Positions 1 to 64,000 of a DNA stretch of 64,000 nt are shown piece by piece (the first letter of the stretch is position 1; the number at the start of each line of letters is the position of its first letter). The DNA is from Collinsella provencensis (lineage in GTDB: Bacteria > Actinomycetota > Coriobacteriia > Coriobacteriales > Coriobacteriaceae): contig NZ_LT904908.1 of the NCBI RefSeq assembly GCF_900199705.1, positions 193,694 through 257,693 on the forward strand, given 5' to 3'. The position numbers and the translations under genes were made by a program. The notes under the pieces are model-generated. The model saw only the letters and a program-made list of their open reading frames with translations. It ran no database searches and was not told the origin of the DNA.

Positions 1-522
1 CGCCATGCGCGACGAAGAGCCGGCGAAGCCGACATAACCCACGTCAAGACCAGGCAGGGCCGGCTCTATTTGGCGCCGGTGACGGACATCCGGTCGAGGC
101 GCATCGCGGGATGGTCCATGGGGCCCAACATCACGGCCGAGCTGGCCGACGACGCGCCGAAGATGGCGCCGGCCAGGCGAAACCCGCCGGAGGGCCGCAT
201 ACATCACAGCGATCACGGCCCCCAATACGTGTCGCCGCCTCTCTCCAAGACGATGCGGAATCACGGCGCGAGGCCGTCCATGGGGTCGATATCGTCGCCG
301 CGGGACAACGCGGCCATGGAATCGCTCATGGGGATCGTGAAGTCGGAATGCGTGCACGCCCGCACGTACGCGACGCGCGAGGAGGCGGCGCTCGATTTGT
401 TCGAGTGGATCGAGGTCATCTACAACAGGATCAGGACGCATTCTGCGCCGGGCTTCATGAGCCCGGCCGAGTTCGAAGAGGCCAATTGGCCCGAGGAAGG
501 CCGCGACGACAAGGCGGCGTAG
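1..522 (+). CDS. IS3-family transposase OrfB, C-terminal part (partial)
   Basis: This is the integrase-like catalytic domain of an IS3-type transposase, which cuts and joins element ends. The frame is open from base 1, so the N-terminus lies outside the window. About 173 codons are visible. The D,D,E triad can be seen: first Asp in ADITHVKT, second Asp in HSDHGPQYVS, and Glu in DNAAMESLMGIVKSE, followed by the usual IS3 C-terminal pattern ending in SPAEFEEANW. All three acidic residues are intact, so the visible part is not obviously decayed. The usual Trp three residues before the first Asp is not seen (sequence GEAD). Whether the complete element is active depends on the missing half. Confidence 0.85.
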   Translation, partial: RHARRRAGEADITHVKTRQGRLYLAPVTDIRSRRIAGWSMGPNITAELADDAPKMAPARRNPPEGRIHHSDHGPQYVSPPLSKTMRNHGARPSMGSISSPRDNAAMESLMGIVKSECVHARTYATREEAALDLFEWIEVIYNRIRTHSAPGFMSPAEFEEANWPEEGRDDKAA

Positions 523-525
523 AAA

Positions 526-551
526 GTGTCAATGGAATCGGGGTAGATTCA
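526..551 (+). repeat. Probable right terminal inverted repeat of the IS3 element
   Basis: Bases immediately after the transposase stop follow the pattern seen at right ends of IS3-family elements: a TGTCAA-like start, a G-rich centre (tcggggtag) and a terminal TCA. The partner repeat is outside the window, so this rests on position and resemblance only. Confidence 0.4.
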
Positions 552-636
552 CGTTTCGCTAGGTTTGAAAATCAACCGTCTTATAAAAACACACATGCGT
601 AATCGACTTTTGGGTTTGAATAAATAAGAACGAGTT

Positions 637-667
637 TTGACAAACAACCGCAAAGCGCACGTAATAT
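637..667 (+). promoter_or_regulatory. Candidate sigma-70 promoter for the glycan gene block
   Basis: A perfect -35 box TTGACA (637-642) is followed after 19 bases by TAATAT (662-667). It sits about 100 bases upstream of the first glycan gene and just right of the IS end. The spacer is longer than ideal. Confidence 0.45.
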
Positions 668-766
668 GGAAAGAAACACACGCATTTGGTAAGGAGCCAT
701 TCTGCAATAATTGATGAAACGATACAATAATCTAATGATTGTTGTGCTTTCGATGGGTGATTTATT

Positions 767-2863
767 TTGTCTTGGTTGTTCTTTTTTGTGCTAGCAGCAT
801 TTTATTTCTGTCTGTTATTAATATCGGTGCTTCCTCTTCGAGCGTGTGGGTTCTCGATAGCGGTTTCAATTGGGATGGCATCGCCTATCACAATCGCGCT
901 TTTATGTGTTGCTGGAATTATCTGCGACACTCTATCAATAAGAATTACTGCCTCAGCGCTCGTTACAGGCGTTCTTGTGATTTGCATCACTGCGTCAGCC
1001 GTCACTGTGTTTGCTCGGAGACACGCATTGTCGTCCAGCGCCGTTTCTCCGGGTCGTGCGAAGCCGCACGGTGGTATACATCATAATTTATTTGATCCAA
1101 CCATCGATGCTGGATATTTCGATATGCACTACTTGCTACTTTATCTATTTGTGGCGGCGGTGATATGCGGCGTCTTTTTCGTTCTGCCGCTCGATGGTCC
1201 TGATTCGTTTGTTCAATATGCGGACAACACAGCCCATCTAGGAAGAATTAAGGCAATGGCGGTTGATGGCTCCTTTTCCATTTTGCACACCGGTGTATAC
1301 CCTTCTAGTATGTCTTCTGTCGCTCAGCCTCTCAATATCAAAGCGGGCTTTTATCCAGCGGCGCTCCCCCTGCTCGCATCGCTTTCTGTGAATCTGTTCG
1401 GAGTATCCGCTGCTCTTGCGGAGAATGTTGTCCTCTTCGTTTTTATGGCCTTTGTTCTTCCTTCAGGTTCATATTTGATGCATGTAGCCTTGTTTAAAGA
1501 CAATCGCGGGGCTGTTCTCTTCGGTGCTTTTTCCACCATGATGTTCGCAGCCTTTCCGTTTGGACTATTGCTCTACGGTCCGTTGTATCCAAACATGGCC
1601 TCTATGTGCTGCGCTCCCCATGTGGCGTTTGCGTTCATTTCCATTTGGAGTAAATGCAGGCCTGTTTGCCAGCGCCTCGCGTTCGCGTTGCTCTTTTTCC
1701 TTTCGTCCGTTGCGCTCGCATCCTTGCAACCTAACACCGTGTTTCTTCTCATCGTCTTTTTGACGCCCTTTTGTTGTCATGCCCTGTACCAACATTTCTC
1801 TTCACCTAAAAAGAAGGGCGAACCCATACGGAGTAAACGTGGTTTGCTCGCCGCTCTATTATTTGCTGGCTTTGCCGTCACTGTTTGGGTTATATGCTTT
1901 AAGCTTCCGGCTTTTCAATCTGTCGTAACTTTTAGATGGGAAAAGCTTTATACAGTGGGGTATGGAATCTGGAGCTTGTTCAGTCTGGGTCTTCGCCGTG
2001 ACCTCCCTCAATATGTTGCGGCGGTTTTGGTGCTTGTCGGTGTGATGGCTGCGCTTTTTGACGCTCGTTATCGTTGGATGACCTTCTCCTACGGAATCAT
2101 GGGTTTGATTTACGTTGTGGGCATTACCTCTGAGGGTCTGTTGAAACAGCTCCTTGCGGGTTTTTGGTACACAGACCCCTACCGCACTGCCGCTTCCGTT
2201 GCATTACTCGCGATGCCGATCGCTTCGCTGGCACTTGCCACCCTTGTTCGTGCTGTATGGTCCAAGGTCCCCCACTGTGTTCAATCTCATTATGCCGTTG
2301 AGATTGCCGCATGTCTTGTTGTTGGCTTTGCCGCGGTCGTTACAAACGTTCTGATGCCCAATTATGGCTATTCGCAAGGTGCCTTCACGGAAGTCTATCT
2401 AGAGCTGTCCAGCTTGAACGTCAAAAACGAAAACAAGATAGTCACTGCGGAGGAAGATGCTTTCCTCAAGGAGGTCGCTGCTGTTACCGGGAACGACATG
2501 GTGATAAACAATCCCTTCGATGGGTCTGTGTTTGCATATTCTGTTTACGGCATCAACGTCTATTACAAGGCATTCCCCTCTCAAAAGCACGAGAGCGAGG
2601 ACTCGATTACCATACGGCGAGGCATCGATGAATATCCTGAAAATCAGAGAGTGAAAAAGGCGGTCGAGGATATAGATGCACGATACATTCTAATCATGGA
2701 TACTTCGAATTATCTTCCCTTTTCGGATGAGGAGCTCTGGTCTCCGTTCATTCTCTATCCCTATACGAAATGGGAGGCATTCGAGACAATCGATCCCAAT
2801 GGTCAGGAATATGAGGTTGTTTTGGATGATGGAGTAAACAAGTTGTTGAAAATAATCCGATAG
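767..2863 (+). CDS. Large polytopic membrane protein, DUF6541-like, surface-glycan related
   Basis: A 698-residue integral membrane protein. From residue 1 to about 525 it shows a dozen or more hydrophobic segments separated by short loops. The last 170 residues or so, starting near NYGYSQGAFTEVY, are soluble and probably outside the membrane. This architecture resembles the DUF6541 proteins found in actinobacterial polysaccharide clusters, where a lipid-linked-sugar glycosyltransferase or polymerase role is plausible but unproven. The first in-frame start is TTG at 767, just after an in-frame TGA at 758; TTG at 776 and GTG at 788 are alternatives. An acyltransferase and a glycosyltransferase follow in the same direction. 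Base composition is clearly more AT-rich than in the housekeeping genes to the right, which suggests horizontal acquisition. Confidence 0.6.
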   Translation: MSWLFFFVLAAFYFCLLLISVLPLRACGFSIAVSIGMASPITIALLCVAGIICDTLSIRITASALVTGVLVICITASAVTVFARRHALSSSAVSPGRAKPHGGIHHNLFDPTIDAGYFDMHYLLLYLFVAAVICGVFFVLPLDGPDSFVQYADNTAHLGRIKAMAVDGSFSILHTGVYPSSMSSVAQPLNIKAGFYPAALPLLASLSVNLFGVSAALAENVVLFVFMAFVLPSGSYLMHVALFKDNRGAVLFGAFSTMMFAAFPFGLLLYGPLYPNMASMCCAPHVAFAFISIWSKCRPVCQRLAFALLFFLSSVALASLQPNTVFLLIVFLTPFCCHALYQHFSSPKKKGEPIRSKRGLLAALLFAGFAVTVWVICFKLPAFQSVVTFRWEKLYTVGYGIWSLFSLGLRRDLPQYVAAVLVLVGVMAALFDARYRWMTFSYGIMGLIYVVGITSEGLLKQLLAGFWYTDPYRTAASVALLAMPIASLALATLVRAVWSKVPHCVQSHYAVEIAACLVVGFAAVVTNVLMPNYGYSQGAFTEVYLELSSLNVKNENKIVTAEEDAFLKEVAAVTGNDMVINNPFDGSVFAYSVYGINVYYKAFPSQKHESEDSITIRRGIDEYPENQRVKKAVEDIDARYILIMDTSNYLPFSDEELWSPFILYPYTKWEAFETIDPNGQEYEVVLDDGVNKLLKIIR

Positions 2864-2984
2864 TTTTGAACATTTAGCTTTTGTTCATCGCGAAGGACAA
2901 GGTTGGAGGGTACTGTCCTATTCGTATTGAGCTTCAGCATGTTATGTTTGACTTGATATTTGTTACACAGGATTAAGGGGATGT

Positions 2985-4067
2985 ATGACTCAACGTAATA
3001 TCTATATGGATGTGCTCAGCATTCTTTCTTGCATGGCGGTCGTATATCTTCATTGTTCGACGGTTGTATATGTAAATCAGGGTGATTTGCTCTGGTTTTT
3101 TTCGATTATCGTTCAATCGCTTTTTTGTTTTGCGGTACCAGTCTTCTTCATGATTAGCGGGGCAAACCTTATTGGCTATCGCAAAAAGTACGATACGAAA
3201 ACCTTCTTAATTAAGCGCCTTAAACGTGTTGCGATTCCACTAGTCGGTTTTAGCGCTCTGTATTATCTGCTTTCTTGTTTTGCGCCTGGATTCTTCGGGC
3301 TTCCAGCGCGCGAGCTGTCCATTTCTGGTTTCGTGGCCGGTTTGTTTACGAACAGCATTTGCGATGTATATTGGTTTCTGTATGCAATTCTTGCGCTGTA
3401 TTTCGTTACTCCCTTGTTGTCGCTCGCGGCAGACGACAAGGGTCTTCTGCGCTATTTGCTAATCGTCAGCTTTATCTCAACTGCGGCGATTCCCCTTGTG
3501 AATCGATTTGCACCAATACATACGCTGCTCGACTTATTTGTGGTTCCGTATCTTTCCGGATCAATCTTTCTATATCTGTTGGGTTACTACATTGAGCGTT
3601 ACGTTGAAATAACAAGGAAGATTCGCCTTGGTGCGATTGGGGTTGCAATAATTTGCTTTGCAATAATGGCAGTTATGACATACAAGACAAATGTGTCTCA
3701 CACTGTTATATCTGGTAATTTTGCAGAGTTCGATAATTTTTATATTAACGTCTACAACATATTCTGCAGCACCTATTCCTGTGCCGTTTTTTGTTTGGCA
3801 AAGGACGCTGAATCTAGGATGAGAGATGTTTCTGCATTCGGAGGTAAGGCGTTTCGCTTATTGTCTTCCGTTCCGTTTTACGTTTATCTCATTCATATGT
3901 TGGTTATCCACATGTTAGACGTATATGTTCCTCACCGTATAATTTGGGACTTGGGTGTTCGCCCTCCAACGGTCATTGTGCTTTCATTTGTATTTGGCAT
4001 TGTCTTTTTGACTGCGAAGCGTGCTTTGAAACCTCACCTTGGCGGTGCGACTATAATCAACCAATAG
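2985..4067 (+). CDS. Acyltransferase 3 family membrane protein (OafA/WecH-like)
   Basis: A 360-residue protein of about ten membrane segments with the acyltransferase-3 pattern: an Asp-containing N-terminus (NIYMDVLSIL) leading into a first membrane helix with a conserved His (about residue 23, VVYLHCS), and later the LIHM motif near VYLIHMLVIH. Family members transfer acetyl or other acyl groups onto sugars of surface polysaccharides from the membrane. The ATG at 2985 has AAGGGG just upstream; ATG at 2981 is out of frame. It lies 121 bases after the large membrane protein and 72 bases before the glycosyltransferase, consistent with one transcription unit. Composition is AT-rich like its neighbours. 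The sugar and the acyl donor cannot be told from sequence. Confidence 0.75.
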   Translation: MTQRNIYMDVLSILSCMAVVYLHCSTVVYVNQGDLLWFFSIIVQSLFCFAVPVFFMISGANLIGYRKKYDTKTFLIKRLKRVAIPLVGFSALYYLLSCFAPGFFGLPARELSISGFVAGLFTNSICDVYWFLYAILALYFVTPLLSLAADDKGLLRYLLIVSFISTAAIPLVNRFAPIHTLLDLFVVPYLSGSIFLYLLGYYIERYVEITRKIRLGAIGVAIICFAIMAVMTYKTNVSHTVISGNFAEFDNFYINVYNIFCSTYSCAVFCLAKDAESRMRDVSAFGGKAFRLLSSVPFYVYLIHMLVIHMLDVYVPHRIIWDLGVRPPTVIVLSFVFGIVFLTAKRALKPHLGGATIINQ

Positions 4068-4139
4068 GGCCGCGTTATTCTGAATTGATTAACGCTGCAA
4101 ACTCCGATGTCCTTGTCTTCGTCTTACCTGGAGGCTTTT

Positions 4140-7100
4140 GTGCCACGTTTTTCGATTTGCATTCCTACATACAACAACGCAGCATATCTTCCTTCTTGTT
4201 TGAAAAGCGTTCTCGATCAGGATTACAAAGATCTTGAAGTCATTGTTATTAACGACGGCAGCACCGATGGGACTTCCGGGGTCCTTTCTGAGTTTACCGC
4301 CCGCGACCAGCGTGTTGTTGTAGTGGATCGAGATGAAAACCTGGGACTGCATTTAACGCGCCGAGAGGCTGTTGAGCATGCGGTTGGAGAATACGTTGTC
4401 TTTTTGGATTCGGACGACGAGTTCATCCCGGGCTTTCTCTCAAAACTTAACGTCGCACTTGATGAGAATCCGGTTGATCTTTTACACTTTGGTATTGAGG
4501 TCGTAGATTGCGGGGTTGGGGAGAGAGAGGCTCGTGACTTCGAGAAGTTCGTGAACGCTTTAGTCGAACCTCTTTCTTGCGATCAAATAACACATGCCGT
4601 TTTCTCGTCAAGTACTGGTGGTTATCGCCAGGATTGGCGTGTTACCCAGCGTGCGATTTCAACACCGCTTCTTAAGCGGGCCTTTGATGTCATGACAGTC
4701 TCTGATTTGGGACGCGCTGAGGATGCGTATGAGAGCTTCGTTATTCTTGCTATGGCCGATCATGCGGTTACCAGAAACGACATTATTGGGCTTCGGTACT
4801 GCTACGGACGTGGTGTGAACTCGGGTGACCCTCTTACACCCGAGCAGTTTTCCGAGGATGCCGCTGAGTTCTGGTCTTCGATTCTGGCAATCGATGCCTT
4901 TGCTGAAACACAGAATTCTTCGTCGCTGATCGAGTGTGCTCTCGGTGCTCGTCATAAGCTATTTGACCTTCTGTTCAATGATTGGCTCTATCGAGTTTCA
5001 GACAACGAAAAGGTGGATGCTGCAAATTTTGCAGCAGAGGTGTCTTCTCGTCTCGAATGTGCCGTACAACTTATGAGGCTCGTAAGAGATAAGGCGTACG
5101 GTCTTTGGGAACGCGGTGACATCTTATCTGAGGATGAACCGTTATTGTCTTGGTTTGATGCCGCTCAGCAGCTTGCGGGCAACGAGGGTGCCTGCTCTAA
5201 CCGGTTCCAAGAGTTTTTCCATGCTGCAAAAGATCACATCGACGATTTGCGTCGTCAATCCCGGATAGCAGAATATGAAAAGCAGGATATTAGGATTTTT
5301 GTATCCACCCATAAGCGTGTCGATCTTTTTGACAGCCTGATCCTTCAGCCTGTTCAGGTTGGCTGTGCCTTAAGAGATTATCGTTATGACTGGGCATTGC
5401 ACGATGATGAGGGAGAAAACATCTCCACTCTAAATGCAATGTATTGTGAACTTACGACGCAGTATTGGGCATGGAAAAACGTTGACGCCCCCTATGTTGG
5501 ATTCTGCCACTATCGTCGTTACTTCGACTTTTCCCCTGAAAAGCATATGGAAAATTCCTTTGGCGAGATAATGGACGGTCGCATCGATAGCGTTACACAG
5601 TCGAAATACCATCTTGATGATGACTCAATTCGCGTCGCACTTGCCGGGGCGGACATCGTGACAACGGTCGTGCAGGATATTCGATCCTATATGGGTCCTC
5701 TCGCTACCCTTCGCTCCCAATATGGCGCAGCCGATCATCTTCATGTAGAGGACCTTGATCGAGTCATCGACATTCTAAAGAAGAATCACCCTGAATATTC
5801 TGAGGATGCCGATAGGTTCCTTTCTGGACATAACGCGTGTTTTTGCAACATGTTTGTTATGAGGCGCGAGATCTTCAACGAGTATTGTGAATGGCTTTTC
5901 CCTCTTCTCAGAGAGTTTGTCGACACTACGGATATGAGCCGATACAGTCGCGAGGGCGTGCGAACTCCTGGCCATCTTTCCGAGCGGCTATTGAACATCT
6001 TCTTGCTGCATCAACAGCGCGTTCATCCGGAGTGGAATGTCAAGCGTCTGCAGTGTGTTCATTTTGAGCACCCTGACTTCAACCCTGGATTGAAGATACC
6101 CATACGTTCAAATGATGTCAGGCCAATTATTCCCGTGGTGTTTGCATCTGATGACAACTATGTTCCAATGCTTACTACCACGATATATTCGATGCTTAAG
6201 AATGCGTCTTCGAAATACTATTTCGATGTGATCGTTCTCACTCGAGACATTTCCGCTGTGAACCAGCGTATTATGCGTGAATTTGTCCATGGATTTGAAA
6301 ACGCTCGCTTGTCATTTTGTAATGTGTCTCAAATTATTGAACGCTACCAGCTTACGACCAACAATCCCCACATCAGCGTTGAGACGTACTATCGCTTCCT
6401 TATTCAGGATCTTTTACCCCATTATGACAAGGTGCTTTATTTGGACTCCGATCTTATTGTTGAAGGGAATGTTTCCGAGCTTTTCAAGATCGATTTGGGA
6501 GACAATCTTTTAGCAGCCACTCATGATGTCGACTTTGTTGCCAATGTTAATTTGAAGCGTGGAGATCGATTCTCTTACGCTAAGAAAATTCTCGGAATGG
6601 AAGATCCTTATAGCTATTTCCAGGCGGGTGTTTTGGTTTTGAATACCCGTGCCATGCGTTCAGAGTGCTCTATGGAGCAGTGGCTTGAATTTGCTTCAGA
6701 CGATCGCTTTATATACAACGATCAAGATGTTCTGAATGCGCATTGCGAAGGTCGGGTCATATATCTCGATTATGACTGGAATGTCATGATTGATTGCGGC
6801 GGTCGTATCGGCAATTTGTTCCCATTTGCCCCCGCGTCCATGTTCGATGCCTTTATGGATTCTAGAAATCACGAGAAGATTGTGCATTATGCCGGTTGCG
6901 AAAAACCGTGGAAACAATCAAATTGTGATCGGTCGGAACTGTACTGGCGCTACGCACGCGAAACGCCGTTCTATGAGCGCTTGCTCGTGCAGCTTACTTC
7001 GGGTGTCCCCGTTTCACGTTCGACTGGTCGCTTTAGCAACGAGCCGCTCATTTCGCCGAACAGCAGGATTAGAAGGTTTATCGATCCTATTGCGCCGCTC

Positions 7101-7154
7101 GGATCTGCTCGTCGTGATTTTGCTAAGAAAGTGGTTCGCAAGATTCGTGGATAG
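4140..7154 (+). CDS. Three-domain glycosyltransferase (GT2 + DUF4422 + GT8)
   Basis: About 1004 residues with three recognisable modules. Residues about 2-230 are a GT2 domain (FSICIPTYNNAAYLPS, then NDGSTDGT and the DSDDEF metal/nucleotide motif). Residues about 380-625 are a DUF4422 glycosyltransferase-like domain (VSTHKR, then ELTTQYWAWKN and HYRRYF). Residues about 660-930 are a GT8 domain (VVFASDDNYVPML and the DxD motif YLDSDL). The frame extends upstream to an ATG at 4107, but GTG at 4140 is preceded by GGAGG (4130-4134) at 5-base spacing and places the start directly before the GT2 fold, so I prefer it. It is the last gene of the AT-rich glycan block. One polypeptide that could add three sugars to a surface glycan is the likely role; substrates are unknown. 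Confidence 0.8.
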   Translation: MPRFSICIPTYNNAAYLPSCLKSVLDQDYKDLEVIVINDGSTDGTSGVLSEFTARDQRVVVVDRDENLGLHLTRREAVEHAVGEYVVFLDSDDEFIPGFLSKLNVALDENPVDLLHFGIEVVDCGVGEREARDFEKFVNALVEPLSCDQITHAVFSSSTGGYRQDWRVTQRAISTPLLKRAFDVMTVSDLGRAEDAYESFVILAMADHAVTRNDIIGLRYCYGRGVNSGDPLTPEQFSEDAAEFWSSILAIDAFAETQNSSSLIECALGARHKLFDLLFNDWLYRVSDNEKVDAANFAAEVSSRLECAVQLMRLVRDKAYGLWERGDILSEDEPLLSWFDAAQQLAGNEGACSNRFQEFFHAAKDHIDDLRRQSRIAEYEKQDIRIFVSTHKRVDLFDSLILQPVQVGCALRDYRYDWALHDDEGENISTLNAMYCELTTQYWAWKNVDAPYVGFCHYRRYFDFSPEKHMENSFGEIMDGRIDSVTQSKYHLDDDSIRVALAGADIVTTVVQDIRSYMGPLATLRSQYGAADHLHVEDLDRVIDILKKNHPEYSEDADRFLSGHNACFCNMFVMRREIFNEYCEWLFPLLREFVDTTDMSRYSREGVRTPGHLSERLLNIFLLHQQRVHPEWNVKRLQCVHFEHPDFNPGLKIPIRSNDVRPIIPVVFASDDNYVPMLTTTIYSMLKNASSKYYFDVIVLTRDISAVNQRIMREFVHGFENARLSFCNVSQIIERYQLTTNNPHISVETYYRFLIQDLLPHYDKVLYLDSDLIVEGNVSELFKIDLGDNLLAATHDVDFVANVNLKRGDRFSYAKKILGMEDPYSYFQAGVLVLNTRAMRSECSMEQWLEFASDDRFIYNDQDVLNAHCEGRVIYLDYDWNVMIDCGGRIGNLFPFAPASMFDAFMDSRNHEKIVHYAGCEKPWKQSNCDRSELYWRYARETPFYERLLVQLTSGVPVSRSTGRFSNEPLISPNSRIRRFIDPIAPLGSARRDFAKKVVRKIRG

Positions 7155-7201
7155 CGACAATAGTGCTGTTTCGTTCATGTAAGGTGGCGCAGTCTCCAGT
7201 C

Positions 7202-7232
7202 GCTGTGGAAACACTCGACGCGTTTCCACAGC
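7202..7232 (+). terminator. Perfect 11-bp hairpin after the glycan genes
   Basis: Bases 7202-7212 and 7222-7232 are perfectly complementary (GCTGTGGAAAC / GTTTCCACAGC) around a 9-base loop. It lies 48 bases after the glycosyltransferase stop and may end that transcript, but no run of T follows, so a classical intrinsic terminator is uncertain. Confidence 0.4.
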
Positions 7233-7271
7233 CTCGTGACCCTCATGGGTCCGAATCCCTGTGCTTGATAG

Positions 7272-7303
7272 CAAAACGCCCAGGTTCACAAGCGAGCCTG
7301 GGC
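7272..7303 (-). terminator. Intrinsic terminator of tRNA-Arg
   Basis: Read on the minus strand, GCCCAGGC and its near complement (7278-7303) form a hairpin followed by GTTTTGC. It starts 12 bases beyond the CCA end of the tRNA. Confidence 0.65.
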
Positions 7304-7315
7304 TGAAACGTTCAC

Positions 7316-7392
7316 TGGTGCGCCATGGGGGATTCGAACCCTCGACCATCGGATTAGAAGTCCGGTGCTCTATCCAGCTGAGCTAATGGCGC
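7316..7392 (-). tRNA. tRNA-Arg (anticodon TCT)
   Basis: A complete 77-base cloverleaf with encoded CCA. The acceptor stem GCGCCAT/ATGGCGC is perfect. The anticodon loop CTTCTAA gives anticodon TCT, reading AGA. The T-arm has GGTTCGAATCC. A terminator hairpin follows on the same strand. The 3' end faces the AT-rich glycan block and the IS element, a position often used by integrating elements, although no duplicated tRNA end was found. Confidence 0.95.
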
Positions 7393-7456
7393 GTGATTGC
7401 CTGCTGAACGCATTCGCCCAACAAGAACCGCACTTGATTATAGCCGACCTTTCTAT

Positions 7457-7486
7457 TTGCGTCCCCATGTTGTTTCTTCGTATAAT
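7457..7486 (+). promoter_or_regulatory. Sigma-70 promoter of the membrane-anchored EIIA gene
   Basis: TTGCGT (7457-7462), an 18-base spacer and a perfect TATAAT (7481-7486). It predicts a leader of about 80 bases before the EIIA start at 7573. Confidence 0.7.
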
Positions 7487-7572
7487 TTCAACTTCAAGTA
7501 CAGGTATTTGCCTCCACTCGCTATGCCAGGCTCAACCGGCATTCTCGCGCGGTGGGAAAAGGGGAGGTTCGC

Positions 7573-8193
7573 ATGGAGCTCGGCGTCGCTATCGCCGTTA
7601 TCATCGGTCTTGCCATCGGCGGAGTTCTAGTTGTGAGTTTTGAAAACCGCAAGCGCAACACGTCGCCCAGCGGCGTCTCGGCATCCAAAACGAGCTCTGT
7701 CGTCCAGCAAGACCAGTCCAAGGACGAACATCGCGCAAATGAGGTTCTTGTCAGCGCGGCGCATGTGTTCTGCACGGAGTCGTTTGCCTCCCGCGATGAC
7801 GCCCTCTCCTTTATCTCCAACAACGCGGTCAAACTCGGTATGGCAGACGATCCCGATGCCCTCATGTGCGCCTTCATTAAGCGCGAATCTGAGGGCTCCA
7901 CAGCCATGATGGACGGTTTTGCCATTCCGCACGCCAAAACCGACGCGGTCAAGAATGCCGGCGTCATTGTCCTCAAGGTCACCGAGGGAATCTCTGCTTG
8001 GGAAAGCGTTGATCATCAGCCGGTTACCTGCGCCATCGCCCTGCTCGCCCCCGAGTCAAAGGCTGGCACCACGCACATCAAGCTTTTGTCCGAGGTTGCC
8101 CAGGCGCTCATGGACGAGGATTTCCGTCGCACGCTCAAAAACGAGACTGATCCAGAGCTCATTGCAGACGTCGTCAATGTACGTCTCAACTGA
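7573..8193 (+). CDS. Membrane-anchored PTS EIIA domain protein (fructose/mannitol type)
   Basis: A 206-residue protein with one N-terminal membrane segment (about residues 3-24, LGVAIAVIIGLAIGGVLVV), a polar linker, and from about residue 60 a PTS EIIA type-2 domain. The phosphoacceptor His is visible at about residue 120 in GFAIPHAKTDAV. Family members accept phosphate from HPr and pass it to an EIIB domain or to a regulator. GGGGAGG (7561-7567) six bases before the ATG at 7573 supports this start. No EIIB or EIIC is adjacent. HPr, enzyme I and a PfkB-type kinase follow. An N-terminal anchor on an isolated EIIA is unusual; it may serve a membrane permease encoded elsewhere or have a regulatory role. 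Confidence 0.8.
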   Translation: MELGVAIAVIIGLAIGGVLVVSFENRKRNTSPSGVSASKTSSVVQQDQSKDEHRANEVLVSAAHVFCTESFASRDDALSFISNNAVKLGMADDPDALMCAFIKRESEGSTAMMDGFAIPHAKTDAVKNAGVIVLKVTEGISAWESVDHQPVTCAIALLAPESKAGTTHIKLLSEVAQALMDEDFRRTLKNETDPELIADVVNVRLN

Positions 8194-8261
8194 TTCGTTT
8201 GCTGCATCTACCTCGTCTTTTTGCATGATTTGACGAGTCCTATTCATCTTTGCGGTTTTAT

Positions 8262-8291
8262 CTGCCAAATATCGTCCGTTCGTACTACAAT
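8262..8291 (+). promoter_or_regulatory. Candidate promoter of ptsH
   Basis: CTGCCA (8262-8267), an 18-base spacer and TACAAT (8286-8291), about 60 bases upstream of the HPr start. Confidence 0.5.
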
Positions 8292-8310
8292 AAAGCACGT
8301 CGTATGTTTG

Positions 8311-8331
8311 ACTCGCACTTTGCGTGCGGGT
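8311..8331 (+). other. Leader hairpin upstream of ptsH
   Basis: ACTCGCAC (8311-8318) and GTGCGGGT (8324-8331) can pair over eight base pairs with one T-G wobble and a 5-base loop. It sits 10 bases before the ribosome-binding site AAGGAG (8341-8346), so it may affect translation or transcript stability. Confidence 0.35.
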
Positions 8332-8353
8332 CACATGAAAAAGGAGTCACGTT

Positions 8354-8617
8354 ATGGTTTCTGAGAAGGCTACCCTCGTCAATCCGCAGGGCCTCCACAT
8401 GCGTCCCGCCGGCCTCTTCGCCTCCACCATGGGCAAGTTCGCTTCTGAGGTCACGGTTGTCGCCCCCGACAAGGAGGTCAACGGCAAGTCCCCGATGGCC
8501 CTCATGGCCGCTGGTATCCCCTGTGGTACCGAGGTCGAGGTCAAGTGCGACGGTGCTGACGAGCAGGAGGCCCTCGCGGCCGCCATCGAGCTCATCAAGA
8601 GCGGTCTGGGCGAGTAA
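8354..8617 (+). CDS. ptsH: Phosphocarrier protein HPr
   Basis: An 87-residue cytoplasmic phosphocarrier that takes phosphate from enzyme I and passes it to EIIA domains. The active His15 lies in NPQGLHMRPAG. Ser46 lies in VNGKSPMALMAAG, the place where Gram-positive HPr is phosphorylated by HPr kinase; no kinase gene is in the window. Length is normal for the family. AAGGAG (8341-8346) lies seven bases before the ATG. A partial terminator and 162 bases separate it from enzyme I, so HPr can be made in excess of enzyme I. Confidence 0.95.
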   Translation: MVSEKATLVNPQGLHMRPAGLFASTMGKFASEVTVVAPDKEVNGKSPMALMAAGIPCGTEVEVKCDGADEQEALAAAIELIKSGLGE

Positions 8618-8668
8618 CTCGCGCGCGGGCATCTTGATGACGAACATCTAGTTCATAGGTGTATTTGA

Positions 8669-8704
8669 CAGGCGTCTGCGGATTCCGTGGGCGCCTGCAT
8701 TTTG
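8669..8704 (+). terminator. Partial terminator or attenuator between ptsH and ptsI
   Basis: CAGGCG (8669-8674) pairs with CGCCTG (8692-8697), extended inside by CGG/CCG pairing, followed by CATTTTG. A second imperfect hairpin (CCCCTCCG with CGGAGAGGGG, 8710-8729) follows in the enzyme I leader. Confidence 0.45.
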
Positions 8705-8779
8705 TATATCCCCTCCGCACGGAGAGGGGAGTACGGGATTTCCGTTAGCGATAACGGGACACAGAGAGAGGAAATGGGA

Positions 8780-10471
8780 ATGTACCAGGGAGTCAATGCT
8801 TCCGAAGGCATCGGTATCGGCACCGTTATGGTCGCCGTCGACCCCGATCTGACCTTCGATCCGCATGAGGTTTCCGACACTGCAGCCGAGAAGGAGCGCT
8901 ATCAGGCGGCCCTCGCGGTTTTCTGTGAGAAGACCCAAGCTCAGGCCGACCACATGAAGGTCGCCGTGGGTGAGGCCGAGGCCGAGATCATGGCCGGTCA
9001 CATCATGCTCGCCCAGGACCCCGGTATGACGGACGCCATCGCGGCGGGCACCTGCGCCGAGAAGGCCCTCGTGGACACGAGCACCATGTTCGAGAACATG
9101 TTCTTGTCCATGGACGACGAGATGTTCCGCCTGCGCGCTGCCGATATCGCCGACATCCGTACCGGTATCCTCGCCGAGCTTCTGGGCGTCGAGGTCGTGG
9201 ACCTCTCCGTTTTGCCCGAGAACACCGTCGTGGTCGTGCATGATCTCACGCCGTCCATGACCGCCACCATCGACAAGGAGCACATCGCCGGCATTGTGAC
9301 CGAGACGGGTGGCCGTACCTCCCACTCCGCCATCATCGCCCGCGCGCTCGAGATTCCCGCGGTGCTCTCCGTGGCCAACAGCTGCTCCGCGCTGACCAAC
9401 GGCATGCCCGTCATCGTCGACGGTGGGCAGGGCATCGTCATCGCCGAGCCCGATGACGACGTGTTGGCCGAGTACCAGACAAAGGCCAAAGAGTACGCCG
9501 AGAACAAGGCCGCTCTCGAGGCGTTCCGCGGCAAGGAGACCGTGACCGCCGACGGCATCAAGAAGATTCTCGGCTGCAACATCGGCAGCCCCGACGACGT
9601 CGCCAACGCGCTCGATCATGACGCTGAGGCTATCGGCCTGTTCCGCTCCGAGTTCCTGTTCATGGACGCCACCGAGCTTCCGAGCGAGGAGGAGCAGTTC
9701 CAGGCATACCGTAAGGTCGCTACGGCCTTGAAGGGTGCCCCGGTCATCATCCGTACGCTCGACGTGGGCGGCGACAAGGCGATTCCGTATCTGCACATGG
9801 AGCCGGAGGAGAACCCGTTCATGGGCTTCCGCGCCGTGCGCTACTGCCTCGAGAACCCCGATCAGTACAAGGTCCAGCTCCGCGCCCTGCTGCGCGCTGG
9901 CGCCTTTGGCGATGTCAAGATCATGATCCCTCTCGTCACTTGCGTCGAGGAGGTTCGCGCCGTCAAGGAGCTCGTCGAGGAGTGCAAGAAGGAGCTCGAG
10001 TGCGAGGGCCTGAAGTACGACGAGAACATCGAGGTCGGCGTCATGATGGAGACCCCCGCTGCCTCCCTCATCGCCGATAAGCTCGCCGAGGAAGTTGACT
10101 TCTTCTCCATCGGCACCAACGATCTTACGGGCTACACCATGTGCGCCGACCGCGGCAACGACCATATTTCCAACCTGTATCAGGTCTACTACCCGGCCGT
10201 TCTGCGCTCGATCAAGAACATCATCGAGAGCGGTGTCAACGCCGGCATCATGGTGGGCATGTGTGGCGAGGCTGCCGCCGATCCGCTGCTCGAGCCGCTG
10301 CTGATCTCCTTCGGCCTGGAGGAGTTCTCCATGTCCGCACCGAGCATCCTGCGCGCCCGCAAGACCATCTCCCAGTGGACCAAGGCCGAGTGCGACGAGC
10401 TCGCCGAGAAGGCCCTTGCCTGCTCCACCGCGGCAGAGGTCAAAGAGCTGCTTGAGGCTGCAGCACGCTAA
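8780..10471 (+). CDS. ptsI: PTS enzyme I (phosphoenolpyruvate-protein phosphotransferase)
   Basis: A cytoplasmic protein of 563 residues that transfers phosphate from phosphoenolpyruvate to HPr, the first step of PTS sugar uptake. The phosphohistidine is at about residue 182 in GGRTSHSAIIAR. The C-terminal PEP-binding barrel shows FFSIGTNDLTGYT and the catalytic Cys at about residue 495 in VGMCGEAA. Length is normal. The frame is open well upstream, but ATG at 8780 has GAGAGG at 8-base spacing and begins with the usual MYQGVNASEGIGIG; ATG at 8774 is too close to that ribosome site. It lies downstream of ptsH and upstream of a PfkB-type kinase. Confidence 0.95.
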   Translation: MYQGVNASEGIGIGTVMVAVDPDLTFDPHEVSDTAAEKERYQAALAVFCEKTQAQADHMKVAVGEAEAEIMAGHIMLAQDPGMTDAIAAGTCAEKALVDTSTMFENMFLSMDDEMFRLRAADIADIRTGILAELLGVEVVDLSVLPENTVVVVHDLTPSMTATIDKEHIAGIVTETGGRTSHSAIIARALEIPAVLSVANSCSALTNGMPVIVDGGQGIVIAEPDDDVLAEYQTKAKEYAENKAALEAFRGKETVTADGIKKILGCNIGSPDDVANALDHDAEAIGLFRSEFLFMDATELPSEEEQFQAYRKVATALKGAPVIIRTLDVGGDKAIPYLHMEPEENPFMGFRAVRYCLENPDQYKVQLRALLRAGAFGDVKIMIPLVTCVEEVRAVKELVEECKKELECEGLKYDENIEVGVMMETPAASLIADKLAEEVDFFSIGTNDLTGYTMCADRGNDHISNLYQVYYPAVLRSIKNIIESGVNAGIMVGMCGEAAADPLLEPLLISFGLEEFSMSAPSILRARKTISQWTKAECDELAEKALACSTAAEVKELLEAAAR

Positions 10472-10480
10472 GCTTTGAAA

Positions 10481-10516
10481 AACGGCCATGGACTGTCTGT
10501 TCGGTCCATGGCCGTT
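10481..10516 (+). terminator. Strong hairpin after ptsI
   Basis: A perfect 13-bp stem, AACGGCCATGGAC (10481-10493) with GTCCATGGCCGTT (10504-10516), starting nine bases after the ptsI stop. The + strand tail is only TTCTAT, while the minus strand has TTTTTC, so it may work in both directions. Confidence 0.7.
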
Positions 10517-10614
10517 CTATGGCTTGGCACTTGGGCCTTGTGCCCGTGATTGTAACCGACACGCTTTTTCGCGATGCGCTTTGCACGTGGAATAGCGCAG
10601 ATGAGGAGGCTTGC

Positions 10615-11547
10615 ATGTTCTATACGCTTACAGCCAATCCGGCTGTCGATATGACGGTGTCCAGCTCCCCGCTCGTTCCCGATGAGAACGTGCGCGCGGG
10701 CTCTGCGAGCTACACCGCCAACGGCAAGGGTCTCGATGTTTCCTTCGCCCTCAAGAAGTTCGGCGTCGACTCCGTCGCGCTCGGCTTCTTCGGCGGCTTT
10801 ACCGGCCGTTACATCGTCGAGGAGACCATGAACCTCGGTTGCCTGTGCCGTCCGGTGTGGATCGATGGCATTACGCGTATTTGCGCGTACATCAACGACG
10901 GTGAGCATGAGTACGGCGTCTTGAACCCGGGACCTCCGCTGACTCCACAGTATGAGGAGAAGCTTTACGACATTATCGACACCAGCTCCGATGTGAGCTG
11001 CCTGGTGGTTTCCGGCTCCGTTCCCCCGCGCACATCCAAGGACTTCCTTTCCAAGGTCATGGATCACGCTCAGGCACGTGGCGCCGACGTGGTGCTCGAC
11101 CTCTCTTCCGAGACGCTGAAGGAGCTCGCTCACAAGAAGCCGCTGCTCATCAAGCCGAACCATCACGAGATGCGTGCCATCTTTGGCGTCCCGGTGAACA
11201 CGGACGACGAGGTGCGTGTCGCTATGCGCATGGCTCACGAGGCAGGCGTTCAGAACGTTCTGCTCACCCGTGGTAGCCGTGGTGACGCGTATTTCTCCAA
11301 CGGTGAGGACATCTGGTATGCCAGGCGCGAGTTCAACATCAAGCTCGTTTCCTCCGTGTGCGCAGGCGACTGCACGCTCGCTGCGTTCCTGCACAAGTGG
11401 TATAAGGATCGCGACAATGTCGAGGATGCCATGAAGCTCGCTCTTGCCACCGGCGCAAACGTTGCCGAGGCTGTGGGCTTGGGCGACTTTGGCCGTGTTG
11501 ACGAGTACAGCAAGCGCATTACGGTGCGCAAGCTCGAGCGCGAGTAG
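10615..11547 (+). CDS. PfkB-family sugar-phosphate kinase, 1-phosphofructokinase-like
   Basis: A 310-residue ribokinase/PfkB-fold enzyme, closest in layout to 1-phosphofructokinase and tagatose-6-phosphate kinase: YTLTANPAVDMTV at the N-terminus, the NGKGLDVSFALKKFG sugar-binding motif, KPNHHEM and LLTRGSRGD. The C-terminal active-site motif reads SSVCAGDCTLAAF; the catalytic Asp (about residue 252) is kept, but the first Gly of the usual GAGD is Cys. ATG at 10615 has GAGGAGG (10603-10609) at 5-base spacing. Its place after the PTS genes fits phosphorylation of a sugar 1-phosphate imported by PTS, but the exact substrate is not decided by sequence. No fructose EIIBC lies next to it. Confidence 0.75.
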   Translation: MFYTLTANPAVDMTVSSSPLVPDENVRAGSASYTANGKGLDVSFALKKFGVDSVALGFFGGFTGRYIVEETMNLGCLCRPVWIDGITRICAYINDGEHEYGVLNPGPPLTPQYEEKLYDIIDTSSDVSCLVVSGSVPPRTSKDFLSKVMDHAQARGADVVLDLSSETLKELAHKKPLLIKPNHHEMRAIFGVPVNTDDEVRVAMRMAHEAGVQNVLLTRGSRGDAYFSNGEDIWYARREFNIKLVSSVCAGDCTLAAFLHKWYKDRDNVEDAMKLALATGANVAEAVGLGDFGRVDEYSKRITVRKLERE

Positions 11548-11665
11548 CCTTTGCGATTTCCTCGCCGTCCAGCGGTGGCGTGCGTTTATCGGGCGGTTTG
11601 CTTTGCGGCGCTGCCCTGTTGTTCGATGAGGTTTGTCGCTGATTTGCATCACGTTTCGTGAAACG

Positions 11666-11710
11666 ATCGGACGTCTCGACCCAGTGGTTCGGGGCGTCCG
11701 ATTTGTTTTA
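11666..11710 (+). terminator. Terminator after the PfkB-family kinase
   Basis: ATCGGACG (11666-11673) pairs with CGTCCGAT (11695-11702), with further pairing inside, followed by TTGTTTTA. Confidence 0.7.
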
Positions 11711-11787
11711 GATGGCAAGCCCGTTGTATGGCGAGATTGGCTTAAGATGTAGTCAAACCCTATGAATGCAGGTGAATTGGGAGGCCC

Positions 11788-13230
11788 ATGGAGCATATGA
11801 CGGATATCGCGTTTGCCGGTTCGGCGCTCAACGGCGCGGTTCCAAGCGCAGCCGCGTTGCGTGTGCTTGAAGCCCTTGAAACACAGGGGCTTGAAGCGTG
11901 GCTGGTGGGCGGTTGGGTGCGCGACGCTTTGATGGGCGTTGCGTGCCATGATATCGATGTCTGCTGTAGCGGTTCATGGGAGCAAAGCGCCGCCGCATTG
12001 CGCGAGCGCGACATCGATGTCGTTGAGTCGGGTACGAAGTTCGGCGGTATCACCGCTGTAGTGGACGGTGAGCGCATCGAGGTCACCGCATATCGCTTGG
12101 ACGGGTTTTATAGCGACGGGCGCCATCCCGAGCAGGTGGTGCGCGCCTCGTGCGTTGAGGAGGATCTCGCGCGTCGAGACTTCACAGTCAACGCCATGGC
12201 GTGGCATCCTCAACGCGGTCTGCTCGATCTGTACGACGGGCGTGGTGACATTGAGCGCCGCGTGATCCGTGCGGTGGGTGAGCCACGTCGCAGATTTGAA
12301 GAGGATGCGCTTCGTATGCTTCGTGCGGTGCGGTTCGCATGTCGCTTGGATTTTGTGATCGAAGAGCAGACGGCAAAGGCGCTTGCGACTTGCGCCCCGT
12401 TGCTGGATCAAGTTGCACGCGAGCGCGTGGGTATCGAGCTCAATGGGATGTTGCTTACACGTCACGGGGGGGACGCACTCCTGCGTTATCCGGAGCTCAT
12501 GTGTGCAGCGATTCCGGAGCTTGCGGCTTCGCGCGGCTTTGACCAGCGTACTCAGTACCATGCCTTTGACGTATACGATCATGTGGCGCGTGTGCTTACG
12601 GTGGCAGGCGAGTTGTCGAGTTCCCGCATTGACGGGGGAGATCCGACCTCGCCCGTATCGGCTTCGCTTATGTGGGCGGCGCTGCTCCACGACATCGCCA
12701 AGCCTGATTGCTTTACCGTGGACGAGAACGGGCGCGGGCATTTTTATGGGCACCCTGAGCGCGGTGCGAAGGTCGCGCGAGACATCATGCGTCGTTTTTC
12801 GTGCAACAACGATTTGATTCGCGATGCGTGTCTGCTCATTCGGTTTCATGACGAGCCGATGCGCCCCACACGCGAGCGCCTATTGTACATGATGGGCAAC
12901 ATAGCAGGGGAGGGCGTCGATACGCATCGCTTGATGGACGAGCTGTTCGACCTCAAGCGTGCCGACACGCTCGGTAAGGCTCCGAGCTGTTTCTATTACG
13001 TTGAAGATATCGAGCATATGCGCGCAATGACACACGAGCTGTTCGAGAGTGGGGAGGCGTACAGCATCAAGACGCTTGCCTTGACGGGCGGGGACTTGAT
13101 TGCCGCAGGTATGACGCCTGGTCCGCAAATCGGCGCGGCGCTCAAACGGGCGCTTGAGGCGACGATGCGCGGTGAGGTTGCAAACGAACGCGAGGATCTG
13201 CTCGCATACGCTATTTCTTCTTCTTGTTAA
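11788..13230 (+). CDS. cca: CCA tRNA nucleotidyltransferase with HD domain
   Basis: A 480-residue enzyme that adds or repairs the CCA end of tRNAs. The N-terminal class II nucleotidyltransferase head shows VGGWVRDALMG and the metal motif HDIDVCC. Residues about 120-200 are the RNA/nucleotide recognition region (RDFTVNAMAW, then RRFEEDALRMLRAVRFA). An HD phosphohydrolase-type domain (ALLHDIAKPDC, then GHPERGAKVA) follows from about residue 290. ATG at 11788 has GGAGG only 3-4 bases away, and ATG at 11797 is a possible alternative start. The last 20 bases overlap the 3' end of the minus-strand flippase-like gene. The tRNAs in this window already encode CCA, so repair is the likely main need for these. 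Confidence 0.9.
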   Translation: MEHMTDIAFAGSALNGAVPSAAALRVLEALETQGLEAWLVGGWVRDALMGVACHDIDVCCSGSWEQSAAALRERDIDVVESGTKFGGITAVVDGERIEVTAYRLDGFYSDGRHPEQVVRASCVEEDLARRDFTVNAMAWHPQRGLLDLYDGRGDIERRVIRAVGEPRRRFEEDALRMLRAVRFACRLDFVIEEQTAKALATCAPLLDQVARERVGIELNGMLLTRHGGDALLRYPELMCAAIPELAASRGFDQRTQYHAFDVYDHVARVLTVAGELSSSRIDGGDPTSPVSASLMWAALLHDIAKPDCFTVDENGRGHFYGHPERGAKVARDIMRRFSCNNDLIRDACLLIRFHDEPMRPTRERLLYMMGNIAGEGVDTHRLMDELFDLKRADTLGKAPSCFYYVEDIEHMRAMTHELFESGEAYSIKTLALTGGDLIAAGMTPGPQIGAALKRALEATMRGEVANEREDLLAYAISSSC

Positions 13231-14563
13231 ACGCCTTGGGCGAGACCGTGATGCCTGCTGAAGTTCGACGAATGGTGCGCTCCTGTGCTTTTTTGTTGTG
13301 TTGAGTTGAAGAGGCGGCGGGTGCAAGGACATGTGTCGGCGCCGTGCTTTCGTGCGTGGAAGTCGTGCTGGCAGAAGCGGTGCGCGCAATGGGAGCTGAC
13401 GTGGCCATTGCCACAGATTTTTCGTGCTCGAGTTTTTGAACCTTGCTGCGACCGAACTTGGACACCGCGCGGTCCCAGCGATCATGCAGGCTGGCATGAT
13501 GAGAACTCTTGAGACCCAGCAGAGGGGCTGCCAAGATAGTGGGCGCGATAAAGGTGATAAGACGCCACAGCAGATAGCCGGCAGTCGCGGCGCTTCCATA
13601 GAAGTGACCGAGGAACAGCGCGAAACCGCCCTCGGCACCGCCTGTTCCGCCCGGCAGCGGCACGGCAGAGCTCAACAGTTGCACAAAGGCGCTGGCAGCC
13701 ATGACCGAGAAAAAGTCGACGTCGTTATGGCCGAACGAGAGCATGAGAAAATAGGGGACGAGGTAGAAAAACGCCAGCTGCATCATGGTGATGACCACGG
13801 TGATCGCCATGGATTTGAAGTGGCCTGCGGCCAAACGGAATTTGTCTGAGAACGCATGGATCTCGTTGTCGACAAACTCGTGCCAGCCTTCGGCTTTGTT
13901 GCGGCCCACACCCATGCGTGTAAGCACGTTGATGCCCCAATGGGAAAGACGAATCACGGTGGTGGGCATCAAAGCGATGGCGAAGATGGAAAGCAGGATG
14001 AGTACATGCCCGCCGAAGCTGAACACGCACAGGAGCGTGATGTCACCATACTGCTTTGCAAAAAACGGCATACGTGCAAGCAGGAGGATGGCGCCCCAAG
14101 CTACCAGGCCGAATTGGTACACGATGAAGCGCGTGAACTGGATGGCACCAGCTTCGCCCACGTTTTGACCAGCCTTGGTGAGGCGGTAGATCTGCGCAGG
14201 CGTGGAGCCCATCATCATGGGTGTGAGATTGCCAAAGAAGATGCCGCTCGCCTCAACGGAGATGAGGTCGCGCACGCCTACGGGGCTCTTGGGGTCGAGC
14301 CAGACGGCAATGGCGTAGGCGCCGATGCCGAAGATGAGATAGAGCAGCATGCACAGACAGCTTACGATGAGCCAAGGCGCCTGCACACTTTGCATGGCTT
14401 CCCAGAATTGGGCGATTTGACCTGTGACTACAAGGTAGACAATGTAGGCGATCAACACGATGCCGATGAAAATGGCACCGCGACGCGCCATGGTTTTATC
14501 GTCGCCTCCAGCAGGTGCGTCGACCTGCGGAGCGGGTGAAGTATATTTGGAGGAGCTCGACAA
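13211..14563 (-). CDS. Flippase-like membrane protein (LPG synthase TM region family) with basic C-terminal tail
   Basis: A 450-residue protein with about eight membrane segments and the family motif VPLPGGTGGAEGGF typical of the lysylphosphatidylglycerol-synthase membrane region (AglD/UPF0104-like). Members are thought to move lipids or lipid-linked sugars across the membrane. The frame is open to GTG 14698 and ATG 14689, but TTG at 14563 has a perfect AAGGAGG (14575-14569) at 5-base spacing and gives a start with no long extra N-terminus, so I prefer it. The last 90-100 residues are a low-complexity Ser/Thr/Ala-rich tail ending FNKKKK. It lacks the soluble aminoacyl-transfer domain of full MprF. 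Its 3' end overlaps cca by 20 bases. Confidence 0.75.
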   Translation of the reverse strand: MSSSSKYTSPAPQVDAPAGGDDKTMARRGAIFIGIVLIAYIVYLVVTGQIAQFWEAMQSVQAPWLIVSCLCMLLYLIFGIGAYAIAVWLDPKSPVGVRDLISVEASGIFFGNLTPMMMGSTPAQIYRLTKAGQNVGEAGAIQFTRFIVYQFGLVAWGAILLLARMPFFAKQYGDITLLCVFSFGGHVLILLSIFAIALMPTTVIRLSHWGINVLTRMGVGRNKAEGWHEFVDNEIHAFSDKFRLAAGHFKSMAITVVITMMQLAFFYLVPYFLMLSFGHNDVDFFSVMAASAFVQLLSSAVPLPGGTGGAEGGFALFLGHFYGSAATAGYLLWRLITFIAPTILAAPLLGLKSSHHASLHDRWDRAVSKFGRSKVQKLEHEKSVAMATSAPIARTASASTTSTHESTAPTHVLAPAASSTQHNKKAQERTIRRTSAGITVSPKAFNKKKK

Positions 14564-14724
14564 GGAAGCCTCCTTGATAGGCGCTACAACACACCCATTG
14601 TAGAAGTTCTTTTCTATGTTTGAGTGCGCAATCGTTTGGTCTTCTTGTGAGGGATCGTTTGCCACCATATGGGCACGGCGGCTTCTCATTTTGTTCACAA
14701 CACTAATTTTTCTTGATTTAGGGC

Positions 14725-14753
14725 TTGCGAAGACGGGGAACTTTCCGTATAGT
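14725..14753 (+). promoter_or_regulatory. Strong promoter of the tRNA-Gln/Glu operon
   Basis: TTGCGA (14725-14730), an ideal 17-base spacer and TATAGT (14748-14753). The predicted start is about 28 bases before tRNA-Gln. Confidence 0.8.
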
Positions 14754-14787
14754 ATTTCCTCGCGCTAAGACCTAATGTGCATCTCAT

Positions 14788-14861
14788 TGGGATGTCGTCT
14801 AATGGCAGGACAGCGGATTCTGGTTCCGTCAATGGGGGTTCGACTCCCTCCATCCCAGCCA
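14788..14861 (+). tRNA. tRNA-Gln (anticodon CTG)
   Basis: A 74-base cloverleaf with encoded CCA. The acceptor stem is TGGGATG/CATCCCA, the anticodon loop TTCTGGT gives CTG, and the T-arm contains GGTTCGACTCC. It is the first gene of a three-tRNA operon. Confidence 0.95.
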
Positions 14862-14885
14862 TGATGCACTTATTTCTTATCGTAT

Positions 14886-14962
14886 GGCCCGTTCGTCTAG
14901 CGGTTTAGGACGCCGCCCTCTCAAGGCGGAGATCACCAGTTCGAATCTGGTACGGGCTACCA
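14886..14962 (+). tRNA. tRNA-Glu (anticodon CTC), copy 1
   Basis: A 77-base cloverleaf with encoded CCA. The anticodon stem CCGCC/GGCGG holds loop CTCTCAA, anticodon CTC. The acceptor begins with a G-T pair. It is identical to the copy at 14998. Confidence 0.95.
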
Positions 14963-14997
14963 TGAGTTCCTCGGGGCACTCCAAGCCCCTCACATAT

Positions 14998-15074
14998 GGC
15001 CCGTTCGTCTAGCGGTTTAGGACGCCGCCCTCTCAAGGCGGAGATCACCAGTTCGAATCTGGTACGGGCTACCA
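14998..15074 (+). tRNA. tRNA-Glu (anticodon CTC), copy 2
   Basis: Base-for-base identical to the preceding tRNA-Glu; the bases TAT just before the gene are shared too, which suggests a recent tandem duplication or gene conversion. Confidence 0.95.
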
Positions 15075-15082
15075 CATGCGTT

Positions 15083-15114
15083 CCCGGGTCCCGTTTGGGG
15101 CCCGGGTTTTTTTT
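15083..15114 (+). terminator. Intrinsic terminator of the tRNA operon
   Basis: CCCGGGTCCC pairs with GGGGCCCGGG around the loop GTTT, a 10-bp stem with one wobble, followed by eight T (15107-15114). It begins nine bases after the last tRNA. Confidence 0.95.
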
Positions 15115-15175
15115 CTTGCGGTTCTCAGTTGGCTATTTCCACGGCTGTAGTTTTGTCCTCTAAGCCCAGTTTTGT

Positions 15176-15368
15176 GGCAACTTTTGCCAGATTATGAGGC
15201 CTGGCACCTAACCCGAGAGAGCTTTCAGGCGTGGTCGTAACGTTTTGTTCGATGTCGATTCAGCAAAACCGCAGGTCGTTTTGATTCGATGCCTTGTATG
15301 GATCCGCGCGTCATCAGTCTTTCGTTTTCATGCGATCGTAGAGATGTCACAATCTGGCAAAAATTGCC
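15176..15368. repeat. Miniature element-like segment with 18-bp inverted ends
   Basis: The 314 bases between the tRNA terminator and the next gene hold no convincing gene. They contain an 18-base inverted repeat matching at 17 of 18 positions: GGCAACTTTTGCCAGATT at 15176-15193 and the complement of GGCAATTTTTGCCAGATT at 15351-15368, 157 bases apart. No clear target duplication flanks it. It could be a MITE remnant or a dispersed intergenic repeat. Confidence 0.5.
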
Positions 15369-15428
15369 ATTATGGACCCGGTTTCGCAAAAAAGTTAGTC
15401 TTCCGACGGGGGCATAGAAAGGTGCAGT

Positions 15429-16658
15429 CTACTGATACCGCAGGCACTCGACGGGATCGAGCTTGGCGGCGCGACGGGCGGGGTAGTAGCCGAATACCAC
15501 GCCGATGAAAACGGAGATTCCGACCGCAATGGCAATAGCTGCGGGTTCGATGGCGGGTGTGAAAGCTGCGCTCGTGGACCCCGTTACTTCACTTAAGTCG
15601 ATTCCCAAAGCGGTGATGCCAAATGCCAGGCCCCAGGCGATGAGGTAGCCCACAATGGTGCCGATGATGCCGCCCGCGATGCACAGGGCTGAGCTTTCTG
15701 CCAGGAATTGCAGGGTGATGTCGCGTCTTGATGCACCGAGTGCGCGTCGCACGCCGATCTCGCGGATGCGTTCCGTTACATTGGTGAGCATCATATTCAT
15801 GATGCCGATGCCGCCTACCAGCAGTGAAATACCCGCAACCGAGCCGATCATGACCTGGAAGGACATCATGAACGTGTTGAACTGATCGATAGACGACTTG
15901 AGCGAATAGACATACACGTTGTCTTCGATATCCTCGTCATCGATGCGTTTGACTTTGGCAAGCTGCGTTTTCGTCTCCTCCTGCAGGGCGTCGATGTCGA
16001 CCCCTTCGCGAGCGAGGCCGGTAACCTGCGAGAAGTAATGCCATCCGTCGCTGAAGTCTTTGAGAAGGGCTTTGCTGGGAATATACGCGTTGCAATAGCC
16101 CGTACCGGTGATGCCGTCGTCGATAACGCCGATGATGGTGTATGCCTTGTTGTTCAGTTTGAGCGTCTCACCCACGGCACTCGAGGTCCCGGTGCCAAAG
16201 AGCGCTTCCACGCCTGCTCGGCTGATAAGGGCCACGCGAGCTCCGCTAGTGGCTTCTTCTTCGGTATAGATGCGACCTTCAGAGACTTTGCTGTGCATGC
16301 CGGTCATTTCGAGGAACTGCGGGTTGCTGCCGGTGATGCCCACGCTGATCATTTCGTTGTCCACTTGGACCTGTGTGTATGAGTCGTAGGTTCCCTCGAT
16401 CATCTCGTAGTCGGGGATACGTCGGGCGAGGTCGTTGAGGTCATCTTCGTCCAACGGCTCGGCGCAGCTGATGAAGATGGTGCGTGCGGCGTTGAGACCC
16501 ATACCGCTTACCAAGCTGTTGCGCACGCCGCCTATGAGCGACGTCATGGCAATGACCGCCGCAATGCCGATTACGATACCCAGAATAGTGAGTAAGCTTC
16601 GACCGCGGTTCGCCTCAAGAGAGCGCAGCGCTTCACGCGCCAAATCGCGCATGCTCAT
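15429..16658 (-). CDS. MacB/FtsX-type ABC transporter permease
   Basis: A 409-residue permease with the MacB layout: an N-terminal membrane helix (SLLTILGIVIGIAAVIAM), an extracellular domain of about 240 residues, then three membrane helices near the C-terminus (GSVAGISLLVGGIGIMNMML, then REIGVRRALGA and GYYPARRAAKLDPVECLR). Such permeases power export or extraction of peptides, antibiotics or lipoproteins by mechanotransmission without a classical pore. It is the last gene of an adaptor-ATPase-permease operon. Its ATG overlaps the ATPase stop in an ATGA arrangement (16655-16658), which implies coupled translation. Confidence 0.85.
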   Translation of the reverse strand: MSMRDLAREALRSLEANRGRSLLTILGIVIGIAAVIAMTSLIGGVRNSLVSGMGLNAARTIFISCAEPLDEDDLNDLARRIPDYEMIEGTYDSYTQVQVDNEMISVGITGSNPQFLEMTGMHSKVSEGRIYTEEEATSGARVALISRAGVEALFGTGTSSAVGETLKLNNKAYTIIGVIDDGITGTGYCNAYIPSKALLKDFSDGWHYFSQVTGLAREGVDIDALQEETKTQLAKVKRIDDEDIEDNVYVYSLKSSIDQFNTFMMSFQVMIGSVAGISLLVGGIGIMNMMLTNVTERIREIGVRRALGASRRDITLQFLAESSALCIAGGIIGTIVGYLIAWGLAFGITALGIDLSEVTGSTSAAFTPAIEPAAIAIAVGISVFIGVVFGYYPARRAAKLDPVECLRYQ

Positions 16659-17395
16659 TTTGTGCTCCCTTCGAAAATGCGCCCATCGCGGATGGTGACG
16701 ATGCGGTCCGCCTCTGCGGCGACGCTGGAATCGTGCGTGATGAGGACGATGGTTTTGCCTTGGTCTTTGAGATGATGGAAGGTGTCGAGCACCTGATGCC
16801 CGGTGGTCGAGTCGAGGTTGCCTGTGGGCTCGTCGGCCAAGATGATGGCGGGGTCGTTGACCAGCGCACGGGCGATAGCGACCCTCTGCATCTGTCCGCC
16901 TGAAAGCTCGTTGGTGCGGTGGTCGTAGTGATCGAGCGGGAGACTCACGGCGCGCAGTGCATGGACGGCGCGCATCTCGCGTTCGCGGCGCGGCACGTCG
17001 ATGTAGGCGAGCGGGAGCATAACGTTGTCAAGGACGCTCATGCGGGGCAGCAGGTTGAAGCTTTGGAACACGAAGCCGATGCGCGTGGCGCGCACTTCGG
17101 CGAGCTCATCGTCTGTCAGCTTGGCAACGTCAAGACCCTCGAGTAGATACGTCCCGGAGGTTGGCGTATCCAGGCAGCCGAGGATGTTCATGAGCGTCGA
17201 CTTGCCTGATCCCGAAGGTCCGATGATCGCCACGAACTCACCCTGTTGCACGGTGAATGAAATGTCGTGCAAGATGTGCGCGAGGCCCGCTTCGCTCTCA
17301 AAAATGCGATGGATATGACGTATGTCGATGATGGGCCGTGCGGTACTGCCGGCTTCTCCCACGGCATGGCGTGGGGTATACGTTGGGGTTTCCAC
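16655..17395 (-). CDS. ABC transporter ATPase (MacB/LolD type)
   Basis: A 246-residue nucleotide-binding subunit. Visible motifs are Walker A (GPSGSGKST), signature ([14 protein letters not shown]), Walker B ([13 protein letters not shown]) and the switch His (VLITHD), all canonical. The GTG start at 17395 follows the adaptor stop by one base, and the stop overlaps the permease start by four. It should energise the permease encoded downstream at 15429-16658 together with the adaptor upstream. Confidence 0.9.
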
Positions 17396-17396
17396 A

Positions 17397-18845
17397 CTAC
17401 ATCACGGCCACTTCGCTCGTGAAGCCGGCGTCGATGTCGTCGTCGCCCATCATACCGCCAGCGATGACCAAGATGTCGCCGTCGGCGATGGGCGCTTCTT
17501 TGAGGTCGGGGTTCTCATCGGCAGGGGCGTCCTTGGGCTTGCCCACCACGGCGTAATCGTCGTTTTGAGCGTACACCGTTACCTCGACGCGCTCCATCTC
17601 TTCGGTTTCGGGATCGGTCATGACGTTGACATAGTGGGTTTCGCCATCGTCGGAGAGTAGCGCGCTCAAGGGAACCATGACGACGTTGTCGTAGCTTTCG
17701 GTGATGATGGACACATCGGCCGTCATGCCAGGCTTGAGGCGCGCGTCAGGGGCATCGATGAGGATGTCGACCGCGAAGGTGGGGGAGGAACCGTCTCCGT
17801 AGTAGGATTCGCTGCTGCCCGTGGCGATTGAGGCGATGCCCGTCACACGGCCCTCGAGCGTGAGGTCTTCGAACGCCGGGAACGTGATATCGCCCGTCTG
17901 ATCGACCGCCACGCTGGCGATGTCCTCTTCGCCTACCTGCACGGTAACCTTCATCTTGGAGAGGTCAGCGATTTGGACGAGGGGGCCGTTCGAGCTGCCG
18001 CCCGCGGCGAGGTCGGAGAGATTGGCGCCGGGCTGCGCGTTCAGGGCCACGATGGAACCCGAGCAGGGTGCTTTGACCGTACGCTGGGCCGCACGCGAAA
18101 CGGAGAGGTCGTAGGCCTCCTGAGCACTTTCGACCTCTGTGGTTGCCGAAAGGATGGCCGAATCCCGCTCGGAGGTGTCGTAGGCGCCTGTCGGATCACC
18201 TGTCTCCGGATCGGCGACGGGCGTTGCAGGCATCTGCTGCGCCAGCGCAAGGCTCTGCTTCGCCGCCTTTAACGCACGTTCCGCTTGGGCGACATCGCGG
18301 TCAAGTGAATTGTTCTTGATGGTGAACAGCGTGTCGCCTTCGTTGACATACTGCCCCGCGTTCACGTTGACCGTCTCGATCTGTCCGTCGATCTCGGGTG
18401 CGACGACGGTGGAGGAGAGCGGCTGCAGCGTACCGCTCGCATCGACCTGTTTGGTAAACGACCCCTGCATCGCCATGTCGGTGATCGTGTCCATGGTCGT
18501 CTCGGGCTGCTGGTTCATGAGCGAGACCGCGATGCCGCCCACCACGAGCACGCCGACCACGACGCCGGCGATGATGCCGCGGCGGATGAGCTTCTTGCGC
18601 CGACGCTCGGCGCGTTTCTTTTTGAGGGCCTCATAGGCCTCGGCGTCAGAGCCTTCAAGCGGGACATCTGCATCACCGTGCGCGTTCTGCGAAGGATTGG
18701 AAAGCGTGCTGAGTGTGGGGATGATGGGAACATCGAGCACCCGTGTGGTTTCAGGTTCGGCATCACGCGCGCTCAGGGGCGACGCCGCATGTGAGCTCGC
18801 CAATTTATCGACCGGTTGGTTATCGGGGCGGTTGGAATCTGACAT
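17397..18845 (-). CDS. HlyD/MacA-like membrane-fusion adaptor subunit
   Basis: A 482-residue adaptor. A basic, disordered cytoplasmic N-terminus of about 85 residues (including KKKRAERRRKKLIRRG) precedes one membrane helix (GIIAGVVVGVLVVGGIAVSL). Outside lie a split biotinyl-lipoyl domain (VVAPEIDGQIETVNVNAGQY and VKAPCSGSIVALNAQPG), a short coiled-coil hairpin between them, and a beta-barrel region. The adaptor links permease and substrate in MacAB-type exporters; in an organism without an outer membrane it probably presents substrate at the cell surface. AAGGAG lies five bases before the ATG. An acidic extension (PADENPDLKEAP) near the C-terminus is unusual. It is the first gene of a three-gene operon, 87 bases after another permease. 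Confidence 0.85.
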   Translation of the reverse strand: MSDSNRPDNQPVDKLASSHAASPLSARDAEPETTRVLDVPIIPTLSTLSNPSQNAHGDADVPLEGSDAEAYEALKKKRAERRRKKLIRRGIIAGVVVGVLVVGGIAVSLMNQQPETTMDTITDMAMQGSFTKQVDASGTLQPLSSTVVAPEIDGQIETVNVNAGQYVNEGDTLFTIKNNSLDRDVAQAERALKAAKQSLALAQQMPATPVADPETGDPTGAYDTSERDSAILSATTEVESAQEAYDLSVSRAAQRTVKAPCSGSIVALNAQPGANLSDLAAGGSSNGPLVQIADLSKMKVTVQVGEEDIASVAVDQTGDITFPAFEDLTLEGRVTGIASIATGSSESYYGDGSSPTFAVDILIDAPDARLKPGMTADVSIITESYDNVVMVPLSALLSDDGETHYVNVMTDPETEEMERVEVTVYAQNDDYAVVGKPKDAPADENPDLKEAPIADGDILVIAGGMMGDDDIDAGFTSEVAVM

Positions 18846-18931
18846 GACATCTCCTTGGATTGAATCGCCGTGCGAAAGGAGCTGGTGAATGCCCGGTTTT
18901 TACGTAGGATGAGAGCGACATGGTTTGACGG

Positions 18932-21900
18932 TTAAATCACGTCCTCGCGCAGGGTTTGGATAATCGAGCCATGGCCCGACTTGCGCAAAGCATACCTTGT
19001 CGACAGGGCCAGTACGCCGACAACCACGCAGAAGGAAGCAATAACCCAGTCAAGTGGTAGTGAATAATCGATCTCATAGAAGGACGTGCACATCGCGCGC
19101 CAAATGAAGTACGTCACGATGGCGCCGATCGCCAGTCCGCCTACGAGACCGCGCCACGCATAGGAGCCACATTCGAAGGCAATCATGCGACGGAACGCAC
19201 GCTCGCCCATACCGGCGCTCTTGAGCATGGCAAATTCGCGTCGACGCAGAATGATGGAACTCGAGAGCGTGGTGAAGACATTGCTTATGGCGATAGCTCC
19301 AGTGATAAGGAAGAAGCACCCGATAAACAGCTGGATGGTTTGGTACACGAGCAGGGAGTTGCGAGCATTTTCCGCGTTGTTGATCAAATCTATTCGTTGC
19401 CAGCCTACACCCCAGGTGTCATTGTTCAGCCCTTCGGAAATGGAGCGGTTCATCTCCTCTTCAGCGATATGGGCGTTCGTTGCGTCAAAGGAGAAGGTAA
19501 GAGCAAGCGTCGCCGCATTGGCGTCTTCCGAGCCCTTGTTGAACACGAATGGGGCGTTCGAATTGGTATCAAAGCTACTAGCGACCTCATAAGCGCTGCC
19601 TTGGGCAAGTGCGGGCAGTGCTGAGGCGGGCAGAATGACCGTAGGCCAGATAAACGTATGGTTACCAAGGCAGCTGGGCACATTGGAGAGGATTGCACCG
19701 ATGGGCAGCTCATAGGTGTCGAGCGCGACATCGTTCAACGGGAGATTGGTTTCCGTGGTATCGCCGTCGTTGTAAGCGACTTGATCATACCGTGCCATTA
19801 TCTTCCCGTCCTGCAGGGAGATACCGCTAAACCAGCTTCCATCCTGTGCGGCGATATGCGTATAGGCTTCGAGGGTGCCAGGCGCGTCGAATGGATTACG
19901 AGAGCCATAGCGTTTGCCATCGTTTGTTGGCATGTCATTTTGACCGATGCCCACGGGGTGATTTGCATCGCAGTAAACCGTCTTGTCGAGACCGTTATCC
20001 TCTACGATGCTCTCCCAAGACTCGTCATCTACGAACACTAAGGACGTGCGGGCGTAGATGCTTCCGTCGTCTGCGAGGAGCTGCTCGGGTATATCAGAGA
20101 CGGTGCGGGCAGCTTCGCTCGTTACGTCGGTGGTACTAAAGGTGCCTGGCGTTCCCTTGGCATATAGTTCCACAGTGAAAAAATATCCACGTGGTGTGAC
20201 TCCCTCGACATCTGAAAGATCCTGGTATGCAGCGGCAATTGAGGACAGGAAGGTTTGGGAGGCGTTGTCGCCTCTGGGGGTGACTGAGGCGTCCAACACG
20301 ATATTGCTTGCATTGCTGTCGACGACATCGACAAGGTAACTCATGTAATGCGAGATAGATCCCGAGGCGATGAGCAGCGAAACGGATACCGCAAGCGAAG
20401 CCACCGCAACACGACCTTTGCTGCGGGCACGCGTGAGATTGCGGTGTGCGAGCCAGTCGGGTACGCCGAGCAGGCGCATGCGCAGCCTATCGAACCCGCG
20501 AGGCATGAAATCAGTTGTTTCAAGTTGTCCTGCGTGCTTGCTGTCTCTGTGGCTTTTCCCCACTACGTGCACATCACGCGTTTGGCGGATAGCTTCGACG
20601 GCCGAGACTCGGCTGGCGCGAAAGGCGGGGACAGTGGCACTGATGAATACCGTGAAAAGCGTAAGCACGATAGCGACGCCAAGTACATACGGGTTGATGG
20701 CGATGTTGAGAGTGCGGTTGGTTACGCCGAGTGTCGCACCTACGAGTTTTTCGATGCCCTCTCCTGCAATATGGAAAACGACTGAGGTGCCTATAAGGCC
20801 TGTGAGCAGACCGAGGGGGATGCTGATACATACGAGGATGAGCGCTTCGGTAAACACCGTGCGACGTATCTGACGACGGCTCGCGCCGAGGGAGGATAGC
20901 AGGCCGTATTGGCGCGTGCGTTCAGAGATCGAGATTGCAAACGAATTGTAGACAAGCGATATCGAGGCGATCATCACGACGCCAGAAAGAATGGCCGCGA
21001 GGGAATAGAGCGTGCCCCAAATATCGCGGTTATCGTTTAGGAGCTGGTAGCGCAAAAGCGTCTCGTGGCGCTCGGCAATGGTGTCGTGGATGACGCCGGT
21101 TTGCGATTGATCTGTTTGCTTGGTGTAATCGATTGCAAGCTCGTCGATGGAGGTGCGGTCGGAGAGATTGGTGCTCATAAAGGCATCGGTAGAGCGCACG
21201 GGAAGCGTGGTATCACGGCAGACAAATCCCAGGTACCCATTGGTGCTCATCCAAACACTATCCTCTTCGTAAAATCCAACGACACGGAAGCGCTGGGGTG
21301 TTTCGACGTTGCCGAGCCATTCGCCCAACTGAGACTCATCGCCCTGTAAATCGGTGTAGAGCGTTTCGCTCGCCAAAGCCGCGTGCTCGCGGTTGAGCTC
21401 GGGGTCAAGCCACAATCGCTCACCAAAAGCGAGCTCAATCTCACTGTCGATCTCAAGCTTGTCGTACCAGGTCATGCGCGGCACTGCGTCGTCTCTACCC
21501 GTTGCAGTGCGCGTTTCACCCGAGTCCCAAGCGCAATCGGATTCGAGCCGCCCTTTGAGGGATGAAGGCAGGACGATCTCGTTTTCTGTTGTTGGAACTC
21601 GCCCCTCGATGAGTTTGGGTAGAGGAAGTAACCCTTGGGTTTCTTCTTCGGTTGGCCATGCCTGGGCGTTCAAATAACGGTAATACCATGTTTCGCACTC
21701 CTCGGGAAGCAGCGCGCTGCCATAGTACGGGCGCTCATAGAGCTGCGCGACGCGACCATCGCTTTCAAGTTCCTGTAGTGCGTCGTCAGTCATGCTCTCG
21801 ACTTCGATCTGCCACGACCCACTATGTTCGATGGTGGCATTGAGGAGACTCTGCATAAGTGTGGCCGCGCTGGTGAAGATAGCGGTGATGAGGGCGCAGG

Positions 21901-22051
21901 ATAGCGTGATGCCGATGATGGAAACGACGGTGCGACTGCGGTTGAGTGCCAATGAACGGCGTGCAAAATGAGAGAAAACGCGATGCGGAAGGGCGGGGGT
22001 CGCGCGTTCGGCGGATGCGGTGGGCGGGGGAGTGAGACGTTCGGAGGACAT
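18932..22051 (-). CDS. Double-FtsX ABC transporter permease
   Basis: About 1039 residues with two FtsX-type halves. An N-terminal helix (VVSIIGITLSCALITAIF) is followed by an extracellular region of about 230 residues and three helices near the middle (SISERTRQYGLLSSLGASRR is the typical cytoplasmic linker). A second helix near residue 560, a second extracellular region of about 290 residues and a final set of helices (RRREFAMLKSAGM linker) complete it. This eight-helix, two-ectodomain layout resembles export or extraction permeases rather than ten-helix BceB proteins. The frame is open upstream, but ATG at 22051 lies one base after the ATPase stop and follows CGGAGG, so it is the likely start. 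It forms a pair with the ATPase at 22053-22733. Confidence 0.8.
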   Translation of the reverse strand: MSSERLTPPPTASAERATPALPHRVFSHFARRSLALNRSRTVVSIIGITLSCALITAIFTSAATLMQSLLNATIEHSGSWQIEVESMTDDALQELESDGRVAQLYERPYYGSALLPEECETWYYRYLNAQAWPTEEETQGLLPLPKLIEGRVPTTENEIVLPSSLKGRLESDCAWDSGETRTATGRDDAVPRMTWYDKLEIDSEIELAFGERLWLDPELNREHAALASETLYTDLQGDESQLGEWLGNVETPQRFRVVGFYEEDSVWMSTNGYLGFVCRDTTLPVRSTDAFMSTNLSDRTSIDELAIDYTKQTDQSQTGVIHDTIAERHETLLRYQLLNDNRDIWGTLYSLAAILSGVVMIASISLVYNSFAISISERTRQYGLLSSLGASRRQIRRTVFTEALILVCISIPLGLLTGLIGTSVVFHIAGEGIEKLVGATLGVTNRTLNIAINPYVLGVAIVLTLFTVFISATVPAFRASRVSAVEAIRQTRDVHVVGKSHRDSKHAGQLETTDFMPRGFDRLRMRLLGVPDWLAHRNLTRARSKGRVAVASLAVSVSLLIASGSISHYMSYLVDVVDSNASNIVLDASVTPRGDNASQTFLSSIAAAYQDLSDVEGVTPRGYFFTVELYAKGTPGTFSTTDVTSEAARTVSDIPEQLLADDGSIYARTSLVFVDDESWESIVEDNGLDKTVYCDANHPVGIGQNDMPTNDGKRYGSRNPFDAPGTLEAYTHIAAQDGSWFSGISLQDGKIMARYDQVAYNDGDTTETNLPLNDVALDTYELPIGAILSNVPSCLGNHTFIWPTVILPASALPALAQGSAYEVASSFDTNSNAPFVFNKGSEDANAATLALTFSFDATNAHIAEEEMNRSISEGLNNDTWGVGWQRIDLINNAENARNSLLVYQTIQLFIGCFFLITGAIAISNVFTTLSSSIILRRREFAMLKSAGMGERAFRRMIAFECGSYAWRGLVGGLAIGAIVTYFIWRAMCTSFYEIDYSLPLDWVIASFCVVVGVLALSTRYALRKSGHGSIIQTLREDVI

Positions 22052-22052
22052 G

Positions 22053-22733
22053 CTAGTTCCTCCGCTCGTCGCGCACGATGCGGCCGTCTTCGATGGCGAT
22101 GACGCGGTCGGCCATGAGAGCGATGTTCTCATCGTGGGTGATGATGATGTGCGTTTGCTTGAACTGACGATTCGCCGCGCGCAACATGGACATGATCTCA
22201 GCCGAGTTCTTGGAGTCCAGGTTGCCGGTGGGCTCGTCGGCGAGCACGATGGCGGGCTCGTTCATGAGGGCGCGCCCGATTGCGACGCGCTGCTGCTGTC
22301 CTCCCGAAAGCTGGTTGGGAAGGTAGTGTTCGCGGCCCTGGAGCCCCAGTGCGCGGACAAGGCCAGAAAGGCGCTGCTCATTGACAGCACGTCCATCCAT
22401 AAGGACGGGAAGCGTTATGTTTTCCACCACGTTGAGCACGGGAATAAGGTTGTAGAACTGGTAGATCAGGCCGACCTCGCGCCGGCGGAACACCGCCAGT
22501 TGCTCGTCGCTGCGTGCGAAGATGTCCTGCCCCTGGAGCTTCACCGTACCCGAAGTGGGGCGATCCACGCCGCCCATGAGGTGCATGAGGGTGGATTTGC
22601 CCGAACCCGAGCTGCCGATGATGGCGATGAATTCGCCTGCTTCGACCTCAAAGCTCACGTCATCGAGCGCCTTGACGGCAGTGGAACCCGTTCCGTACAC
22701 ACGGGTGAGATGCTCGACTGAAAGAATGTTCAT
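22053..22733 (-). CDS. ABC transporter ATPase of the FtsX-permease pair
   Basis: A 226-residue ATPase of the MacB/LolD/SalX group: Walker [10 protein letters not shown], signature [14 protein letters not shown], Walker [15 protein letters not shown] and switch THD. It is the first gene of the operon with the double-FtsX permease, one base apart. A 14-base motif shared with the upstream region of the response-regulator gene lies 75-88 bases before the start, so regulation by the adjacent two-component system is likely. Confidence 0.9.
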
Positions 22734-22807
22734 AGCGCGGCCTTTCCATTTGTTTTCCGTCGAACATCATGATGTACGTGAGCTGTTTCTGGGCTCTTAC
22801 CGTGCGA

Positions 22808-22821
22808 TGACAGATTTGTAA
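22808..22821 (-). promoter_or_regulatory. Candidate response-regulator site upstream of the ABC operon
   Basis: On the minus strand the sequence reads TTACAAATCTGTCA. It matches the site at 24773-24786 in 13 of 14 positions. It lies upstream of the ATPase gene and is the best candidate for binding by the adjacent OmpR-type regulator. Confidence 0.5.
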
Positions 22822-22882
22822 TCGTTGCGCATTTGCGCCCGTAATGCACAGGGTTCTTGTACACGACAATGTCTTGATGCCT

Positions 22883-23989
22883 CTACACCACAGTTTTGAA
22901 AAAGACGAATGTGAAAGCCGCTCCGCAGACGGATCCCGAGGAATCTTTGACGTTCTCGGCAGTGATGGTGCCACCTTGTGCGGTGACGAGACTTTTTGAA
23001 AGGGAGAGCCCGATTCCCACGCCAGCGGGATTCACCTTAGAAGATTCTTGCTCATCATGGCTTGCACGATAGAATCGTTCGAAGATATGGGGCAGATCTG
23101 CTTGCGCGATGCCCGGTCCGGTGTCTTCTATACGGATACGACAGGCCAGAACATCTTCTGTTGCCTGCACGCGTACATGACCTCCCGCGGGCGTGTATTC
23201 CATGCAGTTCTTGATGATATTCTCGAGTGCTTCGGCGCTCCAGGTGAGGTCGCCATCAAACTGTGCACCTGGCTGAACGTCCGTTTCGAATGTGATATCA
23301 GCGATATCGAACGCAACGGCGAGCGGCTCGTACGCTTTCTGTATCAACTCCTCTGCAAGTACAGGGGCTTTTACCAGCTTAATGACGCCTGCATCGATAC
23401 GGGCGAGTTTGAGCAAGACAGCGATGAGGTTTTCCACGCGATATTGGAGGTTTTGTATCAGCCTCACGCGTTCGAGGATTTCCGGAGCGTCGTCTCGTTC
23501 GATAAGACGTTTACGCATGAGCTCGGTACTCAAAGCAATGGATGTAAGCGGTGTTTTTAGCTGGTGCGAAATGTCGGCTAGTGCATCGGAGAGTGCGAGC
23601 TTTTCTGTTTGAAGCTCGTCAACAGTCAGGTTGAGACGCGTGATTACCTTATCGAGTTCGCTTGCGAGGATGGCAAGTTCGCCCTCTTTCATATCGCAAA
23701 AACCAATGGAGCGTTCGCCGGCGAGCGCTGCATCGAGCTTTTCGGCCATACGCGCGAGATCGCGATAGCGTTGACGCGTGGCGTACATAAAGACCGTTAC
23801 GATAAAGATGCCACTGACGAGCACGCCTGTAGCGGCAAGAAGTGTGAGCATTTCCATGTCGAGTGTGCTGATAGCGAGGACGTTATTGGCGTAAAGGGCG
23901 ACGATGGTGCCCGTAGCAAATGCTCCCAGCACGCAGAGGATAACAGCAAGAATCAGCGTGCGTTTGACTTCGCGATTGCGCAGTAGCAT
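22883..23989 (-). CDS. Sensor histidine kinase with a very short extracellular loop
   Basis: A 368-residue kinase. Two membrane helices at about residues 11-33 and 44-68 are separated by only 10-14 residues, so there is no extracellular sensing domain; this is the layout of intramembrane-sensing kinases that often listen to an ABC transporter. Catalytic motifs are intact: H-box ALADISHQLKTPL, N-box NIIKNCMEYTP, G-boxes EDTGPGIA and GVGIGLSLSK. It starts three bases after the regulator stop, in one operon, and should phosphorylate that regulator. The ligand is unknown; envelope stress or a peptide antibiotic is a guess from context. Confidence 0.85.
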   Translation of the reverse strand: MLLRNREVKRTLILAVILCVLGAFATGTIVALYANNVLAISTLDMEMLTLLAATGVLVSGIFIVTVFMYATRQRYRDLARMAEKLDAALAGERSIGFCDMKEGELAILASELDKVITRLNLTVDELQTEKLALSDALADISHQLKTPLTSIALSTELMRKRLIERDDAPEILERVRLIQNLQYRVENLIAVLLKLARIDAGVIKLVKAPVLAEELIQKAYEPLAVAFDIADITFETDVQPGAQFDGDLTWSAEALENIIKNCMEYTPAGGHVRVQATEDVLACRIRIEDTGPGIAQADLPHIFERFYRASHDEQESSKVNPAGVGIGLSLSKSLVTAQGGTITAENVKDSSGSVCGAAFTFVFFKTVV

Positions 23990-23992
23990 CTC

Positions 23993-24682
23993 TTATCCCT
24001 TTGTTTTGTAACCCATGCCGCGCACGGTTTGGATGAGCTGAGGATGTGAGGGGTCCTCTTCCACTTTGTCACGCAGGCGTTTGATATAGACCGACAGCGT
24101 ATTTTCCTCGATGTACATACCCGCACTATCCCATAAGGCCTCGCGAATCATGTCGCGCGTGATGAGCTTCTGCTGACTTGTGGCAAACAGGAGCAGTAGC
24201 CGGTATTCAAGTGCCGACAGCGTGAGTTCAACGCCATCTCGCTCTACGTAGGCACGTTCTACATCGATATGGATAGGGCCGAGGTTCACGGTGCGGCGGT
24301 TGGGTTGTGAGCGACGAATTGCCGCGGCGATGCGGGCGAGCAGCTCACGCGGACGGAAGGGCTTTGACACGTAATCGTCTGCTCCCATAGTGAGACCAGT
24401 GACGATGTTGAATTCGTCATCAGCCGCCGTAAGGAAGATAACGGGAACCTCAGGTGTGGCTTCCTTGATGGCGGCGCAAACGGCAAAACCGTTGCCGTAT
24501 TTGAGGGTGACGTCAAGAAGTGCGAGCTGATAGTTGGCGTCATTCGATGTTGCAAGTTCGATGGCATGTTGCTGTGTGTCGGCGGTGTCGACCGCGTAAC
24601 CCGCGCCGGCAAGCAACTCGGTGAGGGCGTCCACGATGAGCGAATCATCTTCGACCAGCAAAATACGATCAGATGAAGACAT
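23993..24682 (-). CDS. OmpR/PhoB-family response regulator
   Basis: A 229-residue DNA-binding regulator. The receiver domain shows the acidic pair in VEDD, the phosphorylated Asp in LALLDVTLKYG and the conserved Lys in DDYVSKPFRPRE. The C-terminal winged helix follows (LSALEYRLLLLF, then SVYIKRLRDKVE and VRGMGYK). The frame extends 12 codons further, but ATG at 24682 follows a GGGAG site and begins MSSSDRILLVEDD as expected. It is the first gene of the kinase operon. The shared motif at 24773-24786 suggests it controls its own promoter and the neighbouring ABC genes. Confidence 0.9.
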   Translation of the reverse strand: MSSSDRILLVEDDSLIVDALTELLAGAGYAVDTADTQQHAIELATSNDANYQLALLDVTLKYGNGFAVCAAIKEATPEVPVIFLTAADDEFNIVTGLTMGADDYVSKPFRPRELLARIAAAIRRSQPNRRTVNLGPIHIDVERAYVERDGVELTLSALEYRLLLLFATSQQKLITRDMIREALWDSAGMYIEENTLSVYIKRLRDKVEEDPSHPQLIQTVRGMGYKTKG

Positions 24683-24772
24683 GCGTTGCGCTCCCTTACT
24701 TCGTTTTGCCCGCTGCATGGGCGTACTGCTCGATTGTAGTTCGGCCTATGTCGAAGCCCAGAGCGTAATGTG

Positions 24773-24786
24773 TGACAGTTTTGTAA
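24773..24786 (-). promoter_or_regulatory. Candidate response-regulator site upstream of its own gene
   Basis: On the minus strand it reads TTACAAAACTGTCA, followed 34 bases later by a -10-like TACAAT. Its near-identical partner lies upstream of the ABC operon at 22808-22821. Confidence 0.5.
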
Positions 24787-24870
24787 GTGTTCGACGAGAC
24801 TGCGTGAAAACACCGCTCTTTTTCAAGCTATGCACCGGAAGTCTTGTTTGGAAGTTTGAGGAGGCTAACG

Positions 24871-26568
24871 CTACCAGTGGACGATGACGCAGGTCCCTAC
24901 GCTGATCATGTCGTAGAGCTCTGCCGCTTTAGAAGTGGGCAGGTTCACGCAGCCGTGGCTTCCGCGATAGGTGTAGGCGTTCGGGTCGGCAAACGCCGCA
25001 TCCGATTGCCAATTGGCGTCATGCAGGCCCACGGCGCCACCTACGAAGGGCATCCAGTAGGCGACGGGCGTCTTGTAGTCGGGCTCGTCGTCGTGGTCCT
25101 CATCGGCGCCGATCAGCGTTACGTTGCGGGCTTTGTTGTTCAGCATGTATACGCCGCTCGGGGTGCCACGCCCCAGGTTGACGTTGCCGCTGATAACGTG
25201 GGTTTCCCAAATCACATTGTCCGAAGCATCGTAGAAACGGGCGTACTGCTCCGAAAGATCGACGTCGACATAGGCTCCCCAGTCGCGCCCGCCCGCCCCG
25301 TTAAAGGTATCTGCGGTTCTCTTGGTGGGAACCTCGAGCGTGCCGGTTTGCTTTTGTTCTACGGCGTTTTGCACGAGCGCGATAAGTTGTTCCTCGTCGG
25401 AGATCCATCCATACGTGCCGCCTTCCACCTCGACCTGTTTGCCATCAGGTCGCGTGTAGGTGCGCTTTGTTCCCACGGTATCGAGCGTATTGGTTGCCAG
25501 GTCGTGGGCCCACGTCGTGACCATCTCAGTATCGAGGGCCGGCGTGAGGTTGTCGTCAAAGGTGATCCAAGTGGCAAGCTGGGCTCCGTCGAGCGTCGCG
25601 ACCGTGTTGCCGCCCATGGTGAGATCGACGTCCGTGCCGATGAGATCGTTTGCCTTGTCAAGTGCTGCCTGCAATTGCTCGTCGGTGGCATCTTCCGCAA
25701 GGGGAATGCGACAGCTTTCATCGAGCTCGACGCTTCCGGTTAAGCGGGAGAGCGCAACCAACGCCGCTTTTTCGATGGGTTCGAAGTCGAGCTGCTGATT
25801 GGCATGTGCCTGTTCAAGCGTGAACTTGTGCGCCTCGGCGTCGTAAGCGCCCACCGCGTCGAACGTGCCGGGATGTGTTGCGTTGAATTCGTCGACTGCC
25901 GCTTTGAGGCTGGTGGAAAACGCCTCGCGGTCGAAGGAATCGGGGAATTCAAGCTCGTTGACATTGATGGTATCGAGGTCTTCGGCATTGGTTGCCGCCG
26001 CTTCATCTTGATTCAAAAAAGCTTGAGTAACGCGGAACGGCCAGGTCCATGGCTCGTTGGCCTCAAGGGTTTGGTCGACGGCCGCTTGCGCGTCGAAGAT
26101 GTTTGCAAGTGAATCGGGCGTATACGTCCAGGAAAAACCTTCGCCTTCGACGGTGAGTTTGTAGCTTTTCGCTGAAGCTTTTACCTGCTGCACGGCATCA
26201 TCGCGAGTCATGAGGGAGACGTCCACCCCCGCGATGGTCGTGTTGGGGTAGCAAACGCTTGAGAAGGCATAGACGCCACCGCCGTAGGCAGCGATGAGTA
26301 AGGCGGCTATGACACCCAAAATGATAAGGGGCTTTTTAGGGCGACGCTCAGGTTCAAAGGAAAAGTGCGCACCTGATTCGCCGTTCTTTTTTTGCTGGGA
26401 GGTCTTCGCGTTTGCACCTGCGCCCGATGGGGCGGCATGTGCTTCCGAAATCGTTTGAGGGGCGACCGTCGTGGGCTGGTCGGCGGAAATAACGCTCACG
26501 GGTTGCTGGGAACCCGAAGCATAGGGATTGCTATCGTTTTGCGGCAAGCCGTCAGGGTTGCTCGTCAT
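24871..26568 (-). CDS. L,D-transpeptidase (YkuD domain) with membrane anchor
   Basis: A 565-residue cell-wall cross-linking enzyme. The first 85 or so residues are a disordered cytoplasmic region, followed by one membrane helix (PLIILGVIAALLIAAYGGG). The extracellular part has peptidoglycan-binding-4-type repeats (TIAGVDVSLMTRDDAVQQV begins the first) and a C-terminal YkuD catalytic domain with the active-site motif YRGSHGCVNLP, His and Cys present. The family makes 3-3 cross-links between stem peptides or attaches proteins to them, using a Cys nucleophile that most beta-lactams do not inhibit. ATG at 26568 with AGAGGTGA upstream is preferred to the longer frame. A perfect TATAAT lies about 40 bases upstream of it. 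Confidence 0.9.
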   Translation of the reverse strand: MTSNPDGLPQNDSNPYASGSQQPVSVISADQPTTVAPQTISEAHAAPSGAGANAKTSQQKKNGESGAHFSFEPERRPKKPLIILGVIAALLIAAYGGGVYAFSSVCYPNTTIAGVDVSLMTRDDAVQQVKASAKSYKLTVEGEGFSWTYTPDSLANIFDAQAAVDQTLEANEPWTWPFRVTQAFLNQDEAAATNAEDLDTINVNELEFPDSFDREAFSTSLKAAVDEFNATHPGTFDAVGAYDAEAHKFTLEQAHANQQLDFEPIEKAALVALSRLTGSVELDESCRIPLAEDATDEQLQAALDKANDLIGTDVDLTMGGNTVATLDGAQLATWITFDDNLTPALDTEMVTTWAHDLATNTLDTVGTKRTYTRPDGKQVEVEGGTYGWISDEEQLIALVQNAVEQKQTGTLEVPTKRTADTFNGAGGRDWGAYVDVDLSEQYARFYDASDNVIWETHVISGNVNLGRGTPSGVYMLNNKARNVTLIGADEDHDDEPDYKTPVAYWMPFVGGAVGLHDANWQSDAAFADPNAYTYRGSHGCVNLPTSKAAELYDMISVGTCVIVHW

Positions 26569-26604
26569 AGTCACCTCTTGGGTTTGATTACATTGGGTTT
26601 TGCC

Positions 26605-26610
26605 ATTATA
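26605..26610 (-). promoter_or_regulatory. -10 box of the L,D-transpeptidase gene
   Basis: A perfect TATAAT on the minus strand between the serine deaminase stop and the transpeptidase start. No good -35 box was found at 16-19 bases. Confidence 0.5.
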
Positions 26611-26633
26611 GCGCGTCGTGCGTTTTAGGGCTC

Positions 26634-28238
26634 CTAGGAGCACATTCCGCAACGGGCACACGCGGAAAGCGCGCTCGGGGAAGTGGCGATACCACCCTGA
26701 GCGGTTTCGCGCAGCGAGGCGGGAAGCGCATGGCCCACATCAAGCATGACGCGCGCCATTTCGTCAAAGGACACGAGGCTCTTGATGCCCGAGAGCGCGA
26801 GCTGTGCAGATGAGAAGGCGGCAGCGACGCCGATGGCGTTTCGATTTTGACAGGGGACTTCGACAAGGCCGCCTACGGGATCGCATACAAGGCCCAAAAG
26901 GTTGCCAAGGGTAATGGATGCGGCATGGAGTGCCTGTTCAGGCGTACCGCCGAGCATCTGTACGAGGGCCGCGGCAGCCATGGCGGCAGCAGAGCCGACC
27001 TCTGCTTGGCATCCACCCTCGGCACCCGCTACACAGGCGGTCGTGGAGAGCACGAGACCCACAGCGGATGCGGCGTACAACGCGCTGGCAACTTGCTCGT
27101 CCATAAGTCCGAGAGCGTCTGCAACGGCGAGGACGCAACCGGGCACCACACCTGCGGAGCCTGCGGTAGGTGCAGCCACGATGACGCCCATGGTCGCGGA
27201 ACGTTCGAGGACGGCCATGGCGCGGGCCACGGCATCGGACTGAACGGCGCCCATGAGCATGGGGGAGAGGCGATCGATGGCATCGTTGACGGTCTTCGCC
27301 TCGCCGTTGAGGAAGCCGCCGAGTGAGCGCTGGGGCGTACGTATCGTGGCGGTAGTTTCGCTCCGCATGACTTCGATCACACGCTTCATCTGTATGGCGG
27401 TACGTTCGACTCCGACCATGCGCTCTTCCCGCAGGCGCATAACGCCACCGATGGTGAGTCCGTAGGAGTCACAGGCATCAAGCAGCTGAGCGCCGTCATC
27501 GAAGAGCTCAGGAACGGAGATGCCCGGCGCCAACGACGAAGCGGAACCGGGAAGTTCGATGAATGTTGCGTAATTCACCATGTCGAGTGACTGGATGGCG
27601 GGCAGCAGTCTGTCACTCGGGGTACTGTCCGTCTCAAACACGGAATATGCCTGCCCACCCGCTTCGGTGCGATAGGTGCGGCAAAACGCGATGTTCATCT
27701 TGTCGTACGCAAGTGCGGCGGTGAGGGATGCGAGCGCACCCGGCACGTCTTGATGGGCAACGAATAGGGTAGCGTAGAGTCCCGAGATTTCCACATGGAC
27801 GCCGTTGATGGCGCTGATGCGCATGCGTCCACCGCCCAAGCTCTCGCCGCGGACTTCCGCAGTGGCCCCCTCGGTGTTTTCCAGGTGGATGTCAACGGTG
27901 TTGGGATGGATGAGCGGGTCGTCTCCGCCGATTTCGTAGGTGTACGTCACGCCGCGCTCCTGCGCAAGGGCAAAGGCGTCGCGAATGCGCTCATCATCGG
28001 TGTCGAGACCCAAAACGCCGCCCAAAAGCGCTCGATCGGTGCCGTGTCCGCGGTAGGTATGCGCAAAGCTGTTCCACAGGGTAAAGGTCACGTGTTTGAT
28101 ATCGCCTTCGAGCAGGGATGCCGCCACCTGCGCGCAACGCAGGGCACCTGCGGTATGCGAGGACGAAGGACCGACCATGACAGGTCCGAGAATCTCGAAA
28201 GCCGAGGTTGTGGCAAACGATTGCGGTTTTCCTGCCAT
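26634..28238 (-). CDS. L-serine ammonia-lyase, Fe-S type, single polypeptide
   Basis: A 534-residue enzyme converting L-serine to pyruvate and ammonia. The N-terminal beta part has GPVMVGPSSSHTAGA and an ACT-like region (ISGLYATLFVAHQDVPGAL). The C-terminal alpha part has the substrate loop PTAGSAGVVPGCV and the cysteines expected to hold the 4Fe-4S cluster (CVAGAEGGCQAEVG and VCDPVGGLVEVPCQNRNA). Alpha and beta are separate genes (sdaAA/sdaAB) in Bacillus but fused here, as in Escherichia coli, although the linker differs. AAGGAG precedes the ATG by six bases. It lies downstream of gltX on the same strand. The oxygen-sensitive cluster fits an anaerobe. Confidence 0.9.
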   Translation of the reverse strand: MAGKPQSFATTSAFEILGPVMVGPSSSHTAGALRCAQVAASLLEGDIKHVTFTLWNSFAHTYRGHGTDRALLGGVLGLDTDDERIRDAFALAQERGVTYTYEIGGDDPLIHPNTVDIHLENTEGATAEVRGESLGGGRMRISAINGVHVEISGLYATLFVAHQDVPGALASLTAALAYDKMNIAFCRTYRTEAGGQAYSVFETDSTPSDRLLPAIQSLDMVNYATFIELPGSASSLAPGISVPELFDDGAQLLDACDSYGLTIGGVMRLREERMVGVERTAIQMKRVIEVMRSETTATIRTPQRSLGGFLNGEAKTVNDAIDRLSPMLMGAVQSDAVARAMAVLERSATMGVIVAAPTAGSAGVVPGCVLAVADALGLMDEQVASALYAASAVGLVLSTTACVAGAEGGCQAEVGSAAAMAAAALVQMLGGTPEQALHAASITLGNLLGLVCDPVGGLVEVPCQNRNAIGVAAAFSSAQLALSGIKSLVSFDEMARVMLDVGHALPASLRETAQGGIATSPSALSACARCGMCS

Positions 28239-28257
28239 GGCGTACTCCTTGTTTTAT

Positions 28258-28315
28258 GCGTGGCATGACGTATCTCGCATCGTATCACGACGCGCGGACA
28301 CGTTAGATGCCACGC
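28258..28315 (-). other. Inverted repeat in the serine deaminase leader
   Basis: GCGTGGCAT (28258-28266) and ATGCCACGC (28307-28315) are perfect complements 40 bases apart, between gltX and the serine deaminase. The distal arm ends 19 bases before the start codon. It could end the gltX transcript or form a leader hairpin. Confidence 0.4.
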
Positions 28316-28348
28316 GGTTATTGGACGACAGGAGCTGGTGCTACCTGC

Positions 28349-29830
28349 TTACAGGGCCATCGGACGAGCGCGGTCGAGGCGGGCAAGGCAGTCGTCGCGA
28401 CCGATGAGCTCCATGGTGGCGCCAAGCGGAGGGGAGACCATGTTGCCGCACTCGGCAACGCGAACCGCACCAAAGACCAAACGTTTCTTCATATCGAGTT
28501 GCTCGGGCAGGACCTCAAGCGCCTCGTCGATTGCCTCAGCGGTCCAACCGTCGGCGGGAATCGCTTCGAGTGCCGCACGGGCAGCATCAAGAACGGCGCC
28601 CAAGCCCTCTTTGGCAAGGCCCTTCGCGACGGACTTCTCGTCGTACTCGAGCGTCTCCGCCGTGGCAAATACGGGTGCTGCGACGGTGGCTGCGTCGGCG
28701 GGCATCTTGGTGCGCGGGCGCACAATCTCGGCAAGGGCGTCGAGCCAGGCATCCTCAGCCGTAAAGTCCTCAGCGATGATGCCTGCCTCGCGTAGCTGCG
28801 GAAGCATAATCTCGTGCGCAAACGAGGCGTTGTCCATGGCATTGATGTATTCGGCGTTCATCCAGTCGAGCTTCTTGGGGTCGAAGGTCGCCGGGTTCTT
28901 GGAGATGCGCTCAAGGCTGAACTGGCTTGCCAGCACGTCGCGCGGGATCACTGTGGTCTCGCCGTCGAGCGACCAGCCCAGCAGTGCGAGGTAATTCACG
29001 AAAGCGTCGGAGAGGTAGCCCGCGTCGCGGTACTCCTCAACGGAGGTGGCGCCATGACGCTTGGAGAGCTTCTTGCCGTCGGAGCCGAGGATCATGGAAA
29101 TGTGTGCGAACGTAGGGACGGGTGCGCCCAGGGCCTCGTACACCATGACCTGGCGCGGGGTGTTGGACAGGTGGTCGTCGCCGCGGATGACGTGGGTGAT
29201 GCCCATGAGGGCGTCGTCGACCACGGTAGCGAAGTTGTAGGTGGGCGTGCTGTCGGAGCGGAAGATCACGAAGTCGTCCAGTTCTTTGGCATCGAAGACG
29301 ACGTCGCCATGGACGGCGTCATGGATGACCACGTCGCCGCGGTCGAGCGGAACCTTGATGCGCAGGGTGTAGGGCTCGCCGGCATCCATGCGGCGTTTTG
29401 CCTCCGCAGGGTCGAGGTCACGGCAGCGACGCTGATAGCCCTGGAAGGGGTCCTTGCGGGCCTGTGCTGCCTCACGGTCGGCTGCGAGCTGCTCAGGCGT
29501 GCAGAAGCACGGATAGGCGCGACCCTCGGCGAGCAGGCGCTCGGCCGCCTCACGATACAGGTCGAGGCGCTCGGTCTGAGAGTAGGGGCCAAAGTCGCCG
29601 CCGACCTCGGGGCCCTCGTCCCAATCGAGACCCAGCCAGCGCATGGCGCGCAGGATGATCTGGGTGTTCTCGTCGGTGGAACGGGTGGGGTCGGTGTCGT
29701 CGATACGCAGGATGAAGGTGCCGCCATTGGCACGGGCGAAGGCCCAGTTGTAAATCGCGGTTCGTGCGCCGCCGATGTGCAGCTTACCGGTGGGCGAGGG
29801 TGCAAAACGAACGCGGACATTCGAGCTCAT
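28349..29830 (-). CDS. gltX: Glutamyl-tRNA synthetase
   Basis: A 493-residue class I synthetase that charges tRNA-Glu with glutamate. The HIGH motif appears as PSPTGKLHIGGARTA, the KMSKS motif as DGKKLSKRHGA, and the catalytic-domain DDTDPTRS is present. Length is normal. AAGGAG lies five bases before the ATG. It is divergent from metK across 174 bases, with a perfect TATAAT at 29885-29880. Two tRNA-Glu substrates are encoded at 14.9 kb. Confidence 0.95.
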   Translation of the reverse strand: MSSNVRVRFAPSPTGKLHIGGARTAIYNWAFARANGGTFILRIDDTDPTRSTDENTQIILRAMRWLGLDWDEGPEVGGDFGPYSQTERLDLYREAAERLLAEGRAYPCFCTPEQLAADREAAQARKDPFQGYQRRCRDLDPAEAKRRMDAGEPYTLRIKVPLDRGDVVIHDAVHGDVVFDAKELDDFVIFRSDSTPTYNFATVVDDALMGITHVIRGDDHLSNTPRQVMVYEALGAPVPTFAHISMILGSDGKKLSKRHGATSVEEYRDAGYLSDAFVNYLALLGWSLDGETTVIPRDVLASQFSLERISKNPATFDPKKLDWMNAEYINAMDNASFAHEIMLPQLREAGIIAEDFTAEDAWLDALAEIVRPRTKMPADAATVAAPVFATAETLEYDEKSVAKGLAKEGLGAVLDAARAALEAIPADGWTAEAIDEALEVLPEQLDMKKRLVFGAVRVAECGNMVSPPLGATMELIGRDDCLARLDRARPMAL

Positions 29831-29879
29831 GGATGCTCCTTTTGGTCGCTTGGATAGGTGGTCGGGTCAATCGCTCAAC

Positions 29880-29885
29880 ATTATA
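29880..29885 (-). promoter_or_regulatory. -10 box of gltX
   Basis: A perfect TATAAT on the minus strand, 50 bases upstream of gltX. No convincing -35 was found. A 7-bp inverted repeat (CGTGGGC 29899-29905, GCCCACG 29925-29931) lies between this box and the metK -10 and could be an operator for either gene. Confidence 0.5.
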
Positions 29886-29934
29886 GGATATCCGTGTTCG
29901 TGGGCGCTTCGCGTTTTACGTCCTGCCCACGCGC

Positions 29935-30004
29935 TACAATCTCTTACGCAACAGCCCGGCGGAATGGTAACGGTCGCCGGGCGTCTATATGAAAGGGGCA
30001 TTTC
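29935..30004 (+). promoter_or_regulatory. metK -10 box and structured leader
   Basis: TACAAT (29935-29940) is the likely -10. The leader contains an 8-bp GC hairpin (GCCCGGCG 29954-29961 with CGCCGGGC 29975-29982). A second self-complementary segment, ATGAAA (29989-29994) with TTTCAT (30001-30006), would place the ribosome site GGGG in its loop and close over the first two bases of the metK start codon. This resembles translation-controlling leaders of metK genes, but no named SAM riboswitch class can be assigned by eye. Confidence 0.4.
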
Positions 30005-31312
30005 ATGCCAAATGATCTTCGTTCCACCATGGAACCGGCTCGCGCCACCGATTTCGGCGCAGATTCCTTCGTGTTCACCTCCGAGTCGGTTACCGAAGGC
30101 CATCCCGATAAGATGGCAGATCAAATCTCCGACGCCATTCTCGACGCTATCCTCGCTCAGGAGGCCAAGCTTGAGGCCGCGGGTTACATCGCTCCGAGCG
30201 GAACGCCTGCCAAGCTCGAAAACGTGCGCTGCGCCTGCGAGACCTTCGTGACGACGGGTACCGTCATCGTGGCGGGCGAAATTCGCACCGAGTCCTATAT
30301 CGACGTGCAGAGCATCGCGCGCGAGGTCGTGCGTCGTATCGGGTATGACCGCGCCAAGTTCGGTTTTGACTGCGATACCTGCGGTGTACTCAATCTCATC
30401 CATGAGCAAAGCCCTGATATCGCGCAGGGTGTCGACGAGTCCTACGATGCGCAGGCCGGTCGCACGACCGACCCGCTCGACCTCATCGGCGCGGGCGATC
30501 AGGGCATGATGTTCGGCTATGCATCCAACGAGACGCCTACACTCATGCCCATGCCGCATTATCTCGCCAGTCGCCTGGCCGAGCGCCTGGCCGCCGTGCG
30601 TCACGACGGAACGCTCGACTACCTGCGTCCCGACGGCAAGACCCAGGTCACCGTGCGCTACGAGGGCGGACGTCCCGTGGCCGTGGAGACGATCGTGATC
30701 TCCACGCAGCACGCGCCCGAGATCGAGGACATGTCCATCATCGAGGCCGACATGCGCCAGCACGTGATCGCGCCCGTTATGGAGGCCGCGGGCATCGCTT
30801 GGGACAACGCCGAACTCTATGTGAACCCCACGGGTCGTTTCGTGGTGGGCGGTCCCATGGGCGACACGGGCCTTACGGGCCGCAAGATCATCGTCGACAC
30901 CTACGGCGGCATGGGCCGTCACGGCGGCGGTGCCTTTTCGGGCAAGGACTGCACCAAGGTCGACCGTTCCGCTGCGTATGCCGCACGCTGGGTGGCCAAG
31001 AACGTGGTTGCGGCGGGCCTTGCCGAACGCTGCGAGATCGAGCTTGCCTATGCCATTGGCGTGAGCTATCCGCTTTCCATCATGGTCGACACTTTCGGCA
31101 CCGCTCAGGTGAGCGAGGATGCGATTACCGAGGCGGTTAAAAAGGTATTTGACTTGCGTCCGGGCGCTATCATCCGCGACCTTGACCTGCGTCGTCCCAT
31201 CTACGAGAAGACGGCCGCGTATGGTCACTTTGGCCGTGAGGATGCCGACTTTACCTGGGAGCGCACCGACCGCGTAGAGGAGCTCCGCGCTGCCTGCGGC
31301 CTGACCGCATAG
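30005..31312 (+). CDS. metK: S-adenosylmethionine synthase
   Basis: A 435-residue cytoplasmic enzyme making S-adenosylmethionine from ATP and methionine. Signatures are visible: [18 protein letters not shown] at the N-terminus, [12 protein letters not shown], and the phosphate loop [16 protein letters not shown]. It is somewhat longer than typical (about 390-400); an insertion of 15-20 residues follows the first motif ([14 protein letters not shown]). AAAGGGG lies six bases before the ATG inside a possible hairpin. It is divergent from gltX and 41 bases upstream of priA. Confidence 0.95.
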
Positions 31313-31353
31313 GCATCGCGTAAACACCGCGAAGCAGCAAAAGGGATGTGCGC

Positions 31354-33888
31354 ATGGCGCGTCAGGATTCGCTTTTTTCACAAGGGATGCAAACGGAATC
31401 GAGGGTGCCCGCTGGTGCGGGTGCCCCCGTTTCCTATGCGCATGCTGACGCAGTTGAGGCTGATTCCCGTTTGGGCGATGTTGCAGACGCGCCTGTTTCC
31501 TACGCCGCTGTGGTGCTCGACATTCCCGCACGTACGCTGTCCGAGCCGTTTGCCTATGCCGTGCCACTGGAACTGTGCGAGTCCTGCTGTGTGGGCGCAA
31601 CGGTGCTCGTTCCTTTTGGGCATCGCGTTGAAGCGGGCTATGTTATCGCCCGAGCTCATGAACTCTCGGGTCTTCCGGGGACGGAGGGTCTTTCAGCGAG
31701 TCGTGTAAAGGCCGTACAGCAAGTCCTGGCTGATGCCGCGTTTTCAACGGTGTCCGTTGAGGTCGCGTTTTGGATGAGCCGTGAGTACGTGGCACCAGTT
31801 TCCGAGTGCTTGCGTTTGTTCTTGCCTCCCGGCGGCGGTTCTCGTGTGATTCGTCATGAGGACGGAACGTATTCCGTTGAGCAACCTACTGTCACAGCTT
31901 CAACGGCACGCTGGGTCTCGCTCACAGACGAGGGGCGCACTTATGAACCAGCTGGTAATGCCCATCGTCAGCGTCAGCTTATGGATGCCTTGTCGTGCGG
32001 TCCGGTTACCACGCGCGAGCTCAATATGCTCAATGGAGATATGTCCGCTGCGGTTCGTGCGCTCGAAAAGAAGGGCGTTGTGTCCGTTGAGGAGCGTCGT
32101 GCATGGCGTACCTGCGATGTGGCGACCACGCTTTCATCAGCATGTGGAACTGCTCCGGCGCATCTGACGGAGGGACAGCGCAATGCGCTCGATGCCATCG
32201 AACAGGCATCTGAACGCGGAGTCGGCGACGTCGTCGTGGTCGATGGCGTGACCGGCTCGGGTAAGACCGAGGTGTACCTCGCGTCGATTGAACGCGTGCT
32301 TGCTCAAGGCAAGTCGGCCTGCGTGCTGGTACCCGAGATTTCCCTGACTGCGCAGACGGTCGGGCGTTTTCGTTCTCGCTTCGGCGATGCGGTTGCGGTA
32401 TTCCACTCGCGTCTTTCGGCAGGCGAGCGCTTGGATCAATGGGATATGGTGCGTTCCGGAGCCGCCCGCGTGGTGGTGGGTGCGCGCTCGGCGTTGTTCT
32501 GTCCGTTTGGCAGCCTGGGACTCATCGTAATCGATGAGGAACATGAGCAAAGCTACAAGCAGGGGAGCAGTCCGCGTTATCACGCGCGCGAAGTCGCCGC
32601 CGAGATGGCGCGCCGCTATGGATGTCCGTTGGTGCTTGGTTCCGCTACTCCTTCCGCTGAGGCGCTTGCCCGCAGCGCCGCGGGCACGTTTCGCGGCCAA
32701 GCCTGGACGCGCGTGGAAATGCCCGAGCGTCCTCAAGGTGCCACGTTGCCGCATGTCACCGTCGCTGATTTGCGTCACGAATTTGTGTCCGGACAACGCG
32801 GTATCTTTTCAAAGCCATTATTCGATGCGCTCATGGGCGTAGTCCAGCGTCGCGAGAAGGCTGTGCTGTTGCACAACCGTCGCGGGTTTGCCAACTTTCT
32901 CATGTGCCGTGAATGTGGTTGCGTACCAACGTGCAAGCATTGTTCCACAGCACTTACGTACCACGAACGCACCCATGAACTCGTGTGTCACACGTGCGGT
33001 TCTCGGTATCGCGTACGTGCCTATCCAGCTTTGGGCAGTGCTTGCCCGCGGTGCGGAAGCCGCTACCTTGCCAAGATGGGTCTAGGCACGCAGCAGGTCG
33101 AGGATGCGCTTCGTGAGATTTTGCCGCCCGATGTCGCAGTGATTCGCATGGATGCGGATACCACGGGCAAGAAGGGCGCGCATCAGCGCCTGCTCGAGGA
33201 GTTCGATGCGGCGGAGTGCGCGGTGTTGTTGGGCACGCAGATGATTGCCAAGGGTCTCGATTTTCCCGAGGTTACGCTGGTGGGTGTGGTCAATGCGGAC
33301 TATGCGCTCAAGATGCCCGACTTCCGTGCGGGCGAGCGTGCGTTTGACCTGTTGGAGCAGGTTGCGGGCCGTGCGGGACGTGGCGACAAGCCCGGTGAGG
33401 TCATTATCCAAACATATCTGCCCGATGATCCGGTGATCCGCGCTGTTGCCCAGCATAATCGGTCGATTTTTACCGAGCACGATCAGGCGCAGCGCCTCGA
33501 TGCACTGTATCCGCCGTTTGTGCGCTTGGTCAACGTGCTGGTTTGGGGATATGACGAACGTGCGACGCGCACTTATATCGAGCGATTTGCCCATGAGTTG
33601 CGTGCGCTGCTGGGTGTACCGGAGTTTGATTTGCATGCCGACGACACGGAGGCCGCGCAGACAATCGATAATCGTACGGCATGTGTCGCGGAGCTTGACG
33701 TCGTGCAGGTCATGGGCCCCATGAGCTGCGTTATCGAGCGCGCCAAGGATCGGTATCGCTTCCATGTCACCATAAAGGCGTCTTACGATTATCCCATCTC
33801 ACCTGCAATCTCCGCCGCGCTCGACCATGTGGGAACACAGCGTGGAGTGAGCGTTTCGGTCGATGTCGATGCGTACGATATGATGTGA
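31354..33888 (+). CDS. priA: Primosomal replication-restart helicase PriA
   Basis: An 844-residue 3'-5' DNA helicase that reloads the replisome at collapsed forks. An N-terminal DNA-binding domain (about residues 45-260; DIPARTLSEPFAYAVP) precedes the helicase core, with Walker A GVTGSGKTEVYL and Walker B IVIDEEHE. A zinc-binding insertion has cysteines in CRECGCVPTCKHC, CHTCG and CPRCG, followed by the helicase motifs KGLDFPEVTLVG and QVAGRAGRG. ATG at 31354 lies seven bases after AAGGGA; GTG at 31348 is too close. The initial 45 or so residues are extra compared with many PriA proteins. It follows metK by 41 bases. Confidence 0.9.
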   Translation: MARQDSLFSQGMQTESRVPAGAGAPVSYAHADAVEADSRLGDVADAPVSYAAVVLDIPARTLSEPFAYAVPLELCESCCVGATVLVPFGHRVEAGYVIARAHELSGLPGTEGLSASRVKAVQQVLADAAFSTVSVEVAFWMSREYVAPVSECLRLFLPPGGGSRVIRHEDGTYSVEQPTVTASTARWVSLTDEGRTYEPAGNAHRQRQLMDALSCGPVTTRELNMLNGDMSAAVRALEKKGVVSVEERRAWRTCDVATTLSSACGTAPAHLTEGQRNALDAIEQASERGVGDVVVVDGVTGSGKTEVYLASIERVLAQGKSACVLVPEISLTAQTVGRFRSRFGDAVAVFHSRLSAGERLDQWDMVRSGAARVVVGARSALFCPFGSLGLIVIDEEHEQSYKQGSSPRYHAREVAAEMARRYGCPLVLGSATPSAEALARSAAGTFRGQAWTRVEMPERPQGATLPHVTVADLRHEFVSGQRGIFSKPLFDALMGVVQRREKAVLLHNRRGFANFLMCRECGCVPTCKHCSTALTYHERTHELVCHTCGSRYRVRAYPALGSACPRCGSRYLAKMGLGTQQVEDALREILPPDVAVIRMDADTTGKKGAHQRLLEEFDAAECAVLLGTQMIAKGLDFPEVTLVGVVNADYALKMPDFRAGERAFDLLEQVAGRAGRGDKPGEVIIQTYLPDDPVIRAVAQHNRSIFTEHDQAQRLDALYPPFVRLVNVLVWGYDERATRTYIERFAHELRALLGVPEFDLHADDTEAAQTIDNRTACVAELDVVQVMGPMSCVIERAKDRYRFHVTIKASYDYPISPAISAALDHVGTQRGVSVSVDVDAYDMM

Positions 33889-34093
33889 GATGCGCGGCGC
33901 GCTTTCGGTCGTTGCCGTCGGTTTGTAGAATCTGCTTTTTCTCATCTCACTGTGAAACAGCGATTGCCCTCCTTCTCGTATAGTTTCTTTGGCCGCGATG
34001 TCCAGAAATCAAAATGGCGGAAATCCCATGCGCTACCTCGGGTAGGATAGAGCACGTGAAAAGCTCTTGAATACTTCCAATGGAGGGAAACGT

Positions 34094-34630
34094 ATGGAAA
34101 TCAACGGTATCGTTTTGTCGCCCGATCCGCGTCTGCGTCAGGAGTGCACACAGATCGAGGAGATCACACCCGAGATCGAGGAACTGGTCGCACGCATGAA
34201 GGTGCAGATGTTCGAGAACGGCGGCTGCGGTCTGGCTGCTCCGCAGGTGGGCGAGCTGCTGTCCCTGTGCATCGTGGATACCGATTACACCTCGGCGGAC
34301 GATTACGACCCCTATGTTCTGATCAATCCGGTTATCGTGGAGCAGTCTGACACCTTGGCTCCCTTCAATGAGGGATGCCTTTCGATTCCGGGTATCACTT
34401 GTGAGATTTCACGCCCCGATCATGTGGTCGTCGAGGCGTATGACCTTGAGGGCGACCTGATGCGTTACGAGGCGGCGGGCGATTTGTTCTGCGTATGCCT
34501 CCAGCACGAAATCGACCATCTGCATGGTAGGACCATGTTCGAGCGCCTGTTGCCCAAGCAGCGGATTTCTGCGCTGAAGCAGTATCAAGAGGCACTTGAC
34601 CGCGGTGCCAGGCCGGGCGAAACGGAGTAA
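34094..34630 (+). CDS. def: Peptide deformylase
   Basis: A 178-residue metalloenzyme removing the formyl group from nascent proteins. All three family motifs are present: GCGLAAPQVGE, EGCLSIPG with the metal-binding Cys, and QHEIDHLHG with two metal-binding His and the catalytic Glu. TGGAGGG lies six bases before the ATG. It is followed by fmt after two bases, the common def-fmt pair. The 205 bases upstream contain no gene; TAGGAT near 34045 is a weak -10 candidate. Confidence 0.95.
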   Translation: MEINGIVLSPDPRLRQECTQIEEITPEIEELVARMKVQMFENGGCGLAAPQVGELLSLCIVDTDYTSADDYDPYVLINPVIVEQSDTLAPFNEGCLSIPGITCEISRPDHVVVEAYDLEGDLMRYEAAGDLFCVCLQHEIDHLHGRTMFERLLPKQRISALKQYQEALDRGARPGETE

Positions 34631-34632
34631 CC

Positions 34633-35559
34633 ATGCGCGTTGTCTTTATGGGTACCCCGCGGTTCGCGGTGCCGTCGTTGAGGAAATTGGCCGCATCGTA
34701 CGAGGTGGCACTTGTAGTTACGCGCTCGGATGCGGTGCGTTCGCGTGGCAAGAAGCTCGAGCCATCACCGGTGAAGGAAGCGGCGCTTGAGCTTGGCTTG
34801 CCCGTTCTTGAGGCGAATCGCATGACACCCGAGGTCCTTGACGAGCTTCGCGCGGTCGATGCGCAGGTCTTTTGCGTTGCCGCATACGGTTGCATTCTAC
34901 CCGACGAGGTTCTGACCATGGCACCGCTGGGCTGCGTCAACGTTCATGCGTCGTTGCTGCCGCGTTGGCGTGGTGCGGCGCCCATCCAACGTTGCATTCT
35001 TGAGGGCGATGCCAAGACGGGCGTTTCGATTATGCGCATTGGGCAGGGCGTCGACACCGGTGCCTATTGCGCGCAGGGAAGCTGCACGGTTCCCGGCAAA
35101 ACCGCTGATGAGCTTACCGACGAGCTTGCGGAAATCGGCGGAAATCTGCTGGTCAATGTGTTGCCAACACTTGCTGATGGCACCGCGGTATGGACCGAGC
35201 AAGATGAGTCTCAGGTGACGCATGCGGCAAAGATCGCCAAGTCCGAGCTTCGTTTGGATTCTGCTGCCACTGCTCAGGACAACGTTCGACGCGTTTTGGC
35301 GTCTTCTGATGCCGCACCTGCGCGTTGCGTACTTGGCGGCAAGCCTGCGCGCGTGATGCACGCGGTTTGCGCACAGGATGGGGTACCGCATGTCGAGGCG
35401 GGTGCTTTTGCCATCATGCAGAAGTGTTTATACCTGGGCTGTTCGGACGGTTGTTTTGAGGTAACGAGCATCAAACCCGATGGCAAGCGTGCCATGGACT
35501 CCAGTGCGTGGGCTGCGGGGCAACATGAGAACAAAGGCACATGGGAGCTGTTGGCGTAA
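34633..35559 (+). CDS. fmt: Methionyl-tRNA formyltransferase
   Basis: A 308-residue enzyme formylating initiator Met-tRNA. The catalytic domain shows VVFMGTPRFAVPSL, the folate-site region AAYGCILPDEVL and the signature HASLLPRWRGAAPIQR; the C-terminal tRNA-binding domain follows from about residue 205. It starts two bases after the def stop, so the two are cotranscribed and act at opposite ends of the same cycle. Confidence 0.95.
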   Translation: MRVVFMGTPRFAVPSLRKLAASYEVALVVTRSDAVRSRGKKLEPSPVKEAALELGLPVLEANRMTPEVLDELRAVDAQVFCVAAYGCILPDEVLTMAPLGCVNVHASLLPRWRGAAPIQRCILEGDAKTGVSIMRIGQGVDTGAYCAQGSCTVPGKTADELTDELAEIGGNLLVNVLPTLADGTAVWTEQDESQVTHAAKIAKSELRLDSAATAQDNVRRVLASSDAAPARCVLGGKPARVMHAVCAQDGVPHVEAGAFAIMQKCLYLGCSDGCFEVTSIKPDGKRAMDSSAWAAGQHENKGTWELLA

Positions 35560-35576
35560 GCACATCGTAAAAATCG

Positions 35577-35617
35577 CTGGTCTGCGCGGCATGTTATGCC
35601 ATGTGCAGACCAGTTTT
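35577..35617 (+). terminator. Terminator between fmt and rsmB
   Basis: CTGGTCTGC (35577-35585) pairs with GCAGACCAG (35605-35613), with further GGCAT/ATGCC pairing inside, followed by TTTTGC. rsmB starts 31 bases later, so readthrough or a promoter inside this region is expected. Confidence 0.75.
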
Positions 35618-35647
35618 GCATTTCAGAGTTTGAGGGGGTGAACGGAC

Positions 35648-37057
35648 ATGGCCAAGCTTTCGCCTGCGCGGCGTCTGGCGCTCGATGTGCTTATGGAAGC
35701 GCAGGAAACGGGGCGTTATGTTCGTGAAATCCTCGCAGGTTCAAGTGCTTCCGACTCGTGCGATGCTCGCGATGCCGCGTTTGCCTTGCGTCTTGCCTTG
35801 GGGGTTACGGCTACCGAAGGCATCCTGGACGACATCCTCAATTTGTATCTCGCTAAACCCAAAAAGGTTTCTGCACGCGTGCGAACCGCGCTGCGCATTT
35901 CCGCATTCGAGGCTCTGTATTTGGATGTTACGTCCGAGGTTGTGGTAAGCCAGGGTGTTGAGCTTGTACGCTCATGTGCGAAGAATGCCGCAGGTCTTGC
36001 AAACGCTGTATTGCGTCGCGTTTGCGCGGGCAGACAGGAGTTTTTATCTGCAACAGATGCCTCTGCCAATCAGCAGCGTATTGTGTCCGTTGCGCGTCAT
36101 GCGGGCCTGCCTGTATGGCTTGCCCGCGATATCGAGGTCTCATTAGGCGATTCTCGGGCAGCCGCTTTGTTTGCAGCTCAGCTTGAGCCGGCTCCTTTTG
36201 CCGTGTTGGCTAATCCGTTGAGAGCCGACCATGTGGATGCTGCATTATTGAATGCTGAAGCAACGCCTCTTGCTTTGCCTGAATCGTATGCAGTTGGGCA
36301 TATGGCGGGCATTGCTGCGACCGACGCATTTGAGAGCGCGGATCTTGTCGCCTCGGATTATCATGCACAGCTCATTGCGGCTGCGGCGACACGCGCGGGG
36401 TCTTGCTTGGAAATCGGTGCCGGTCGCGGTACCAAAACGTTTATGATGCATGCCCATGTGCATGTTGCCCACATGAAGCGGACGTATATTGCTCTTGATT
36501 TGTTTGATGGAAAATGTCGTGCGAATGCCGAGCGCATTGCTCGTGCGGGCTTTGGTGAGCTGCAAACGGTTGCAGGTGATGCGTGTGATCTCGATTCTGT
36601 GCTTGTCGATGTTGATGCTGCAAGCGGAGGGCGTACCCTATTTGACACGGTGTTTGTCGATGCACCCTGCTCCGGAACGGGCACCATGCGCCGCCACCCG
36701 GAGATTCCTTGGCGCCTGACGCCCGAGGATACGCGCAAGAACCTTCCCCAACTGCAGCTTGCCATGCTTGAGTCCGCTTCCGAGCGAGTTGCGCTTGGTG
36801 GAGAGCTCATCTATGCGACCTGCTCGGTAATGACAGCTGAGAATGGGGATGTGGTCGACGCATTCTTGGGTTCGGAGCACGGTGAGAGCTTTGAGCTTGT
36901 ACCGCTTTCTCAGGCGGACATCTTCACGCTTCCCGCTTATAAGCCGGCTCGTGTCCAAGTCGAAGAGCATGAAGATGAGCGTGGGCTCTTCCAGACCGCG
37001 CCTAGCTTGCACGGATTTGACGGCCATTTCTGCGCTCGGTTTGTGCGCAAGAGCTAG
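35648..37057 (+). CDS. rsmB: 16S rRNA m5C methyltransferase RsmB (Sun/Fmu)
   Basis: A 469-residue SAM-dependent enzyme that methylates cytosine 967-equivalent of 16S rRNA. Residues 1-130 are a NusB-like domain (SPARRLALDVLMEAQETG). The Rossmann methyltransferase part has the SAM loop LEIGAGRGTKTFMM and the two cysteines of the m5C mechanism in DAPCSGTGTMRRHPEI (nucleophile partner) and YATCSVMTAENG. The neighbourhood def-fmt-rsmB is widely conserved. Its Rossmann motif reads GAGRG rather than the common GAPGG, a minor deviation. Confidence 0.85.
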   Translation: MAKLSPARRLALDVLMEAQETGRYVREILAGSSASDSCDARDAAFALRLALGVTATEGILDDILNLYLAKPKKVSARVRTALRISAFEALYLDVTSEVVVSQGVELVRSCAKNAAGLANAVLRRVCAGRQEFLSATDASANQQRIVSVARHAGLPVWLARDIEVSLGDSRAAALFAAQLEPAPFAVLANPLRADHVDAALLNAEATPLALPESYAVGHMAGIAATDAFESADLVASDYHAQLIAAAATRAGSCLEIGAGRGTKTFMMHAHVHVAHMKRTYIALDLFDGKCRANAERIARAGFGELQTVAGDACDLDSVLVDVDAASGGRTLFDTVFVDAPCSGTGTMRRHPEIPWRLTPEDTRKNLPQLQLAMLESASERVALGGELIYATCSVMTAENGDVVDAFLGSEHGESFELVPLSQADIFTLPAYKPARVQVEEHEDERGLFQTAPSLHGFDGHFCARFVRKS

Positions 37058-37175
37058 TTGACCGTTTGGCATTCAGCAGAATTCGGTATGGGAAATACCG
37101 AGCATGGTGTCAATCCCAGTATCGAGGTGCCGGGCAAGATTCAGCCTAAATAATGGATGCCAAGCAAGGTTTCAG

Positions 37176-37430
37176 TTATTCCTTGTGCGGGCAGTTGTCG
37201 CATCCACACGAATGAGAGGACGAAGCACTTGTAGCTGCCGTGCTTGAACCGCCACCGCGCTGGTCGGTGTTGTAGAAACCCGAACCCTCGAATTTGATGC
37301 CATTGGCGCTGAATACTTTATTTGCGGGATTTCCGCAGGTGGGGCAAGTTACATCGGGGTGTTCGGTCATGCCATGGGAAACCTCGAAAACGTTTCCGCA
37401 TGAAGTGCAGCGATAGTCATAGACGGCCAT
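37176..37430 (-). CDS. FmdB-family zinc-ribbon protein
   Basis: An 84-residue small protein. The N-terminal FmdB zinc ribbon is clear: YDYRCTSCGNVFEV and CPTCGNPANKVFS. A Ser/Ala linker leads to a second cysteine cluster (SCGCDNCPH) at the C-terminus. The function of the family is not established; some members are called regulatory proteins. The ATG lacks a strong ribosome site. It stands alone, convergent with rsmB, 171 bases downstream of the GH13-GH77 gene. Confidence 0.8.
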   Translation of the reverse strand: MAVYDYRCTSCGNVFEVSHGMTEHPDVTCPTCGNPANKVFSANGIKFEGSGFYNTDQRGGGSSTAATSASSSHSCGCDNCPHKE

Positions 37431-37459
37431 GAATCGAATCCAATCTCATGTGCTCAAAG

Positions 37460-37490
37460 GCGCCCGCCGTGCATGAAGCTCGACGGGCGC
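37460..37490 (-). terminator. Possible terminator of the glycogen cluster
   Basis: On the minus strand GCGCCCG (37490-37484) pairs with CGGGCGC (37466-37460) around 17 bases, followed by CTTTG. The T-run is weak. It lies between the GH13-GH77 stop and the FmdB start. Confidence 0.4.
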
Positions 37491-37601
37491 AGTGTTTGTA
37501 CGGGGATACTCTACCCTAAAATCTGCAAATCGCACAGCTTGGGTGCATATGCACATAAAGGCAGACTTTAGCTTAAACAGCCGGCCCCCTAGAGACGCTC
37601 C

Positions 37602-40600
37602 CTACGAGGCAAAGCGGCCAGTTTCGGTCATCATGCCCATGATAGCGTGCTCGTGCTCTTTGATGCGCTCCTCATCCGCCTGCCAGCTCCAGTTGCCCGT
37701 TGCGGTGCCGGGGACGTTCATGCGTGCCTCGTCTCCCAGGTCCATGACATCTTGCAACTGCAGCATGACTAACTCGGCATCGCTTCCCAGGGCCTGGCGC
37801 ATGATGTTGTGCGCCAGATAGCTTGCACCCTCCTCATCCTGATCGGAGCAGAACGAGCGCTGGCAGAAGCCCTTGAGCGTCGAGGTGTCGTGCGTTGAGG
37901 TGTAGAGTACCTTTTCCTTATGCGGATGGATACCTTCGCGAACGTCGTAGTCGGCAAACTCAAGGACATCCATTCCGGGGAAGCCGCAGCTTGCGACCAG
38001 CGCGCGCACACCGGGCGTGAGAAGGCCCAGGTCCTCGGCGATGAGGGGCAAAGGCCCCATTTCGCGGTATGCATGCTCGAAGAACTCGATGCCGGGACCG
38101 GGAATCCATTCTCCATCGGCACCGGTTCCGCCTGCGGGGATACCGAAGTAGTTGTGGAAGCCGAGGAAGTGATCGAGTCTCACGCGGTCGTACAGTTTGA
38201 ACGCACGACGCAGGCGTGCCATCCACCACACGTAACCATCCTCGCGCATGCTGTCCCAGCGGTATGTCGGGTTGCCCCACACCTGCCCCGTGGCGGAGAA
38301 GCGATCGGGCGGAACACCTGCGATTTCGTACGGCATGCCGTCTTTGCCCAGCGAGAACATGCTGGGTTCGCTCCAAGCGTCGGCAGAGTCGTCGGAGACG
38401 TACATGGGGATGTCGCCGATGATTTGAATGCCGCGCTCGTTGGCATAGGAGCGCATGGCCTGCCATTCCTGCTCGAACTTGAATTGGGTGAACGCATGGT
38501 AGCGCGCACGCTCCGAGAAACGCGCGTCAGCGAAGATCGCAACGTTATAGCGACGTAGCTCCGCAGGCCACGTATGGCGCGCCGCCCCACCTAAAGCGTC
38601 CTTGACAGCCATGAAGGCGCAGTACGGATCGAGCCAGCCCTCGTTTTCAAGGGCGAAATCGAAGAACGCCTTGCTGGTGAATCCACCTGTTGCCTTGAAG
38701 TGACGATACGAGCTCATGAGTTCGGAGGGGTTCTCCTCAAGCAAGTTGGGGTTGCCCGCAAAGGCAGAAGGGCCGGCGTAAGGGGAACCGAACGCGTCGG
38801 TGGGATTGGCCGGAAGTACCTGCCAGTAGCGCATTCCCATGGTGACGAGATGGTCGATGAAGCGGCGAGCAGGCGCACCGAGGGTACCCGGACGTCCGTT
38901 GGAGTTGGGTACCGACGTGATGTGCGCGACCACGCCCGCGCCGCGGTCAAGCGGCTTTTGCAGGCGTTTGGTGTGGTGCATATACACGACGGACGAGCCG
39001 AGCGGGTAGAGGCGAACCTCGGCGCATCCATCCATACCGCGTTCAAGGTCAAGGCCGGAAATCAGGTCGATGGCAAAATCGCCTTCGATGGGAACGCGGA
39101 CCGAGCGCGTGTTGGTAAGGCTTCGGTTCACGATGACGTACGCAGTTTGCCCGTCAGAGCCGCGGCGTGTATAGCTCAGCACGTCATCGTTGTAGGCGTG
39201 TGCCTCGAGCGTGCCGTCGATCAGAAAGGGGAGGGCGCGACGTAGCATCGCGTTGTTGCGCACCATGATGAGCATGTCGCGATCGCGTGCATCAAACGGA
39301 GTGGGAAGGGTGCGGCGATTGCCGGGGTCCGAGAGGCCCTCAAGACCATATTCGTCGCCGTAGTAGATGGAGGGGACGCCAGGTAGCGTCATTTGCATGA
39401 GGGTGGCAAGCCAGAAACGGCCCTTGGCCAGCCCCATGGAGTTCTCGTCCAAGCGGAAGCGCCCACGCTCCTCTTCGGGAATCTGCGACTCGTCGGGGCC
39501 ACCGCCGAGAATCGAAGCGATGCGCGGCTTGTCGTGGCTGCCAAGCAGGTTGAGGCAGCAGGCCAACGCCTCGGGCGGATAGTTTTCGCGGAGCGTCTCA
39601 ATACGCTCGGCAGTTTGGTAAGCCGATTCGCCGCCGATCAGCAGACCGAGGATGGCGTCCCTGAGCGGGTAATTCATGGCGGAATCGAGTTCATCGCCCA
39701 GCAGATAGCGACGCAGTTTGCCGTAGCTCACCTTGTTGGAGGCGTCTTCCCACACCTCGCCCAGCAGCAGGCCGTCGGGGCACTCTTCGAGCATGGCCTT
39801 CTTGATTTCAGCGATGAGTTCATCGGAAAGCTCATCTGCGACATCGAGGCGCCAGCCGCGTGCTCCCGCACGCAGCCAGGTGCGAACGACGCCGTTTTCG
39901 CCCGTGATGAGCTCGTGGACAAGCTTGGAGTTCTCGTTGAGCGCAGGCATGTTCGCGATGCCCCACCATGAGTCATACGTGCCGTCTTCGTGCCAGCAGT
40001 AGGCGTCGTGCCAAGGGGAGTCTTCGCCCTGCCACGCACCGAGCTCAGGATAGGTACCGTAGCGGTTGAAGTAACGCGAGTCATCGCCCGTGTGATTGAA
40101 CACGCCGTCGAGGATGAGGGAAATGCCGAGTTCACGCGCGTCCTGCGCAAGACGGCAGAAGTCCTCTTTGGTGCCGAGCATCGGGTCGATGTTGAGGTAG
40201 TCGGCCGTATCGTAGCGATGATTGCTCAGCGCCTCGAAGATGGGGTTGAGGTAGATTGCCGTGACACCCATGCTCTTAAGTCGCGGCAGGTCTTCGCGAA
40301 TACCCTCGAGCGATCCGCCGTAGAAGTCCCAGCTCCGAATGGAGGTGTCGGGGTTGCGGTCGTAAACGGGCGGCTGGCTCCAGTTTTCAACGAGATGCTT
40401 GCCGGGTCCCTTGCGAGGCTGATCGATAACGGTCTGTGCGCGTTCGCGCCATGCTGCGTCGCGGCGATAGCGGTCGGGGAAAATCTGATACACAATACCG
40501 TGCTCGTACCATGCGGGTCGCGTTGCGCGGTGTTGGTACACGGTGATTTGGAACGAGGGAACATCTGCGCGGTCGGTATAGATAACGCCCTCGCCGCCCG

Positions 40601-40898
40601 TCGCGCCTTCGCGCGCGCCAACGCGCAGGCACGTACCGTCGCTGGTGGTGACGCAGAAGCTATACCAAACGATGCAAGGTTCGGGGCAAGGAAGTTCGGC
40701 TACGAGCGTGTTGTTGGCGCCGAGCTCCATAGGGATGAGCTGTTCTCCAACCTCGTCGATCCATGTGCGGACGGTAGCGGAAAGAAAGCTGGCGTCGGCA
40801 TCGAGAACTTGCAACGTGAGATGGACGGTAGTTCCAACAACGACGGCGCCAAAGGGTACGCGGAATTCCGATTTACGGGTGTTATGAATGAGATTCAT
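37602..40898 (-). CDS. GH13 alpha-glucosidase/neopullulanase fused to GH77 4-alpha-glucanotransferase (MalQ)
   Basis: About 1098 residues in one chain. After a starch-binding-like beta domain (residues 1-130), a GH13 barrel shows the nucleophile Asp in ARGWRLDVADEL (about 352), acid/base Glu in LLGEVWEDAS (about 380) and LLGSHDKPR (about 454), similar to neopullulanase or maltodextrin glucosidase. From about 640 a GH77 domain begins: QVLPANPTDAFGSPY, nucleophile in VRLDHFLGFHNYFG (about 906), acid/base in IAEDLGLLTPGV (about 952) and STHDTSTLKGF (about 1003). All catalytic residues are present. The frame is open for 33 more codons upstream, but those overlap the glgA terminator, so ATG 40898 is preferred. 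The enzyme should cut and disproportionate glucans released from glycogen. Confidence 0.85.
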   Translation of the reverse strand: MNLIHNTRKSEFRVPFGAVVVGTTVHLTLQVLDADASFLSATVRTWIDEVGEQLIPMELGANNTLVAELPCPEPCIVWYSFCVTTSDGTCLRVGAREGATGGEGVIYTDRADVPSFQITVYQHRATRPAWYEHGIVYQIFPDRYRRDAAWRERAQTVIDQPRKGPGKHLVENWSQPPVYDRNPDTSIRSWDFYGGSLEGIREDLPRLKSMGVTAIYLNPIFEALSNHRYDTADYLNIDPMLGTKEDFCRLAQDARELGISLILDGVFNHTGDDSRYFNRYGTYPELGAWQGEDSPWHDAYCWHEDGTYDSWWGIANMPALNENSKLVHELITGENGVVRTWLRAGARGWRLDVADELSDELIAEIKKAMLEECPDGLLLGEVWEDASNKVSYGKLRRYLLGDELDSAMNYPLRDAILGLLIGGESAYQTAERIETLRENYPPEALACCLNLLGSHDKPRIASILGGGPDESQIPEEERGRFRLDENSMGLAKGRFWLATLMQMTLPGVPSIYYGDEYGLEGLSDPGNRRTLPTPFDARDRDMLIMVRNNAMLRRALPFLIDGTLEAHAYNDDVLSYTRRGSDGQTAYVIVNRSLTNTRSVRVPIEGDFAIDLISGLDLERGMDGCAEVRLYPLGSSVVYMHHTKRLQKPLDRGAGVVAHITSVPNSNGRPGTLGAPARRFIDHLVTMGMRYWQVLPANPTDAFGSPYAGPSAFAGNPNLLEENPSELMSSYRHFKATGGFTSKAFFDFALENEGWLDPYCAFMAVKDALGGAARHTWPAELRRYNVAIFADARFSERARYHAFTQFKFEQEWQAMRSYANERGIQIIGDIPMYVSDDSADAWSEPSMFSLGKDGMPYEIAGVPPDRFSATGQVWGNPTYRWDSMREDGYVWWMARLRRAFKLYDRVRLDHFLGFHNYFGIPAGGTGADGEWIPGPGIEFFEHAYREMGPLPLIAEDLGLLTPGVRALVASCGFPGMDVLEFADYDVREGIHPHKEKVLYTSTHDTSTLKGFCQRSFCSDQDEEGASYLAHNIMRQALGSDAELVMLQLQDVMDLGDEARMNVPGTATGNWSWQADEERIKEHEHAIMGMMTETGRFAS

Positions 40899-40936
40899 GG
40901 CATCAACTGTTGGGTCGGGAATAGGACCTGCACAGT

Positions 40937-40973
40937 ATACAAAAAGACGGGAGGTGGTAAAAGCCACCTCCCG
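40937..40973 (-). terminator. Intrinsic terminator of glgA
   Basis: On the minus strand CGGGAGGTGG pairs perfectly with CCACCTCCCG (40973-40948) around 6 bases, followed by TCTTTTTG. It ends the glgA transcript 43 bases after the stop and shows that the next gene has its own promoter or depends on readthrough. Confidence 0.9.
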
Positions 40974-41015
40974 CATAGTAAATTCCAGATTGGGCAATCC
41001 GGTTATTACAGTGGG

Positions 41016-43118
41016 CTACTTACGTGCACCTTTGCGCGTTCCCTTTGCCTCGGAAACGCTCTTTGCGGGCTGCTTTTTCTGAGTCGCGGTCTTTGCTGCA
41101 GCGGTCTTTGCCGGAGCAGGTTTTGCCTCAGTTGCAGGCTTCGCCTCAACAGCTGCCTTCTTTGCTGTGCTCTTTGTGGCTGCGGGCTTTTCGTCAGCGG
41201 GCTTGGCCACGACTTCAGGTTCCTTTACGGCTTTTTTGGACGTAGCGGCCTTGGTCGTGGCCTTCTTAGCAGTCGTTGTCTTGGACGCAGTGGCCTTGGT
41301 CGTTGCAGTCTTGGCCGTGCGAGCAGGTGCTTTTGCGGCGGGCTTTTCGGCTATCGGCCCTGTCGTGCCCTCAGGTGCGTTCGTCGTTTTTGCAGCGACC
41401 GTCTTTTTCTTAGTCGCAGGCTTCTTTGCAGCGGGCTTTGCCTCAATGTCTGCAGATGCCTTTTTAGTGGTAGTCTTCGTAGCCGTCTTTTTGGTTGTAG
41501 TCTTAGCTGCGGGCTTCTTGGCCGCAGCGGTCTTGGCAGGCGTCTTCTTTGTAGGAGTCTTCTCCTCGTCCTTTTCGGGAGCGGGAGCCTCTGCCTCGTC
41601 TTTTGCAGGGGCGTCAACCGTTGCAGCTCCAGGCATCGGAATCTCGGGATGCAGGTTGTGGTAAACCGCCAGGTATTCACCGGCCGAGCGTGTCCAGCTG
41701 AAGTCCTGCTTCATGGCATTGGTGACCAGCTGATCGAAGGCTTTGCGATCATCCCAGAACAGGCGTGCCGCGCGGAATACGGTGTCGCCCAGCTCATCAC
41801 CGTTGAAGTTTGCAAACGAGAAGCCCGTGCCCTCGCCCGTGTACTGGTTGTAGGGTATGACCGTATCTTTAAGGCCACCGGTTTCGCGCACCACAGGAAG
41901 GGTGCCGTAGCGCATGGCGATGATTTGCGACAGGCCGCACGGCTCAAAGAGGGACGGCATGAGGAAGAGGTCAGCTGCGGCATACATACGCTGGGACAGT
42001 GCGGGGTCAAACTGGATGCGCGCCGCCATGGTGCCGGGGTACTTGTGCTCGAAATAACGCAGGGCGTTCTCGTATTCGGCGTCACCCGTGCCGAGCACCG
42101 CCACCTGCACGCCACCCGAGAGGATGCGGTCGAGCGCATACGTGACCAGGTCCATGCCCTTCTGGCGCGTAAGGCGCGTGACCATGACCATGAGCGGGCG
42201 GTCGTCGCGCACTTCAAGACCCAACTCCTCCTGGAGCTTTGCCTTGCAGATGGCCTTGCCCGAACGGTCGTTGACCGTGAAGTTGGCGGCGATGCGCGAA
42301 TCGGTGGCGGGGTTAAAGCCCTCGACGTCGATGCCGTTCAGGATGCCCTGCAGAATCGGTGCGCGGCGGCGCAGAAGGCCGTCGAGACCCTCACCGAACT
42401 CGGGCGTTTTGATTTCCTCGGCATAGGTGGGGGAGACGGTGGTGATGGAGTCCGTGTAATTGAGGGCTCCCTGCATGTAATTGATGGCGTCGGGCCCACA
42501 GGTGAGCTGGAACGCCGCGGCGGGAACATGGGCGAGACCCAGAATGTCGTTCAGCACCTTTGCGCTGAACTGTCCCTGGAAGGCGATGTTATGGATGGAG
42601 AACACCGTCTTGACGTTGCGATACAAAGGCGATGCCTGATAGAACTCGCGCAGGAACACCGGCGCCATGGCGGTGTGCCAGTCGTTGCAATGGAGAACAT
42701 CGCAGGTAAAGCCCTCGATAACGTTGGGGAGGTACTGCAGCGACTCGACGATGGCCTTGGAGAAGAATGCGAAGCGCTCGCCGTCGTCGAAGAAACCGTA
42801 CGGGTAGCCGCGGCTGAAATAGTGCTCGTTGTCGAGGAACAGGTAATCGACGCCCTTATGATTGAGGCGCTCGATGCCGCAGTACTCATTGCGCCAGCCC
42901 AACGGAACGTAGAAGTCGCACAGGTGCTCCATGCGGTCCTTGTACTCCTGGGCAATGGTGTCGTACTTGGGGGTGAGGACCACGACCTCGGCGCCCGCCG
43001 CCTTGAGGGCATGGGGGAGCGATCCGGCCACGTCACCCAGGCCGCCCGTTTTCACGAAAGGTGCCGCCTCTGCGCTTGCAAAGGCTACGTGCAGCTTGGG
43101 GGTTACTTCTTCAGTCAT
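41016..43118 (-). CDS. glgA: Glycogen synthase with a 204-residue histone-H1-like C-terminal tail
   Basis: About 700 residues. Residues 1-496 are a complete GT5 glycogen synthase, transferring glucose from ADP-glucose to alpha-1,4 chains: ADP-glucose loop KTGGLGDVAGSLPHAL, VLHCNDWHTA, VTRLTRQKGMDLV and the catalytic Glu region MPSLFEPCGLSQ. Normal enzymes end near residue 480. Here 204 further residues (encoded by 41019-41630) consist almost only of Lys, Ala, Thr, Pro and Glu, with repeats such as PAKTAAAKKPAAKTTTKK, resembling bacterial histone-H1-like or AlgP tails. The frame is continuous and ends at a proper terminator, so this is not a frameshift artefact. ATG 43118 after GCGGAG is preferred to ATG 43136. 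Confidence 0.92.
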   Translation of the reverse strand: MTEEVTPKLHVAFASAEAAPFVKTGGLGDVAGSLPHALKAAGAEVVVLTPKYDTIAQEYKDRMEHLCDFYVPLGWRNEYCGIERLNHKGVDYLFLDNEHYFSRGYPYGFFDDGERFAFFSKAIVESLQYLPNVIEGFTCDVLHCNDWHTAMAPVFLREFYQASPLYRNVKTVFSIHNIAFQGQFSAKVLNDILGLAHVPAAAFQLTCGPDAINYMQGALNYTDSITTVSPTYAEEIKTPEFGEGLDGLLRRRAPILQGILNGIDVEGFNPATDSRIAANFTVNDRSGKAICKAKLQEELGLEVRDDRPLMVMVTRLTRQKGMDLVTYALDRILSGGVQVAVLGTGDAEYENALRYFEHKYPGTMAARIQFDPALSQRMYAAADLFLMPSLFEPCGLSQIIAMRYGTLPVVRETGGLKDTVIPYNQYTGEGTGFSFANFNGDELGDTVFRAARLFWDDRKAFDQLVTNAMKQDFSWTRSAGEYLAVYHNLHPEIPMPGAATVDAPAKDEAEAPAPEKDEEKTPTKKTPAKTAAAKKPAAKTTTKKTATKTTTKKASADIEAKPAAKKPATKKKTVAAKTTNAPEGTTGPIAEKPAAKAPARTAKTATTKATASKTTTAKKATTKAATSKKAVKEPEVVAKPADEKPAATKSTAKKAAVEAKPATEAKPAPAKTAAAKTATQKKQPAKSVSEAKGTRKGARK

Positions 43119-43227
43119 GCAATACTCCGCATTCATTGTTTGACACGCACGTTATCGCGTGTTTGTACGAAAGATGCGCCGCCCGGCACGAGCTCAGGCG
43201 ACGCATCAAAACTAGGCGACGTCAGGT

Positions 43228-44343
43228 CTATTTGGCGCGTGCCAGGTCTTTCTTGGGGACCACGAGGACGTGGTCGGGCGTTCCGCGCAGCTCGGTTTGG
43301 GCCGGCACGGTGTTGTTCTTATCGAGGATGGCGTTCTCCACGCGGGCGCCGCGTTCGATAACGCAGCCCTGCATGATGATGGAGTTCGACACATAGGCGC
43401 CGCTCTCGACAATGACATCGCGGGACAGGATGGAGCCGCTCACGTCACCCTCGATTCGGCAACCGGCCGAAATGAAGGAGTTGCGCGTGTTGGAGCTTGG
43501 TGCATACTTCGCCGGCGGGGTATCGTGAGCCTTGGTCATGATGGGGCGCTCGTGGGTGAACAGCGCATGCATGACATCGGGATTGAGCATCTCCATGCTG
43601 CGACGGTAGTAGGTCTCCTCGTTGAACATACCGACGGCGAGGCTCTTGAACTCATAGCTGCACACATCGATACGACCGAAGTCGTTGCGAATCGCCTCAA
43701 ACAGGTCGAGGTAATCGATGCTCTCGTAGTCGTCGATGATCTGCAGCAGCAGGTCACGGTTGATGACGAAGCAGTCGAGGAACTTGTTGTCGCCATAGGA
43801 GCAGCCGCTCGCAAATGAGGTGACGCGTCCGTTCTCACCGATTTCAAGGCGTGTGATGTCGTCAAGTGCACGGTCGGCAGCGCGATAGATCATGGTAATG
43901 CCAGCGCCGCTCGTCTCATGCGATTCGATCACGTGGGCAAGATCGATGTTGAAGACGATGTTGGTGCCGCTCATAACCACATAGGGCTCAGGGGCACGCT
44001 CGAACAGGGTGCGATTCTTGATGATGTCGCGCAGCAAGAAGCGGATGCCCGTCTTAGCGGTGCCATAGGCGCTGCCTTGAAGCAGGAACAGGCCGCCCTT
44101 CTTGCGGTCGAGCTCCCACTCGCGACCGCTGCCGAGGTGGTCGACGATGGAGCGGTAGTTGGTGGGGAGTACGACGCCCACGGTGCGGATGCCCGCGTTC
44201 ATCATGTTGGAGAGCGGGAAGTCGATGAGACGATAACGGCCCATGAAGGGGCAGCTTGCGAGCGGACGGCTTTCAAGCAGAGCGCTGTGCTCCTTGCTGG
44301 AATAGTTTGCGGTGATGTAGCCGATGGCCTTACGGTTGATCAT
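43228..44343 (-). CDS. glgD: GlgD, regulatory-type ADP-glucose pyrophosphorylase subunit
   Basis: A 371-residue paralogue of GlgC. The nucleotidyltransferase fold is recognisable (FMGRYRLIDFPLSN, then SGREWELDR and a left-handed beta-helix at the C-terminus). However, the catalytic Asp region [10 protein letters not shown] of GlgC is SGTNIVFNID here and the GGxGxRL loop is absent, so it is probably not catalytic by itself. In Bacillus and relatives GlgD associates with GlgC and raises its activity. It starts four bases after the glgC stop, consistent with a heteromeric complex. Confidence 0.92.
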   Translation of the reverse strand: MINRKAIGYITANYSSKEHSALLESRPLASCPFMGRYRLIDFPLSNMMNAGIRTVGVVLPTNYRSIVDHLGSGREWELDRKKGGLFLLQGSAYGTAKTGIRFLLRDIIKNRTLFERAPEPYVVMSGTNIVFNIDLAHVIESHETSGAGITMIYRAADRALDDITRLEIGENGRVTSFASGCSYGDNKFLDCFVINRDLLLQIIDDYESIDYLDLFEAIRNDFGRIDVCSYEFKSLAVGMFNEETYYRRSMEMLNPDVMHALFTHERPIMTKAHDTPPAKYAPSSNTRNSFISAGCRIEGDVSGSILSRDVIVESGAYVSNSIIMQGCVIERGARVENAILDKNNTVPAQTELRGTPDHVLVVPKKDLARAK

Positions 44344-44347
44344 CGGA

Positions 44348-45496
44348 TCATTCCCCCTTTCCGATCACGACGTCATTTCCGACGACGGCGGTGTCCTTTG
44401 TGACGTCAACGCTACCGAGCTTGACGTTTTCCTCAACTGCGGCGTTCTCGCCCAGGATGGCGCGAACCACGTGCGCACCGTCCTTTACGACGGCGCCGGG
44501 CAGCAGGACGGAGTCCTCAACGATGGCGCGCTTGCCCACCACGCAGTCGGTGGAAAGGATGGAGTGGCGCACGGTACCATCGATACGGCAACCGTTGGAG
44601 ACCAGGCAATCGTCCAAGCGACCATCAGGTCCGATGAAGTGTGGGGGACGGGTAGTGTCGTTAGACATGATGGGGAAGGACTTGTCAAACAGGTCGAATT
44701 CGGGGTTGGCACCCAGCAGATCCATCGAAGTCTCGTGATAGCTCGCGATGGTACCGACGTCCTTCCAGAAGCCCGTGAACTTGTAGGTGAACAGGCGCTT
44801 GCCCTCGGCGAGCAGTTTGGGGATGATGTCGTTACCGAAGTCATGGCTCGAACGCTGATCGAGGGCATCGTCCTCAAGTGCTTTGACCAGGACGTCGGTC
44901 GAGAAGATGTAGATGCCCATGGATGCCAGGTTGGAATCGGGCTTCTCGGGCTTCTCGGTGAACTTCTGGATACGGTCGTCCTCGGGATCGGCGGTGATGA
45001 TGCCGAAGCGGGACGCCTCCTCCCACGGCACCGGCATGACCGAAACGGTGAGGTCGGCGTTGTGGGCGATGTGGCTCTCGAGCATCTTGCGATAGTCCAT
45101 GCGATACAGGTGGTCGCCGGAGAGAATCAGCACATACTCGGGGTCGTGACTCTTGATGAAGTCAAGGTTCTGCGTGATGGCGTCAGCCGTGCCCGCATAC
45201 CAGGCGCCGCCTTCCTGCGTAGCGTACGGAGGAAGGATCGACACACCCGCGCCGCGCTCGGCGAGATCCCACGCACGACCGGATCCAACATATTCGTGCA
45301 GCTGATAGGGACGATACTGGGTCAGCACACCCACGGTGTCGATGCCGGAGTTGGCGCAGTTCGACAATGAGAAGTCGATGATGCGGAACTTGCCTCCGAA
45401 GCTGACGGCAGGTTTGGCGATTTTAGATGTGAGCGCCCCCAACCTGCTTCCCTGTCCTCCTGCGAGGAGCATGGCGATACATTCTTTAGTTGCCAT
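44348..45496 (-). CDS. glgC: ADP-glucose pyrophosphorylase catalytic subunit
   Basis: A 382-residue enzyme making ADP-glucose from glucose 1-phosphate and ATP, the committed step of glycogen synthesis. Visible motifs are [14 protein letters not shown] (nucleotide loop), [24 protein letters not shown], the catalytic Asp in [11 protein letters not shown] and the sugar-phosphate site FTEKPEKP, with a beta-helix C-terminus. The frame is open 35 codons upstream, but that stretch encodes a leader hairpin; ATG 45496 after AAAGGGAGAG is preferred. It is cotranscribed with glgD. Confidence 0.95.
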
Positions 45497-45511
45497 TGAT
45501 CTCTCCCTTTG

Positions 45512-45591
45512 ATCCGATCGGATACCTACACAGATAATGGATTCGGGACCTACCGTGACCGGTTGCGGCGTACCCGTGCCCGCCGCAACCG
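45512..45591 (-). promoter_or_regulatory. glgC leader: palindrome and stable hairpin
   Basis: A perfect 10-bp stem (CGGTTGCGGC 45560-45569 with GCCGCAACCG 45582-45591) lies between glgP and glgC, without a T-run in either direction. A perfect 12-base palindrome ATCCGATCGGAT (45512-45523) sits directly upstream of the glgC ribosome site and could be an operator. Confidence 0.4.
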
Positions 45592-45637
45592 TTGCTTGCA
45601 ACTATGACTTCCAGATGCCTACCTCGAGATTGCCTCC

Positions 45638-48064
45638 TTACACGTGCCAGATTTCGTCGCAGTACTCGCGAATGGTGCGATCGGATGAGAACCAGCCGGA
45701 CATCGCGGTGTTGTGCAGCGAGCGACGGCTCCAGCTCTCTGCGTCGCAGTAGGTTGCGGTGAGGCGCTCCCATGCGTCCACATACGAGTGGAAATCCCTG
45801 AGAACGAGGTCATGGTCGTTGTTGAACATGAGCTCGTGGTGGATGCTCTCGAAGTTGCCCGACTGAGCGGCGAAGGTGCCGTCGACGAGCTCGTCGATGA
45901 TGCGGCCGAGGCGCGGGCGGTCGTTGTTCACGATGTCCCATGCGAAATACTGGCCGTTGGCACGCAGCTCGTTGACCTCGTCGGTGGTAAGACCGAAGAT
46001 CATCTCGTTCTCCTCGCCGGCGAACTTGACGATTTCGATGTTGGCGCCGTCCATCGTGCCCAGCGTGATGGCGCCGTTCATCATGAGCTTCATGTTCGAG
46101 GTGCCTGAGGCCTCCTTGCCCGCCGTGGAAATCTGCTCGGAGATCTCGGCTGCCGGGTAAATGAGCTGAGCGTTGGAAATGGCGAAGTTGGGGATGAAGC
46201 ACACCTTGATGAGCTCGTTCACACGCGGGTCGTTGTTGACGACATTGGCGACGCCGTTGATGAGGCGGATGACCTCCTTGGCGAAGGTGTAACTCGAGGC
46301 GGCCTTGCCGGCGAAGATGAAGGTGGTGGGCTCAACCGTGAAGTTGGGATCGCTCAGCAGGCGGTTGTAGAGGTCCATGACCTTCATGATGTTGAGCAGC
46401 TGGCGCTTGTAGGCGTGGAAACGCTTTGCCTGCACGTCGAAGATGCTGTCGGGGTTGATAACGAGGCCCAACTCGCGCTTGACGTACTTGGCGAGACGCA
46501 CCTTGTTGAGGCGCTTGGAGGTTCCGACCTGCTCGAGGAAGTCGGCATCGTGCTCGAAGGCGGTGAGCTTCTTGAGCTCGTCGGCGTTGGAGAGCCAGCC
46601 GTCGCCGATGGCACTCGTCACGAGCTTAGCGTAGCTGGGGTTCGCCTCGGCGAAGAAGCGACGGTGCGAAATGCCGTTCGTCTTGCTGTTGAACTTCTCG
46701 GGCTGGAGCGCGTAGAAGTCCTTGAGAACGGCGTTCTTGAGGATCTCGGTGTGAATCTTGGCGACGCCGTTGACGGAGTGGCTGCAGATGACGGAGAGGT
46801 TGGCCATGCGGACCTCGCCATCCCACAGAACGGCGGTGGCGCGCAGGCGCTCGGCGGCATCGGGCTGCGTCATGTCGAAGCCCTCGCGCCAGCGGCGGTT
46901 GATCTCGTCGATGATCTGGTACACGCGCGGAAGCAGCGTGGAGAACGTGGAAATGGGCCACTTCTCAAGAGCCTCAGGCAAAATGGTGTGGTTGGTGAAG
47001 GACACCGTGTGCGTCACGATCTCCCAAGCCTCATCCCATGCCAGGCCCTTCTCGTCCATGAGGATGCGCATAAGCTCGGGGCCGCACATGGCGGGATGGG
47101 TGTCGTTGGTGTGGATGGCGACGTACTTGGGCAGGTCGCTCCATGTCTCGCCATGCTCGCGCTCATAGGTGTCGAGCAGGGTGCGGATGCCGGCGGAAAC
47201 AAACAGATACTCCTGCTTGAGGCGCAGCAAACGGCCGTGTTCACCCGCGTCGTTGGGGTAGAGGATGGCGGAAATCGCCTCGGCGTTCGCACGGTCGCGA
47301 TCGGCGCCCGTGTAATCGCCAACGTTGAACGCATCGAGATCGAAATGGTCGTCGATAGGCTCGGTGCTCCAAACACGGAGCTTGTTTACGGTCGTTCCGC
47401 CGTAACCCACCACGGGGATGTCGTAGGGAACGGCCAGAACATCGTCAGTGCCCTCGACGGAGTAGACGGTGTGACCGTTCTCCTCATGTGCCACCACGTG
47501 ACCGCCAAAGCCGATGCGGACGGCCTTGTCGGGACGCTTGACCTCCCACGGATAGCCCTTGGAGAGCCATTCGTCTGCCACCTCGACCTGGCGACCGTCG
47601 CGGATCTCCTGCTTGAACAGGCCGTAACGATAGCGCATGCCGTTACCGTAGCCGGCGATGCCCTCCTGTGCCAGGGAGTCGAGGAAGCACGCGGCAAGAC
47701 GGCCCAAGCCGCCGTTGCCGAGCGCGGGGTCGGGCTCTTGGCGCTCGATGACGTCAAGGTCGCCGCCCATATCTGTAATAGCCTCGGCGACCATGTCGCG
47801 GATGCCGAAATTCAAAAGATAGTTATCGAGCAAACGGCCGATGAGGAATTCGATCGAGAAGTAATAGACACGCTTCTTGTGCTGCTTCCTGTTGCGCTCG
47901 TCGGTTTGAGCCGCAATGACGCGGGCGTCGGAAGCGATCATGTTGACCAGAGCGGTGAAGCGATCGAGGTCGCTTGCGTTTTCGAATTCCTTACCGGACA
48001 GACCGCGCACGCTTTGGCGGTACTGCTCGATAAATTGCTCCTTGCTTTCGAAAATCTTTTCCAT
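45638..48064 (-). CDS. glgP: Glycogen phosphorylase
   Basis: An 808-residue GT35 enzyme releasing glucose 1-phosphate from glycogen ends with pyridoxal phosphate. Signatures: ALGNGGLGRLAACFLDS, the phosphate/substrate region THTVSFTNHTILPEALEKW and the PLP lysine in EASGTSNMKLMMNGAITLG. Length is normal and it has no tail, unlike GlgA and GlgB. ATG 48064 with AGAAGGG upstream is preferred to a longer frame. It lies inside a cluster of synthesis genes, so synthesis and breakdown may be coexpressed and controlled at enzyme level. Confidence 0.95.
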   Translation of the reverse strand: MEKIFESKEQFIEQYRQSVRGLSGKEFENASDLDRFTALVNMIASDARVIAAQTDERNRKQHKKRVYYFSIEFLIGRLLDNYLLNFGIRDMVAEAITDMGGDLDVIERQEPDPALGNGGLGRLAACFLDSLAQEGIAGYGNGMRYRYGLFKQEIRDGRQVEVADEWLSKGYPWEVKRPDKAVRIGFGGHVVAHEENGHTVYSVEGTDDVLAVPYDIPVVGYGGTTVNKLRVWSTEPIDDHFDLDAFNVGDYTGADRDRANAEAISAILYPNDAGEHGRLLRLKQEYLFVSAGIRTLLDTYEREHGETWSDLPKYVAIHTNDTHPAMCGPELMRILMDEKGLAWDEAWEIVTHTVSFTNHTILPEALEKWPISTFSTLLPRVYQIIDEINRRWREGFDMTQPDAAERLRATAVLWDGEVRMANLSVICSHSVNGVAKIHTEILKNAVLKDFYALQPEKFNSKTNGISHRRFFAEANPSYAKLVTSAIGDGWLSNADELKKLTAFEHDADFLEQVGTSKRLNKVRLAKYVKRELGLVINPDSIFDVQAKRFHAYKRQLLNIMKVMDLYNRLLSDPNFTVEPTTFIFAGKAASSYTFAKEVIRLINGVANVVNNDPRVNELIKVCFIPNFAISNAQLIYPAAEISEQISTAGKEASGTSNMKLMMNGAITLGTMDGANIEIVKFAGEENEMIFGLTTDEVNELRANGQYFAWDIVNNDRPRLGRIIDELVDGTFAAQSGNFESIHHELMFNNDHDLVLRDFHSYVDAWERLTATYCDAESWSRRSLHNTAMSGWFSSDRTIREYCDEIWHV

Positions 48065-48161
48065 AGATACCCTTCTCACGATGAATAGGACGCATTCCAT
48101 AATTGCACACATGACAGCCGATGAGAGCCAAACATGGCATATGAGCGTTAGGAAATCGCAT

Positions 48162-50339
48162 TTACACGCGCTTCGTTCGGGCAGTCACCTTCTTGGTCTT
48201 CGAGGCTGCTGGCTTGGTTTTCGCACGCGCTGGAGTCGTCTTCCTTGTAGTCGCTGCGGACTTGGTCGCAGAAGATGTCCTTGAAGGTAGCTCGGCCGGT
48301 TTGTACGAAGATTTGCGACGGCGCTTGTATACCAGTCCCGCAAGGCCGGGAACTGAGATCTCAATGGAGTCATCGCGGCCATTCCATGGCTCGGGTTTGG
48401 ACGAGGCCATCTCGACCTTGGCATACCCGGATCCACCGAACTCGGGTTCATCGGTGGAGAACACGAGCTCCCAGTCACCCTCGCGTGGAACGCCGACCTT
48501 GAAGGTCTTATAGGAAGCGGGATCGAAGTTGATGAGGATGAGCAGATCGTCGGAAGGACGATTGCCGTGACGCACAAAGCTCACGATGGACTGATCCACG
48601 TTGTTGGCGTCGATCCATTCGAAACCCGTTTCGTCGTAGGCGTGGGTCCACAGGGCGCGCATGCGCGTGTAGAAGTGGTTGAGTGCGGCGACGAAGCGCT
48701 GCTGGCCGCCATGAAGCTCGAATTGCTCAGCGAGGAACCATTCGATTGACTCGTAGTAGCGCCATTCGATTTGCTGGGCGATTTCGTTGCCCATGAACGA
48801 GAGCTTCGCGCCCGGATGCATCATCTGATAGAACATGAGCGTGCGCAGGCCGGCAAAACGACGCCAGTCGTCGCCCGGCATACGGCCGATGAGCGAGCAT
48901 TTGCCGTTCACGACCTCGTCGTGTGAGAGCGGCAACACGAAGTTCTCGCTAAAGGCATACATGATCGAGAACGTGAGAAGGCTGTGGTTGCCGGGGCGCC
49001 ACGGGAAATCGCACTGCATATAGTGCAGGGTGTCGTTCATCCAGCCCATGTCCCACTTGAAGTGGAAGCCGAGGCCGCCGTTTTCGGCCGGGTAGGTCAC
49101 CAGGGGCCACGCGGTGGATTCCTCGGCGATCATCATCACGCCGGGGAACTCGCGTCCCACAGCGCAGTTGACCTGGCGGATAAAGGCGGATGCGTCGAGG
49201 TCTTCCTCGGTGCCGTACTTATTGAACTTCTTGTCTGCGGGATTATCGACGCCGAAGTTGAGATAGAGCATGCTCGAAACGCCGTCCATGCGGATGCCGT
49301 CGGCATGGAAGAGTTCGACCCAGAACAGCGCGTTGGACACGAGGAAGCTGCGGACCTCGGGGCGGGAGAAATCGAACTTGTGCGTGCCCCAATTGGGATG
49401 GATCTCGTGCTCGAAGAGCATTTCTCCGTTGAAGGTCGCAAGACCCTCGGCGTTGGCGCAAAAGCCTCCGGGGACCCAGTCGAGGATCACGCCGATGCCG
49501 GTGCGATGACATGCGTCGACGAAGTGCATGAGCTGCTGTGGGGTGCCATAACGCGAGGTGGCAGCGTAGTATCCCGTTACCTGGTAACCCCATGACCCGT
49601 CGAAGGGGTGCTCCATGAGGGGCATGAGCTCGATGTGGGTGTAACCCATTTCCTTTACATAGGCGACGAGCTCTTGAGACAGGTCGTCATAGGTGTAGTA
49701 GGTGCCGCGCTGCGCGGGGAAGGGGTCGCCCGGACCGGGGTAGGTGCCGTCCTCACGCGGTTCGCCCTGCGGCTCATTGCCGTGGCGATGCCAGGAGCCC
49801 AGATGGACTTCGTAGATGTTGAGGGGGCTTGCCATGAGGTCGCGCTTATCGCGTTTCCGAATCCACGCTGCGTCCTTCCAGGCATAGCCCGAGAGGTCCC
49901 AAAGTTTCGAGGCAGTACCGGGTGGGGTCTCAGCATAGAATCCAAAGGGATCGGCTTTCCAGAGAAGCGTGCCGTCCGCGGTTTCGATTACATACTTGTA
50001 AAGCTCTCCCGCTTCAAGCCCGGGAACGAAGCCCTCCCAGATGTCGCTTTGATTGGCGCGGGAAAGCGGGGTTGCCCGCGGGTCCCAGTCGTTGAAATCG
50101 CCTGCCACGTGGACGCTGGTGACGTTGGGAGCCCATACGCGGAACAGCCAACCTTCACGCTCGTTTTGAATATCGCGATGTGCGCCCATCTTCTCCCAGG
50201 CACGCTGCCATGTGCCTGCCGAGAACATGTGGATATCGTCATTGGTGAGTATGAGGTTGGGACAGAGATTTGCCGTGCGCGCAGTTCGCTTGGATTGAGA
50301 TTTAGATAGTGCTGATTTGGGAGCCGATGCTTTGGCCAT
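48162..50339 (-). CDS. glgB: Glycogen branching enzyme with basic N- and C-terminal tails
   Basis: About 725 residues. The enzyme cuts alpha-1,4 chains and re-attaches them in alpha-1,6 linkage. After an N-terminal beta domain (RVWAPNVTSVHVAGDFNDWD), the GH13 barrel shows the nucleophile in DGIRMDGVSSMLYL, the acid/base in MMIAEESTAWP and LPLSHDEVV. The C-terminal beta domain ends at LAGLVYKRRRK. Beyond it lie about 50 residues rich in Lys, Arg, Ala, Thr and Ser (encoded by 48165-48323). The first 25 residues are also basic (MAKASAPKSALSKSQSKR). ATG 50339 preceded by GGAAGG is preferred over longer frames. It is the first gene of the glycogen cluster. Confidence 0.9.
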   Translation of the reverse strand: MAKASAPKSALSKSQSKRTARTANLCPNLILTNDDIHMFSAGTWQRAWEKMGAHRDIQNEREGWLFRVWAPNVTSVHVAGDFNDWDPRATPLSRANQSDIWEGFVPGLEAGELYKYVIETADGTLLWKADPFGFYAETPPGTASKLWDLSGYAWKDAAWIRKRDKRDLMASPLNIYEVHLGSWHRHGNEPQGEPREDGTYPGPGDPFPAQRGTYYTYDDLSQELVAYVKEMGYTHIELMPLMEHPFDGSWGYQVTGYYAATSRYGTPQQLMHFVDACHRTGIGVILDWVPGGFCANAEGLATFNGEMLFEHEIHPNWGTHKFDFSRPEVRSFLVSNALFWVELFHADGIRMDGVSSMLYLNFGVDNPADKKFNKYGTEEDLDASAFIRQVNCAVGREFPGVMMIAEESTAWPLVTYPAENGGLGFHFKWDMGWMNDTLHYMQCDFPWRPGNHSLLTFSIMYAFSENFVLPLSHDEVVNGKCSLIGRMPGDDWRRFAGLRTLMFYQMMHPGAKLSFMGNEIAQQIEWRYYESIEWFLAEQFELHGGQQRFVAALNHFYTRMRALWTHAYDETGFEWIDANNVDQSIVSFVRHGNRPSDDLLILINFDPASYKTFKVGVPREGDWELVFSTDEPEFGGSGYAKVEMASSKPEPWNGRDDSIEISVPGLAGLVYKRRRKSSYKPAELPSRTSSATKSAATTRKTTPARAKTKPAASKTKKVTARTKRV

Positions 50340-50676
50340 TCGAACCTTCCCATCGCTATTATGGCGTTTGGCCATATGCGGACGAAATATCTCAGGTTCA
50401 CATACGCGCATCGACGGGACAGGACTTAAATCCGTGCATTCCACGCACTTAACGCGCATGTGGAACCAGTGACACAAATACCCTATCACTTGTGGGTGTT
50501 TTATCTTATGCAAACCTGGTCGATGGTGGGAATTAACGCCGTGGATGAAGTTCCTCATTTTTTACTTGACAGATGGCGATTTGTTTTCACTGCATTTTGT
50601 TAGCGGAATCGTTGCGCGGGCGAGGAACGGTATTTGTTAGGATGTGAGCGATTGTTTTGAGAAAAGGCGGTGCATC
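50340..50676. promoter_or_regulatory. Divergent intergenic region glgB / thiamine pyrophosphokinase
   Basis: 337 bases without a gene. It must hold the glgB promoter (minus) and the promoter of the gene at 50677 (plus). For the latter, TTGCGC (50612-50617) and a poor -10 (TGTTAG) 17 bases on are the best candidates. For glgB, TTGCAT lies near 50510 on the minus strand but no good -10 was found. No TPP riboswitch core is visible. Confidence 0.4.
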
Positions 50677-51342
50677 TTGGAAGATATGCGCGTGCTCATC
50701 GTGGGCGGTTCTCCCGAACCGTCTTCTGCTGTGTTGGTGGCCAATCTCGCTGCGCAGTGCAACGCGGTAGTCGCTGTCGATCGCGGCTTGGACGTCTTGC
50801 TCGAAGTGGGAATTGCCTGCGATCTGTTTTGTGGGGATGCCGATTCGGTGAGCGAACGGGGTGCCGAGCTGGTTCACGCTTGCGAAGCGGGGAAGCAGGG
50901 ACTGGTGTGTGCTGTCGAGCGTTACGACCCTCATAAGGACTACACCGACCTTGCGCTCGCGTTGCGCGCGATTGATGAGCGCTGGCCGGATGCCCAGCTT
51001 GTGTGCACGTGCTTGACGGGTGGAAACCCCGATCATGCACTTGCCGTGTACGGTCGTCTTGCGGCATGTCGCGAGAGCCTCATCGAGCTACGGGAGGACG
51101 GCTTTCGCTCGTACGTGCTTCATGGCCCGTTCATGTTGCATGTTGAGGATGCCTGGGGTAAGCGGTTCTCGTTTGTGCCGTTGAGTCCCGAAGCTGTGGT
51201 CAGCGAGTTCGGTATGCGCTGGGAGCTCAACTGCGCACCTGTGGAGCTCTTGAGCGATCTTGGCATCTCGAATGTGATCGAATCCAACAATGCCCTGTTC
51301 ACCTGCCATGAAGGCGTAGTTGTTGCCTGGGTCTTCGATTAG
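50677..51342 (+). CDS. Thiamine pyrophosphokinase
   Basis: About 221 residues of the thiamine pyrophosphokinase family, which makes thiamine diphosphate from thiamine and ATP, the cofactor of pyruvate- and transketolase-type enzymes. Motifs: VVAVDRGLDVLLE, DLFCGDADSV (metal/diphosphate), HKDYTDLALAL and TGGNPDHALA; the usual Arg in the last motif (GRxDH) is Pro here. TTG 50677 lies six bases after AAGGCGG; ATG 50686 is an alternative with a poorer ribosome site. It stands at the head of a short plus-strand pair with a HAD phosphatase. Confidence 0.75.
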   Translation: MEDMRVLIVGGSPEPSSAVLVANLAAQCNAVVAVDRGLDVLLEVGIACDLFCGDADSVSERGAELVHACEAGKQGLVCAVERYDPHKDYTDLALALRAIDERWPDAQLVCTCLTGGNPDHALAVYGRLAACRESLIELREDGFRSYVLHGPFMLHVEDAWGKRFSFVPLSPEAVVSEFGMRWELNCAPVELLSDLGISNVIESNNALFTCHEGVVVAWVFD

Positions 51343-51425
51343 TCGGCATCCTGCCCTGCATGTTTGTTAGTATCGTTCGGTGTACCGTGCGGTGGATTAT
51401 CGGTAGCCGCCATGAAAGGAGCGTT

Positions 51426-52118
51426 ATGTTCGCAACCCCAAAGGCCTTCATTTTCGATTGTGATGGAACGCTGATAGATTCCATGGGCGCTTGGATCAAG
51501 GCAAGTTCTCGTTTGCTTTCCGAGTACGGGGTCGAAGCGACGCCTGAGGACCTTGCCCAATTCGAGCATTTGGCAATCGAGGATGAATGCGCTGCCTATC
51601 ATGAACATTGGGGTGTTGGGGCGAATGCAGCCGAGGTCGTCAATCGATTGCTCGAAATCATCCGCGAGTCGTATGTAACGTGTGTCCCCACCCGTGAAGG
51701 CGTTCGTTCGTTTCTGGATGCTGTTCGCGATGTGGGCATTCCCATGGCGATTGCCACTTCCACGGACAAAGACTCGGTTGAGATTGCCCTCAAGGCCCAT
51801 GGCTTGCTTGAGTATTTTTCGAACATCACCACTACTAAGGATTCCGGAACAAGTAAACGGCGCCCAGATGTATATAATCTCGCGCTTGCTCGCTTGGCGG
51901 AGCAGCACGGTTTGGGCGAGGTGGTCCACGAGGATGTCTGGGTCTTCGAAGATGCGTTTTTCGGTCTAAAGAGTACGGGTGAAGTGGGATATCGCCGTGT
52001 GGGCATTTTCGACCCCAACGGCCATCAGGATGAAGCTAAGGTGCGCGCCAATTGCGAGATCTTCATCGAAGATTACCGCGCCGGTCTACTTGACGAGATC
52101 TTGAACTTCGAAGCGTAA
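51426..52118 (+). CDS. HAD-superfamily hydrolase, beta-phosphoglucomutase-like
   Basis: A 230-residue HAD subfamily I protein. Motif I is FDCDGTLIDSMG with both Asp, motif II ATSTDKD, the motif III Lys in SKRRPDVY and motif IV VFEDAFFGLKS. An all-alpha cap lies at residues about 18-95, as in beta-phosphoglucomutase and small sugar-phosphate phosphatases. GGAG lies six bases before ATG 51426. Its position near glycogen genes makes a sugar-phosphate substrate attractive, but the sequence does not decide between phosphatase and mutase. Confidence 0.8.
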   Translation: MFATPKAFIFDCDGTLIDSMGAWIKASSRLLSEYGVEATPEDLAQFEHLAIEDECAAYHEHWGVGANAAEVVNRLLEIIRESYVTCVPTREGVRSFLDAVRDVGIPMAIATSTDKDSVEIALKAHGLLEYFSNITTTKDSGTSKRRPDVYNLALARLAEQHGLGEVVHEDVWVFEDAFFGLKSTGEVGYRRVGIFDPNGHQDEAKVRANCEIFIEDYRAGLLDEILNFEA

Positions 52119-52203
52119 GGATAAGCGCTTTAATTTGAGCCAGATTCACAGGGCGTGGACGCAGGGACTTCGGTTATTGCATTTTTAGAATAAATAGGCG
52201 TAA

Positions 52204-52282
52204 GCCCTCGGATGTTTTCTCAAGCGCGATTTCTGAACGAGCGAAGCTCGTGAAGTGAGCGCGGAGAAAAGCATCCGAGGGC
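52204..52282. terminator. Long branched hairpin between convergent genes
   Basis: GCCCTCGGATG plus TTTTCTC (52204-52221) pairs with GAGAAAA plus CATCCGAGGGC (52264-52282): 18 bp with a single bulged G. Inside lies a second perfect stem, CGAGC GAA GCTCG (52238-52250), and a GCGC/GCGC pair. It separates the HAD gene (plus) from the phosphotransferase gene (minus) and probably stops both transcripts, though T-runs are poor. Confidence 0.6.
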
Positions 52283-52332
52283 ATCGACAATCCCCATCAA
52301 CTAAATGGAGAAACCGGAGTACTAAGGGAGTC

Positions 52333-53100
52333 TTAGCCCATGTAATCCACGACGTCGATCCAGTTCATCAAGAACTCGTCGTTCACGTCGGTGCGGCCGC
52401 GCGAAAGCTCGGCGGCGGCGACAATGGACATCCACTGCTGCACCACCTGCATGGGCAGGTCGGCGCGGTTGCAGTAGAGCTCGAGATAGGCGTCGGCCTG
52501 CTGCTTGTCGTTCAGGGCGAAGAGCAGGTAGGTCATAGCAGCGTCGGCGGCAGGGGAGCCCTGGGTGGCATGTGCCCAGTCACAGACGAACCACTTATCG
52601 TCGTCGGTGATGATCACGTTGCTGGGATTGAAGTCGCCGTGGCAGATCTGGAATTCCTTCTTCATACCATCGAGGCGCTCCATGAGGTTGTAGCGCGTGG
52701 TGGCGTTGAGGTTGGTCAAGCTGTTGATCATGCGGGCGTACTTGTCGCGCTGGCGATTGAGCAGCGGGGAGTGGTTCGCATGGATCTGAATCTGCAGGTC
52801 GACGAACTGCTCGAGGTACTCGTAGAACTTGGAGGGCTCAGCGGCCATCTTGTCGGCAAGCGTGGTGCCCTTGATTTTCTCGGTAACCATGGCCCAGCCT
52901 TCGCCCTCGACCTCGGAAACCTCGAGGGGCTTGGGCGCAGGCACGCCGGACTCGTAAATACGGGCGAGCGCGAGGGCCTCGTTGAACACATCGGAAGCGG
53001 GCTTGTTGGCGTTGAAGACCTTGGCGATGCTGTCGCCCAGGTCGTAGACTTTCTTGTTGGAGTGCTCGACGATCACGATCTTAGACTCGGGAAGAATCAT
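52333..53100 (-). CDS. APH/choline-kinase-like phosphotransferase
   Basis: A 255-residue kinase of the aminoglycoside-phosphotransferase fold. The catalytic loop is ICHGDFNPSNVII (about residue 150) and the metal Asp lies in VCDWAHATQGSPAADAA. The N-lobe Lys is in the DSIAKVFN region and EALALARIYESGVP follows. Such folds phosphorylate small molecules (aminoglycosides, choline, sugars, homoserine), so a resistance role should not be assumed. It lies 111 bases downstream of adhE on the same strand, separated by a hairpin, so some cotranscription with adhE is possible. Confidence 0.8.
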   Translation of the reverse strand: MILPESKIVIVEHSNKKVYDLGDSIAKVFNANKPASDVFNEALALARIYESGVPAPKPLEVSEVEGEGWAMVTEKIKGTTLADKMAAEPSKFYEYLEQFVDLQIQIHANHSPLLNRQRDKYARMINSLTNLNATTRYNLMERLDGMKKEFQICHGDFNPSNVIITDDDKWFVCDWAHATQGSPAADAAMTYLLFALNDKQQADAYLELYCNRADLPMQVVQQWMSIVAAAELSRGRTDVNDEFLMNWIDVVDYMG

Positions 53101-53142
53101 GGCGTTACCGTCCTTTCTGTACGGGTTTGCACCATCGTAAAT

Positions 53143-53193
53143 CGCCCGAAGCGCCGCTGCCTACACGTGTGGACGAGCGGCGCGAAACGGGCG
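53143..53193 (-). terminator. GC-rich hairpin between adhE and the phosphotransferase gene
   Basis: CGCCCG with CGGGCG (53143-53148 / 53188-53193) and GCGCCGCT with AGCGGCGC (53151-53158 / 53176-53183) form a two-part stem. On the minus strand it is followed only by ATTTACG, so it may attenuate rather than fully terminate. Confidence 0.5.
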
Positions 53194-53211
53194 GGAAGCG
53201 GGTGACGTTGC

Positions 53212-55860
53212 TTACAGGACGGCGTAGTCCTGAGGCTCGCGGCCGTAATATGCGTCCAGGTAGAGCTCCTTGATTTCGCTCATGAGCGGGTAGCGCGGGT
53301 TGGCACCGGTGCACTGGTCGTTGAACGCCTGCTCGGTCATCTCGTCAAGGGTGTCGAGGAAGTATTGCTCATCGACACCGTAGTCGGCGATGGTGTCCTT
53401 GATGCCGATGGTCGCCTTGAGGTCCTCGAGCGCGACGATGAAGTTCTCGAAGACCTCCTTGTCATCCTTGCCCTCGATGCCGCAGTAACGGGCCATCTCG
53501 GCATAGGCGGCCAGCGCGTTGGGGTAGGGGTACTGCGAGAAGGTGCCCATCTTCACCGGGGACTCTGCAGCGTTGTAACGCATGACGCGGGTGAGGATGA
53601 CGGCGTTTGCGATGCCGTGCGGCAGGTGATGGAAGGCGCCGAGCTTGTGGGCCATGGAGTGGTTGACGCCCAGGAAGGCGTTGGCGAAGGCCATGCCGGC
53701 CATGCAGGAGGCGTTGTGCATCTCCTCGCGGGCATGCGGGTCCTTTGCGCCGTTCTCAAAGGAGCTCGGCAGGTTCTCGAAGACGAGCTTGGCGGCCTTC
53801 ATGGACAGACCCTTGGTGTAGTCGGAAGCCATGATGGAGACATAGGACTCGATGGCGTGGGTCATGACGTCGATGCCGGAGGCGGCGGTGAGGCCGCGCG
53901 GTGCGGTCATGGCGTTGTCGACGTCGACGATCGCCATGTTCGGCAGCAGCGCATAGTCGGCGAGCGGCCACTTGATGCCAGTCTCCTTGTCGGTGATGAT
54001 GGCGAACGGCGTGCACTCGGAGCCGGTGCCGGAGGAGGTGGGGATGGCCACGAAGTAGGCCTTCTTGCCCATCTCGGGGAAGGTGTAGACGCGCTTGCGG
54101 ATATCCATGAAGTCCATGGCCATATCCTCGAAGTTCGCATCGGGGTGCTCGTACATCATCCACATGATCTTGCCGGCGTCCATAGCGGAGCCACCGCCCA
54201 CGGCGATGATGACATCAGGCTCGAAGAGGGCCATCTGAGCGGCACCACGGCGAGCGCACTGCAGGGACGGGTCGGGCTCGACATCGTAGAAGCAGTCGTG
54301 AGCGATGCCCATGGAATCGAGCTTGGCCTCGATGGCGCGGGTGTTGCCGTTCTTGAAGAGGAACTGGTCGGTCACGATGAAGGCGCGCTTCTTGCCCATG
54401 ACGGTACCGAGCTCATCGAGCGCGACGGGCGTGGAGCCCTTCTTGAAGTAGACCTTCTCGGGAGCGCGGAACCACAGCATATTCTCGCGGCGCTCGGCCA
54501 CGGTCTTGACGTTGATCAAGTGCTTCACCCCAACATTCTCGGAGACGGAGTTGCCACCCCAGGAACCGCAGCCCAGCGTGAGCGACGGAGCCATGCCAAA
54601 GTTGTACAGGTCACCGATGCCGCCCTGCGAGGAGGGGGTGTTGATGACGATACGGCAGGCCTTCATGGTGTGCTCGAAGAGGCTGATCTTCTCGGCCTCG
54701 GCCGGGTGCACATACAGGGAAGCGGTGTGGCCCGGGCCACCTGCCAACACGAGGTGCTCGGCCTTGTCCACGGCCTCCTGGAAGGTCTTGGCCTTGTACA
54801 TGGCGAGAACGGGGGAGAGCTTCTCGTGAGCGAACTCCTCCTTCTCAAGGTCGGTGGAGGTCACCTCGGCGATGAGGATCTTGGTCTTCGCGGGGACCTC
54901 GATGCCGGCGAGTTCGGCGATTTTGGCGGCAGGCATGCCGGGGATGCGGTGGTCGAGCGCACCGTTTTTGAACATGGCACCGCGCAGGGCCTCCATCTCG
55001 GCGCCCTTCTTCACGAAGTAGCAACCGCGACGGGCGAACTCGTCCTTGACGTCCTTGTAGATGGTGTCGAGAACGGTTACGGACTGCTCAGAGGCGCAGA
55101 TCATGCCGTTGTCGAAAGTCTTGGAGTGGATGATGGAGTTGACAGCGAGCTTGACATCGGCGGTGTCATCGATCACCACGGGGGTGTTGCCGGCACCGAC
55201 GCCCAGGGCGGGCTTGCCGGAGGAGTAAGCTGCCTTCACCATTCCCGGGCCACCGGTGGCCAGGATGATGTCAACGTCGGCCATGACCTTGTTCGTGAGG
55301 TCGATGGAGGGAACGTCAACCCAGCCGATGATGCCCTCAGGAGCACCAGCCTTCACTGCGGCGTCAAGCACGAGCTTGGCTGCGGCGATGGTGCACTTAG
55401 CGGCTGCCGGGTGCGGGGAGATGATGATGGCATTGCGGGTCTTCAGGCTGATAAGGCACTTGAAGATTGCGGTGGAAGTGGGGTTGGTGGTGGGGATGAC
55501 AGCGCCCACGATGCCGATGGGCTCGGCGATCTTGGTGATGCCGTAGGCATCGTCGCGCTCGATTACGCCACAAGTCTTGGTGTTCTTGTAGGCGTTGTAG
55601 ATGTACTCGGCGGCGTAGTGGTTCTTGATGACCTTGTCCTCGAGCACACCACGGCCGGTCTCCTCGATGGCGAGCTTCGCCAGGGGGATACGGGCCTTGT
55701 TTGCAGCCATCGCAGCCTCATAGAAGATTTTGTCGACCTGCTCCTGGGAGTAGGTGGCAAAAATCCCTTGGGCCTCGCGCATTTGAGCGAGTTTTGCCTC
55801 AAGGGATTCAATGGAGTCTACGATCTCAGGGGCGGCGGTAACAGTAGGTTTCTTCGCCAT
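53212..55860 (-). CDS. adhE: Bifunctional aldehyde-alcohol dehydrogenase
   Basis: An 882-residue enzyme reducing acetyl-CoA to acetaldehyde and then to ethanol, regenerating NAD+. The N-terminal aldehyde dehydrogenase half carries the nucleophile Cys in NGMICASEQS and GVGAGNTPVVID. The C-terminal iron-dependent alcohol dehydrogenase half has the NAD loop AVGGGSAMDAGK and the metal His in GIDVMTHAIESYVS and NHSMAHKLGAFHHLPHG. Length is normal; the enzyme assembles into spirosomes in other bacteria. AAAGGAGA precedes the ATG by about eight bases. Three LacI-type palindromes lie upstream, which points to carbon-source control. Confidence 0.97.
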   Translation of the reverse strand: MAKKPTVTAAPEIVDSIESLEAKLAQMREAQGIFATYSQEQVDKIFYEAAMAANKARIPLAKLAIEETGRGVLEDKVIKNHYAAEYIYNAYKNTKTCGVIERDDAYGITKIAEPIGIVGAVIPTTNPTSTAIFKCLISLKTRNAIIISPHPAAAKCTIAAAKLVLDAAVKAGAPEGIIGWVDVPSIDLTNKVMADVDIILATGGPGMVKAAYSSGKPALGVGAGNTPVVIDDTADVKLAVNSIIHSKTFDNGMICASEQSVTVLDTIYKDVKDEFARRGCYFVKKGAEMEALRGAMFKNGALDHRIPGMPAAKIAELAGIEVPAKTKILIAEVTSTDLEKEEFAHEKLSPVLAMYKAKTFQEAVDKAEHLVLAGGPGHTASLYVHPAEAEKISLFEHTMKACRIVINTPSSQGGIGDLYNFGMAPSLTLGCGSWGGNSVSENVGVKHLINVKTVAERRENMLWFRAPEKVYFKKGSTPVALDELGTVMGKKRAFIVTDQFLFKNGNTRAIEAKLDSMGIAHDCFYDVEPDPSLQCARRGAAQMALFEPDVIIAVGGGSAMDAGKIMWMMYEHPDANFEDMAMDFMDIRKRVYTFPEMGKKAYFVAIPTSSGTGSECTPFAIITDKETGIKWPLADYALLPNMAIVDVDNAMTAPRGLTAASGIDVMTHAIESYVSIMASDYTKGLSMKAAKLVFENLPSSFENGAKDPHAREEMHNASCMAGMAFANAFLGVNHSMAHKLGAFHHLPHGIANAVILTRVMRYNAAESPVKMGTFSQYPYPNALAAYAEMARYCGIEGKDDKEVFENFIVALEDLKATIGIKDTIADYGVDEQYFLDTLDEMTEQAFNDQCTGANPRYPLMSEIKELYLDAYYGREPQDYAVL

Positions 55861-55914
55861 CTGCTCTCTCCTTTACGAGAAGCGGTTTATCCCAACAACG
55901 CGAACTTTAGCGTA

Positions 55915-55928
55915 TTGAAACGATTCAA
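55915..55928. promoter_or_regulatory. LacI-type operator 1 upstream of adhE
   Basis: TTGAAACGATTCAA, a near-perfect palindrome centred on CG, 55 bases upstream of the adhE start. It is the copy nearest the gene and probably overlaps the promoter. Confidence 0.6.
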
Positions 55929-55965
55929 TTCACTCTAGTTGGGGAAAGTGGCTTAGAAATGATAA

Positions 55966-55979
55966 ATGAATCGCTTCAA
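55966..55979. promoter_or_regulatory. LacI-type operator 2 upstream of adhE
   Basis: ATGAATCGCTTCAA, matching copy 1 in both half-sites (TGAA, TTCAA) and the central CG. Its centre is 51 bases from copy 1. Confidence 0.6.
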
Positions 55980-56029
55980 TCGACCAAAATAGGCACAAAT
56001 TGTGTTCAGAAGGTGGATTGAAAGGGAGA

Positions 56030-56043
56030 GTTGAATCGCTTCA
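56030..56043. promoter_or_regulatory. LacI-type operator 3 upstream of adhE
   Basis: GTTGAATCGCTTCA, sharing TGAATCGCTTCA with copy 2. Its centre is 64 bases from copy 2. Together the three sites fill the 335-base region between adhE and the zinc-ribbon gene, which holds no other gene. Confidence 0.55.
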
Positions 56044-56195
56044 CTTTGTAAAGTCGCGCACTGTAAATCGGTTCTGATCTGAATAGAGAGCAATGTGCGC
56101 TTAGGAGCGAATGCTCTAACAAGGATGAATCAACATGAATATGCGCGTCGATTACAAATGCCCGTTCAAAAAAACTTTGACAGAGTGCAGGCAGT

Positions 56196-56696
56196 TTATG
56201 ATTTAGCTTCCATCTTGGTGTGGCATTTGGGGCATGTGACGCGAATCTTGCCTTTGCCCTTGGGAACGGAAAGAACCTGTCCGCATACGGGGCATTTGAT
56301 GAAGCTCGTGGTCTTGCGTTCCTTCCACATCCGCTTTGCAAGGCGCTTATTCCGTTCAAGTTCTTCTTTGCGCGCCTGAGCATCGGCACGAGAGGAGGAA
56401 GCTCCGTGCGTTTTGCCTGCTTCGTTGTACATGCCATTCGTGTTGAGCCGGGAAACGAGGTTGCGTACGCCGGGAATCTTCACCGCGATTGTCTTAAAAG
56501 AATCATTCTCTTTGCGACGTGCGGGAAGGTTCTTAGAGAACGCGCGGGCAAGCGCCACGAGCACCACGACGATAGAAATCCACATGAGTGGCTTGCTGTG
56601 CAGCAAAGAACCCACAAGCGCAAACAACATGCCCGTTACGCCCAAGACGGTCGTAAGCTCGTCAACGCCGTAGCGATCTTTCATAAAGTCGTCCAT
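56196..56696 (-). CDS. Uncharacterised two-helix membrane protein with C-terminal zinc ribbon
   Basis: A 166-residue protein not recognised as a named family. Two membrane helices lie at about residues 15-50 (VLGVTGMLFALVGSLL and LMWISIVVVLVALARAF). A basic, helical, charged segment (ARKEELERNKRLAKRMWKER) follows. The C-terminus is a zinc ribbon with CPVCGQ and CPKCH, 16-17 residues apart. The overall plan suggests a membrane-tethered cytoplasmic zinc ribbon, possibly binding nucleic acid or ribosomes, but this is a guess. It lies downstream of rpmB on the same strand beyond that gene's terminator. Confidence 0.7.
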   Translation of the reverse strand: MDDFMKDRYGVDELTTVLGVTGMLFALVGSLLHSKPLMWISIVVVLVALARAFSKNLPARRKENDSFKTIAVKIPGVRNLVSRLNTNGMYNEAGKTHGASSSRADAQARKEELERNKRLAKRMWKERKTTSFIKCPVCGQVLSVPKGKGKIRVTCPKCHTKMEAKS

Positions 56697-56724
56697 GAAT
56701 CATTCCTCACAGAGAGCCAAGGTA

Positions 56725-56755
56725 TAGAAAAACGCCCTTGGTAAACCAAGGGCGC
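56725..56755 (-). terminator. Intrinsic terminator of rpmB
   Basis: On the minus strand CGCCCTTGG pairs perfectly with CCAAGGGCG around TTTA (56754-56733), followed by TTTTTC. Confidence 0.9.
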
Positions 56756-56795
56756 AATGCATGCAAGCAAACGTTTGTCCAAAGAAAGGGGTGCG

Positions 56796-56984
56796 TTAGG
56801 AGCGAGCCACCTTCTGAGCCTTGAGGCAGCTGGTGCACACGTTCATCTTGCGACGGTGACCGTCGACGACGACGTACACGCGCTGGATGTTCGGACGGAA
56901 CGTACGGTTGGAGACGCGGTGGGAGTGGCTGATGGAGCGACCAGCAACGGGGTGCTTACCGCAGATTTCGCAAACTTTGGACAT
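56796..56984 (-). CDS. rpmB: 50S ribosomal protein L28
   Basis: A 62-residue ribosomal protein of the large subunit. The N-terminus has SKVCEICGKHPVAGRSISHS and the C-terminus NVCTSCLK, so both CxxC pairs of the zinc-binding (C+) form are present. The rest (NRTFRPNIQRVYV) matches the family. A TATAGT on the minus strand (57046-57041) is a likely -10. The gene is divergent from the ABC exporter pair; in Bacillus it is divergent from yloU (asp23), which here follows the exporter. Confidence 0.97.
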   Translation of the reverse strand: MSKVCEICGKHPVAGRSISHSHRVSNRTFRPNIQRVYVVVDGHRRKMNVCTSCLKAQKVARS

Positions 56985-57287
56985 GTCAGTGACCCTTCTT
57001 AGGCGGCTGTATAGAGCGCCGCGTGAACAAACAGCATTGAACTATAACACAGAACCCTTCTCATGTGCGGAATCTCCACAATGAGCGGGGAAAACATGCA
57101 TCGCGGCGTGGGATGCGAAGCATGCGGCACCAATTATATAGAGTGCGTTCCTCCGCGCAAGGTCCTAATGCGTCTTTTGGGGAAGTTTGTGTGCATGGTT
57201 GAGCTTTTGTGGAATTGCCGATCGACCGTTTTGCGTGGCGACGTAAGGAGAGAATGCTAACCATTGCGTATTGGGAGGAGAATCCAC

Positions 57288-59594
57288 GTGAAGACGTTCG
57301 GTTTCTTAAAACATCACAAGATTAATTTGCTCATCGCGCTTTGTCTGCTCATGGTCCAGGCGTATTGCGAATTGACGCTGCCGACAGTGATGAGCGACAT
57401 CGTGGATACGGGCATCAGCCGCGGCGGTATCGAAAGCGTGGTGCCTGAGAGTATCGCCGGCGATGATCTCGCGAATATCGAGCTCTTTTTGCGCCCGAGT
57501 GAGATCGATTCCGTTGAAGCTGCGTATGGCGCTGCCGACGAAATGGGCGTGCGCACGTTCATCGGACAGGAATCCGAGCGCGCCGATCTTGAAGGCTTCA
57601 TGGGCGAGGCCGAGATGCTCGTCTATACGCTCGAGCAGGGTGTGTCGGTGGACTCATTTGCCGAGATGCCCGGTATGGAAACGGACGGCTCCTTTGATGC
57701 CAACGCACTTCAAGCACAGGTTGGCGAGTCCATGGACTTCGAGGAGTTCAAGCAGTTGATGACCATTATGGCCTCCATGCAGGCGGGGCAGCCCGTGGAG
57801 CTCGGTCCGGGCGCGTTCGCGCAGATGCGCAGCTCGTTTATGGAGCAGCTCGGTTCAAATGGCGACACCATCGTGACCTCACAGGCAATCATGTTCGTGA
57901 AGGATGCGCTTGGGCGAGCTGGGGTCGATGTGAACGCCGTCCAAACTGATTACCTGATTCGCCAGGGTTCGCTCATGCTCACCTATGCGCTGGTCGGTGC
58001 GCTGTGTGCCATCGGTGCGGCGTTCAATGCCTCGCGTACGGCGGCAAAGATCGCGCGCGGCCTGCGCCATGACATATATGAGCGTGTTTTGTCCTTCTCA
58101 CCCGCCGAGATGAACGAGTTCTCGGAGGCATCGCTCATCACGCGTGCGACCAATGACATCCAGCAGATCCAGATGGTACTCGTGATGTGCATGCGCATGG
58201 TGTTGTTTGCCCCGTGCATGGGTATCGGTGCCGTGGTGAAGGTCATCTGCTTCGGTTCGACCGGGCTCCAGTGGATTATCGTCGCCGGGTTGGCGGTTAT
58301 CTCGATTGTGATCGGTGTGCTCATGGGTCTCACCATGCCCAAGTTCCGCACCATGCAGAACCTGGTCGACCGCAACAACCTCATCGCTCGCGAGATTCTC
58401 ACGGGTATCATGCCCGTGCGCGCGTTCGGGCGTTCGAAGTACGAGGAAGCGCGCTATGACGAGGCAAACCGCGAGCTCACGGGTACGTATATCTTCACCA
58501 ACCGCGCAATGAGCTTCATGATGCCCATCATGATGGTGATCATGAACGTCATCTCCGTTGCGATCGTGTGGTTTGGTGGCCACGGCGTCGACGCGGGCAC
58601 CATGCAGGTGGGCGACCTGATGGCGTACATGAATTACACTATGCAGGTGATCATGAGCTTCATGATCATCACGATGATCGCCGTGATGCTCCCGCGTGCC
58701 GACATCTCGTCCGACCGTGTCAAGAAGGTGCTCGATACGTATTCCAGCATCAAGGATCCTGCCAAGAGCCCGCGCGGTGGAGCGCATCTGCAGACTGCAG
58801 AGGGTGAGGTTATGCCTTGGACGGGCGAGCTTTCATTCAACGACGTGAGCTTTACCTACCCGGGTTCCGACGAGCCCACCATCAGCCACGTGAGCTTTAC
58901 GGTGCGTCCCGGTCAAACGCTCGGCATCATCGGCTCCACCGGCGTGGGCAAATCAACGCTTGTCCAGCTCATCCCTCGTCTGTATGACGCCACACAGGGT
59001 CGTGTGACGGTGGACGGTGTGGATGTGCGAACCATCGGGCTGGAAGAGCTTCGTGGGCTCATCGGCTATGTTCCGCAGAAGGGCCTACTGTTCTCGGGTG
59101 ACATCGCGAGCAACATCAAGTACGGCGATCCGGACATGGATGACGCCTCCATGGAGCGCGCCGCACGCATTGCCCAGGCTACTGAGTTCATTGACGAGAA
59201 GCCCGACGGGTATGAGAGCACCATTGCCCAGGGCGGCACGAACGTCTCAGGTGGACAGCGCCAGCGTCTCGCCATCGCGCGTGCCCTTGCCATCCGGCCG
59301 AAGATCCTCGTGTTCGACGACAGCTTCTCCGCCCTTGACTATAAGACGGACGCGACGCTGCGCGCCGCGCTTGCCCAGGAGGCAAAGGATGCGTCGGTGG
59401 TCATCGTGGGGCAGCGCATCGCCACGATTATGCATGCCGATGAAATCCTCGTGCTCGATGACGGGCACGTGGTGGGGCAGGGCACCCATGAAGAGCTCCT
59501 CAAAACGTGCCCCGCGTATTTGGAGATCGCCACGAGCCAGTTGTCGGCTCAAGAGCTCGGACTTGCCGAGCAGACGGAAGGGGGTGAGCGCTAA
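57288..59594 (+). CDS. ABC exporter half-transporter A, degenerate Walker B, with extracytoplasmic insertion
   Basis: About 768 residues: a type IV exporter membrane domain and an ATPase. Between the first helix (INLLIALCLLMVQAYCEL) and the second lie about 190 extra, mainly acidic residues predicted outside the membrane. In the ATPase, Walker A is GSTGVGKST (about 548) and the signature VSGGQRQR (about 653) is normal. Walker B reads ILVFDDSFSALD, with Asp in place of the catalytic Glu. The partner has the opposite pattern, so the two should form a heterodimer with one active ATP site. GTG 57288 after GGGAGGA is preferred to TTG 57264. It overlaps the partner gene by one base (TAATG). Confidence 0.85.
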   Translation: MKTFGFLKHHKINLLIALCLLMVQAYCELTLPTVMSDIVDTGISRGGIESVVPESIAGDDLANIELFLRPSEIDSVEAAYGAADEMGVRTFIGQESERADLEGFMGEAEMLVYTLEQGVSVDSFAEMPGMETDGSFDANALQAQVGESMDFEEFKQLMTIMASMQAGQPVELGPGAFAQMRSSFMEQLGSNGDTIVTSQAIMFVKDALGRAGVDVNAVQTDYLIRQGSLMLTYALVGALCAIGAAFNASRTAAKIARGLRHDIYERVLSFSPAEMNEFSEASLITRATNDIQQIQMVLVMCMRMVLFAPCMGIGAVVKVICFGSTGLQWIIVAGLAVISIVIGVLMGLTMPKFRTMQNLVDRNNLIAREILTGIMPVRAFGRSKYEEARYDEANRELTGTYIFTNRAMSFMMPIMMVIMNVISVAIVWFGGHGVDAGTMQVGDLMAYMNYTMQVIMSFMIITMIAVMLPRADISSDRVKKVLDTYSSIKDPAKSPRGGAHLQTAEGEVMPWTGELSFNDVSFTYPGSDEPTISHVSFTVRPGQTLGIIGSTGVGKSTLVQLIPRLYDATQGRVTVDGVDVRTIGLEELRGLIGYVPQKGLLFSGDIASNIKYGDPDMDDASMERAARIAQATEFIDEKPDGYESTIAQGGTNVSGGQRQRLAIARALAIRPKILVFDDSFSALDYKTDATLRAALAQEAKDASVVIVGQRIATIMHADEILVLDDGHVVGQGTHEELLKTCPAYLEIATSQLSAQELGLAEQTEGGER

Positions 59595-61405
59595 TGCCGC
59601 CGATGGGACCTCGTCATCATGCGACCGAGAAGGCTAGGGACTTCAAGGGTACGCTTCTAAAGCTCGTGCGCTACCTTGCGCGCGATAAGGTCCGCCTGTT
59701 CATCGCCATCGCCTGTGCGGTCGGCTCCGTGGCGTTCAACGTCACGGGTCCTCGTGTGCTCGGCAATGCGACGACGCAGCTCTTTGAGGGCATTGCCGCC
59801 AAAGTTGCGGGTACGGGCAGCGTCGACTTCGACGCGGTCGGTATGATCCTTGCCACGGCGCTTTGCATCTACGTGAGCTCCGCCTTCCTCAACCTTGTGC
59901 AAGGTTGGCTCATGACGGGCATCACGCAGCGCGTCTGCTATCGCTTGCGTCGCGAGATCATCGAGAAAGTCGACCGCATGCCGCTTGCGTATTTTGAGCG
60001 CGTGAGCACGGGCGACGTTATGAGCCGCGTGACCAACGACGTCGACACGCTCGGACAGTCGCTCAATCAGAGCGTGACGCAGCTCATCACCTCCATTGCG
60101 CAGCTCGTGGGTGTGAGCATCCAGATGTTGTCGCTTTCCGTCATGCTGGCGGGCGTGACGTTCCTTACGGTTCCCATCTCGCTGATCGCGGTCATCCTCG
60201 TGGTGCGTTCCTCGCAGAAGTACTTCCGTCGTCAGCAGACCTTCCTCGGTCAGGCAAACGGCATCATCGAGGAGAGCTTCGCAGGTCAAAACATCATCCA
60301 GGCGTTCAACGCGTCTGAGCGTTCGGTTGAGGAATTCGATGTGGTCAACGACCGCCTCATGGAGTCGGGTTGGCTTGCTCAGTTCCTCTCGGGCCTCATG
60401 CAGCCCATCATGAACTTCGTAGGTAATCTGGGATACGTCGCCGTTGTGGTGATCGGGGCGTTCCAGGCCATCGTGGGGACTATTTCCATCGGCGATGTAC
60501 AGGCGTTCATGCAGTACGTTCGCAACTTTACGCAGCCCATCACACAGCTCTCTCAGGTATCGAACATGTTGCAGCAGCTTTCCGCGGCCGCGGAGCGCAT
60601 CTTCGACTTCCTCGCCGAGCCCGAGGAGAGCCCCGACGCCACGACGCCCGAGCTTTCCCGCTGCAAGGGAGCGGTCGATTTCGAGCACGTGCGATTTGGC
60701 TATGTGCCCGACAAGACCATCATCCACGACTTCAGCTGCACCGTTGAACCTGGCCAAACCGTTGCCATCGTGGGCCCCACGGGTGCGGGCAAGACCACGC
60801 TCATGAAATTGCTTATGCGTTTTTACGACGTCAATTCGGGCTCCATCAAGGTCGATGGGGTGGACGTCCGCGATTATGCGCGCGAGGACCTGCGCCGCAA
60901 CTTCGCCATGGTGCTTCAGGATACGTGGCTGTTCAAGGGAACGGTACGCGAGAACATCCGCTACGGCAACGCCGAGGCAGACGACGCCATGGTCGAGGCG
61001 GCAGCGCGTGCCGCGTTGGCCGATCATTTCATCCGCACGCTGCCTGGTGGCTACGACTTCGAACTCAATGAGGAGGCATCCAATGTGAGTCAGGGCCAAA
61101 AGCAGCTGCTTACCATTGCGCGAGCCCTGCTTGCCGACCGTCCGATCCTCATTTTGGATGAGGCCACCTCAAACGTCGACACACGTACCGAAGAGCGCAT
61201 CCAGCGCGCGATGGACATCCTCATGGCTGGCCGCACGAGCTTCGTCATTGCGCATCGCCTCTCCACGATTCGCAATGCCGACATGATCTTGGTACTGCGC
61301 GATGGTGACATCGTCGAGTCCGGCACGCACGACGAGTTGCTTGCCCGTGGCGGTTTCTATGCGGACCTCTATAACTCCCAGTTCGACGAAGGCATGGAAG
61401 CATAG
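59594..61405 (+). CDS. ABC exporter half-transporter B, canonical Walker B, noncanonical signature
   Basis: A 603-residue half-transporter with six membrane helices (residues about 25-330; MPLAYFERVSTGDVMSRVTN is typical) and an ATPase. Walker A is GPTGAGKTT (about 393) and Walker B ILILDEATSNVD has the catalytic Glu. The signature is VSQGQKQL (about 498), not SGGQ. With subunit A this gives one consensus site (Walker of B, signature of A) and one degenerate site, as in BmrCD/LmrCD-type multidrug exporters. The substrate cannot be inferred. Start and stop overlap in TAATG suggest coupled translation and fixed stoichiometry. Confidence 0.9.
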   Translation: MPPMGPRHHATEKARDFKGTLLKLVRYLARDKVRLFIAIACAVGSVAFNVTGPRVLGNATTQLFEGIAAKVAGTGSVDFDAVGMILATALCIYVSSAFLNLVQGWLMTGITQRVCYRLRREIIEKVDRMPLAYFERVSTGDVMSRVTNDVDTLGQSLNQSVTQLITSIAQLVGVSIQMLSLSVMLAGVTFLTVPISLIAVILVVRSSQKYFRRQQTFLGQANGIIEESFAGQNIIQAFNASERSVEEFDVVNDRLMESGWLAQFLSGLMQPIMNFVGNLGYVAVVVIGAFQAIVGTISIGDVQAFMQYVRNFTQPITQLSQVSNMLQQLSAAAERIFDFLAEPEESPDATTPELSRCKGAVDFEHVRFGYVPDKTIIHDFSCTVEPGQTVAIVGPTGAGKTTLMKLLMRFYDVNSGSIKVDGVDVRDYAREDLRRNFAMVLQDTWLFKGTVRENIRYGNAEADDAMVEAAARAALADHFIRTLPGGYDFELNEEASNVSQGQKQLLTIARALLADRPILILDEATSNVDTRTEERIQRAMDILMAGRTSFVIAHRLSTIRNADMILVLRDGDIVESGTHDELLARGGFYADLYNSQFDEGMEA

Positions 61406-61454
61406 CGCACGTATGGAGCCTCTGGTTGCCCTTCTGCGGAATGGGCATTAGTTG

Positions 61455-61460
61455 TACAAT
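61455..61460 (+). promoter_or_regulatory. -10 box of the asp23-fakA-recG run
   Basis: TACAAT with a weak TTCTGC 17 bases upstream, about 57 bases before the asp23 start. Confidence 0.4.
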
Positions 61461-61516
61461 ATCTCAACTGTATGTTCATGTCGCATCGTTGCGCATGCAC
61501 AGTAAAGGAGATTGTT

Positions 61517-61870
61517 ATGTCTGAGCCCATCGCCGGTACTCTGAGTGTCAGCAACGACGTCATTGCCCACATCGCCGGTTACGCAGCCATGTCGTGCTAC
61601 GGCGTGGTCGGTATGGCCGAGCAGCTTCAGGGTGCCGAAAGCGTGCGTCTGCTTGCCGGCCAGCGCATGCGCAAGGGCGTGCTCGTCACCTCTACCGAGA
61701 ATGGCCTTACCGTCGACCTGCACGTCGTCATCGAGTCGGGTGTGAACATGAAGTCCGTGAGCGAGAACCTCGCGAGCGCCGTTTCGTTCACGTTGCAGGA
61801 GATCGCGCAGATCGATCCTGCTCACCTCAAGATCGCCATCCATATCGATGGCATGAAGTCGCGCCTGTAA
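61517..61870 (+). CDS. Asp23/Gls24-family envelope stress protein (YloU-like)
   Basis: A 117-residue cytoplasmic protein of the Asp23 (DUF322) family: GTLSVSNDVIAHIAGYAAM, then GVVGMAEQLQGAESV and the amphipathic central strand region GLTVDLHVVIESGVNMK. Asp23 in Staphylococcus is an abundant membrane-associated protein linked to cell-envelope stress. AAAGGAG lies six bases before ATG 61517. It precedes the FakA-like gene, as yloU precedes yloV in Bacillus. Confidence 0.9.
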   Translation: MSEPIAGTLSVSNDVIAHIAGYAAMSCYGVVGMAEQLQGAESVRLLAGQRMRKGVLVTSTENGLTVDLHVVIESGVNMKSVSENLASAVSFTLQEIAQIDPAHLKIAIHIDGMKSRL

Positions 61871-61912
61871 ACGCGACGCCGTTTACGCTGAACCAGCATT
61901 CACGAGACGAAA

Positions 61913-63583
61913 GTGCCTAGATACATGATTGCAAAAACCATTCGCACCTGTTTCCCCATTGCCGTCAACGCCGTTGCCGAAAAAGCAGAGGACATCAATA
62001 AACTCAACGTGTTCCCCGTACCTGATGGTGACACGGGTACCAACATGTCGCTCACGCTGCAGTCCGTGGTAAAAGAGCTTGCCGCACTGCCCGTCGACGC
62101 AGACATGGAGGGTATCGCCGGTGCCATCACCCACGGTTCGCTCATGGGTGCGCGCGGCAATTCCGGTGTTATCACCTCGCAGATTCTGCGCGGCGTTGCC
62201 GAAGGATTGAAAGACGCCGGCGAGCCCGTTTCGAGCGCCGACGTTGCCGCTGCGTTCCGTCGCGCTGTCAAGGTCGCCTTCCAGGCGGTTCGCAAGCCCA
62301 TCGAAGGTACGATTCTTACCGTGCTCCGTGACGTTTCCACCAAGGCCGACGAGTGCGAAAAGAAGAAGTTCACGGTCGAGGAGACCCTCGACGCGCTCGT
62401 CGTCGAGGCTTATCAGTCCGTTGCGCGCACGCCCGACCTGCTGCCCGTTCTTAAGGAGAACGGCGTTGTCGACTCCGGCGCGTTCGGCTTTGCTATCTTC
62501 CTGGAGAACTTTGTAGCCGCTGCCCTCGGTCGCACCGCCAGGATCGAGGACTTCTCCGCAACGTTCGACGCCGGCTCCGCCAAGGCCGGTGCGCTCGATC
62601 GCGTCAAGATCGAGGCCAATGACGACTGGGAGGGCTCGGAGTTCCGTTACTGCAACGAGTTCCTTTTCAAGGCAGAGAAGCCGTTTGATGAGGACGAGAC
62701 CCTCAAGTTCCTGGGTTCCATGGGCGACTGTGAGCTGCTCGTGGGCGCATACCCCGATTACAAGGTGCACGTCCACTCCAACACGCCGAACCTGGTGCTC
62801 GAGCACATGCTCCAGTATGGTCAGGTGTACGAGGTGTTCATCCACAACATGGACCTCGAGGTCGCCGAACGCACCGCCAAGATCCATGCCGATCAGGAGG
62901 CTGATGCCGAGCCTGCCAAGCCTCTGGGCTTCGTTGCCGTGGCCGCTGGTTCCGGTGAGGCTGAGATTCTCGAGTCCCTGGGTGTCGATGTGATCGTCTC
63001 GGGCGGTCAGACGATGAACCCCTCCACTGCCGACCTGCTCGATGCCGTCTCCAAAGTGAACGCCGAGTCTGTCATTATCCTGCCCAACAACGGCAACATC
63101 CGCATGGCTGCCGAGGCTGCTGCGAGCGCATGTGAGGACAAGCACGTGTATGTGGTGCCCACTAAGACGGTGCCGCAGGCGTTCTCTGCGCTGTTCGCCG
63201 TCATGCCCGATACTCCCGTTGAGGAGGTCGTCGAGGCGATGACCGAGGCTAAGGCCGAGGTGCGCGATGGCGAGGTCACGCGTGCCGTCCGCGATTCGCA
63301 GGCTTCCGATGGCACACCCATCCACGATGGTGACGTCATGGGTATCATTTGCGACTCCATTGACATCGTGGGCTCCGACATCAAGCAGGTCACTCTCGAC
63401 TGCATCAACCGCATGATGGAGGACGAGGAAGGCGACTCGCTGACGATCCTTGCAGGTGAAGAGCTCGATGACGAGGCATTCCAGGATATCATCGACGCCA
63501 TCGAAGAGGCTCAGCCTGATCTTGAGATCGACCCTCACCGCGGTGAGCAGCCGCTCTATCCGGTGATTTTCTCCATCGAGTAA
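61913..63583 (+). CDS. fakA: Fatty-acid kinase catalytic subunit FakA-like (DhaL/DAK2 domain, YloV)
   Basis: A 556-residue protein. Residues about 1-200 form the DhaL-type nucleotide-binding domain: NVFPVPDGDTGTNMSLT (metal-binding Asp) and HGSLMGARGNSGVITSQIL. A middle domain and the conserved C-terminal EDD domain follow (ISGGQTMNPST-like VSGGQTMNPSTADLL, and PNNGNIRMAA). In Staphylococcus FakA phosphorylates fatty acids bound to FakB for phospholipid synthesis. The start is GTG 61913 or ATG 61925; neither has a strong ribosome site and I keep the longer. It sits between asp23 and recG. Confidence 0.88.
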   Translation: MPRYMIAKTIRTCFPIAVNAVAEKAEDINKLNVFPVPDGDTGTNMSLTLQSVVKELAALPVDADMEGIAGAITHGSLMGARGNSGVITSQILRGVAEGLKDAGEPVSSADVAAAFRRAVKVAFQAVRKPIEGTILTVLRDVSTKADECEKKKFTVEETLDALVVEAYQSVARTPDLLPVLKENGVVDSGAFGFAIFLENFVAAALGRTARIEDFSATFDAGSAKAGALDRVKIEANDDWEGSEFRYCNEFLFKAEKPFDEDETLKFLGSMGDCELLVGAYPDYKVHVHSNTPNLVLEHMLQYGQVYEVFIHNMDLEVAERTAKIHADQEADAEPAKPLGFVAVAAGSGEAEILESLGVDVIVSGGQTMNPSTADLLDAVSKVNAESVIILPNNGNIRMAAEAAASACEDKHVYVVPTKTVPQAFSALFAVMPDTPVEEVVEAMTEAKAEVRDGEVTRAVRDSQASDGTPIHDGDVMGIICDSIDIVGSDIKQVTLDCINRMMEDEEGDSLTILAGEELDDEAFQDIIDAIEEAQPDLEIDPHRGEQPLYPVIFSIE

Positions 63584-63595
63584 GACGGCGGCGTG

Positions 63596-64000
63596 ATGGT
63601 TGGCGCCCTTTCGACACCGCGCGCCGCGTCTCGTTTGGCGCACGCGAGCGTCCTTTTCGAGGATGTATCGCGTCTGAAATACGTTTCTGGTGTACGTGAG
63701 GAGGCCCTCCGCAGGCTCGGTATCGAGCGGGTGGGGGACCTCCTCTTGCATGCGCCGTTTCGCTATCTCGACTTCACGCACGCGTATTGCATCGAGCATG
63801 CGCCGATAGGCGAGGTGTGTACCATCGTGGGCACGGTGGACAAGGTTTCCAATCGTCTCACCTCTAAGCGCGGTATGACGGTGACCGAGGTGTATGTGCT
63901 TGATGAAACCGGTGTGCTGAAGGTCGCTTTTTTCAAGCAACCGTGGATCGCGCGAGAATTGGCGCAGGGAGATCGCCTTGCCGTGATCGGTAAAGTCGAG
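63596..64000 (+). CDS. recG: ATP-dependent DNA helicase RecG, N-terminal part (runs off the window)
   Basis: The frame is open from GTG 63593/ATG 63596 to the last base, about 135 codons, and continues beyond the window. It encodes the RecG wedge domain start: RLKYVSGVREEALRRLGIE (helix-hairpin-like), DLLLHAPFRYLDFT matching the family's DLLxxxPxRYxD signature, and the OB-fold part EVYVLDETGVLKVAFFKQPW. RecG remodels stalled forks and branched DNA. It starts 12 bases after the fakA stop. The yloV-recG neighbourhood is known from Bacillus and supports the call. Confidence 0.88.
   Translation, partial: MVGALSTPRAASRLAHASVLFEDVSRLKYVSGVREEALRRLGIERVGDLLLHAPFRYLDFTHAYCIEHAPIGEVCTIVGTVDKVSNRLTSKRGMTVTEVYVLDETGVLKVAFFKQPWIARELAQGDRLAVIGKVE

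Follow-up and report, generated by a model that had tools for sequence, protein, structure and literature searches.

Introduction

Histone-like tails have a known role in placing storage granules. PhaM, PhaF and AlgP carry such tails, by which granules of PHB or polyphosphate are distributed along the nucleoid (PMC13052382). AlgP has KPAA repeats, and the protein associates with polyphosphate granules (PMC9239181). Among DNA-binding proteins, removal of the PAKK/KAAK tail of HupB abolishes its association with the nucleoid (PMC5676037), and the TopA of actinobacteria is held more stably on DNA by its lysine repeats (PMC7398561). In E. coli, glycogen forms a condensate at the old pole, where it pushes the nucleoid aside and makes inheritance biased (PMC12706056, PMC4836754). 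Glycogen is absent from a 2025 review of how organelles are positioned (PMC13052382), and our own literature search, which covered few subscription journals, found no report of such tails on glycogen enzymes.

Here we analyse a glycogen gene cluster in a stretch of 64,000 nucleotides (the window, whose numbering is used throughout) from a Collinsella genome of 1.74 Mb. The nearest named relatives are C. stercoris and C. intestinalis, with GlgB identities of 85–86%. By analogy with the systems above, Collinsella and its relatives, which are gut bacteria belonging to the Coriobacteriales, may anchor glycogen to DNA by means of a tail on the branching enzyme, GlgB.

The glg cluster and its proteins

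All genes of the cluster are on the minus strand, in the order glgB, glgP, glgC, glgD, glgA, followed by a GH13-GH77 fusion. They were assigned from open reading frames and Pfam, with PDB matches in addition for GlgB and GlgA. The gene glgB (48162..50339) encodes a glycogen branching enzyme of 725 residues (GH13 with CBM48), and glgA (41016..43136) a glycogen synthase of 706 residues (GT5). Between them are glgP (45638..48064, glycogen phosphorylase), glgC (44348..45496, ADP-glucose pyrophosphorylase) and glgD (43228..44343, a GlgC-like subunit). The gene downstream of glgA (37602..40997) encodes a single protein of 1131 residues, in which a GH13 amylase-type domain is fused to a GH77 4-alpha-glucanotransferase (MalQ). 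None of these last four proteins has a tail.

The start of GlgB was placed at the ATG at 50339, which has a ribosome-binding-like GGGAAGG just upstream; the frame stays open upstream of this ATG as far as 50558. The protein scores above the Pfam cut-off for PF02922 (CBM_48), PF00128 (Alpha-amylase) and PF02806 (Alpha-amylase_C), and it matches GlgB of known structure with an E value of 8e-186. The Pfam scan found in GlgB neither a phasin family or other dedicated granule-associated N-terminal domain, the N-terminal part being branching enzyme, nor the HU fold (PF00216). GlgA contains Glyco_transf_5 and glycosyl transferase group 1 domains, and matches the glycogen synthase structure 1rzu with an E value of 6.5e-89. 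Both cores are ordinary and complete, and belong to neither the phasin nor the HU family.

The ordered core of GlgB comprises residues 30–675 (48315..50252, minus strand): solved GlgB structures align to residues 30–672 only, and AlphaFold predicts structural elements over residues 33–675. Beyond it lies a lysine-rich C-terminal tail, residues 675–725 (48165..48317, minus strand), with the sequence RKSSYKPAELPSRTSSATKSAATTRKTTPARAKTKPAASKTKKVTARTKRV. These 51 residues include 16 K/R and one D/E, and the predicted pLDDT is below 50 at residues 687–725. The basic C-terminal tail of about 50 residues described in an earlier, sequence-only reading of this DNA is therefore confirmed. That reading had also reported a basic tail at the N-terminus. 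Such a stretch is present in this genome, at residues 1–29 (50253..50339, minus strand; it contains MAKASAPKSALSKSQSKRTARTA), and is predicted to be disordered (pLDDT below 50 at residues 1–25), but it is neither conserved nor reliably basic in relatives. Among them, the N-terminal extension is confined to the Coriobacteriaceae in which GlgA is tailed, where it is often neutral or acidic and its median net charge is 0, start codons having been chosen by a simple rule for this comparison. In Atopobiaceae GlgB begins about 14 residues ahead of the core. The N-terminal stretch was for these reasons discarded as a second conserved arm.

The tail of GlgA (residues 496–706; 41019..41651, minus strand) is much longer. 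Solved structures align to residues 17–495 only, and residues 505–706 all have pLDDT below 50, except for residues 646 and 651. It is a disordered chain of about 210 K/A/T/P/E residues, with 50 K/R against 19 D/E, and is thus similar in make-up to the GlgB tail, as had been claimed. Comparison with relatives shows a difference in character. GlgA tails are chains of mixed charge, usually acidic at the start and basic at the end, whereas GlgB tails are uniformly basic. A strongly conserved motif at the end of the GlgA tail was considered and rejected, as it is seen in close groups only (identity 0.87, against 0.66 in the rest of the tail); across the family the terminal segment has an identity of 0.40, against 0.43 for the rest of the tail.

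Species distribution and order of origin

The clusters of Coriobacteriales and outgroups were examined, at about 150 loci in all, and counts were taken from the 121 distinct clusters that have all five genes. A tail was defined as at least 12 residues with a net charge of +5 or more. On this definition both GlgB and GlgA are tailed in 49 clusters, GlgB alone in 56, GlgA alone in one, and neither in 15. No tails were found on GlgP, GlgC or GlgD in any of the 121 clusters, nor on GlgX-MalQ in 72, and the earlier statement that only the polymer-building enzymes are tailed holds well beyond this genome. The same reading took the two tails to occur together, and this does not hold: among the 106 tailed clusters, more have the GlgB tail alone than have both.

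The single GlgA-only case, L114, retains a GlgB extension of 53 residues that has lost its net charge. In this Collinsella locus the GlgB tail is now of mixed charge (+11/−8), and the GlgA tail has been kept. A frameshift does not account for the odd GlgB tail, the other frames yielding no lysine-rich tail. In a few Atopobiaceae the GlgB tail is very short, at 12–18 residues.

A tree was calculated with FastTree from the five concatenated cores. Some outgroup branches are long, but which tail came first does not depend on them. A single change accounts for the GlgA tail, on the branch leading to all Coriobacteriaceae except a sister genus (L058, L066, L069). That genus already carries the GlgB tail, which also occurs across the Atopobiaceae (Olsenella, Thermophilibacter, Parafannyhessea and others), so that the GlgA-tailed clade is nested inside an older GlgB-tailed clade. 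As judged from the tree, the GlgB C-terminal tail is old, being found in nearly all sampled Coriobacteriaceae and Atopobiaceae, and the GlgA tail arose once, later, within the Coriobacteriaceae. The two tails therefore differ in age as well as in character. This is a caution of some generality: two enzymes encoded together may carry tails that look paired in a single genome and yet differ in age and character.

The same set of glgB, glgP, glgC, glgD and glgA is found in Oscillospiraceae (Bacillota; L230–L241), with GlgB identities of about 50–56%, and may reflect transfer between phyla. These outgroup copies have no comparable tail on GlgB or GlgA, and the outgroups make glycogen without a GlgB tail. 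No tails were found on 14 branching-enzyme paralogues from these and related genomes.

Selection on the tails

Substitution rates were obtained from disjoint pairs of close relatives, picked greedily by distance. In the GlgB tail, gain or loss of a basic residue occurs at 0.0061 per opportunity, compared with 0.0335 for interchange among A, P, S and T, and 0.0603 for synonymous change. Ka/Ks in this tail is 0.35. Mutation bias was removed by comparing a single type of mutation, A/G at codon position 1, which gives either A↔T or K↔E. Over all pairs, there were 81 A↔T changes in 1136 opportunities and only 9 K↔E changes in 787 (p = 4e-11). Over pairs of equal length aligned with no gaps, the numbers were 32/438 and 1/328 (p = 2e-7); these p-values serve as guides only, because pairs picked greedily are only approximately independent. 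The ungapped pairs exclude an alignment artefact as the source of the constraint, since they leave the aligner nothing to choose. Purifying selection thus keeps the positive charges of this tail, and the small residues between the lysines drift. This selection on lysine in the tail is a new result.

The constraint is equally strong where GlgA is tailless (A↔T 31/566, K↔E 3/398), from which it follows that the GlgA tail is not a required partner of the GlgB tail. In the GlgA tail itself the bias is weak (A↔T 150/2002, K↔E 51/1190), and for this tail only one ungapped pair exists.

Composition and similar tails in the genome

Pooled GlgB tails contain 28% A, 25% K, 12% T, 10% P and 8% S, with a K/(K+R) ratio of 0.85, and aromatic residues are rare. 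Basic residues 4–5 apart are about twice as frequent as expected. In composition and in lysine spacing these tails can be described as histone-H1-like, as in AlgP, HupB and TopA.

A protein search of the same genome with the GlgA tail returned only the tail itself, low-complexity queries being uninformative, and scans of composition were used instead. Within 458 kb of sampled sequence, with about 351 predicted genes (an approximate number, since gene calling was heuristic), long basic C-terminal regions rich in K, A, T, P and S were found, at the cut-off applied, only on GlgA, GlgB and a YgiQ-like protein. Such tails are therefore more than a matter of chance. A pattern search of the whole genome added TopA (DNA topoisomerase I), at its C-terminal tail, and an FtsQ-like protein, in its N-terminal part. 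In composition the tail of TopA is similar to those of GlgB and GlgA (cosine 0.83–0.96). In a sample from a genome of the C. aerofaciens type, long tails of the same kind are present on TopA, GlgB, GlgA and a small proline-rich membrane protein.

The lysine-repeat tail of TopA lies after the zinc-finger region (L159, at about 945145 on C3 of this genome, and L272:3227-5803). The FtsQ-like protein has a long N-terminal part that is basic and rich in K, A, P and S, and the YgiQ-like protein, a radical-SAM protein, has a basic C-terminal end (L158, at about 533231 on C3 of this genome; L134:14397-16418).

It is worth adding that the HU family (PF00216) gave no match in this genome or in any of 60 sampled Coriobacteriales genomes, whereas it is represented in 9 of 14 control genomes. 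If confirmed, this would make the Coriobacteriales an order without the commonest bacterial nucleoid protein.

Possible functions of the tails

On the basis of these observations, we hypothesise that the C-terminal tail of GlgB acts as a disordered, histone-H1-like lysine array that would grip a cellular polyanion with no sequence specificity, most likely the DNA of the nucleoid. The core of the branching enzyme would hold the growing glycogen, and the tail would therefore anchor the glycogen-making complex to the nucleoid. Anchoring would help to keep the glycogen particles dispersed and passed on together with the chromosomes, in the way that PhaF and PhaM serve PHB and AlgP serves polyphosphate. 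GlgA would have joined later, in the Coriobacteriaceae, with a long flexible tail of mixed charge and a basic tip. As a whole, we consider this scheme to have slightly less than an even chance of being correct. Its parts are not equally secure: that the GlgB tail binds a polyanion is fairly likely, that its partner is DNA is about an even question, and the positioning of granules by the tail may follow, by analogy.

A tether of this kind is suggested by the predicted disorder, the selection on charge, the independence from GlgA, the H1-like pattern, the likeness to the TopA tail of this genome, the tailless branching-enzyme paralogues and the precedent of PhaM, PhaF and AlgP. Against it are the very short tails of a few Atopobiaceae, the loss of charge in L114 and the outgroups that make glycogen with tailless enzymes. 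In addition, the FtsQ-like and YgiQ-like proteins of this genome are also basic-ended, and are not simple DNA binders.

Taken further, Coriobacteriaceae and Atopobiaceae might tie glycogen to the nucleoid through the GlgB tail, reinforced later by GlgA in the Coriobacteriaceae, with glycogen shared out along with the chromosomes and not gathered at the old pole, where E. coli has it. This we put forward tentatively, as a possibility with the chances somewhat against it. Nucleoid-anchored glycogen would be a departure, because the glycogen of E. coli displaces the nucleoid.

The partner could also be another polyanion, such as RNA or ribosomes, polyphosphate or an acidic membrane surface, which would concentrate GlgB in a condensate or on a surface. 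The composition does not point to DNA in particular, because tails rich in K, A and P bind many polyanions: lysine arrays are unspecific, and a constraint on charge alone suits any of them. Lysine tails of the HBHA type bind sulphated glycans; composition by itself does not fix the ligand. For RNA, the large excess of lysine over arginine and the scarcity of aromatic residues place the tail nearer to those of H1 and TopA than to RNA-binding regions of the RGG type. The association of AlgP itself with polyphosphate granules (PMC9239181) favours polyphosphate, but no match to the polyphosphate kinase PPK1 (PF02503) was found in this genome. We regard a partner of this kind as rather unlikely.

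A matched pair of tails, bringing GlgB and GlgA to one common partner on the glycogen particle, was the function originally suggested. Of the enzymes in the cluster these two alone are tailed, the acidic start of most GlgA tails could contact the basic GlgB tail, and the lengths of the two tails are weakly correlated (Spearman 0.45, n = 31, in a thinned set uncorrected for kinship). The charges of the two tails, however, showed no correlation among the relatives compared, and in the 56 clusters with a GlgB tail alone the selection on lysine is undiminished. These 56 clusters lead us to reject pairing as the original function. A shared partner or common site is a possibility that survives from the suggestion, since GlgA tails arose only in GlgB-tailed lineages, but the matched pair as such is improbable.

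The tails could instead be chains for solubility or spacing that have no fixed partner, either entropic bristles or carriers of lysines whose modification tunes activity. Their length (23–271 residues in GlgB and 94–458 in GlgA) and their residue order vary widely, and K↔E change is accepted far more readily in the GlgA tail than in the GlgB tail, as expected of a loose chain. In GlgB, selection removes charge reversal and leaves interchange among A, T, P and S nearly free. This speaks against a spacer, because a mere spacer needs no net positive charge, and we think the explanation distinctly improbable. Drift of a functionless low-complexity sequence by DNA slippage would suit the variable length and the permissive termini, but is hardly credible, as the repeats in the DNA are only weak arrays of 15–21 bp with mixed codons, not a microsatellite, and the low Ka/Ks, the strong constraint on lysine and the persistence through two families also stand against it.

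Comparison with known systems

If the nucleoid tether proposed here is correct, it would be a glycogen counterpart of PhaF, PhaM and AlgP that is built into a biosynthetic enzyme. In the study of how bacterial glycogen is placed and shared, the GlgB tail is a concrete and easily deleted candidate for positioning, found across two families of Coriobacteriales.

The enzymes have the same cores, in the same cluster, as ordinary bacterial GlgB and GlgA, whose solved structures reach only residues 672 and 495, respectively, of the proteins described here. In HupB there is a similar C-terminal tail of the PAKK/KAAK type, but it is attached to an HU fold, whereas here it is attached to a glycogen enzyme. 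Actinobacterial topoisomerase I is alike in that a tail of lysine repeats has been added to an enzyme core, and the TopA of this genome has such a tail, but the substrate of TopA is DNA and that of GlgB is glycogen. The H1-like tail has here been added to a metabolic enzyme and not to a DNA-binding protein.

PhaF, PhaM and AlgP are bound to a storage polymer and have a disordered, H1-like C-terminal tail of lysine, alanine and proline, which in AlgP and PhaF is required for, or believed to mediate, the spacing of granules and contact with DNA. The tail of GlgB is of this type in its predicted disorder (pLDDT below 50), composition and spacing. They are dedicated granule-associated proteins on PHB or polyphosphate, whereas GlgB builds the polymer itself and its DNA binding is putative. 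GlgB is thus not itself one of the known tethers; what we propose is that its tail would act like one, linking the glycogen granule to the nucleoid.
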